Of a stretch of 34,882 nucleotides of DNA, positions 1 through 34,882 are shown in pieces. The position numbers and the translations under genes are program-made. Location: positions 1 through 34,882 of the forward strand of contig PKDT01000023.1 of the NCBI GenBank assembly GCA_002863085.1. The letters run 5' to 3'. A model generated the notes under the pieces. It searched no databases, was not told the origin of the DNA, and saw nothing but the letters and a program-made list of their open reading frames with translations. Within the stretch, counting starts at the first letter, position 1. Every line of letters starts with the position of its first letter. The stretch comes from Flavobacteriales bacterium. GTDB lineage: Bacteria > Bacteroidota > Bacteroidia > Flavobacteriales > TMED113.

Positions 1-3000
1 GGACCATTTCCATTCCACGTAAGCTCTGTTTCAGACATATCTAGAACGGGGCACCTTGTCCAGAGGTCCTGATTAGGAGTTAGCACTATGTCAACATTAT
101 TGAGATTATTTAAATCGGATTCTGACTTCCACTCCTTCCAAGCAAAGCCACCACCAATGGTGTCAATTGAATTTATTTCATTGGTAGTAGTTGAAGCAGA
201 AATATTTCCTCTATAATCAGTACTTACTAACTTATATGGAACCAATGCTTGATTTTCATGAACACCGTTAGGGTCTAAAGGAATATCACCAGATTCTAGT
301 GGAGTACCGTCTACAGCCAAATCACCAAAATCTTGATACTGGAAAAGTACTGCGTCGCTAGGAGTGAAGCTATTGTTACCAGACCTGACGTAGTCGAGGG
401 GTCTCATAAAAGGAGCAAATTGCCAAACATCATCAATATCAGGCACTGGAGCAATATAAAGTGACTCTTGTGCTGAACTATATTCATTACTTGATAATAA
501 GTCTGATAAATTATCTGAAGTTGTATCATCGTCCATAGCAGACCATATAATTTCACTGATTTGAGAGTTCGTGACGCTAAACCAACCATCACATGTAAGA
601 CAACCAAGATTATCAAGTTGACCAGACTCTAATGAAGGTATGTTTTGAAATTTAACTGCTAGTCCCCACTCAGGGATGATTTGCTGAGCATTGTCAGCAA
701 GAATATTTTGGGATGAAACAGAAACAGTATCGCCGTTTTCAATTTTAGATAAAGTCCATGATGAATTTAGGATATCCTCAGTGTCGGTATCTGTCATTCT
801 GAAAATGAATTCTGCATCGGGAACAGATAGTGGATCTACAACACTAATCATAGCAGGTGATGTATTTATTCTGTAACTAAGTGTATCAACTATATAATTT
901 TCAGCAATATTAGTCCTTGAATAATCAGTAAGCTCAAGAAAATTTCCACCATTACCGGATCCTGCTAAGCCGGTTTGGGATGGAATTGCCCCGTAAGAGG
1001 CGGTTGGAATGTCTCCAAAAGATTCAATCTTGTGTGGAATTACAGTGTAAATCTTAATGTTTTTTCGGCCAGCAAGGTATGGTTTTTTTTGACCAAGAAC
1101 ACTTGGTGAATATGGAGACGCGGATGTAAATGGGATTTCAGTTGCGTATGGTATAAACTCGTTGTATGCATAAGCTATAGCCATAAAATAATAAGGCTTG
1201 TTGTTTACTAGCCCTGGGTCACCCGAAGCGAACTTATCCTCTGTAATTAATATTGAATTTTCAATTCCGGAGTTTGACGCGCCTAAAGTCATATTCTGAG
1301 GAAGGTAAACATTTGGGCCAATACTTTCGTCAAGGGAGTAGTTTACAAGATTTGCTATTGGAGTTGAGTCTTCTGTTGGACTAAAAACAACTTGACCGTC
1401 AGGCGTTCGATAATTTTCAACATCACATTGATAAATCATAAATGCTTTGTCGGGATTATATAAATCATTAGATGTGACAGTAGCGTCTTTTAGTTGAAAA
1501 ACTTGATAACCCTCAAAAACATAATTCTTGGAAATCTCTAAGTTTTCAAAAACACCTGGTTCGCTTTCAACTAACACATCTGAAATAAAAGGGTCTTCTT
1601 CAACATACTGATTTGCAAAATTATTCGAGTTTTCAGAATTGGTGAGATTTAGAATAATTTTTTGATCTAGTTCTACAAAGTTAACATCAGGTGCGCTAGG
1701 GCCATCAATAACCTCAAAGCAAATATCAAAGAGAGTTTGGGCTTTATTATCAGCAATTTTCATAAGTTCGACAGATGCAAAATTATTTCCTTCCGAAGCA
1801 CGTGCCCAAACAACACCGGTGGTTATGTAATTAACTGCACCAGGTTCAAGAGTGAATGGACCAGCAGACTGTAAAAACCTTCTATCAGCAGGATCGTTTC
1901 CTGCAGTAATTTCTGTCCACTCGTCAGTAAATGATGGATCAGTATCACCAGGAAACATAAAATTACACTCCGGATTTGAAGATTCCCATCCAGTCCCTCC
2001 GTAAGTCATAGGTTGACCATTTTTCCAAATTCCTCTTAAATATCCATAATAATGAGTTGCATTTTCGGGATTACCGAAATCAGAAAAGTCGTTATTGTAA
2101 TAAACAAACTTTGACATAATAATTTGTTCGCCTGGCTCATCGATTTCGCCATCTTTGTCATTGTCTATTCCATCACCAATATCGGCTAATGGACCTCTAA
2201 AAAAGTCAACACCAATTGCTGGTGGTGGGTCGTCAGAATCGTAATTATATCCGGACGTTCCATCATCATCAGCGTCGCCATTGTAGCAATAGCCTAAACC
2301 AAGTCCAACATCGCAACCAACATAATCATCTTGATAATTTCCAAGATCAGGGTCTACCCATTGACCAAAATACGTATCATTAAGCACAGAGGATGAACGG
2401 TTAATAATTTTATAACTGTAAAAAGTCATATTATTTATCTCATCATTAGTGGTAAATCCAAAGGCTTGTGCCTGGATTTCAAGTCCAATTGCTGACTCAG
2501 AGCCAGTCTCTGTATGAATATTTCCATTATCATTAAATACCCACCACAAAGTTTGGTCTCCAAATAACACATCATCAGATTTACAGTCCTTATCGCCATT
2601 GAGATCATATCCAGGATAGTCAATTCCAACGGTGTATATACCGTCAGCGTTAACATCTTCATATGGAGCAAGATAGTCAAATGTGCCATCAACATCAACT
2701 CTACTAGCAGGCCAGTCTGTAATTGTTTGGGACTGTGTGTAATTAGGGTATGAAGTTGCTACATCACAACTTGGGTCAGCCAAGCAGTTGTTGTAGCCGA
2801 CATAATCTTCAACTTCTTGACGTGTAATAACATAATGTTTATCAAAGTCTGTACATAAATCTTGAGTTGTTGTACCATAGTCGTCACTTGCAACATCAGC
2901 ATTTAAGGGCCCGGGCCAAAAGTCATTACCATCCTGTCTGTATGTCATACCGGCAACCTTGAGATTTCCCTGATCGTCAAGACCTCCAATCCACAAAGCA

Positions 3001-3266
3001 CCTGCAAACATTGAGTGCTTTCCTCCACCATTAGGAATTTCATATTTTCCATTATCTAAGTCCCACCACATATCACCACCAGCTAGAATTGTAGTTCGAA
3101 CATTATTGATATTAAGTTCTGTTTGTGCAGTTGCAGCTAAGCATCCAGATGCTAACAATCTATAATTGTTGCTGTTAGTTTCACTAGGGTTTGGAATATT
3201 TTCTCTTCCATAAGAGGAAAAAAATACTAAAGACGTTATTAGTGTTGAAAGAAAAATGTTTTTCAT
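1..3266 (-). CDS. Large exported protein, C-terminus cut by window edge
   Basis: An open frame of 1088 codons runs from an ATG at 3266 off the left edge with no stop, so the C-terminus is missing. It begins with MKNIFLSTLITSLVFFSS, a signal-peptide-like start. About residues 30-485 are clearly paralogous to the protein at 10712-12811: both share GGDMWW, a YEIP motif, LWIGGLDDQ, MTYRQ, QWVDPDLGNY, MSKFVYYNND and RGIWKNGQPMTYGG. Acidic DxDxDG-type stretches suggest Ca2+ sites (inference). The rest (about 490-1088) is beta-rich in appearance, with a PYYFMAIAYAYN segment of the fibronectin-like kind common in large Bacteroidota surface proteins. The gene starts 3 nt after the TonB receptor stop, so the two are almost certainly cotranscribed. 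I expect a T9SS sorting domain beyond the edge but cannot see it. No catalytic motif was recognised; function unknown. Confidence 0.85.
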   Translation of the reverse strand, partial: MKNIFLSTLITSLVFFSSYGRENIPNPSETNSNNYRLLASGCLAATAQTELNINNVRTTILAGGDMWWDLDNGKYEIPNGGGKHSMFAGALWIGGLDDQGNLKVAGMTYRQDGNDFWPGPLNADVASDDYGTTTQDLCTDFDKHYVITRQEVEDYVGYNNCLADPSCDVATSYPNYTQSQTITDWPASRVDVDGTFDYLAPYEDVNADGIYTVGIDYPGYDLNGDKDCKSDDVLFGDQTLWWVFNDNGNIHTETGSESAIGLEIQAQAFGFTTNDEINNMTFYSYKIINRSSSVLNDTYFGQWVDPDLGNYQDDYVGCDVGLGLGYCYNGDADDDGTSGYNYDSDDPPPAIGVDFFRGPLADIGDGIDNDKDGEIDEPGEQIIMSKFVYYNNDFSDFGNPENATHYYGYLRGIWKNGQPMTYGGTGWESSNPECNFMFPGDTDPSFTDEWTEITAGNDPADRRFLQSAGPFTLEPGAVNYITTGVVWARASEGNNFASVELMKIADNKAQTLFDICFEVIDGPSAPDVNFVELDQKIILNLTNSENSNNFANQYVEEDPFISDVLVESEPGVFENLEISKNYVFEGYQVFQLKDATVTSNDLYNPDKAFMIYQCDVENYRTPDGQVVFSPTEDSTPIANLVNYSLDESIGPNVYLPQNMTLGASNSGIENSILITEDKFASGDPGLVNNKPYYFMAIAYAYNEFIPYATEIPFTSASPYSPSVLGQKKPYLAGRKNIKIYTVIPHKIESFGDIPTASYGAIPSQTGLAGSGNGGNFLELTDYSRTNIAENYIVDTLSYRINTSPAMISVVDPLSVPDAEFIFRMTDTDTEDILNSSWTLSKIENGDTVSVSSQNILADNAQQIIPEWGLAVKFQNIPSLESGQLDNLGCLTCDGWFSVTNSQISEIIWSAMDDDTTSDNLSDLLSSNEYSSAQESLYIAPVPDIDDVWQFAPFMRPLDYVRSGNNSFTPSDAVLFQYQDFGDLAVDGTPLESGDIPLDPNGVHENQALVPYKLVSTDYRGNISASTTTNEINSIDTIGGGFAWKEWKSESDLNNLNNVDIVLTPNQDLWTRCPVLDMSETELTWNGNG

Positions 3267-3269
3267 ATT

Positions 3270-6200
3270 TTAAAAGTTTACTTGCATTCCTAATTTTATT
3301 AATCTTGGACGAGTGTAGTTGTCCGGACTATTTACCTTTACATCATATTGGTCATAAAAAGCCATCGGATTTATTTGTTGTGATACATATTGCTGGCCTT
3401 CAGCAGACGATAAATAACCATCATCATCAGGGTTTCCAGTGTATCTGTATACACCCACAATATTATCAACATTGAATAAGTTTTCAACTTGTAGATATAC
3501 CTCCATATTTAACTTTCGGTTGTCATTTACAGAAAACTGAAAAGTCTTATCTAAACGGACATCAGTTCGAAATGTCCATGGTTTTCTGGCACCATTAACA
3601 CTGCCTTCTAAAACATCACGAGTATTGACCCCAAACATAGCTTGTGCTAAAATATTTGACTGTTGACTGTAGGGCGTGCCGGATCCAGCTGCAAATACAA
3701 AATTTGCACCAAAATTTTCTAAGATATTTTTTCCGAACAAAACAGGACCATCATAACGGTTACCAGAACCATATCTGTAATCTATATTAGCACTAATGTT
3801 ATGTCTTTGATCAAAGTCAAGAGGAAGGGTAGTCCTAAGATTTGGAAAACCATCATTAACTAGTTGTTGAGCAGTTGTGGCTGAAGAACCAGATCCATCA
3901 GCAAATTGCAAGGTATAATTGGCAGTTAAAGAAATATTATTAGTTCTTCTAAGGTCGTACCCAAATGAAAAACCCTTGACGTTTCCAAAATCAATGTTGT
4001 CAAAGTGAGAGTAAGTCATTGGATAGGCTTCTGTAACTCTTGATGCCTGAATCATATCACTAAGCTCTCTGTAAAAAGCAGAAAAAGTGATTGCAGAATA
4101 ACTTGTTAAAGCTTGAGTGAATCCAACCTCATAATCAGTAGTTTTTTCAGGCTTCAAATTGGGATTCTGGACCTCAAATGTGTTAGCTTCTAAAAATAAA
4201 TAATCGAAAGGGTTCATAATGTTGTTAGATGGAGGTCTTTGAGTTAGTATGTCATAATGAGCAAAAAACATCGCTTCATCTGAAATTGGAAAGTTGAATG
4301 AAATTCGGGGCATAACAGAAACAGAAGGGGTGTAATCTTCGAATGCATCACCGGTGAGACCTCTGTTGGGTTCAGACAAATGATCAGGATTTTGTAAAAA
4401 AGGAATAACTCCACTACCCAAAGATAATACCGACGGGTCGGTAACAGGTAAACCAGTTGCGTCGTACCAGTTATCACCATCTCTATATCCTGTAATTTGT
4501 GTCTGATCAGTGATTGAATTAGCATAAACAACAAAATCATCACCTATGTTTGAAGGGTGTGAAGGGTTGTTTGGATCAACTGTAGGATTGAGACTTGCAC
4601 TAACCTCAGAAGCAGTTCTTGTAGGATATAATGAATATTTGTCTTTTAGTACCTCCTGGTTTGCATCATACCTATCGATTCTTAAACCAACATTGAAGAC
4701 GATATCATCAAAAGCGAATTTGTCTTGTATGTAAGCAGCTGAGTATATTGGTTCAAAAGGAGAAATCCTCCTGGTATAATCACCATTAGAATCTTTATCA
4801 TTTAGAAAATCATCGAAAGAAACTCTTTCATTCACTTCCAATCCTGTATGATCATACCCATAGTAAAATAAATTTAAATCATCACCCTGTAATAATTCGT
4901 CAGCAGCAAACATTCCAATAGAAAATGTACTTGGATCATATTGATCAATGAATACTTCATCATTTACGCTTAGACCAAGTTGATCCCTGAGGTTTTTACC
5001 AAATGTTGTGTAGTTTTCATTATCTTCACTAACATCATAAAATGTAGAAAAAATTAGTACATCTTCGTCAAAATCCCACTGAACTTGGTCATCAACATAA
5101 TACTGAGGATTGGTCAAGTGTTGATTTGCTAATTGTCTACCAACTTGCCATAAAGCTGGTGTATACACACGATAGTATTTTTCTTTTTTCTTTTCGTATT
5201 CAAATCCAAATAAAATTGAATGATCACCTACATCTGCAGAAGCTGAACCAGAAAATGTTTGCTTTTGCTCAGAATAATCATATGAAAAATAATTTGGATA
5301 GCCCGAATTCCACCATAATCCATAGACATCAGGTGGTGAATCTCCGTTTAAAAGGGCGCTAAATTGAACATGTTCTTGGGTTGGGTTTTGTCCTTCATCC
5401 ATGTAGGAGTGAAAAAAATCATAATAATCTTGTGTGTAGTTAGACAAAAGCGGGTTATCATCACTCGCCTCAAAATCTAAAGTGACATGTTCTTGTAAAA
5501 GTACTCCGGTTTGGGTTTCTTGTTGCCACAGTAAGTTACCATTAGCATCAACTAACTGATCACCATTCGAGTCTAACTGGGGAATTTTGTTTCCATTTGC
5601 ATCCAAAACATAAACGTCATAAGAGTCCCAGAAAAAAGGTGCAGTATTAGTAAATGTCGTGTCATCGATTGAGGGTGTAAACTTTCCAACATAACCATAG
5701 TTAAAGTAGTTTTTTCCGTGATTTGGATTTTCCAACTTTGCATTATACGCAGAATAATCAGCTTGTAAGGTATAAAAAACATTTTTTACTGAACTTTGCG
5801 TGTCATCTCCGCTTAGCTTATGTTGGATTCTGGCATAAAAGTTATAATTGTCACGAATATATTGTCGATTGTTATCGAAATTAAGTAGTTGCTTTCTCCA
5901 CCACAGTGAACTTCCCATGTCTATGTGATGAGAAAAATTTCCACCCAGTGTGAAGTTTATATCATCACTAATTCTAGCGTCAAGCTTTCCTTGTAATTGC
6001 AACTTCTCATCACTTAAATTTTTCTTTACATCTTCAATAGACCAATCGTCAGAAGTAAGTTGTTCTGCAGAATTGAGAGAATAACTTGCTGCGTAATTTC
6101 CATATGATGGGGTTCCAACAAATTCCAAGGGGTGTTCTTGGATTTCATTCAAAATGTTAGATTTGAGTGCGGGTACACCTATTGCAGATGGATCAGGGTC

Positions 6201-7043
6201 TAGTTTATGATTGTATTCACCTGTAATGAGATAACCAAGAATTGGAGTTTTATCGGCATCCTTTTTTCTCCAAATGGGTCCCGAAAGGTTAAAGCCAATT
6301 AAATTATGATTGTATGGATCTGTTAATTGAGATGATGCGAGCTCAAATCCACCTTTAGTTATCCTTGATGGCCCACGAGTTGTAATACTAATTATACCAC
6401 CGGTTGCGTCTCCGTATTGTGCAGGTAATCCGCCAGTTACGACAGTCATTTGATCAATGGCAGACTGAGGGAGAACGTTGGTATTTCCTGTAATCTTTAT
6501 TCCATCTATGTAGTATGAGGTAGCATTACTCCTTGAACCCCTAACATTTATAGAGCCCTCAGTGTCGGATTGATAAATTCCAGCTGTTGTAGCAGCAACA
6601 TTTTGAACATTTCTTGTTGGCAATGAGGTAATCTGTTCCGCGGTTTTAGTCGAACCAGATTTATCCGCATCAATGAGAGGGACATCATATTCAATTACTT
6701 GAACTTCTGTAAGCTCATTGGTACTAACTTTTAGCTCATAGTCGGTAAAAGTGATTTTGTTTGGAGATATTAGTACATTATTTTGAATAATTGTATTGTA
6801 ACCAATAAATGAAACTTCAACTGTGTATGTTCCAGGGGTTATTGGCTTTATTGTAAAATCACCATCAAAATCAGAGGCTCCACCAATAACTGTTGCACCA
6901 TCTAGTTTGACTACAATGTTAGCCATTGGGATTGTCTCTCCAGTAGAAGCATCAGTAACTTTTCCTTTAAGAGTACCGCTCTGGGAAAAAGCTCCGTATG
7001 AAGTGAAAATTAACAGAAGAAATAAAAAAGTATTTTTGCTCAT
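3270..7043 (-). CDS. TonB-dependent outer-membrane receptor, carboxypeptidase-regulatory N-domain
   Basis: A 1257-residue outer-membrane transporter driven by TonB. The ATG at 7043 is preferred because it starts a clean signal peptide (MSKNTFLFLLLIF...GAFS, cleavage before Q); an in-frame ATG at 7091 would add 16 residues in front. Residues ~22-106 form a carboxypeptidase-D regulatory-like beta-sandwich (LKGKVTDASTGETIPMANI, then SDFDGDF). Residues ~125-226 are the plug, with INVRG, YYIDGIKI and GGIISITTRG. The rest is the barrel, ending in the terminal Phe (LGMQVNF) typical of outer-membrane barrels. No SusD gene follows; the downstream partner is instead the large exported protein at 1-3266. 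Substrate unknown. The SusC-like N-domain alone does not prove glycan uptake. Confidence 0.93.
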   Translation of the reverse strand: MSKNTFLFLLLIFTSYGAFSQSGTLKGKVTDASTGETIPMANIVVKLDGATVIGGASDFDGDFTIKPITPGTYTVEVSFIGYNTIIQNNVLISPNKITFTDYELKVSTNELTEVQVIEYDVPLIDADKSGSTKTAEQITSLPTRNVQNVAATTAGIYQSDTEGSINVRGSRSNATSYYIDGIKITGNTNVLPQSAIDQMTVVTGGLPAQYGDATGGIISITTRGPSRITKGGFELASSQLTDPYNHNLIGFNLSGPIWRKKDADKTPILGYLITGEYNHKLDPDPSAIGVPALKSNILNEIQEHPLEFVGTPSYGNYAASYSLNSAEQLTSDDWSIEDVKKNLSDEKLQLQGKLDARISDDINFTLGGNFSHHIDMGSSLWWRKQLLNFDNNRQYIRDNYNFYARIQHKLSGDDTQSSVKNVFYTLQADYSAYNAKLENPNHGKNYFNYGYVGKFTPSIDDTTFTNTAPFFWDSYDVYVLDANGNKIPQLDSNGDQLVDANGNLLWQQETQTGVLLQEHVTLDFEASDDNPLLSNYTQDYYDFFHSYMDEGQNPTQEHVQFSALLNGDSPPDVYGLWWNSGYPNYFSYDYSEQKQTFSGSASADVGDHSILFGFEYEKKKEKYYRVYTPALWQVGRQLANQHLTNPQYYVDDQVQWDFDEDVLIFSTFYDVSEDNENYTTFGKNLRDQLGLSVNDEVFIDQYDPSTFSIGMFAADELLQGDDLNLFYYGYDHTGLEVNERVSFDDFLNDKDSNGDYTRRISPFEPIYSAAYIQDKFAFDDIVFNVGLRIDRYDANQEVLKDKYSLYPTRTASEVSASLNPTVDPNNPSHPSNIGDDFVVYANSITDQTQITGYRDGDNWYDATGLPVTDPSVLSLGSGVIPFLQNPDHLSEPNRGLTGDAFEDYTPSVSVMPRISFNFPISDEAMFFAHYDILTQRPPSNNIMNPFDYLFLEANTFEVQNPNLKPEKTTDYEVGFTQALTSYSAITFSAFYRELSDMIQASRVTEAYPMTYSHFDNIDFGNVKGFSFGYDLRRTNNISLTANYTLQFADGSGSSATTAQQLVNDGFPNLRTTLPLDFDQRHNISANIDYRYGSGNRYDGPVLFGKNILENFGANFVFAAGSGTPYSQQSNILAQAMFGVNTRDVLEGSVNGARKPWTFRTDVRLDKTFQFSVNDNRKLNMEVYLQVENLFNVDNIVGVYRYTGNPDDDGYLSSAEGQQYVSQQINPMAFYDQYDVKVNSPDNYTRPRLIKLGMQVNF

Positions 7044-7154
7044 ATAACTATGTTTAGTTAGTAAAAATTTCTTTAATTTTTGTCGCATCAAATATATAAG
7101 AAAATAACAGATTTACAAAATATAATTAATCTTAATAATTATATTTACTAACAA

Positions 7155-7574
7155 ATGAATTATTTTATTAAAATTTTATGTTTTTTAAGTATTTTAATAG
7201 TTGGCTGTGGTAATGACTATAATTTCCCTAACGTCAATGTTAATGAGTCTGTTCCAATTACAATGCCACAATACAACAACGTTTATGGCAACCTATGGGG
7301 CTATGAATTTATAAATGGTGGACTTGGCGGAATAATTATAGTGCAAGGTCTAGATAACGAATTTTTTGCATACGATCGAGCCTGCACTTATGAAGCTAAT
7401 GAAAATTGCATATTACAATCTGAAAGTACCAATAATCCAATTTTGATTTGTAGCGAATGTTGTGAATCAAAATTTTTAATAACTGACGGCTCCGTTTCTC
7501 AGGGACCAGCAAATCAACCACTTAAAAAATATAATACATATTTTGACGGAGAAATACTGTATATAACAAATTAA
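7155..7574 (+). CDS. Small Cys-rich lipoprotein, Rieske-fold-like
   Basis: A 139-residue predicted lipoprotein: a short hydrophobic signal followed by lipobox LIVGC with the lipidated Cys at 18. The rest resembles the Rieske-like small lipoproteins found in Bacteroidota: GGIIIVQGLDNEFFAYDRAC, then CSECCESKFLITDGS and GPANQPLKKY. In a true Rieske protein the cluster ligands are C-x-H and C-x2-H. Here the corresponding positions read C77-T-Y79 and C99-S-E-C102-C103, so both His are missing and no classical [2Fe-2S] Rieske cluster is expected. C85 adds another Cys. Function unknown. It is divergent from the TonB receptor and convergent with ahcY (3 nt apart). A TATATTTA element at 7140-7147 lies only 7 nt before the ATG. 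Confidence 0.75.
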   Translation: MNYFIKILCFLSILIVGCGNDYNFPNVNVNESVPITMPQYNNVYGNLWGYEFINGGLGGIIIVQGLDNEFFAYDRACTYEANENCILQSESTNNPILICSECCESKFLITDGSVSQGPANQPLKKYNTYFDGEILYITN

Positions 7575-7577
7575 TAA

Positions 7578-8888
7578 TTAATACCTGTAAGATTCGTGCT
7601 TGAAAGGACCTTGTTTGGGCACACTAATGTATTTTGCTTGGTCGTCTGTTAACTCTTCGATTTGAGCACCAATTTTCTCAAGATGAAGTCTAGCGACTAG
7701 CTCGTCTAGGTGCTTGGGTAGAACATACACTTTATTATTATATGACTTGAAATTCGACCACAATTCAATTTGAGCAAGTACTTGATTAGTGAATGAAGTT
7801 GACATTACAAAAGAGGGATGACCTGTTGCGCAACCTAAATTAACCAATCTGCCCTCAGCAAGTAAAACAATTTCATTGCCATTGTCAAGTCTATATAAAT
7901 CAACCTGCGGCTTGATTGTGTCCTTTCGTGAGTTAGAGTTTAGCCAAGCAACATCGATTTCATTGTCAAAGTGTCCAATATTACAAACAATTGCCTTGTC
8001 TTTCATGTATTTGAAGTGATCTCCATTTACAACATTTTTGTTTCCAGTTGCAGTAATTATTATATCACTTTTTTTCACAGCATCCACCATTTTCATAACT
8101 GGGAAGCCATCCATTACAGCTTGAAGGGCGCAGATTGGGTCAATTTCTGTAACAATTACTCTAGCACCAGCACCAGCAAGCGAAGCAGCAGTTCCTTTTC
8201 CAACGTCTCCGTACCCAGCGACTGTTGCAACCTTTCCAGCCATCATTATGTCCGTAGCTCTTCTGATCGAATCAACTGCAGACTCCTTACAGCCGTATTT
8301 GTTATCAAACTTGGACTTAGTGACAGAGTCATTAACATTGATAGCAGGCATTGGTAAAGTACCATTTTTTTCTCTTTCGTATAATCTGTACACCCCCGTT
8401 GTTGTTTCTTCGCTCAAACCTTTTATCTCTGAAATCAACTCAGGATATTTGTCAAAAACCATGTTAGTTAAGTCGCCACCGTCGTCTAGAATCATATTCA
8501 AAGGCTTGTCTCCATCGAAGGCAAATAAGGTTTGTTCAATACACCAATCAAATTCTTTGTCACTCATACCCTTCCAAGCAAAAACTGGGATATTCTTTGC
8601 GGCTATAGCTGCTGCTGCATGGTCTTGCGTTGAAAAAATATTACAAGACGACCATGATACTTCGGCACCCAAATCGATAAGGGTTTCAATTAATACAGCT
8701 GTTTGAATAGTCATGTGCAAACAACCTGCAATTCTTGCACCAGAAAGCGGCTTAGAATTTTTATACTTTTCTCTTAACATCATTAGACCTGGCATTTCTG
8801 ATTCTGCTAGCTTAATTTCCTTTCTTCCCCAGTCTGAAAGAGAAATATCTTTAACCTTAAATTTCATTTCTTTTAATTTTGTATTCAT
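7578..8888 (-). CDS. ahcY: Adenosylhomocysteinase
   Basis: A 436-residue cytosolic NAD-dependent enzyme that hydrolyses S-adenosylhomocysteine to adenosine and homocysteine, relieving product inhibition of methyltransferases. Family residues are visible: H58 (GCLHMT), D136 (DDGGD), E161, K191 and D195 ([10 protein letters not shown]), C200, the NAD-binding GYGDVGKG at 225-232, and the C-terminal PFKHESYRY whose Lys and Tyr contact NAD of the neighbouring subunit. Length is normal. A second in-frame Met at residue 8 is an alternative start. With metK at 18470 it covers two steps of the SAM cycle within one window. No riboswitch-like structure is apparent in the 56 nt upstream. Confidence 0.98.
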
Positions 8889-8944
8889 GATAAAATATAA
8901 TTACTTAGCAAAGTTAATACATATTTATTTCATTGTATTAATAA

Positions 8945-9571
8945 ATGATAAAATTTATGCCTCAAGTTTTAAATAAAAATTTCTGCAAACATAGTTTTCA
9001 TCTTTGGCATATGAATGAAAACCTATCAGATCTAATTAAATTATTAAATCCCTCCAAAAGCGAGTTAAGTGAAATAAATTCTCACAAAACATTAAAACGT
9101 AGAAAACAAAATATATGTTCAAGAATTTTATTAAATCTTATTTCAAATAAAAAAACAATTTTGAAATATGATGAGCTTGGAAAGCCGTTCTGTGAAAATT
9201 TTAAATTTATTTCTATAAGTCACTCCGATAATTTTTGTGGGATTGTGACTTCAAATGAAAATATTGGGCTTGATATTCAAAAGAAAAAAACAAATATTGA
9301 AAAACTGAGTAGTCGATTTGTAAGCCCTGGGGAAAGACTTGTTAAGTTCAACAATGAAATTGATAAGATTCACTACATTTGGTGTTTTAAAGAATCAATT
9401 TATAAAATTTTAAATCATCCAAACTGTTCATTTAAAAAAAACATCTACACTGAGAAATTTAAAAGAAACAAAATTTATGGATTTTTCAAAAACAAGTCAA
9501 ACAAAACTAATTTTGAGGCATTTTTAAAAAAAATTGATGATTATTATATTACAATAGCAAGCATAAAATGA
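8945..9571 (+). CDS. 4'-phosphopantetheinyl transferase, Sfp type
   Basis: A 208-residue member of the phosphopantetheinyl transferase superfamily, which moves the 4'-phosphopantetheine arm from CoA to a Ser of acyl or peptidyl carrier proteins. The core is present: ISISHSDNF (residues ~89-97), the Mg2+-binding GLDIQ with D110, and WCFKESIYK with W146, K149 and E150. Q112 stands where Sfp-like enzymes often have Glu. The N-terminal ~60 residues are basic and poorly conserved. It is the first gene of a compact operon and overlaps pnuC by 4 nt (ATGA). It may serve the fatty-acid carrier protein; no carrier protein or polyketide gene is in view. Confidence 0.9.
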   Translation: MIKFMPQVLNKNFCKHSFHLWHMNENLSDLIKLLNPSKSELSEINSHKTLKRRKQNICSRILLNLISNKKTILKYDELGKPFCENFKFISISHSDNFCGIVTSNENIGLDIQKKKTNIEKLSSRFVSPGERLVKFNNEIDKIHYIWCFKESIYKILNHPNCSFKKNIYTEKFKRNKIYGFFKNKSNKTNFEAFLKKIDDYYITIASIK

Positions 9572-10146
9572 TTGATCTATACAGTTACTTTTCAGAAAAT
9601 TTATTTCAATTTTTTGGAGTTTTATTTAGTATCATATATGTAGTGTTTTCAATAAAACAAAACATTCTATGTTGGCCAGCACTTATTTTTGGTTCAATTT
9701 TTAACATGCTGGCCTACTATCAAATAAATTTAAATCTTCAATTGATAATGCAATTTTTTTTTATTGGCACTGGAGTTATTGGCTGGTTAAACTGGAATAA
9801 AATAGGTAAGGAAAACATGTTGAAAGTAAATAGAATTGCTTTGAATAATCATATATTATGGATTTTCTTAGGTCTGTTAACTACAGTAGTTCTAACAGTT
9901 GCCCTCAAAAATTATAATCTTAGCGAATTCCCCTTTTTAGATTCTCTGATGTTCTGCTTTAACATAATCCCAATGTACATGATTGGCAAAAAAATTTTAG
10001 AATCATGGATTTACTTCATTGTAATTGACATAATAAGTGGAGCTTTTTATTTACAAACTGGTGAGTATTTCTTTTGCTTGTTATTTTTTTGTTACATAGG
10101 TTTTGCTTTTAAGGGATATTTGAGTTGGAAACAAGAACTAAAATGA
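9568..10146 (+). CDS. pnuC: PnuC-type nicotinamide riboside transporter
   Basis: A 192-residue inner-membrane protein with about seven hydrophobic helices, the usual size for PnuC. It begins YSYFSENLFQFFGVLFSIIY. Conserved features include the WPALIFG segment (residues ~36-42), the LNWNK loop near 74 and IPMYMIGKKILESWIYFIVID, which matches the family's substrate-channel region. PnuC carries nicotinamide riboside by facilitated diffusion and depends on intracellular phosphorylation to trap it. The next gene, overlapping by ATGA, encodes a NadR-type kinase that would do that. The pairing strongly supports vitamin B3 (nicotinamide riboside) salvage over thiamine uptake by a PnuT variant. Confidence 0.92.
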   Translation: MIDLYSYFSENLFQFFGVLFSIIYVVFSIKQNILCWPALIFGSIFNMLAYYQINLNLQLIMQFFFIGTGVIGWLNWNKIGKENMLKVNRIALNNHILWIFLGLLTTVVLTVALKNYNLSEFPFLDSLMFCFNIIPMYMIGKKILESWIYFIVIDIISGAFYLQTGEYFFCLLFFCYIGFAFKGYLSWKQELK

Positions 10147-10649
10147 AAAAATTAATTTTTACAGGACCGGAGTGCTCAGGTAAAACTAAGATAAGTAAAG
10201 AAATCTCGGAGATTTTTAACTTTCCCTATGTAGAGGAGTATGCGAGAAAATATCTAAACCGAAATAACTTCGATTACAGTTTCGATGATTTAAAAAAAAT
10301 TGCCGAAGGCCAGATTAGAATTGAAAAACTAAAAAAAATTAAAAAAAATGAGTTTTTAATTTGTGACACTAATTTACAAGTTATTAAGCTATGGAGTCTG
10401 ATAAAGTATAAGAAATGTGACAGTTTCATATTAAAAAATCAGGATTACAATTCAATGTATTTTCTTTGCAAGCCTGATTTTGAGTGGGAGTTTGATATAC
10501 TAAGAGAAAATCCTTTGGACCGTGACGAAATATTTAATATTTATCTAAATGATCTAAAAAAAAATAACATGAAATATGTAATATTAGAAGGAAGTCACAA
10601 AAAAAGACTAAAATATGTTATTAATCTCATAAATGAGATGATAAATTAA
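10143..10649 (+). CDS. NadR-type ATPase, ribosylnicotinamide kinase
   Basis: A 168-residue P-loop protein. The ATG at 10143 forms an ATGA overlap with the pnuC stop; an ATG at 10125 in the same frame would add six residues but breaks the overlap pattern used by the pair before it. Walker A is GPECSGKT at residues 8-15, followed by YVEEYARKYL and ICDTNLQVIKLW, all typical of the C-terminal kinase domain of NadR. It would phosphorylate nicotinamide riboside to NMN in the cytosol. The NMN adenylyltransferase and DNA-binding domains of enterobacterial NadR are absent, so NMN must be adenylylated by another enzyme outside the window. Confidence 0.88.
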   Translation: MKKLIFTGPECSGKTKISKEISEIFNFPYVEEYARKYLNRNNFDYSFDDLKKIAEGQIRIEKLKKIKKNEFLICDTNLQVIKLWSLIKYKKCDSFILKNQDYNSMYFLCKPDFEWEFDILRENPLDRDEIFNIYLNDLKKNNMKYVILEGSHKKRLKYVINLINEMIN

Positions 10650-10711
10650 ATTTTAAAAAAATCATAATTTCTCTTATATTTACACTTGTACACCCTAGAG
10701 ACAAAAAAAAA

Positions 10712-12811
10712 ATGAAAAAATTTATATTAGTGATGTTTCTATCATCATTTGGAACTACAACAGTATATCCAAAAGATAACATCAATCAAAACAATTCAAC
10801 AAATAAACAACTCGCAATTCTTGGAGGAGGATGTTTAGATCCAACATCTGAAGCTGAACTTGATATTGGAAATGTTCGAGCAACTATTTTAGGTGGTGGA
10901 GACATGTGGTGGAATTTAACTGAGGCGCGATATGAAATACCAAAAAATGAAGGTGTTCATTCATTGTTTGCTGGATCGTTATGGATTGGGGGTCTGGACG
11001 ATCAAAATAATTTAAAAATTGCAGCAATGACATATCGTCAAACCGGTAGTGATTTTTACCCTGGACCATTAAATGCTGACTCCAATAGTCCACTTTTTGG
11101 ATCAACTTCATTTGATGATTGTAACGATTATAATCAACATTGGGTAATTTCAAAAAATGAAGTCGAAGCATATGTAACATATTTAGAATGCACTAACAAC
11201 CCTGACTGCGACACAGATGTTTCGTTCCCTAACTATGTTGTTCCGGATGTTATTACAAACTGGCCTTCCAGTCACTATTCATTTGATGGCACTAATGAAT
11301 ACCTGGCTCCGTTTATTGACGTAGATGGCGACGGAATATATAACAACTCTGATTATCCAGCTTATGATCTAGATGCGACCGGCAACTGTTCAAGTGAAGA
11401 CTATCTTTATGGTGACCAAAGTATTTGGTGGGTATTTAACGACGCTGGAAACTTTCATGGAGAGACAGGCGGCACACAGATTGGATTAGAAATTCAAGCT
11501 CAAGCTTTTGCATATAAAACTACTGATGTTTTATCAGATATGACTTTTTACAATTACAAGATTATTAACAGATCTAATGAGACTCTCAATGAGACATATT
11601 TTGGACAATGGGTTGACCCGGACCTTGGTAACTATTTAGATGATTATGTTGGATGTGATGTCAATTTAGGTTTGGGATATTGTTACAATGGTGACGATGA
11701 TGATGAAGGAATGCAAGGTAGTGCTGGCTATGGTTTAAATCCACCAGCCATTGGTGTAGACTTTTTCAAAGGTCCTTTAGCAGACGAAGCAGATGGGATT
11801 GATAATGACAGAGATGGTGTAATAGATGAACCTGGAGAGCAAATCATAATGTCAAAATTTGTTTATTACAATAATGATGAAACAGACTACGGTAATCCTG
11901 TGACTGCGGAACAATACTATGGATACTTAAGAGGCATATGGAAAAATGGACAACCTATGACATATGGCGGTAATGGCTGGGATGTTAATAACCCTGAGTG
12001 CAACTTTATGTTTCCCGGAGACTCGGATCCCAACTTTGAAATAAGTTGGGATGAGACTTCAGCTGGCAATATTCCAAGTGATAGAAGATTCTTGCAATCT
12101 GCAGGTCCATTCACTTTAGAGCCTGGGGCAGTTAACTACATCACTGTTGGGGCTGTTTGGGCAAGAGGAAATAATGGACCATTGTCATCTATCGAAGCTT
12201 TAAAAGATGCAGACATGTTAGCTCAAGACTTATTTGATAATTGCTTTGACATTAACTACTTTGTTTTTGGTTGCACATGTGAACTCGCTAATAATTTTGA
12301 TCCAAATTCAAATGCCGACGATGGTTCTTGTATCTATCCTGATGATGTTTATATTGACTGTGATGGAAGTTGTATTCTTGGGGACTCTGATGGTGACAGC
12401 TTTTGTGACGGAATTGACAATTGTCCCAATATCAGTAACTTTAGTCAATCAGATAGTGATGATGATGGTATTGGTAATTCATGTGACAATTGTATAGCAA
12501 TCTTTAATCCAGATCAAATTGATAGTGATGGAGACGGAATTGGAAATGAGTGTGATGAATCCCCACTCATGATTAATGAAAATAACTTAAAATTTAAAAT
12601 CTATCCAAACCCTACCCAAGACCAAATTAATATTTCCTGCAATGAGCAAATTAAATTCATATATGTGTTTGATAACCTAGGTAAAAGAATTGAGATACTT
12701 AGAAATGATAAATCATTTAATATTAGTAATTTACCTAAAGGAAGTTATGAACTCATTGTAGGTACTGAGGTTGGTAATTTGTATAAAGAATCATTTATTG
12801 TAAATAAATAA
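10712..12811 (+). CDS. T9SS-exported protein with GCTD module, Ca-type repeats and type A sorting domain
   Basis: A 699-residue exported protein. Order: signal peptide (MKKFILVMFLSSFGTT...); residues ~40-500, a large domain paralogous to the N-terminus of the protein at 1-3266; one Cys-bounded module starting GCTCELANNFDP at ~519-540; acidic thrombospondin type 3-like repeats ~548-615 (DSDGD, DNCPN, SDSDDDGIGN, CDNC), expected to bind Ca2+; and a type A T9SS sorting domain ~627-699 with IYPNP, VFDNLGK and a GSYEL strand. It should therefore cross the outer membrane through T9SS, with the sorting domain removed or anchored. Unlike its paralogue, it has no TonB receptor beside it. Function of the N-domain unknown. 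Convergent with ribF, 7 nt apart. Confidence 0.93.
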   Translation: MKKFILVMFLSSFGTTTVYPKDNINQNNSTNKQLAILGGGCLDPTSEAELDIGNVRATILGGGDMWWNLTEARYEIPKNEGVHSLFAGSLWIGGLDDQNNLKIAAMTYRQTGSDFYPGPLNADSNSPLFGSTSFDDCNDYNQHWVISKNEVEAYVTYLECTNNPDCDTDVSFPNYVVPDVITNWPSSHYSFDGTNEYLAPFIDVDGDGIYNNSDYPAYDLDATGNCSSEDYLYGDQSIWWVFNDAGNFHGETGGTQIGLEIQAQAFAYKTTDVLSDMTFYNYKIINRSNETLNETYFGQWVDPDLGNYLDDYVGCDVNLGLGYCYNGDDDDEGMQGSAGYGLNPPAIGVDFFKGPLADEADGIDNDRDGVIDEPGEQIIMSKFVYYNNDETDYGNPVTAEQYYGYLRGIWKNGQPMTYGGNGWDVNNPECNFMFPGDSDPNFEISWDETSAGNIPSDRRFLQSAGPFTLEPGAVNYITVGAVWARGNNGPLSSIEALKDADMLAQDLFDNCFDINYFVFGCTCELANNFDPNSNADDGSCIYPDDVYIDCDGSCILGDSDGDSFCDGIDNCPNISNFSQSDSDDDGIGNSCDNCIAIFNPDQIDSDGDGIGNECDESPLMINENNLKFKIYPNPTQDQINISCNEQIKFIYVFDNLGKRIEILRNDKSFNISNLPKGSYELIVGTEVGNLYKESFIVNK

Positions 12812-12823
12812 TAATTAATTATT
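12810..12823. terminator. AT-only palindrome across two convergent stop codons
   Basis: AATAATTAATTATT is a perfect 14-bp palindrome. It covers part of the TAA of the exported protein (12809-12811) and the stop of ribF (12819-12821), followed by a T run. It could be a weak bidirectional end signal. With no G or C in the stem, and in an AT-rich genome, chance is a fair explanation. Confidence 0.25.
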
Positions 12824-13775
12824 TTTCAGAAAAATTGTTGTGTTTTTTTTTACTGTTTAAAACATTTAATGATAAAATCTTGTCTTGTTCAATTTGAAGT
12901 TTTAAATCATTGACTGATTTAAATTTTTTAACAGACCTCAACCTTTTGATAACTTCTATAGAAATTTTTTTGTTGTAAATGTTTTGACTAAAGTTAAAAA
13001 TATTCACCTCAATAGATTTATCATTCAAATCAAAGGTTGGTTTAGGTCCAATATTCATCATTCCCTCATAAAAATTATTATTATAATGAATATACACGGC
13101 GTAAACACCATCTCGCGGAATTATCTTGTTTTTATCAAAAATTTTGACATTTGCGGTTGGAAAACCCAATTCTTTACCTTTGCCCTGACCTCTGACAACG
13201 GTACCAAACAAAGTAAAATTATGTCCTAAGAATTTGTTGGCTTTTTCCAACTCACCATCTTCTATATAATTTCTAATTTTGGTTGAACTGATAGCATTAT
13301 TGTTTACGAAAACTGGATTTACCTCATATGTTTCAAAGCTATAAATTTCTGAAATTTCGTTTAAACTTTCAATTGAACCTTCACGATTTCTTCCAAACTG
13401 ATGATCATAACCAACCACCATATGTTTCATACCTATTTTTTTTATTAAAATATCTCTTACATAGTCCAAATAAGTTAACCTAGATAAGGAGTTATCGAAC
13501 TTTAGGAATACAACATGGTTAATCCCGTAATCCTCAAACAAACTAAGGTTTTCCTCACGAGAGTTAATTAACTTTAAATTGTTGTTAGGGAATAGGTAGA
13601 TTCTTGGATGAGGCGTAAATGTAAGTAAAACTGATTCCAAACTATTTTTTGTTGAAATTGAACACAATTTTTGGAGGATTTTTTTGTGTCCCAAATGAAC
13701 TCCATCAAAGGTCCCAGTGGTAACTACAGATGAATTTAATTTTTGAAAAGAATCGACACCAAAGTGGATTTTCAT
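12819..13775 (-). CDS. ribF: Bifunctional riboflavin kinase / FAD synthetase
   Basis: A 318-residue cytosolic enzyme converting riboflavin to FMN and then FAD. The N-terminal nucleotidyltransferase half shows TGTFDGVHLGH (residues ~20-30), GYDHQFGRNREG and SSTKIRNYI. The C-terminal riboflavin kinase half starts near residue 185 with GTVVRGQGKGKELGFPTAN, followed by PRDGVYAVYI, MNIGPKPTF and IEVNIFNF. Length is normal for RibF. The last ~15 residues are a Lys/Asn-rich extension. Divergent from atpD; convergent with the T9SS cargo gene. Confidence 0.97.
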   Translation of the reverse strand: MKIHFGVDSFQKLNSSVVTTGTFDGVHLGHKKILQKLCSISTKNSLESVLLTFTPHPRIYLFPNNNLKLINSREENLSLFEDYGINHVVFLKFDNSLSRLTYLDYVRDILIKKIGMKHMVVGYDHQFGRNREGSIESLNEISEIYSFETYEVNPVFVNNNAISSTKIRNYIEDGELEKANKFLGHNFTLFGTVVRGQGKGKELGFPTANVKIFDKNKIIPRDGVYAVYIHYNNNFYEGMMNIGPKPTFDLNDKSIEVNIFNFSQNIYNKKISIEVIKRLRSVKKFKSVNDLKLQIEQDKILSLNVLNSKKKHNNFSEK

Positions 13776-13857
13776 ATTACTTTTGGTTGAGCAAATTATT
13801 ATTTCAAAATTAACAAAATAATTATATTATTTTCACGCTTATTTAAATATAAATAGG

Positions 13858-13865
13858 TATTTTTG
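13858..13865 (+). promoter_or_regulatory. Candidate -7 promoter element for atpD
   Basis: TATTTTTG matches the Bacteroidota -7 consensus TAnnTTTG and lies 32 nt before the atpD ATG in the 122-nt divergent gap with ribF. No TTG is seen 19 nt upstream, so the -33 box is weak or absent. Confidence 0.4.
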
Positions 13866-13873
13866 ATTCCTAA

Positions 13874-15423
<1,550 letters not shown>

Positions 15424-15424
<1 letters not shown>

Positions 15425-15666
15425 TGAATGTTAAAATACTGACACTTGAAAACAAATTATTAGAAGCTGAAGCAAAATCTGTAATTGTTCCTGGTGAAAA
15501 CGGCACATTCGAAATGCTTGACAACCACGCTCCAATTATGTCAACCCTAATTTCTGGAAATATTAAAGTTACTGATAAAAACTCAAAAATCCACAATGTA
15601 AATATTGCTGAAGGAAGTGTTGAGATGGTTAATAATCAAATTGTCATACTTGCTGAAATTAACTAA
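15424..15666 (+). CDS. atpC: ATP synthase F1 epsilon subunit, beta-sandwich only
   Basis: An 80-residue epsilon subunit that links the gamma stalk to the c-ring. It contains the N-terminal beta-sandwich (VIVPGENGTFEMLDNHAP, then VNIAEGSVEMVNNQIVILAE) and stops there. The two-helix C-terminal domain that inhibits ATP hydrolysis in E. coli and Bacillus is absent, so that inhibition is not expected. The start codon overlaps the atpD stop by one base, which suggests coupled translation. The last 17 nt overlap the probable TTG start of the next gene. Confidence 0.95.
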
Positions 15667-16288
15667 GCTTTATTTGTTACTGTTTCTATCAACTCCTTGC
15701 CTCTCACAAGGGCCACTTTTTGAATTCAATGAGGGAGATATAATTTTCCAAGATTTAGATACAAGCCCATTATGTGAAGGCATTGAGAAGGTGACTCGTG
15801 GTTACAAAAATATGAACTTCTCTCACGTTGGTATTTTAACATTTATTAATAAAAGTGCATACGTAATTGAGGCATACGAAGGTGTCGACACAACAAAACT
15901 AACTGAGTTTTTACTTCGGAGTCAAAAAAATGAGATATCTAAAATTGCTGTGGGTAGACTCAAAAAAAAATACCAAAAACTGATTCCTGACGCAATCAAA
16001 CATGGAAAGAATTTAATTGGGAAAGAATATGACGATGAATTCAATATCAATAATGATAAGTATTACTGTTCCGAGCTGATTTATAAAATTTTTTTAGAAG
16101 CAAATAATAATAAACCTCTATTTGATTTACAGCCGATGACTTATAAAGTAAACGGTCAAACCTTGGATGTTTGGATTGATTACTTTAATAAAATAAATGT
16201 AGTTATCCCCGAAGGCAAAGACGGGATAAATCCAGGAGGACTGTCATTGTCAAACAAGATAAAAATAGTATATAACTACTTGTATTAA
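15650..16288 (+). CDS. YiiX-like permuted papain-fold cysteine hydrolase, exported
   Basis: A 212-residue protein of the YiiX/YebB-like permuted NlpC/P60 superfamily. Catalytic residues: H59 in NFSHVGIL and C140 in YYCSELIYK; E74 (VIEAYEG) is a conserved neighbour. The order His before Cys is the permuted arrangement. No ATG exists near the 5' end. TTG at 15650 is chosen because it gives a good signal peptide (MLKLTKLYLLLFLSTPCLSQ, cleavage before Q); TTG codons at 15605 and 15641 would make an implausible leader inside atpC. The start overlaps atpC by 17 nt. Substrate unknown: family members act on peptidoglycan, lipids or amide bonds. Its link to ATP synthase is probably only transcriptional. 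Confidence 0.82.
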   Translation: MLKLTKLYLLLFLSTPCLSQGPLFEFNEGDIIFQDLDTSPLCEGIEKVTRGYKNMNFSHVGILTFINKSAYVIEAYEGVDTTKLTEFLLRSQKNEISKIAVGRLKKKYQKLIPDAIKHGKNLIGKEYDDEFNINNDKYYCSELIYKIFLEANNNKPLFDLQPMTYKVNGQTLDVWIDYFNKINVVIPEGKDGINPGGLSLSNKIKIVYNYLY

Positions 16289-16291
16289 CGA

Positions 16292-16729
16292 TTACAAAAT
16301 GTCCGTATCATAGCACAATGTAAATGGACCGTCATTAACTGACTCAATCTTCATGTCCTCACCGAAAAGCCCTGACTTTAACTTAAGGCCAGGGTAAATT
16401 CTATTAAATTCTGACAAAAATCTCTCATAAAGGGGTTTGGCTGTTTGTCTGTTGGCTGCTTTACTAAATGAGGGCTTACATCCCTTTTTTATTTCAGCAT
16501 AGAGAGTAAACTGACTGACGACTAATATTTCACCATTTATGTCATTAACCGATTTTTGACTATCGAATATCTTTAATTTTGATATCTTGTTAACTGTTCG
16601 TAAAATATCGACTATTTTGTCATCTTTTTTAAAAGCAACATAACATAGTAAACCTTTGTTAATTTTTACAAAATATTTTTTTTCAACGCAAATTGAAGCT
16701 CTGGTTACTTTTTGAATTATTGTCCTCAT
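16292..16729 (-). CDS. dtd: D-aminoacyl-tRNA deacylase
   Basis: A 145-residue cytosolic proofreading enzyme that removes D-amino acids (and Gly from tRNA-Ala) from mischarged tRNA. The family motif SQFTLYAE (normally SQFTLYAD) lies at about residues 71-78, and the second motif is NDGPFTL near the C-terminus (the usual form is NDGPVT). The N-terminus MRTIIQKVTRASICVE is canonical. Length is normal. Its ATG overlaps the rsgA stop (ATGA), so the two genes form an operon. Confidence 0.95.
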   Translation of the reverse strand: MRTIIQKVTRASICVEKKYFVKINKGLLCYVAFKKDDKIVDILRTVNKISKLKIFDSQKSVNDINGEILVVSQFTLYAEIKKGCKPSFSKAANRQTAKPLYERFLSEFNRIYPGLKLKSGLFGEDMKIESVNDGPFTLCYDTDIL

Positions 16730-17661
16730 AATTCATAATTATTTTTTCTATACGTAGAATTCTTATCAAGCATCGATAAATAACTTTGATATCTTGAAGT
16801 CGCAATCCTTTCTTCTTCTAAAGCTTTTTTAACACCACAACCAGGTTCATTAATGTGCATACAGTTATTAAATTTACAGTATTCGCTGGCAGACAACATC
16901 TCAGGAAAATATTTAGATAAATTATCCATATTAACATCCATGAGTCCTAAACCTTTAATTCCAGGAGTATCGATTAAGTAGCCACCTAACTTAAGTGTAT
17001 ACATGTTAGAGAATGTAGTAGTATGAACTCCTTGTTTATGATAATTGGAAATCTCTCTAGTTTCAATTGATAAGTCTGGTTGAATTGAATTTATTAAACT
17101 ACTCTTTCCAACTCCAGAGTGTCCTGAAATAAGAGTAACTTTATTTTTGAGGTTTTTTTTAATAGTTTGGATATTAACATCATCTTTGACTGAAATTGAT
17201 AAAACTTCATAGCCAATCTCTTGGTAGATTTTTGTAATTTCTTTTTTCACCGTTTCAGTTTTGTCGTTCATTAAATCAATTTTATTTATCACAAGAATTG
17301 TTTCAATATCATATGCAGCAGATTGGACCAAAAATCTGTCAATAAAATTTAATGATGTAGATGGGTTTTCAATAGTTATCATTAGCATTGCTTGATCAAT
17401 ATTTGAAGCAATGACCTGACCTCTATGAGACAAATTGACTGACTTCCTTATTATGTAGTTTTTTCTATCGTGAACCTTCTCTATGAAGCCTATCGAGTTC
17501 ACGTAATCATACGTAAAATCTACATAATCGCCTACTGAAACTGGGTTTGTAAATTCAATTTTATCTAATCTAGACTTTCCTTTAATTCTGCAATTATAGT
17601 TCTTACCCTCAAAAAATACGGTACATATTATGCCAGTAGATTTAACAACTAAACCTTTCAT
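16726..17661 (-). CDS. rsgA: Ribosome small subunit-dependent GTPase A
   Basis: A 311-residue circularly permuted GTPase that acts in late 30S maturation. Order: OB fold (1-~70), G4 NKIDL at 126-130, G1 GHSGVGKSS at 180-188, G2 region around HTTTF (213-217), G3 DTPG at 231-234, then a Zn knuckle with C262, C267, H269 and C275. The G4-G1-G3 order confirms the permutation. It is upstream of dtd and divergent from the ABC ATPase gene. Confidence 0.98.
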   Translation of the reverse strand: MKGLVVKSTGIICTVFFEGKNYNCRIKGKSRLDKIEFTNPVSVGDYVDFTYDYVNSIGFIEKVHDRKNYIIRKSVNLSHRGQVIASNIDQAMLMITIENPSTSLNFIDRFLVQSAAYDIETILVINKIDLMNDKTETVKKEITKIYQEIGYEVLSISVKDDVNIQTIKKNLKNKVTLISGHSGVGKSSLINSIQPDLSIETREISNYHKQGVHTTTFSNMYTLKLGGYLIDTPGIKGLGLMDVNMDNLSKYFPEMLSASEYCKFNNCMHINEPGCGVKKALEEERIATSRYQSYLSMLDKNSTYRKNNYEL

Positions 17662-17718
17662 ATAATATAAAGTTAATTCTCAATAACTATAAAAGCTACT
17701 TTTAACAAATTAAATTTT

Positions 17719-17726
17719 TAAATTTG
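17719..17726 (+). promoter_or_regulatory. Candidate -7 promoter element, near-leaderless
   Basis: TAAATTTG is an exact TAnnTTTG match in the 73-nt divergent gap between rsgA and the ABC ATPase gene. It ends 8 nt before the ATG at 17735, so the transcript would carry almost no leader. No -33 TTG at the expected spacing is seen. Confidence 0.45.
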
Positions 17727-17734
17727 ATAAAACT

Positions 17735-18424
17735 ATGAGTTTAGTATTAAAAAATATTTCAAAAATTATTGGTAAGAAAAAAATAATATCAAAAATTAAT
17801 TTTGAGGCTAAGGCCGGTGATATTGTAGGTATTCTTGGTCCTAACGGAGCAGGGAAGTCAACATTAATGAAAACAATAATAGGAATATATACTCAAGACT
17901 CGGGCAGGATTGATGTATTTGGAAATGACACAGTCTCAAACAAAATTTTAACAAAGTCTATGATTGGATACTTATCAGAAGACAATCCCTTGTACAAAGA
18001 CATGACTGTAAACGAATTTTTAAAATTTGTATGCGATTTACATAAAATAACTCGCAGTGCATGTGATAAAATAATGAAGCTGACATTCTTATTAGACGTA
18101 AAAAATCAAACCATAAAAACATTATCTAAAGGATACAGGCAAAGAGTTGGTATTGCACAAGCATTAATTCATGAACCAAAAATTATTATGCTTGATGAAC
18201 CTACATCTGGCTTAGATCCTAAGCAGCTCGTGGAAATAAGAAAAATTATCACAAATCTCGGCAAAGACAAAATTGTGATAGTCTCGTCTCATGTTATTCA
18301 AGAAATTGAAGAAATCTGTAATAGAATTATTATACTAAATAAGGGGGAAATTTTAGCTGACAAAAAAATATCCGACTTTGATGGCAACTTAGCAAATAAA
18401 TTCTTAAAATTGATAGATACTTGA
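17735..18424 (+). CDS. ABC transporter ATP-binding protein, GldA-like
   Basis: A 229-residue cytoplasmic ATPase. Walker A is GPNGAGKST at 35-43, the signature is LSKGYRQRVGIAQAL from 130, Walker B is IIMLDEP (150-156), and the switch His is H186. The Q-loop position reads GYLSEDNPLY with Glu in place of Gln, a feature shared with the GldA / YxLP-type group involved in gliding-associated export in Bacteroidota. It lacks about 70 C-terminal residues compared with GldA of Flavobacterium (roughly 300 residues), so the GldA name is only tentative. No permease gene is adjacent; metK follows 45 nt later. Confidence 0.85.
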   Translation: MSLVLKNISKIIGKKKIISKINFEAKAGDIVGILGPNGAGKSTLMKTIIGIYTQDSGRIDVFGNDTVSNKILTKSMIGYLSEDNPLYKDMTVNEFLKFVCDLHKITRSACDKIMKLTFLLDVKNQTIKTLSKGYRQRVGIAQALIHEPKIIMLDEPTSGLDPKQLVEIRKIITNLGKDKIVIVSSHVIQEIEEICNRIIILNKGEILADKKISDFDGNLANKFLKLIDT

Positions 18425-18469
18425 ATTTTTAAACCAAATTAATAATATTGTATATTTAAAAATATTTAT

Positions 18470-19699
18470 ATGTCATACTTCTTTACATCTGAGTCTGTTT
18501 CTGAGGGCCACCCCGATAAAATTGCTGATCAAATTTCGGATGCGATATTAGACAAATATTTATCATTAGACCCCGACTCTAAAGTTGCATGTGAAACACT
18601 TGTTACAACAAATAGAGTAATTGTGAGTGGAGAAATTAAATCCAAGGCTCAAAATATTGACATTGAAAAAATTGCTCGTAGTGTCATTCGTGATATTGGA
18701 TACACAAATCGTTCATATAAATTTGACTATAAAAGTTGCAAAGTCGACATATATATTGACGAACAATCCACTGACATATCTAGGGGTGTCGAAAAAAAAA
18801 ACCAAGGTGCAGGAGACCAGGGGATAATGTTCGGCTATGCCACGAATGAATCCGACAACCTAATACCACTTCCTTTAAGTATTAGCCATAAAATACTAAT
18901 TGAACTAAATAAGATAAGAAAGAATGAATCTGAACTAATCAGTTATCTAAGACCAGATGCTAAATCACAAGTTACAATTGAGTATTCTGAAACTAACCAA
19001 CCCATAAAAATTGACAACATTGTTATTTCAACTCAACATGATGAATTTGACGACGAAGATACGATGAGAGAAGTTATAACTAATGACATTAAAAATATTT
19101 TATTACCAAGAGTTAAAAATACATTTTCAAAAAAAATTCAAAAATTATTTGAAAAAGATTTGAAAATTTTAATAAACCCTACTGGTAATTTTGTTATTGG
19201 TGGGCCTCATGGTGACACTGGTTTAACAGGAAGAAAAATAATAGTTGACACTTATGGTGGTAGAGGAGCCCATGGAGGGGGTGCCTTCAGTGGTAAAGAT
19301 CCATCGAAAGTCGACAGATCCGCTGCTTATGCAACGAGACACATTGCTAAAAATTTAGTTGCTGCAGGTATTGCAAATGAAGTACTTGTTCAAATTGCAT
19401 ATGCTATTGGTGTAGCAGAACCTGTAAGTATTTTTATTAATACATATGGAACCTCAAATATTAATTTGAATGACTCTCAAATAAGTTCAAAAGTTGAAAA
19501 GATATTTAAATTAACTCCTTTGGCAATCATAAATAGATTTAATTTAAAAAGTCCCATTTACAGAGCGACATCATCTTATGGTCATATGGGTAGAGAGTCC
19601 AAATTCACAAAATCTAATCTTAATAATAAGTTAGTTGAATTATTTCCGTGGGAAAAGTTAGACTATGTGGAAGTGATTAAAAAGGAATTTTTCGGATGA
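18470..19699 (+). CDS. metK: S-adenosylmethionine synthetase
   Basis: A 409-residue cytosolic enzyme making S-adenosylmethionine from methionine and ATP. The landmarks are FTSESVSEGHPDKIADQISD at the N-terminus, GAGDQGIMFGYATNE, GGPHGDTGLTGRKII (the phosphate-binding region) and the Gly-rich YGGRGAHGGGAFSGKD loop. Length is slightly above the E. coli form (384). A TATATTTA element at 18451-18458 lies 11 nt before the ATG. No SAM riboswitch fits in the 45-nt gap. It is paired functionally with ahcY at 7578. Confidence 0.98.
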   Translation: MSYFFTSESVSEGHPDKIADQISDAILDKYLSLDPDSKVACETLVTTNRVIVSGEIKSKAQNIDIEKIARSVIRDIGYTNRSYKFDYKSCKVDIYIDEQSTDISRGVEKKNQGAGDQGIMFGYATNESDNLIPLPLSISHKILIELNKIRKNESELISYLRPDAKSQVTIEYSETNQPIKIDNIVISTQHDEFDDEDTMREVITNDIKNILLPRVKNTFSKKIQKLFEKDLKILINPTGNFVIGGPHGDTGLTGRKIIVDTYGGRGAHGGGAFSGKDPSKVDRSAAYATRHIAKNLVAAGIANEVLVQIAYAIGVAEPVSIFINTYGTSNINLNDSQISSKVEKIFKLTPLAIINRFNLKSPIYRATSSYGHMGRESKFTKSNLNNKLVELFPWEKLDYVEVIKKEFFG

Positions 19700-19705
19700 T
19701 TTTCA

Positions 19706-21013
19706 CTATTTTTTTCTAAAAAATAATTGAATAGGAACTCCTTTGAAGTCAAATTTTAATCTAATCTTATTTTCCAAAAATCTTTTATAACTTTCTTTGA
19801 CATATTGTGGAAGATTGCAGAAAAATATGAACGTTGGCTTCTTACTTGGTAGCTGAGTGATGTATTTAATTTTAACATATTTTCCTTTCACAGAGGGTGG
19901 CGGTGTAATCGAAATTATTTCCAATAAATACCTGTTTAAGGATCCTGTAGACACTCTGAATTTCATTCTTTTGTAAACATTCATAGCCTCATCCATAATT
20001 TTCAAAATTCTTTGTTTTTCAGTAGCTGAAACAAATAAAACTTCAACATCTGTAAACGGTGCAATTTTGTGACTTATTTCTTCAATAAATTGTTGAGTAG
20101 AGTTTTTCGACTTATCAATTAAATCCCACTTGTTAACAACGATAACTAAGCCTTTATTATTTTTTTGAATTAAATCAAATATCTTTTGATCTTGAGCTTC
20201 AAAACCCCTGGTAGCGTCTATTAATAATATTACAACATCTGAGTTTTCAATTGAACGAATAGCTCTAAGTACTGAGTAATATTCAACATCTCCTTGTACT
20301 TTATTTTTTTTTCGAATTCCAGCTGTATCAACTAAGTTCAGATTATGGCCATATTTATTAAATAATGAATCAACTGCATCTCTAGTTGTGCCAGCTATGT
20401 CAGTTACAATATTTTTTTCTTCGTCAAGTAAAGAATTAATCAAAGAAGATTTTCCCGCATTAGGACGACCTACAACAGAAATTCTTGGTAAGCTATCTGT
20501 AATAGGATATTTTTTTTCCTTATCTAAATATTTTACTAATTCGTCAAGTAAATCACCTGTGCCGCTTCCGTTGATAGATGAAATTGAAAAAAAATCTCCA
20601 AATCCTAATTTGTAAAATATTGAGGCATCATAAAGATGTAAACCATCGTCAACCTTGTTTACAACTAATATTACTTTTTTTGAATATTTTTTTAACATTT
20701 TTGAAATCAGATCATCCAGGTCTGTTATACCACTTTGAACATCAACAACAAATAAAATTAAGGTACACTCATCTATTGCAGATTTTACGTGTCTTCTTAT
20801 TTCTTTTTCAAATTTATCATTTGATGACGACGTGTAACCTCCGGTGTCAACTAACGAAAAAGTTACACCGTTCCAATCTGTTCTTGAATAGTGTCTATCT
20901 CTAGTAACACCACTTTCATTATCGACTATGGCTTGTTTTTTTTGTATTAACCTATTAAACAGTGTCGACTTACCTACATTTGGTCTACCTACTATAGCTA
21001 CTAAATTACCCAT
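19706..21013 (-). CDS. der: Ribosome biogenesis GTPase Der (EngA)
   Basis: A 435-residue double GTPase needed for 50S assembly. First G domain: GRPNVGKS at 9-16, DTGG at 56-59, NKVD at 119-122. Second G domain: GRPNAGKS at 182-189, DTAG at 229-232, then NKWD. A C-terminal KH-like domain covers about 350-435 and ends in a basic FFRKK. Length and order match the family. It starts 5 nt after the era stop, so era-der form an operon. Convergent with metK. Confidence 0.98.
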   Translation of the reverse strand: MGNLVAIVGRPNVGKSTLFNRLIQKKQAIVDNESGVTRDRHYSRTDWNGVTFSLVDTGGYTSSSNDKFEKEIRRHVKSAIDECTLILFVVDVQSGITDLDDLISKMLKKYSKKVILVVNKVDDGLHLYDASIFYKLGFGDFFSISSINGSGTGDLLDELVKYLDKEKKYPITDSLPRISVVGRPNAGKSSLINSLLDEEKNIVTDIAGTTRDAVDSLFNKYGHNLNLVDTAGIRKKNKVQGDVEYYSVLRAIRSIENSDVVILLIDATRGFEAQDQKIFDLIQKNNKGLVIVVNKWDLIDKSKNSTQQFIEEISHKIAPFTDVEVLFVSATEKQRILKIMDEAMNVYKRMKFRVSTGSLNRYLLEIISITPPPSVKGKYVKIKYITQLPSKKPTFIFFCNLPQYVKESYKRFLENKIRLKFDFKGVPIQLFFRKK

Positions 21014-21018
21014 GAGTT

Positions 21019-21894
21019 TTAGTTGTATCCGAATTTTTTTAATTGTAACTTTTTATTTCTCCAATTTTTGGAAACTTTAACGTATAAACCTAAAAATATT
21101 TTTTTGTTAAAAAAATTTTGTAGTGATTTCCTTGCACTTGAACCAATTGCGTTAATAGCTATACCTTTTTTACCAATGATGATTGCCTTCTGAGATTCTC
21201 TTTCAACATAAATAGTCGCTTCAATCTTTAATAACTTGGTTTTGTTCTCAAATGAATCAACTTCAACTTCTGTGGAGTAAGGTACCTCTTGTTTATACCT
21301 TTCCATGATTTTCTCTCTAATAATCTCAGATGAAATAAATCTCTCAGATTTGTCTGTCAAAGTATCCTTTGGAAAATAAGCTGGAGAATTGGGTAAAATT
21401 TTTACTAACTCTTCTAAAATAAGTTTAGTATTAAACTTTGTTTTCGCTGAAATTGGAAAAATATGAGAATTTGGAATTTTTTTTGACCAGTAACTAATTC
21501 TTTCAATTACTAGTTCTTGAGAAACTAGATCAATTTTATTAATTAGGAGAAATACTGGTGTCTTATTTTTTTTTAGTTTAAGAGAGAAATCAGAATTTTT
21601 TAACTCCACTTCGTTGCAGTCAACCATGTAAATAATAACATCAGCATCCTCAATTGAATTACTAACAAAATTCATCATAGAATTATGAAGATTGTGGTGA
21701 GGTTTAATTATTCCTGGGGTATCTGAAAATACAATCTGGTAATCTTCACTACTGACTATTCCTAATATTCTATGCCTTGTAGTTTGAGCTTTATTAGTGA
21801 TAATAGATAGCCTTTCTCCTACAAGCTCATTCATCAAAGTTGATTTACCAACATTTGGATTTCCTATAATTGTAACAAAACCAGATTTATGCAT
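21019..21894 (-). CDS. era: GTPase Era
   Basis: A 291-residue GTPase that binds the 3' end of 16S rRNA and helps 30S maturation. G1 is GNPNVGKS at 11-18, G3 is DTPG at 58-61, and G4 is NKIDL. The C-terminal KH domain is clear: IIIGKKGIAINAIGSSARKSL. Length is normal (E. coli Era is 301). It is the first gene of the era-der pair and divergent from the initiator tRNA gene. Confidence 0.98.
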   Translation of the reverse strand: MHKSGFVTIIGNPNVGKSTLMNELVGERLSIITNKAQTTRHRILGIVSSEDYQIVFSDTPGIIKPHHNLHNSMMNFVSNSIEDADVIIYMVDCNEVELKNSDFSLKLKKNKTPVFLLINKIDLVSQELVIERISYWSKKIPNSHIFPISAKTKFNTKLILEELVKILPNSPAYFPKDTLTDKSERFISSEIIREKIMERYKQEVPYSTEVEVDSFENKTKLLKIEATIYVERESQKAIIIGKKGIAINAIGSSARKSLQNFFNKKIFLGLYVKVSKNWRNKKLQLKKFGYN

Positions 21895-21957
21895 GATAAC
21901 AAATATAGATAAACAACTTTGATACTTAGACTTTTAAACAATTAAAAAAAATAGTAT

Positions 21958-21965
21958 TATATTTG
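21958..21965 (+). promoter_or_regulatory. Candidate -7 element of the tRNA gene
   Basis: TATATTTG matches TAnnTTTG exactly and ends 3 nt before the tRNA's mature 5' base at 21969. If used, transcription would start at or within a few bases of the mature end. The expected -33 TTG is not seen. Confidence 0.4.
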
Positions 21966-21968
21966 CTA

Positions 21969-22041
<73 letters not shown>

Positions 22042-22043
22042 CA

Positions 22044-22071
22044 AAAAACCCTAACTTTTGTTAGGGTTTTT
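22044..22071. terminator. Bidirectional intrinsic terminator after tRNA-fMet
   Basis: Stem of 12 bp: AAAAACCCTAAC (22044-22055) pairs with GTTAGGGTTTTT (22060-22071) around a TTTT loop. It gives a T run on the plus strand after the tRNA and, read on the minus strand, a T run after the gene at 22051-22461. The last six codons and stop of that gene lie inside the hairpin. Confidence 0.8.
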
Positions 22072-22461
22072 CTTATCTAAAAATTTATTTTTTCTAAAAT
22101 TTTCTAAGATTTCATATAAAAAAAACAACATAGTAATTGTAATTAAAGGAAGAATGAGCCAGAAATTATTTTTACCATCGCTACTTATTATACCTAAAAG
22201 TGGAATTAAAACACAGAAAGCAAATAAGGCTAATAAAAAAAATTGTTGTTTTTTTTCAACGACCTCAACCACCTTATCTGCGTTTTGAGATCTTACAAGA
22301 CGCTTTATTGCATCTTGCATATCAACTCCATAGCTAGGATGTTTAGTTACAGAGCCGTCAACATCTTCCACAGTAACTATATACTTAAAATAACCACTGT
22401 ATGATTTTGATTCTTTAACGAGTTTACAATCTATGGCCTTTCTTCTTTTTAAATTAGACAT
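22051..22461 (-). CDS. Unrecognised small membrane protein, two C-terminal helices
   Basis: A 136-residue protein of unknown function. Residues 1-70 are soluble and charged (CKLVKESKSYSGYFKYIVTV, then DGSVTKHPSYGVDMQDAIKRLVR). Two hydrophobic segments follow at about 73-92 and 99-117, joined by a short DGKNN loop, and the tail is basic (KNKFLDKKNPNKS). The soluble part looks like a small beta-alpha domain facing the cytoplasm, by the positive-inside rule. It starts 6 nt after the trypsin gene's stop... the trypsin gene lies upstream on the same strand? No: read on the minus strand, the trypsin stop at 22468 is followed 6 nt later by this ATG at 22461, so cotranscription is likely. Its 3' end sits within the tRNA terminator. 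Confidence 0.75.
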   Translation of the reverse strand: MSNLKRRKAIDCKLVKESKSYSGYFKYIVTVEDVDGSVTKHPSYGVDMQDAIKRLVRSQNADKVVEVVEKKQQFFLLALFAFCVLIPLLGIISSDGKNNFWLILPLITITMLFFLYEILENFRKNKFLDKKNPNKS

Positions 22462-22467
22462 TTTAGA

Positions 22468-23769
22468 CTATTTAGAGTGATTAACAATTTTAATTTTTTG
22501 AAAAGTACCATCAGAATTTTGGTGCAAAATAAGTCCTGATTCCGGAAACTTTATATTTCTTCCAAAAATATCATAAAATAATTTGGTTTTATTGTATTCA
22601 CAATAATTCTCGATGATATTCAAACCATCGTCAGGATCACAAGCATCGCCTTGACCATCTCCATCAATGTCTTCTTGATCTGGATTATATATTCCGTAGC
22701 AATTATCACATGCATTCCCTACCCCATCATTATCGCTATCAGACTGGCTAGTATTTGCATCATAGGGACAATTATCCTCTTCGTCACATAAACTGTCTCC
22801 ATCAGAGTTATTTACACAATTACCGTCACAATCTAAGATAGGATTAGTTGAATATATACAACAATTATCTATTTCAGCAGAAGGATTGTAGTTACATGCG
22901 TTTTCATCCATACATCCTGAAATTAAATTTGTTGCATCACAAGAGGTACTGAGGTTTGCATTAACACACTGGTCTGTATTTGAACGAATCCAATTGATAT
23001 AGCTAGAAACCTTAGTATATACCCCTGGTCTTCCTGGTTGAGCACACCCAAGGCCCCAACTTGTTATTCCAGCAAGTAACCATGCAGTATTTTCAACATT
23101 TCTAACTGCTAGTGGACCACCACTGTCTCCCTGACATGAGTCCATGCCACCTTCAATTGATCCTGCAATAATTTCAGTAACCGGATTAACGTTAAGTTGC
23201 CAGCTTAAACCCGAATCATTGTAGTCAATTATTGGTACTTCTATATACTGCAAAATACTTGAACCAGATCCGTTTTGGGAGGTGTTTCCCCAACCGGTTA
23301 CTGTTGTCATTGCTCCAGGGTCTTGTGCCCCGTTGGCAACCTGATAAGAACAAATTAAGTCAATTGGCTGAACGTCTTGATTAAATTGTATGAGATCTGT
23401 TGTCCTTAGTAAAGCAATATCATTACCGTTACTTGCTGAACCGCCATATGACGGATGAACTATAACTTCAGAAATTTGATAATCGGTTCCGCCTGACCCA
23501 GATGAATATGAGCTACCAACATTAATCGTTACGTCTTCAGGATTTGCTACTTGATTTCCTTCCTCTAGGCAGTGGGCGGCCGTAATAAGCCAATACTCAT
23601 TAATTATTGAAGCTCCACACGAGTAGTAATAACCATTACCAGCAGAGACACTCAATGAGGCTTGCCAAGGATATTGAGAAATATCACAATCTTCACCACC
23701 AACAATATCGGATTGTGAAAAAACGAAATTGGAAATTAACACACATATTATTAAAATATACCTCATCAA
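22468..23769 (-). CDS. Exported trypsin-like serine protease (S1) with GCMD module and Ca-type repeats
   Basis: A 433-residue exported protease. Signal peptide MMRYILIICVLISNFVFS, then Q-S-D and the trypsin N-terminus I22-V-G-G. The triad is H66 (TAAHC), D117 (NDIALL) and S216 (GDSGG). D210, six residues before the Ser, sits at the bottom of the S1 pocket and predicts cleavage after Arg or Lys. The catalytic domain ends near 265. A tail follows: one GCMDENACNYNP module (~285-304), thrombospondin type 3-like acidic repeats (~312-380), and a final ~40 residues (FYDIFGRN, SGLILHQ) resembling the second half of a type A T9SS sorting domain without a clear YPNP. The D|IVGG junction is not a trypsin site, so self-activation in the usual way is unlikely. 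Confidence 0.93.
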   Translation of the reverse strand: MMRYILIICVLISNFVFSQSDIVGGEDCDISQYPWQASLSVSAGNGYYYSCGASIINEYWLITAAHCLEEGNQVANPEDVTINVGSSYSSGSGGTDYQISEVIVHPSYGGSASNGNDIALLRTTDLIQFNQDVQPIDLICSYQVANGAQDPGAMTTVTGWGNTSQNGSGSSILQYIEVPIIDYNDSGLSWQLNVNPVTEIIAGSIEGGMDSCQGDSGGPLAVRNVENTAWLLAGITSWGLGCAQPGRPGVYTKVSSYINWIRSNTDQCVNANLSTSCDATNLISGCMDENACNYNPSAEIDNCCIYSTNPILDCDGNCVNNSDGDSLCDEEDNCPYDANTSQSDSDNDGVGNACDNCYGIYNPDQEDIDGDGQGDACDPDDGLNIIENYCEYNKTKLFYDIFGRNIKFPESGLILHQNSDGTFQKIKIVNHSK

Positions 23770-23864
23770 AAAATGTTTTTTTTATAATACAAAAATAATG
23801 ATTTATTGCCTGAGTCTTCAAAATATAGAAAAAATGAATTCAAAAATTTAAATATTGATAAAAA

Positions 23865-24425
23865 TTACCTCCACTTAATGTTACATCCGATTGATGGTTT
23901 TGACGACTTTGGTATTTCCCTGTTCTTTAAAATTAAATCCAAAACATTAGTAATATCATTTCCATTGGGTTTATTTTTTTTACCGGGCCTTGAATCATCA
24001 TATTGTCCTCTGTATACACATTTTAATTCTTTATTAAAAATATTGAAATCCGGAGTACATGCAGCATTATATAATTTAGCTGTAGACTGTGACTCATCAA
24101 ACAAGTAAGGAAAACGAATACCATAGTTTTTAACCAGATCTATCATTTTTTCTGGAGAATCATCAGGGTAAGCAGAAATATCATTGGAATTTATGGCAAT
24201 GAAGGCTACAGACTTCTTCATATATATGTTTGAAATTTGAACTAATGAATTAAGTATGTGAACTACATATGGGCAATGATTACACATAAAAACTATAACG
24301 GTAGCGGTATTTGATTTGAGTTCATTAAGAGACTGATATTTATCTAAATGAGGGTTATAAAGATTAAAATGTGGGGCTTCAAAGCCCAACGGAATAATTT
24401 TTGAGGATGTTAAAACCATTTTCAA
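23865..24425 (-). CDS. Thioredoxin-fold protein (AhpC/TSA-like redoxin)
   Basis: A 186-residue redoxin-family protein with no signal peptide, so probably cytoplasmic. GFEAPHFNLYNPHLDKY at the N-terminus leads to the active-site stretch VIVFMCNHCPYV, with C48 and C51 in a CNHC arrangement. The segments VAFIAINSND and FPYLFDESQSTAKLYNAACTPDFN include the usual cis-Pro region. This subgroup is widespread, and its substrate is unknown; a thiol-disulfide oxidoreductase or peroxidase role is inferred from the fold. A 95-nt gap without any clear feature separates it from the trypsin gene on the same strand. Confidence 0.88.
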   Translation of the reverse strand: MKMVLTSSKIIPLGFEAPHFNLYNPHLDKYQSLNELKSNTATVIVFMCNHCPYVVHILNSLVQISNIYMKKSVAFIAINSNDISAYPDDSPEKMIDLVKNYGIRFPYLFDESQSTAKLYNAACTPDFNIFNKELKCVYRGQYDDSRPGKKNKPNGNDITNVLDLILKNREIPKSSKPSIGCNIKWR

Positions 24426-24514
24426 ATATAATTAATTAATTCGTTAAGTACTTTGGCACGCAATTTGATTCTATGTTAATATTGAAAACAATGTTTAACT
24501 TTAAATTCTTAAAT

Positions 24515-24853
24515 ATGAAAAAATTTACCCAATTCTCTTTAATAGGAACAATAGTACTATCATCGATGATAATCTCAAATGCACAAACAAAGGGACCAAT
24601 TTTGGCATCGAAATTAGAAACACCAGAAAATGTTGTTAAACAAAATATAAAAAAAAGATCGCAGATTTGGGTTAATGGCCAATGGAAGGTTGAAAATAAT
24701 AAATATGTATGGGTTAGTGGCCACTGGAAATCAAAAAAAGTTGGATATATTTATGTGGATGGTAAGTGGTCTAAAAGTTCAAACGGATGGAGTTGGACTG
24801 AAGGATACTGGAAACAAATTCCATTAAAAAAATGGATGAATCTATACGCATAA
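24515..24853 (+). CDS. Small exported WxxGxW-repeat protein
   Basis: A 112-residue exported protein. The ATG at 24515 is chosen over 24473 because it starts a good signal peptide (MKKFTQFSLIGTIVLSSMIISNAQ). The mature part has a short linker, then about three repeats built around W-x-x-G-x-W: IWVNGQWK, VWVSGHWK, IYVDGKWSK and WTEGYWKQ. This pattern matches the YXWGXW-type repeat proteins of the Gram-negative envelope, whose function is not established. It is divergent from the thioredoxin-fold gene and ends before a strong terminator. Confidence 0.85.
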   Translation: MKKFTQFSLIGTIVLSSMIISNAQTKGPILASKLETPENVVKQNIKKRSQIWVNGQWKVENNKYVWVSGHWKSKKVGYIYVDGKWSKSSNGWSWTEGYWKQIPLKKWMNLYA

Positions 24854-24892
24854 ACAAATAATTTTTAGTAAATAATTAATTTTTTCTATTCT

Positions 24893-24920
24893 AAGGGGAT
24901 ACTTTTGTGTCCCCTTTTTT
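24893..24920 (+). terminator. Intrinsic terminator
   Basis: Ten-base-pair stem AAGGGGATAC/GTGTCCCCTT with one T-G wobble, loop TTTT, and a terminal T run (24915-24920). It lies 39 nt after the WxxGxW protein stop. Confidence 0.85.
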
Positions 24921-24951
24921 CATTATATTGAATTAATATAAAGTAAAGAAG

Positions 24952-26103
24952 ATGAATGAAATTAATAATTATACTGCTACTACTTTATATGGTCTTGAGA
25001 AGGTACTATATGATGAGTTGACTCAAATTGGTGCATCAAGCATTGAAATTGGTAACCGTTGTGTTTATTTTTCTGGTGACAAGACAGTTTTATATAAATC
25101 AAATATGAATTTAAGAACTGCTCTAAAAGTTCTAAAAACTGAAAGAGTCTTCAACGCAAATAATGAAAAAATTCTTTATCATCAAGCATCTAAAATTAAA
25201 TGGGATAATATTTTTAACGTACATAATACTTTCAGTGTTAGTTCAACTGTGAATTCTAAATTTTTTAACCACAACAAATACACATCACTTGTTGTAAAGG
25301 ACGCAATTGTTGATCAATTTAAAAAATTTCATAACAATAGGCCTTCAGTTGATATTAAAAGTCCTGACTATAATATCAACTTACATATCACAAATAAGCA
25401 GTGTAGTATTTCTATTAATAGCTCTGGACAATCCCTTCACAAAAGAGGATATAGATTAAATCAATTCAAAGCCCCCATAAACGAAGTGCTAGCTGCGGGA
25501 ATAATTTTACTAAGTGGTTGGGATAAAAAAGTAAGCTTTATTGACCCTATGTGTGGATCTGGAACATTTTTAATTGAGGCTGCAATGATTGCAACAAACA
25601 AAGCTCCTAATTTAAAAAGAAAATCATTCGGTTTCAAAAAATGGAAAAATTTTGATATAAGTCTCTATGAAAAGATTAAACAAGATTTGAAAAAAGAAGA
25701 AAAACAATACGATAAGAATATTTACGGATTTGATATAGCTGCATCATCCGTTGCAATTTCCAGAAATAATTGTCAAAACTCAGGACTAGAAAAAATAATT
25801 AAAGTTGATGGGGCAAACTTTTTCAAATCACAAAATCATAACAATTGTTTTTTGATGTTCAACCCGCCATACGGAAGGAGAATAAGCTACAGACCTGATT
25901 ATTATAAAGAAATTGGTGATGTATTAAAACACAATTATCAAAACTCAACAGCCTGGATAATTAGCAGTGAAATTAATGAATTAAAAAAAATTGGTTTAAG
26001 GCCAAGTAGAAAAATTAAATTATTTAATGGCCAACTAGAATGTAGACTCATCAAATTTGACATGTACCCAGGTTCAAGTTCTAGTAAACTTCTAAGTGAG
26101 TAA
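24952..26103 (+). CDS. THUMP-domain SAM-dependent 23S rRNA (guanine-N2) methyltransferase, RlmL-like
   Basis: A 383-residue cytosolic enzyme. The N-terminal ferredoxin-like region YTATTLYGLEKVLYDEL and the THUMP domain (~50-155) position the RNA, and the Rossmann methyltransferase domain follows: SAM motif DPMCGSGTFLIEAAMIA from residue 198, then the catalytic NPPYG at 304-308. This corresponds to the N-terminal half of E. coli RlmL (m2G2445 of 23S rRNA), without the C-terminal RlmK half. The site it methylates is inferred from the family. The last 23 nt overlap the convergent CPBP gene. Confidence 0.92.
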   Translation: MNEINNYTATTLYGLEKVLYDELTQIGASSIEIGNRCVYFSGDKTVLYKSNMNLRTALKVLKTERVFNANNEKILYHQASKIKWDNIFNVHNTFSVSSTVNSKFFNHNKYTSLVVKDAIVDQFKKFHNNRPSVDIKSPDYNINLHITNKQCSISINSSGQSLHKRGYRLNQFKAPINEVLAAGIILLSGWDKKVSFIDPMCGSGTFLIEAAMIATNKAPNLKRKSFGFKKWKNFDISLYEKIKQDLKKEEKQYDKNIYGFDIAASSVAISRNNCQNSGLEKIIKVDGANFFKSQNHNNCFLMFNPPYGRRISYRPDYYKEIGDVLKHNYQNSTAWIISSEINELKKIGLRPSRKIKLFNGQLECRLIKFDMYPGSSSSKLLSE

Positions 26104-26806
26104 TGATCGATGTCACAAAATTATTAAACGAATGTAAAAATATAGGCAAGAGGATACTTCCGGACATAAGTCTAGCATATCCTAATAAAAGTGACATTGG
26201 AAATAATAAAAATACTATAATATAAAATCCATATTGGACATGTATAATGGAAAAAATAAATGAGCTAATCAATACTGCCCCATGTCCACCAATAAATGAT
26301 TTCTCAATTCCTTTAAACAAAAAACCCCTAAATAAAAGTTCTTCAAACATAGGTCCAAATAGAACAACTCCAAGATAAAAAAATATTAAATTGTTAGATT
26401 TAGTGTAACTATCCCTAACAAAGTCAGTATCAAAAAGATCTGGATAGGAATTCGAAATTAGTTCCATAATCAAAATAAGCGCAATAGTAAGAGATAAAAA
26501 TCTTAAACTAATTTTCCAACGCGGATAGTTAATGTTTAAATACTTTTTAAATTCAAAGTTTTTAATTTTTATGAAAAAATAGACGCAAATACATCCACAT
26601 ATTGAAGAAAAAAAAGAAATAACTCCTAAGTAATTGTAAGCTAGAGATTTCAAATCAACTACATAATCCGACTGAGTCTTTTGGATCAAAAACAATATCA
26701 TTGATTGAGCCAAAGTAAATGTAATAAAAATAATAAATGAAATTATTATCGTAGAATAGAGATTCCAAACAGATTTGTAATTATTTTTGTTTACAGACAT
26801 ACTCAA
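26081..26806 (-). CDS. CPBP-family intramembrane metalloprotease
   Basis: A 241-residue integral membrane protein with about six to seven helices. The family motifs are EELLFRG (E155, E156, R160), H189 in FSIIHV and H225 in FLHSFNN, the four sites that make up the active centre. Family members cleave prenylated CAAX proteins in eukaryotes; bacterial members take part in bacteriocin immunity, signalling and protein sorting. The substrate here is unknown. It diverges from a rhomboid gene with only 19 nt between start codons, and its 3' end overlaps the methyltransferase gene by 23 nt. Confidence 0.92.
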   Translation of the reverse strand: MSMSVNKNNYKSVWNLYSTIIISFIIFITFTLAQSMILFLIQKTQSDYVVDLKSLAYNYLGVISFFSSICGCICVYFFIKIKNFEFKKYLNINYPRWKISLRFLSLTIALILIMELISNSYPDLFDTDFVRDSYTKSNNLIFFYLGVVLFGPMFEELLFRGFLFKGIEKSFIGGHGAVLISSFIFSIIHVQYGFYIIVFLLFPMSLLLGYARLMSGSILLPIFLHSFNNFVTSIITHLEVY

Positions 26807-26825
26807 AAATAATTATTTTTAAATC

Positions 26826-27485
26826 ATGAGCGAAATAGATATAGAAAATAAAAAAATTTCACCAAAGACATTTTTTTTCCCTCTTTGCCTTTGCATTATC
26901 ATTTCGTTCATTAAATTAGTAGAAATAAAAAATGGTGTTAGCTTCCATACACTCGGTGTTTATCCTGGAAATTTTGATAAATTTTATGGTCTTTTTTTGT
27001 ATCCATTGATCCATAGCTCGACTAATCACTTATTTAATAACTTAATTCCATTATTTTTCCTGACTTCGGCTTTAATACATTTTTTTGACCGCCATGGTTA
27101 CTTAATTTTTTTTACAATTTATTTTTTTAGTGGACTATTACTTTTTATGATTGGAAGGGAAGTTTATCATATTGGAGCAAGTGGTATTATTTATGGTTTA
27201 GCATCTTTTTTATTTTTTAGTGGAATTATTAGAAATAATATTCAATTATTATCCTTTTCCTTATTAATTGTGTTTCTTTATGGGAGTATGGTGTGGGGTA
27301 TATTTCCAGGAACGGTTAAACCTAGTGTTTCATGGGAAGGACATTTAAGCGGGTCAATTATAGGTTTGATATTTTCAATTTTATTAAAAAACATTGGTCC
27401 TCAAAAAAAGAAATATGAATGGGATTATGAAGATGAAGATGAAGATGAAGGTGAAAATGAATACCATTACGAAATAGTTGAATAA
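26826..27485 (+). CDS. Rhomboid-family intramembrane serine protease
   Basis: A 219-residue membrane protease with about six helices. The catalytic dyad is S119 in GASG (117-120) and H173 in WEGHLSG; H68 and N72 in NHLFNN fit the oxyanion-side motif HxxxN. The C-terminal tail (~198-219) is cytoplasmic and strongly acidic (EDEDEDEGENE), an unusual ending. Rhomboids cut single-pass membrane proteins near the membrane surface. No partner is identifiable. A TATTTTTG element at 26782-26789 lies inside the first codons of the divergent CPBP gene and may serve as its promoter. Confidence 0.93.
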   Translation: MSEIDIENKKISPKTFFFPLCLCIIISFIKLVEIKNGVSFHTLGVYPGNFDKFYGLFLYPLIHSSTNHLFNNLIPLFFLTSALIHFFDRHGYLIFFTIYFFSGLLLFMIGREVYHIGASGIIYGLASFLFFSGIIRNNIQLLSFSLLIVFLYGSMVWGIFPGTVKPSVSWEGHLSGSIIGLIFSILLKNIGPQKKKYEWDYEDEDEDEGENEYHYEIVE

Positions 27486-27507
27486 TAATTAATATTTTTT
27501 AAATTTA
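27478..27507 (+). promoter_or_regulatory. Candidate Bacteroidota promoter (TTG-N19-TAAATTTA)
   Basis: TTG at 27478-27480 and TAAATTTA at 27500-27507 are separated by 19 nt, the spacing expected for the Bacteroidota -33 and -7 elements. The ATG of the MORN lipoprotein follows 13 nt later, giving a very short leader. The -33 box overlaps the last codons of the rhomboid gene. Confidence 0.5.
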
Positions 27508-27520
27508 CAGTCAAAAAACT

Positions 27521-28039
27521 ATGAGATTCACATATTTCTATTTGTTCATAATATCTTTAATTGGATGTCAATCCGAGAAAGTTGATAATGAAATTCTCAA
27601 TGGTCAGTACATTGAAAAAAATAAGGATGGGGTAGTAAAAGTTGTTGGTAATTTCAAAAATGACATCAGAGACGGAATGTTTATATACTTCGACAACAGA
27701 GGAAAACTAAACGCTCAAGAGAATTACAAAATGGACAAACTCCACGGAGAACAAATTACTATTCACACAACCGGAAAAGTAAAAAGCAAAACAAGTTACG
27801 AAAATGGAGTTAAAAACGGTAACTACTCAAAATTTTACAAAAACGGGAAGCTACAAGAGTCCGGATCTTTTATCAACGGAAAAAAAGATGGTGAAATCAT
27901 CTGGTATTACGATAACGGTGAAAGAAATATTCTATATACATATGATAATGGCATTCTCAATGGCCCAACAAAAATTTATGCAAAGGACGGTATGATTACT
28001 GAAGAAACCAATTATATTAATGGTATAAAAGATAATTAA
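27521..28039 (+). CDS. MORN-repeat lipoprotein
   Basis: A 172-residue predicted lipoprotein with lipobox LIGC and the lipidated Cys at 16. The mature part has about five to six MORN-like repeats of ~20-24 residues, each with a G-x-x-x-x-Y or F pattern: DGMFIYFDNRGKL, HGEQITIHTTGKV, NGNYSKFYKNGKL, DGEIIWYYDNGER, NGPTKIYAKDG. Such beta-hairpin repeats resemble YwqK-type proteins. The partner is unknown; it should sit on the periplasmic face of a membrane or on the cell surface. It may have its own promoter. Confidence 0.88.
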   Translation: MRFTYFYLFIISLIGCQSEKVDNEILNGQYIEKNKDGVVKVVGNFKNDIRDGMFIYFDNRGKLNAQENYKMDKLHGEQITIHTTGKVKSKTSYENGVKNGNYSKFYKNGKLQESGSFINGKKDGEIIWYYDNGERNILYTYDNGILNGPTKIYAKDGMITEETNYINGIKDN

Positions 28040-28045
28040 TTATCT
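28030..28045. terminator. AT-rich palindrome over the MORN gene stop codon
   Basis: AGATAATTAATTATCT is a perfect 16-bp palindrome with the TAA stop at 28037-28039 inside it. It resembles the AT dyad at 12810-12823. As a terminator the stem would be weak and no T run follows. Confidence 0.25.
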
Positions 28046-28086
28046 AACTACGTATGTTTAAGTTTTGTTATATTTTAGCAAATTAA

Positions 28087-28100
28087 ACAGACCGGTCTGT
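28087..28100. promoter_or_regulatory. GC-containing 14-bp palindrome, candidate operator
   Basis: ACAGACCGGTCTGT is perfectly self-complementary and stands out in a very AT-rich 213-nt gap upstream of the giant exported protein. Its centre lies about 64 nt before the candidate -7 element at 28158. The form fits a dimeric helix-turn-helix regulator such as a TetR-type protein, but no regulator gene is in view. Confidence 0.45.
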
Positions 28101-28135
28101 ACAATTTAACTTATTAATTCCATCAAATTTTCTTT

Positions 28136-28165
28136 TTGATTTCTAATATAAATTTAGTAAATTTA
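28136..28165 (+). promoter_or_regulatory. Candidate Bacteroidota promoter of the giant exported protein
   Basis: TTG at 28136-28138 (within TTTTTG) and TAAATTTA at 28158-28165 are separated by 19 nt. The leader to the ATG at 28253 would be about 80 nt. This gap (28040-28252) is the longest non-coding stretch in the window; apart from the palindromes and this promoter I see nothing else in it. Confidence 0.5.
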
Positions 28166-28252
28166 GGATGTGTTAGTTATTAAACTTTAACAACATAAAC
28201 TTATTTGACTCGCTGTTAAATATACCCCTAAAACAAAAAAAATATTGAAATT

Positions 28253-31200
28253 ATGAAGAAGTTAAATCTTTTCGTGGCTCTAATTGTCACAACATTTGGG
28301 ATCCAATTTTCATTCACTCAGCCTGGATTTTATGAGGTTGATGCTGGAGCATTTTACTACTCCCCCAACACTCTAGAAATTGAAGTTGGCTCAACAGTTA
28401 CATGGACTAATGTTGGAGGTTTGCACAATGTAAACTTTCAAACAAATTCAATCACAGGTGTTGACTTTGAAAACCCCGAATCATTCGAACTGCAGGCTGT
28501 TTATTCAAACTCCGAAACTCCCACTTTGATTGGTTCTTGGACCTTTAATGTAGAAGGTACTTACACATATGACTGTTCTATTGGATCTCATGCCTCACAA
28601 GGAATGATTGGAACAATTATTGTAACCCCTGAAGGTGAGTACCCTGGCTGTATGGACTCTTCTGCATGCAATTATTTGAATTATGCGAATATTGATGATG
28701 GTTCCTGTCTATATAATAACTTATGTTGTGATAATGTCTTAGAAGTTGAATGTAATGCATGTAACGCATGTCAAACACCCGAGGAATGGTGTTTAAACAA
28801 TCCGGGGTTCGATGGATGTGATGCATATGACGTTGTTGGATGTATGGACGATGGGTTACAAAGCTGGTCACCATTTCCAGGAAATGCTGCTGATAACTAT
28901 GCTGAGGGTGCCAACACTCAATGCGAAAATTGTTGTGCTTACTGGGGTTGTGGTAATCCAGACAATACACTAATGCTTGTTGGAACTTTCATGGATTTAA
29001 GTGGTGAAAATGGATGGAGTGGTACATCGATGACCGTTTTTAATATTTGGGAAGACTCTCAAATTTATGACATTATGGATACAGTATTTTATTTTTCACC
29101 TTCATTCGAAATAATGTATGAACTACCTCCTGTTATAACTGAGATAGGTGATTTAGATGGAGATGGATATGACGATGCTGATTGTTGTGGTCTAATTGAT
29201 GAAAGTGAATTTCTTGATGACGGAAGCATTAATCCAAATTTTGGTGGTCCATTGCCTGATGGACAAGTAAATCACGATGACTGCTTAGAATGTCCTTTAA
29301 ATGACGATTTTGTTGGCGAGTTGGGTTATGTGGTGAACTTTTGTGCTCCCGATGACTTATTAAACGGATGTTATCAAATTGTTGTTGACGAAGGTGACCC
29401 ACAACAAGTTGCCTGGGAAATTCAAAACGCTGATATTTCAGTTTTTGCTTTATCAGGGTCTTCATATTTTGATTCAACTAGTGGTGCGGCATGCAGCAAC
29501 TCTGAAACTTTTGGTTTCTCTGACGTAAAATTCACATCCAATAGTGTCAATTTTGATCAAGATACTGGATTGCTGTCATTTGGTGTAACAAATTCTGGTA
29601 CTGAAACCACTGTAAATTCCGAAGGAGTTGAAACTGCGGGTACTACATGGATATTAATTGATGGTTTTGCTGAAGTTTCTGATTCTCCTTCAAATATAAC
29701 AGGATTTTCAGAAATTCTTAATGAATATGTAACAAGTGACGGATACTATTTGGGAACTAATTATGAATTTACATATGATATTTCTGAATTTACATCTGTT
29801 AATAATATTGGTCCTGGCGACCACAGTATAACTATCTGGCTAAACGGTGGGTCTAGTCAACCGTTAGGGGTGAATCCTGAGTTTGGTGAAGAAAACTTTG
29901 AAAATAATTACATTACTATTCAGTTCAATATTCCTGAAATTTTTGGATGCCTAGACCCTTGGGCTTCAAATTACAACCCCAACGCTAACTCTGACAACAA
30001 CGGAAACGAAGAATGCCTGTATGTTTGTGGCGATACCGACGGAGATGGTATTGTTGATAATGAAAACTACCAATACTATAATATCTCTGTCGATGGTGGG
30101 AATTTTCAAGCTGAAGTTGGATGGACTATACAAACAATTGACGGTTTTGAGTACCTATCAGGAGGAGCACCCTATAATAGTAACGATTTTTCTGAATTTG
30201 GTTTGTGCCTAGCACCAAATTGTTATGAAATCGTTATGACTGATAATTTCGGTGACGGATGGAACGGAAATACCATTGAAATTGGAAATGAGATTGAATT
30301 CACATTAGAAACTGGTACGTCTGGAACTGCTCTTTTCGAAGTTGGAGGTGGAAGTTGTGGAGAATTTATTGGTTGTACAGACTCTAACGCAACTAATTAC
30401 AATGAAAACGCAATACAGTCTGACGGCAGTTGTTTATATGACTGTTCATCGTTTACAGATGCTAATGGCAATTCATATGAGTCACTAGAAATAAATCTTG
30501 ATGGTGGAATTTTTCAAGGAGAAATATCTTGGGAAATATTTGATTCAAACAATGTGCTTGTTCTTGAAGGTCAGGCTCCGTTCAACGATGTAACATGTCT
30601 TCCTCAAGGTTGTTACACAGTTTCAATGCAAGACTCTTTTGGTGATGGATGGAACGGAAATGTTTTAACACTAGAGTCTGGAAGTGGTTATACATGGAAT
30701 TTTGTTGGCCCAATGAACGACAATGCACAAGTTGAAAATATCGCAATTGGCGAACCAAGTCAGTGTGGTATATACTTTGGTTGTACTGACGAACAAGCTG
30801 ACAACTATGATGAAATTAATAATATCGATGACGGTTCCTGTACATATTCATGTTTAGATGGAGGTACAGCTGTTACAATTAGTTGTGACGGAGGTTCATG
30901 GCAAAGTGAAGTTGGTTGGACTATTTTTGACGAAAACGGTATCATTATTCTATCAGGTGGTGCTCCTTTTGTCGAAGAAGGTATTTGTCTTATTGACGGC
31001 TGTTACACGGTTGAAATGACAGATTCTTTTGGAGACGGTTGGAGTGGTAATGAACTATCAATTACAGGCGATGGTATTAATATAGAATTTGAAGCAACAG
31101 GTAGTAGTGAAACTGCCCCATTTGGAATTAATAATGATGAATGTGTAACTCTTGGATGTACTGATGTAGAGGCTGAAAACTATAATTCAGATGCTAACTT

Positions 31201-34200
31201 AGATGACGGTTCATGTAATTATGATTGTGATTCATGGCTTGATACAAGTGAATTGTATAGCTGTTATTATTACGTATGGGTATTAGATTACTCTGTAGAC
31301 TATATGGAAGGTCTTGGATATGATTGCACATGTGTCATTGAACCAACACCTGGATGTACTGATCCAAATGCGGATAACTATGATGATTTAGCAAATCAAA
31401 ATGACGGTTCATGTATATATACATGCGATGAAGAAGATGGTGAATTTCCAACACTAATTACTTGTGATGGTGGTACATGGCAAAATGAAGTATCATGGCA
31501 AATTTATGACGAACTTGGAAATTTAGTTGCATCAGGAGGTGCACCATATTCAAATGAAGTATGTCTGTTGGATAATGTTTGTTACACAATCGAAATGCAA
31601 GACTCATATGGTGATGGATGGAATGGCAACACACTTGACTTTGGAGGAACATCCATAAGTCTATATGCTGGTTCAAATGGAAATGACTCGTATAATTGTT
31701 CAAGTGAATGTAACTTTGTAGAAATTCCTGTATCAGTTGTTAATGGACAAGGAACTTCCTTTGGCTTTTCAATAACTAACAGCGAAAATGATATTGTTGT
31801 AAGTGGTGGAAATAATTTCTCAGGCTTCCTATGTCTTGATCCAAACGATTGTTATGACATTAACTTGGCAAGTGCAAACGGTGGTGGAAATCAAGGTGCC
31901 ACCTTGGTCGTGGGAGAAGATGAATTTGGATGGAACGGTTTTAGCTCATGGTATGCTTATATTTATCAAGCTGTTGGAGGAAGTTGTCCTGTTTATGGAT
32001 GTACTGACACAACAGCTGACAATTATGATGAAAATGCAACTATCAATGAAAGTGCTCCTAATGACTCAAGTAATCCTTGTTTGTACTACGGATGTACTGA
32101 CGCTAATGCTTCCAACTTTGACTCTGATGCTAATTTTGAGGACGGTACATGTGTATATCTTTGTGAATCAGGACTTGATTCATATTATATTTCATGTGAT
32201 GGTGGTTCTTTACAATATCAAATTTCTTGGCAAATAACAGATTCGGAAGCTAATATTGTTGCAGAAGGTGACGCACCTGACAATACAGGTGTTTGTCTTG
32301 AACCAGGTTGCTACACTATTAACATGTTTGATACTGGTGGTGATGGTTGGAACGGAAACTCGCTAATTGTTGGAGACATGACTTTTGAGTTTAACGAAGG
32401 ATACGAGTCAGTTGCCACATTCGCTGCTGGAGTTGATGCAGAAGATTGTGGTATTTTCTTTGGATGTACTGACCCTGCGGCTGTAAACTTTGACCCATCC
32501 AGTAATGTGGATGATAATTCGTGTTTTTATCCTTGTGCCGAACTTGGCTGGGAGTCTGTACTTATTGAGACTTCATCAGGTACATATCCTTATGAAATTG
32601 CTTGGAATTTAGAAGATGAAAATGGGGACACAATATTTAATGCCGGAGAACTAGGTGGTGGGACTGATTTTTCTAATCCTGGCATCGTTGACACTTGGTT
32701 GTGTTTAGATCCAAATGGCTGCTATACTTTAAATATGTCTGACACATATGGAGATGGTTGGAATGGCGCTGCCATAACAATAATCAATCAAGATGGAAAT
32801 GAAAATGATATATCTCTCTTTGCAGGATTTTCTGGAAGCACACAATATGGTACATGTATTTTTGAATGTGATTTTGATACATATGACGTTACTGTAAATA
32901 ATGGTTTTGGAACAGACTTTGGGTTTATTATTTCTGACATCGATGGAAATACTGTTGTTTCAGGTGGTAATAATTTCAGCGACTTAGGATGTTTAGACTT
33001 AGAAAATGGGTGTTACACAATATCATTATCCAGTTCTAACGGAGGTGGTTTTGGCTCAGCTTCTTTAGCTATTGGAGATTATGAATTTGATTCAAACGAT
33101 GGAACTGGCGGTTATTGGAGTTCTGTAATTACAAATGGACTTGGTAACGGTTGTCCAACACCAGGATGTACCAGTATTGAAGCATGTAATTACAATGAAA
33201 ATGCTACATCTGACGACGGTTCGTGCTGGTATGCACAAGATTGTGAAAATTATTGTGAAACTGAAAACTTCGATAATATAGAGGATGGAGAAGGGGTATC
33301 ATCAAGCACATATTTTGAAACATGGTCTGGTGAGACTACTGAAGAAGCATTGATTAGCAATGGTGCTGCTATAATAACAAATACTACAGATATTATTTCA
33401 TCAACTCCAATATTTCAAGATGGTTCATATAATATTTCGTTTACGATGGGTATTTTTGATGGTGGAGATGGGTATTTCAGTATTGGTAATAACAACAGCT
33501 CGGATAACTTTCAATGGGAAGTCGAAGTTGTTTTTGGAAGTGATGGACTGGGCTACACAACACAGTCATACGAAACTTGGAACTACGATTTTGGGAATGT
33601 TGATGTAAGTGCATCTATTGACTTGGATAATAACACAGCGTCAATTGTGGTAAACGACCAGTGTGTTGAAACATGGAATTGGTTTGGCGATTTAGGTTCA
33701 GTCAATTTTTGGGGAGGTGGATCGGATTTTGATTATTCTATAGATAACTTTGAAATTTGTGCCGGAGAGACCTCCATTTGCTCTCCCGGTTGTACTGATC
33801 CAAATGCATTTAACTATGATGAGGAAGCAACTAATGATGACGGATCCTGCATAGAAGTTAGTTTAGGCTGCACTGATGAAGATGCATGGAACTTTGATCC
33901 GTTAGCTAACACTAACGATGGTTCCTGTATCAACCAATGTAGTGATTTAGGACTATCTGAAATAAACCTATTTATGTATACAAATGGTGTTGTTGCAGGT
34001 TGGTACGGGAGTACAATTTCTGTTGGTGATGAGGAATTTTCACTGGGAAATCTATATCAGGAGACCGTTTCTTTCTGTGGCGATTTGAACGACTGTACAG
34101 AAGTTAGTGCCGGAGGTGGTATTCAACAATACAATATTGGCTGGTCTATAAGCTCTGATGGAGTTGATTTATTATCGGGAAGTGCCCCGTTCTTAGGTGA

Positions 34201-34882
34201 ATTAGGTGACTGCTCTATTTTAGGTTGTACAGATTTAAGTGCATGTAACTATGACATGTCATCAACTGATGATGATGGATCGTGTACATATCCAAGTGAG
34301 TTTTTTGACTGTAACGGTATTTGTTATGATGACGACAACGATGGTGTTTGTAATAATGAAGAAATTTCCGGTTGCACTGATCCTAGTGCTTTCAACTATA
34401 ACAATTTAGCTACTGACGAAGATGGTTCGTGTTATTTCGAGATTTTAGGATGTACAGATAATGTGGCGTCAAATTTTAACCCACAGGCAACTGCGAACAA
34501 CTCAGAAGCTACTAACTGTGATTATGGTCCATGGGGCGAAGTACCTACAACAGATTGTAATATGACATTGTTAATTCAAAATGGTTCTGTTATTACAATT
34601 GAAGGCGAAACTGTTACAGAAGCATGGATTGGTGTTACTAATTCAAATGGAGATGTTGTTGGCTCTGTTTATTGGACTGGAGATGTTAACTCAATTGCAG
34701 TATGGGGTCAAGAAGGTGATATTCCTGGAATGGCTGTTGGTGAAACATTGAATTTCATCGTTTCTACAACTGATGGTGATATTTTGGGTAATGCAACTTA
34801 CAGTTTTGGTGATGATACATACTCATGTCAGGGGCTAAGTGGTGTTATCGGAATTGACTTTGTTTCAACATTTTCTCAGTCA
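28253..34882 (+). CDS. Giant exported multimodular protein with N-terminal cupredoxin, C-terminus cut by window edge
   Basis: An open frame of 2210 codons from ATG 28253 to the window end with no stop. Order: signal peptide (MKKLNLFVALIVTTFGIQFSFTQ); cupredoxin domain (~26-124); a first GCMD module (~132-152) and a Cys-rich region to ~245; a region to ~560 with a DLDGDGYDDADCC segment and beta-rich stretches; then, from ~565, GC(T/L)D modules alternating with GDGWNGN modules; a jelly-roll-like domain at 33239-33778; and a GCTD-dense end. The mature protein is very acidic and rich in Asn, Gly, Ser, Thr and Cys. Export through T9SS is expected, but the sorting domain would be beyond the edge. 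The module is shared with the 699-aa protein and the trypsin. Function unknown; adhesion or an extracellular copper-binding structure are possibilities only. Confidence 0.9.
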   Translation, partial: MKKLNLFVALIVTTFGIQFSFTQPGFYEVDAGAFYYSPNTLEIEVGSTVTWTNVGGLHNVNFQTNSITGVDFENPESFELQAVYSNSETPTLIGSWTFNVEGTYTYDCSIGSHASQGMIGTIIVTPEGEYPGCMDSSACNYLNYANIDDGSCLYNNLCCDNVLEVECNACNACQTPEEWCLNNPGFDGCDAYDVVGCMDDGLQSWSPFPGNAADNYAEGANTQCENCCAYWGCGNPDNTLMLVGTFMDLSGENGWSGTSMTVFNIWEDSQIYDIMDTVFYFSPSFEIMYELPPVITEIGDLDGDGYDDADCCGLIDESEFLDDGSINPNFGGPLPDGQVNHDDCLECPLNDDFVGELGYVVNFCAPDDLLNGCYQIVVDEGDPQQVAWEIQNADISVFALSGSSYFDSTSGAACSNSETFGFSDVKFTSNSVNFDQDTGLLSFGVTNSGTETTVNSEGVETAGTTWILIDGFAEVSDSPSNITGFSEILNEYVTSDGYYLGTNYEFTYDISEFTSVNNIGPGDHSITIWLNGGSSQPLGVNPEFGEENFENNYITIQFNIPEIFGCLDPWASNYNPNANSDNNGNEECLYVCGDTDGDGIVDNENYQYYNISVDGGNFQAEVGWTIQTIDGFEYLSGGAPYNSNDFSEFGLCLAPNCYEIVMTDNFGDGWNGNTIEIGNEIEFTLETGTSGTALFEVGGGSCGEFIGCTDSNATNYNENAIQSDGSCLYDCSSFTDANGNSYESLEINLDGGIFQGEISWEIFDSNNVLVLEGQAPFNDVTCLPQGCYTVSMQDSFGDGWNGNVLTLESGSGYTWNFVGPMNDNAQVENIAIGEPSQCGIYFGCTDEQADNYDEINNIDDGSCTYSCLDGGTAVTISCDGGSWQSEVGWTIFDENGIIILSGGAPFVEEGICLIDGCYTVEMTDSFGDGWSGNELSITGDGINIEFEATGSSETAPFGINNDECVTLGCTDVEAENYNSDANLDDGSCNYDCDSWLDTSELYSCYYYVWVLDYSVDYMEGLGYDCTCVIEPTPGCTDPNADNYDDLANQNDGSCIYTCDEEDGEFPTLITCDGGTWQNEVSWQIYDELGNLVASGGAPYSNEVCLLDNVCYTIEMQDSYGDGWNGNTLDFGGTSISLYAGSNGNDSYNCSSECNFVEIPVSVVNGQGTSFGFSITNSENDIVVSGGNNFSGFLCLDPNDCYDINLASANGGGNQGATLVVGEDEFGWNGFSSWYAYIYQAVGGSCPVYGCTDTTADNYDENATINESAPNDSSNPCLYYGCTDANASNFDSDANFEDGTCVYLCESGLDSYYISCDGGSLQYQISWQITDSEANIVAEGDAPDNTGVCLEPGCYTINMFDTGGDGWNGNSLIVGDMTFEFNEGYESVATFAAGVDAEDCGIFFGCTDPAAVNFDPSSNVDDNSCFYPCAELGWESVLIETSSGTYPYEIAWNLEDENGDTIFNAGELGGGTDFSNPGIVDTWLCLDPNGCYTLNMSDTYGDGWNGAAITIINQDGNENDISLFAGFSGSTQYGTCIFECDFDTYDVTVNNGFGTDFGFIISDIDGNTVVSGGNNFSDLGCLDLENGCYTISLSSSNGGGFGSASLAIGDYEFDSNDGTGGYWSSVITNGLGNGCPTPGCTSIEACNYNENATSDDGSCWYAQDCENYCETENFDNIEDGEGVSSSTYFETWSGETTEEALISNGAAIITNTTDIISSTPIFQDGSYNISFTMGIFDGGDGYFSIGNNNSSDNFQWEVEVVFGSDGLGYTTQSYETWNYDFGNVDVSASIDLDNNTASIVVNDQCVETWNWFGDLGSVNFWGGGSDFDYSIDNFEICAGETSICSPGCTDPNAFNYDEEATNDDGSCIEVSLGCTDEDAWNFDPLANTNDGSCINQCSDLGLSEINLFMYTNGVVAGWYGSTISVGDEEFSLGNLYQETVSFCGDLNDCTEVSAGGGIQQYNIGWSISSDGVDLLSGSAPFLGELGDCSILGCTDLSACNYDMSSTDDDGSCTYPSEFFDCNGICYDDDNDGVCNNEEISGCTDPSAFNYNNLATDEDGSCYFEILGCTDNVASNFNPQATANNSEATNCDYGPWGEVPTTDCNMTLLIQNGSVITIEGETVTEAWIGVTNSNGDVVGSVYWTGDVNSIAVWGQEGDIPGMAVGETLNFIVSTTDGDILGNATYSFGDDTYSCQGLSGVIGIDFVSTFSQS
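28328..28624 (+). other. Cupredoxin (type I copper) domain inside the giant protein
   Basis: Residues 26-124 have the plastocyanin/azurin pattern: YYSPNTLEIEVGSTVTWTN, then GLHNV with H58, a TYTYDC strand with C108, and SHASQGMIG with H113 and M118. The loop is C-x4-H-x4-M. That spacing is the one in rusticyanin (Cys138, His143, Met148), not the C-x2-H-x4-M of plastocyanin or the C-x4-H-x3-M of azurin. All four type I copper ligands appear present. Confidence 0.85.
30063..33163 (+). repeat. Eight ~85-100-residue GDGWNGN-type modules between GCTD modules
   Basis: Pattern: CDGG-x-WQ-x-E-V-x-W-x-I, then SGGAPY, CL, CYT-x-x-M-x-DS and GDGWNGN followed by two strands. Approximate spans: 30063-30370, 30476-30778, 30866-31153, 31448-31703, 31710-31996, 32177-32461, 32550-32857, 32868-33163. 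The fifth and eighth belong to a variant with VSGGNNF and NGGG in place of SGGAPY and GDGWNGN. A broken ninth copy lies at 33953-34222. Likely beta-sandwich domains; family not recognised. Confidence 0.85.
33239..33778 (+). other. Jelly-roll-like domain inserted in the repeat region of the giant protein
   Basis: About 180 residues between two GCTD modules with a different character: ENFDNIEDGEG, FETWSGETTEE, then YNISFTMGIFDGGDGYFSI and a closing YSIDNFEIC. The final strand DNFEI is common at the end of concanavalin/LamG-like and carbohydrate-binding jelly rolls. Assignment is by pattern only. Confidence 0.5.

Follow-up and report, generated by a model that had tools for sequence, protein, structure and literature searches.

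The TonB-dependent receptor (TBDR) and the giant exported protein encoded at the left end of the window belong to a conserved operon of three genes, the third of which encodes a barrel protein of the PorV/PorQ family. The giant protein is probably exported by the type IX secretion system (T9SS) and anchored at the cell surface by a small barrel protein of its own, and this triad is likely a counterpart of the SusC/SusD sugar-capture pair, SusCD being the textbook uptake unit of Bacteroidota. The best reading of the data is that the triad works like SusCD, yet is no SusCD member. The window, that is, the whole stretch of DNA that was analysed, is the entire contig C10 (34,882 bp) of a 1.35-Mb MAG that is 96% complete. 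The following features of the window are referred to below.

3..3266, minus strand: first 1088 residues of the giant exported protein, whose gene is truncated at the contig edge; signal peptide judged by eye
3270..7043, minus strand: TonB-dependent receptor (TBDR), 1257 aa, with CarboxypepD_reg-like domain, plug and barrel; no SusC/RagA family match
10712..12811, plus strand: 699-aa protein with the giant's N-domain in common, with a regular type A T9SS domain at its C-terminus

The receptor and its surroundings

The open reading frame of the TBDR spans 3270-7091 on the minus strand, with an ATG and a signal peptide, judged by eye, at 7043. Both the CarbopepD_reg_2 domain (58.2 bits, cut-off 32.2, E 9e-16) and the TonB plug (Plug; 47.5 bits, cut-off 23.9, E 3e-12) scored over their cut-offs, which places the protein among the TBDRs with a carboxypeptidase-regulatory-like domain. 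The SusC/RagA models TIGR04056 and TIGR04057 gave nothing at E 0.001 for this receptor, and it was therefore rejected as a SusC. As a control, the true SusC of the same genome, which a SusD adjoins, scored 698.8 bits (cut-off 368), with 61.9 bits for the signature. None of nine other triad receptors exceeded the SusC/RagA cut-offs, and seven of the nine gave partial matches of 43-87 bits.

Between the TAA stop of the receptor gene and the ATG of the giant lie 3 nt (AAT), confirming the closely spaced pair lacking a SusD that had been described in the sequence-only reading. That reading had called the receptor SusC-like, which holds for the N-terminal domain in common and fails for family membership, and its wording that the giant stands "instead of SusD", correct in that no SusD is there, overstates the surprise because the receptor has no SusC/RagA family match. 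Neither the barrel nor the T9SS C-terminal domain (CTD) was visible in the window because the giant gene runs off the contig.

Positions 1-153 of the window overlap the end of contig C8 imperfectly, with agreement at 132 of the 153 bases (86%), and C8 carries a 410-aa open frame, a PorV-family gene, greA and HIT in this order. On the basis of this overlap and gene order, the giant most likely continues on C8, which would encode its last ~360 residues, including a T9SS-type CTD. No SusD was found next to the window receptor by profile search of the genome or by reading of the left flank on C8; the only SusD_RagB match of the genome, in a search with the single model PF07980, was on C42, adjoining a SusC. 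Provided that C8 has been joined correctly, this excludes a SusD immediately past the left edge, a case that the sequence-only reading had allowed for. A scan of 12 of the neighbor genes of the window copy turned up no carbohydrate gene. Further neighbors, read by eye, were housekeeping genes.

Adjacent canonical porU-porV genes and a PorP/SprF gene are likewise located on C8. Because the genome, besides canonical PorU and PorV, has its own PorZ, the triad was rejected as a PorZ stand-in.

The giant protein and its N-domain

The giant consists of a super-beta-sandwich N-domain (residues ~42-519) followed by more beta-rich parts. In the structural model, the N-domain resembles those of GH94/GH65/GH116 enzymes (glycosidase/phosphorylase; Z up to 18.7), a structural likeness rather than a demonstration of function, given by a comparison that mainly covers residues 42-519 and by lists that are compatible with other families too. 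No helical-barrel catalytic domain of the GH94/GH65/GH116 type was seen by DSSP of the model, in which strands and coil predominate past residue 519, with helices only here and there, and no peptidase domain was found in the giant. Conserved Asp-rich loops in the N-domain appeared metal-binding-like by eye. The recurrence of the N-domain within the window, noticed earlier from the letters alone, was borne out by the 699-aa protein, which was 63% identical to the giant over query residues 5-519 and beside which neither a receptor nor a PorV-family gene was found. Members of the giant family are ~1270-1550 aa in size and conserved across many Bacteroidia, and none of those scanned exceeded any curated Pfam or NCBIfam cut-off.

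T9SS C-terminal domain and barrel partner

The best NCBIfam match of the C8 piece was PorZ (4e-9, 35.4 of 260 bits, C-terminal part only), followed by a type A sorting domain and PorU, both at ~6e-4, with PorU reaching 17.5 of 420 bits, again over the C-terminal part only. Both PorZ and PorU thus remained below the cut-offs for full-length membership, as did the type A CTD models (TIGR04183, 19.8 of 23 bits; Por_Secre_tail, 16.8 of 27). With a model of the C-terminal half of a relative (L072), the top PDB match in Foldseek was PorZ (5m11, 3e-5), and the first 20 matches included PorU, the RemZ and NucA translocon complexes, of which the matching 75-residue chains were taken as CTDs, and the RgpB CTD. 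DUF3244, FnIII and other Ig-like domains were scattered among these T9SS matches, and only two matches were under E 0.001, one of them not a T9SS protein. The predicted C-terminal beta-sandwich of this relative has a CTD-like fold, the feature by which T9SS substrates are broadly recognized.

SprA is encoded in this genome (2657.9 bits, C14). Among 392 genomes, uncorrected for relatedness, a match to the giant was found in 217, a count that includes weak matches (~E 1e-4 to 1e-8; for example, families f3 and f6) that are possibly CTD-only. SprA was present in all 217, and none of the 81 genomes without SprA had a giant match. The 175 genomes without a match included 94 that were SprA-positive; among 60 relatives, 27 had no match.

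The third gene, on C8, belongs to the PorV/PorQ family (PorV_fam, NF033709, 143 bits, cut-off 90) and matched the PDB structure of PorV (6h3i) at 3e-18. The equivalog cut-offs for PorV (58.4 of 250 bits), PorQ (77.5 of 220) and PorV2 (54.7 of 325) were not reached. In three genomes of other classes, in which only C-terminal rows of the giant-profile search were used, a giant-type CTD was encoded directly upstream of 23 of 36 PorV-family barrels and was missing at the other 13; the 36 barrels came from 44 PorV-profile rows, eight of which were dropped as further stretches of counted genes, although one of these (G351:3041647), lying in a different frame, could be a gene in its own right. A receptor was located directly ahead of the CTD-barrel pair in 17 of the 20 pairs fetched, and in one more fetched later.

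The triad resembles PorU-PorV and PorZ-PorQ of the T9SS attachment complex in its PorU/PorZ-like CTD and its barrel partner, and differs from them in having a TonB receptor as third partner and no detectable peptidase domain. Type B CTD proteins of F. johnsoniae and their cognate PorP/SprF shuttles (PMC12618676) likewise combine a secreted surface protein with a genetically linked barrel of its own. The triad differs from them in its barrel family (PorV/PorQ), in its PorZ/PorU-like CTD and in the receptor gene within the operon.

Conservation of the triad

The three genes were found intact, with short gaps, at 29 of 30 loci of relatives (taken from the 33 of 60 genomes that matched), at 70 of the best 80 of 554 confirmed named GTDB loci, where four of the ten exceptions were at contig ends, and at 38 of 40 loci across the phylum, drawn from the 217 matching genomes and mostly high scorers. 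The TBDR was directly upstream of the giant at 30/30, 74/80 and 39/40 of these loci, respectively, which strongly supports the linked pair proposed from the window alone. The giant lacked a receptor in front at five of the 80 named loci; two of these, L103 and L142, come from genomes in which another copy (L089 and L130) forms a triad. After the triad, greA and HIT followed in all 29 complete triads of relatives and in 57 of the 70 named ones.

Paralogous triads diverged jointly (Spearman 0.56-0.74, with 0 of 2000 permutations as high), and this trend can be weak within a single genome: in G085, 70, 317 and 225 of the 2000 permutations reached the observed value. The alignments comprised 67 of 77 giants and that of the window (A2), 62 of 67 stretches, with L077, L087, L103, L112 and L131 omitted (A3), 60 of 66 receptors and that of the window (A4), and 45 of 69 barrels and that of C8 (A5).

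Many triad copies were found in other classes, several of them per genome, and at least four of the 11 examined there adjoin polysaccharide-degrading genes, a lower bound because only the 25 commonest families were tabulated. The four contexts were GH88-GH28-pectic lyase-pectinesterase, GH53-aldose epimerase, GH16-GH3-GH5/CBM6 and chondroitinase B-heparinase-like, all enzyme sets for pectin, galactan, beta-glucan or uronan. For these flanks, 106 proteins were chosen from 129 and 62 were run against Pfam; 44 flank proteins of G085 were omitted because many of its frames are antisense. Of 20 other-class genomes that carry triads, 11 had no SusD_RagB match and the others had one to seven.

Proposed working of the triad

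With SusC/SusD (RagA/RagB) the triad shares a TBDR with a CarboxypepD_reg-like N-domain, the gene of a surface partner directly after it and, in other classes, several copies, some of which adjoin polysaccharide enzymes; it differs in a receptor below TIGR04056/TIGR04057 and in having, in place of a SusD lipoprotein, a T9SS-CTD protein and a PorV-family barrel. The best explanation of the whole, which we regard as reasonably probable, is that a T9SS-exported giant docked on its cognate barrel captures a ligand for the TBDR. Sec would export the receptor, giant and barrel, and the T9SS (SprA) would carry the giant over the outer membrane. By analogy with PorU-PorV and PorZ-PorQ, the PorZ/PorU-like CTD would not be cut by PorU and would stay docked on the neighboring PorV-family barrel; CTD similarity and gene pairing suggest such retention. 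Shielding of CTDs from cleavage by cognate PorV-like barrels is put forward as a hypothesis in PMC10202324.

The docked CTD would position the large N-domain above the receptor, the glycosidase-type beta-sandwich would capture the ligand, and TonB energy would then draw it through the receptor. The triad would thereby fill the role of SusD via a different export and anchoring route. The data themselves establish the conserved gene order, the PorV-family assignment of the barrel, a CTD-like fold, co-occurrence with SprA and, for several copies elsewhere, neighboring carbohydrate genes in genomes with little or no SusD. From these we infer retention of the CTD, contact among the three proteins, capture and uptake, as well as the ligand of the window copy; a glycan or glycan-like polymer most likely would be captured.

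It is also possible, although rather unlikely, that the triad imports a non-glycan ligand, such as an iron/haem complex, a peptide or a vitamin, which the giant binds, and that the copies beside carbohydrate genes elsewhere represent a specialization of their own. The solved structures closest to the receptor profile are siderophore and colicin receptors, mainly via the plug region, but plug similarity says little about the ligand. The Asp-rich loops would suit such a ligand, and the strong conservation of the Bacteroidia copy, with greA and HIT behind it, would be compatible with a general nutrient. The polysaccharide enzymes beside some other-class triads and the glycosidase/phosphorylase type of the N-domain fold argue against it, and the suggestion in the sequence-only reading of a substrate other than glycans thus found no support in the readable copies.

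We consider it improbable that the triad is envelope or secretion machinery, with the giant as a PorZ-like component of the T9SS or of outer-membrane assembly and the receptor barrel as a channel or anchor. The nearest relatives of the CTD and of the barrel, the T9SS genes on C8 and the confinement of the giant to SprA-carrying genomes would fit this explanation. In the Bacteroidota BAM complex, the FadL-family barrel BamG anchors a surface protein, BamH, as a canopy above the adjacent barrel BamA (PMC12611786), an arrangement to which the triad can be likened, with the difference that BamH is a lipoprotein and BamA an insertase. However, canonical PorU, PorV and PorZ are already present, many SprA-positive genomes have no giant match, and several copies per genome together with the enzyme context suit uptake better. 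That the three genes are merely co-transcribed, with separate functions and the giant a plain surface adhesin or enzyme, as the receptor-less loci and the solitary 699-aa protein could indicate, is highly improbable given the adjacency across phylum classes and in jointly diverging paralogues.

Significance

No paper on the triad was found in a search of open-licence papers. One survey reports few susCD genes among the carbohydrate gene clusters of Ignavibacteriales and none among those of Ca. Kapabacteria (PMC10576277), and a rumen Bacteroidales genome is described in PMC5831590 as having no SusC/SusD loci and CAZymes tied to the T9SS. Whether the T9SS-exported, barrel-docked triad is a second general capture-and-uptake system of Bacteroidota, built on T9SS instead of lipoprotein export and replacing SusCD in polysaccharide loci outside Bacteroidia, is in our estimate an even question. 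For SusCD-poor lineages the triad offers a concrete candidate for the uptake system in use, one open to testing, and it gives a function hypothesis for a conserved Bacteroidia protein of ~1270-1550 aa. Such a role would connect the T9SS with the import of nutrients, and PorV-family paralogues would serve as surface anchors dedicated to single partners.

The window gene pair and its probable continuation on a second contig

A receptor and a large exported protein had been read as adjoining genes in the sequence-only reading, and this was borne out, with a spacing of 3 nt:

7043..3270, minus strand, TonB-dependent receptor
3266..3, minus strand, giant exported protein (the giant), open at the left contig edge

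The window is the complete contig C10 of a 1.35-Mb MAG. Within the MAG the giant matched at three places only: itself, a 699-aa protein sharing its N-domain, and the end of contig C8, where 132 of 153 bases agree in the overlap with window positions 1-153. This inexact overlap makes strain mixing within the MAG likely. On C8 the giant's frame continues for ~360 residues beyond the overlap and is followed by a PorV-family gene, greA and a HIT gene. Because greA and HIT also succeed the triad of receptor, giant with T9SS C-terminal domain (CTD) and PorV-family barrel elsewhere (29/29 complete triads in relatives; 57/70 named GTDB loci, with greA alone in four, a contig end in four and different genes in five), gene order supports C8 as the putative continuation of the giant.

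A 139-aa protein without Pfam match (7155-7574) is divergently oriented to the receptor, and its kin occupy the same position at most relatives' loci. At the right contig edge, another gene (28253-34882) runs off the contig; its exported product, at least 2210 aa long, opens with a plastocyanin-like copper domain.

Conservation of the triad

The pairing also held across genomes: of 80 named GTDB loci (the best 80 of 554 confirmed), 74 have the receptor directly upstream of the giant and 71 have the barrel immediately after it. The whole triad was adjacent and on the same strand in 70 of these 80, in 29 of 30 relatives' loci (in L057 the giant's frame is split, with the barrel next) and in 38 of 40 phylum-wide loci, six from the same class and 34 from other classes, which were drawn from 217 matching genomes and are mostly high-scoring. 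One phylum-wide exception reaches a contig end (L188) and the other has no triad (L224). Four of the ten incomplete named loci lie at a contig end (L077, L099, L111, L132) and L093 is split among several frames. Median gaps were 19-42 nt ahead of the giant and 20-36 nt behind it. Identity to the window giant was 41-75% among 67 aligned named giants; in a relative from the same GTDB family the giant is 75% identical. The giant was not matched in 27 of 60 relatives or in 175 of 392 phylum genomes.

No receptor precedes the giant in five of the 80 named loci (L087, L103, L112, L131, L142), where the protein may serve another purpose or the loci may be broken; by shared genome prefix, the genomes of L103 and L142 also carry triad loci L089 and L130.

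Many copies of the module were found in three single-contig genomes of other classes (G351, G085, G240), where a giant-type CTD lies directly upstream of 23 of 36 PorV-family matches. Receptor, CTD protein and barrel were consecutive at 17 of 20 such places fetched; additional frames separate receptor from CTD protein at L259 and L265, and L272 has CTD proteins in tandem with no receptor in view. An additional triad occurs at L298, and a tandem array (L301, 2536-18275) contains four giants with a single receptor and a single PorV-family barrel. The distance matrices of the 17 triads correlate (Spearman 0.66, 0.56 and 0.74; 0 of 2000 permutations as high). Within G351 (eight triads) 57, 5 and 12 of 2000 permutations were as high, and within G085 (seven triads) the agreement was weaker, with 70, 317 and 225 of 2000 as high.

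Structure of the giant, the barrel and the receptor

The AlphaFold2 model of the window giant had a mean pLDDT of 77.7, and about 90 across most of residues 42-519. In structural superposition this region fits the beta-sandwich at the N-terminus of dextran dextrinase, GH116 beta-glucosidase, cellodextrin phosphorylase and a GH65 enzyme (best Z 18.7, 252 residues, 3.2 A; Foldseek E 2e-4 to 9e-4 for the top twelve N-domain matches), and no helical-barrel domain follows the sandwich in the model. The 699-aa relative (10712-12811, plus strand) joins the giant's N-domain to an ordinary type A T9SS domain; in four other genomes of the same GTDB family (G003, G006, G009, G011) some 7-11 kb separate it from the giant.

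For the C-part, the C-half of the giant of relative L072 was modeled (553 residues, pLDDT 73.5), its last ~100 residues forming a seven-strand sandwich. The top PDB match was PorZ (5m11, 3.3e-5); the first 20 include PorU, RemZ- and NucA-bound translocon complexes and the RgpB CTD, interspersed with DUF3244, FnIII and other Ig-like domains, and two only fell below E 0.001. By sequence the C8 piece matched PorZ (4.3e-9), the type A sorting domain (5.8e-4) and PorU (6.2e-4), each under cut-off, and the giant was rejected as PorU or PorZ.

The C8 barrel scored 143 bits against PorV_fam (cut-off 90), and its closest solved relative is PorV (6h3i); profile comparison rejected it as PorV or PorQ proper. 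The genome encodes SprA, porU next to porV, and porZ. Phylum-wide, SprA was matched in 311 of 392 genomes and the giant profile in 217, weak giant matches being possibly CTD-only; in raw counts ignoring kinship, 217 genomes had both, none the giant alone, 94 SprA alone and 81 neither.

The window receptor comprises a carboxypeptidase-regulatory-like domain and a plug. The SusC/RagA model did not match it at E 0.001, and the triad was rejected as a SusCD member. Seven of nine other triad receptors scored 43-87 bits (cut-off 368) and two gave nothing; a control SusC from the window's genome, adjoining SusD, scored 698.8 bits.

Gene context and SusD counts

Carbohydrate-active enzyme genes adjoin triads in the G240/G351 set:

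L277/L293: GH88, GH28, pectic acid lyase, pectinesterase
L276/L292: GH53 with T9SS tail, aldose 1-epimerase
L268/L285: GH16, GH3, GH5 with CBM6 and T9SS tail
L298/L295: chondroitinase B, heparinase-II/III-like

Such genes lie beside at least four of 11 triads with scanned flanks; none was found among the neighbours scanned near the window copy. SusD_RagB had no match in G351 and one in G240, distant from the enzyme-linked triads. Among 20 other-class triad genomes, 11 had none and nine had 1-7 matches; five triad-bearing Bacteroidia genomes had 4-62. Excerpts of a survey describe susCD as rare in Ignavibacteriales clusters and absent from Ca. Kapabacteria clusters (PMC10576277).

In two other-class genomes a gene for a multihaem-cytochrome-like TPR protein succeeds the triad (L189, 1492-3726; L203, 10885-13086).

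Proposed function

In passages of a review, the CTD of PorU remains on PorV and that of PorZ on PorQ, and cognate PorV-like barrels are proposed to shield CTDs against cleavage (PMC10202324). Parts of two further papers describe cognate PorP/SprF shuttles serving type B CTD proteins (PMC12618676) and the FadL-type barrel BamG anchoring BamH over BamA (PMC12611786). The triad fits this plan too, the neighbour here being a TonB receptor.

PorZ provides a second case: at nine of 20 loci (L238, L247-L249, L252-L254, L256, L257) this T9SS surface protein is followed by a ~240-aa gene, recO-like by eye, and then by a TonB-dependent receptor akin to that of the window's genome.

The giant would be retained at the cell surface, the triad members would contact one another, and the triad may mediate uptake. 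On the evidence of context, the triad probably works like SusCD; it is predicted to be an uptake unit of the TonB type, with a surface partner delivered via the T9SS.
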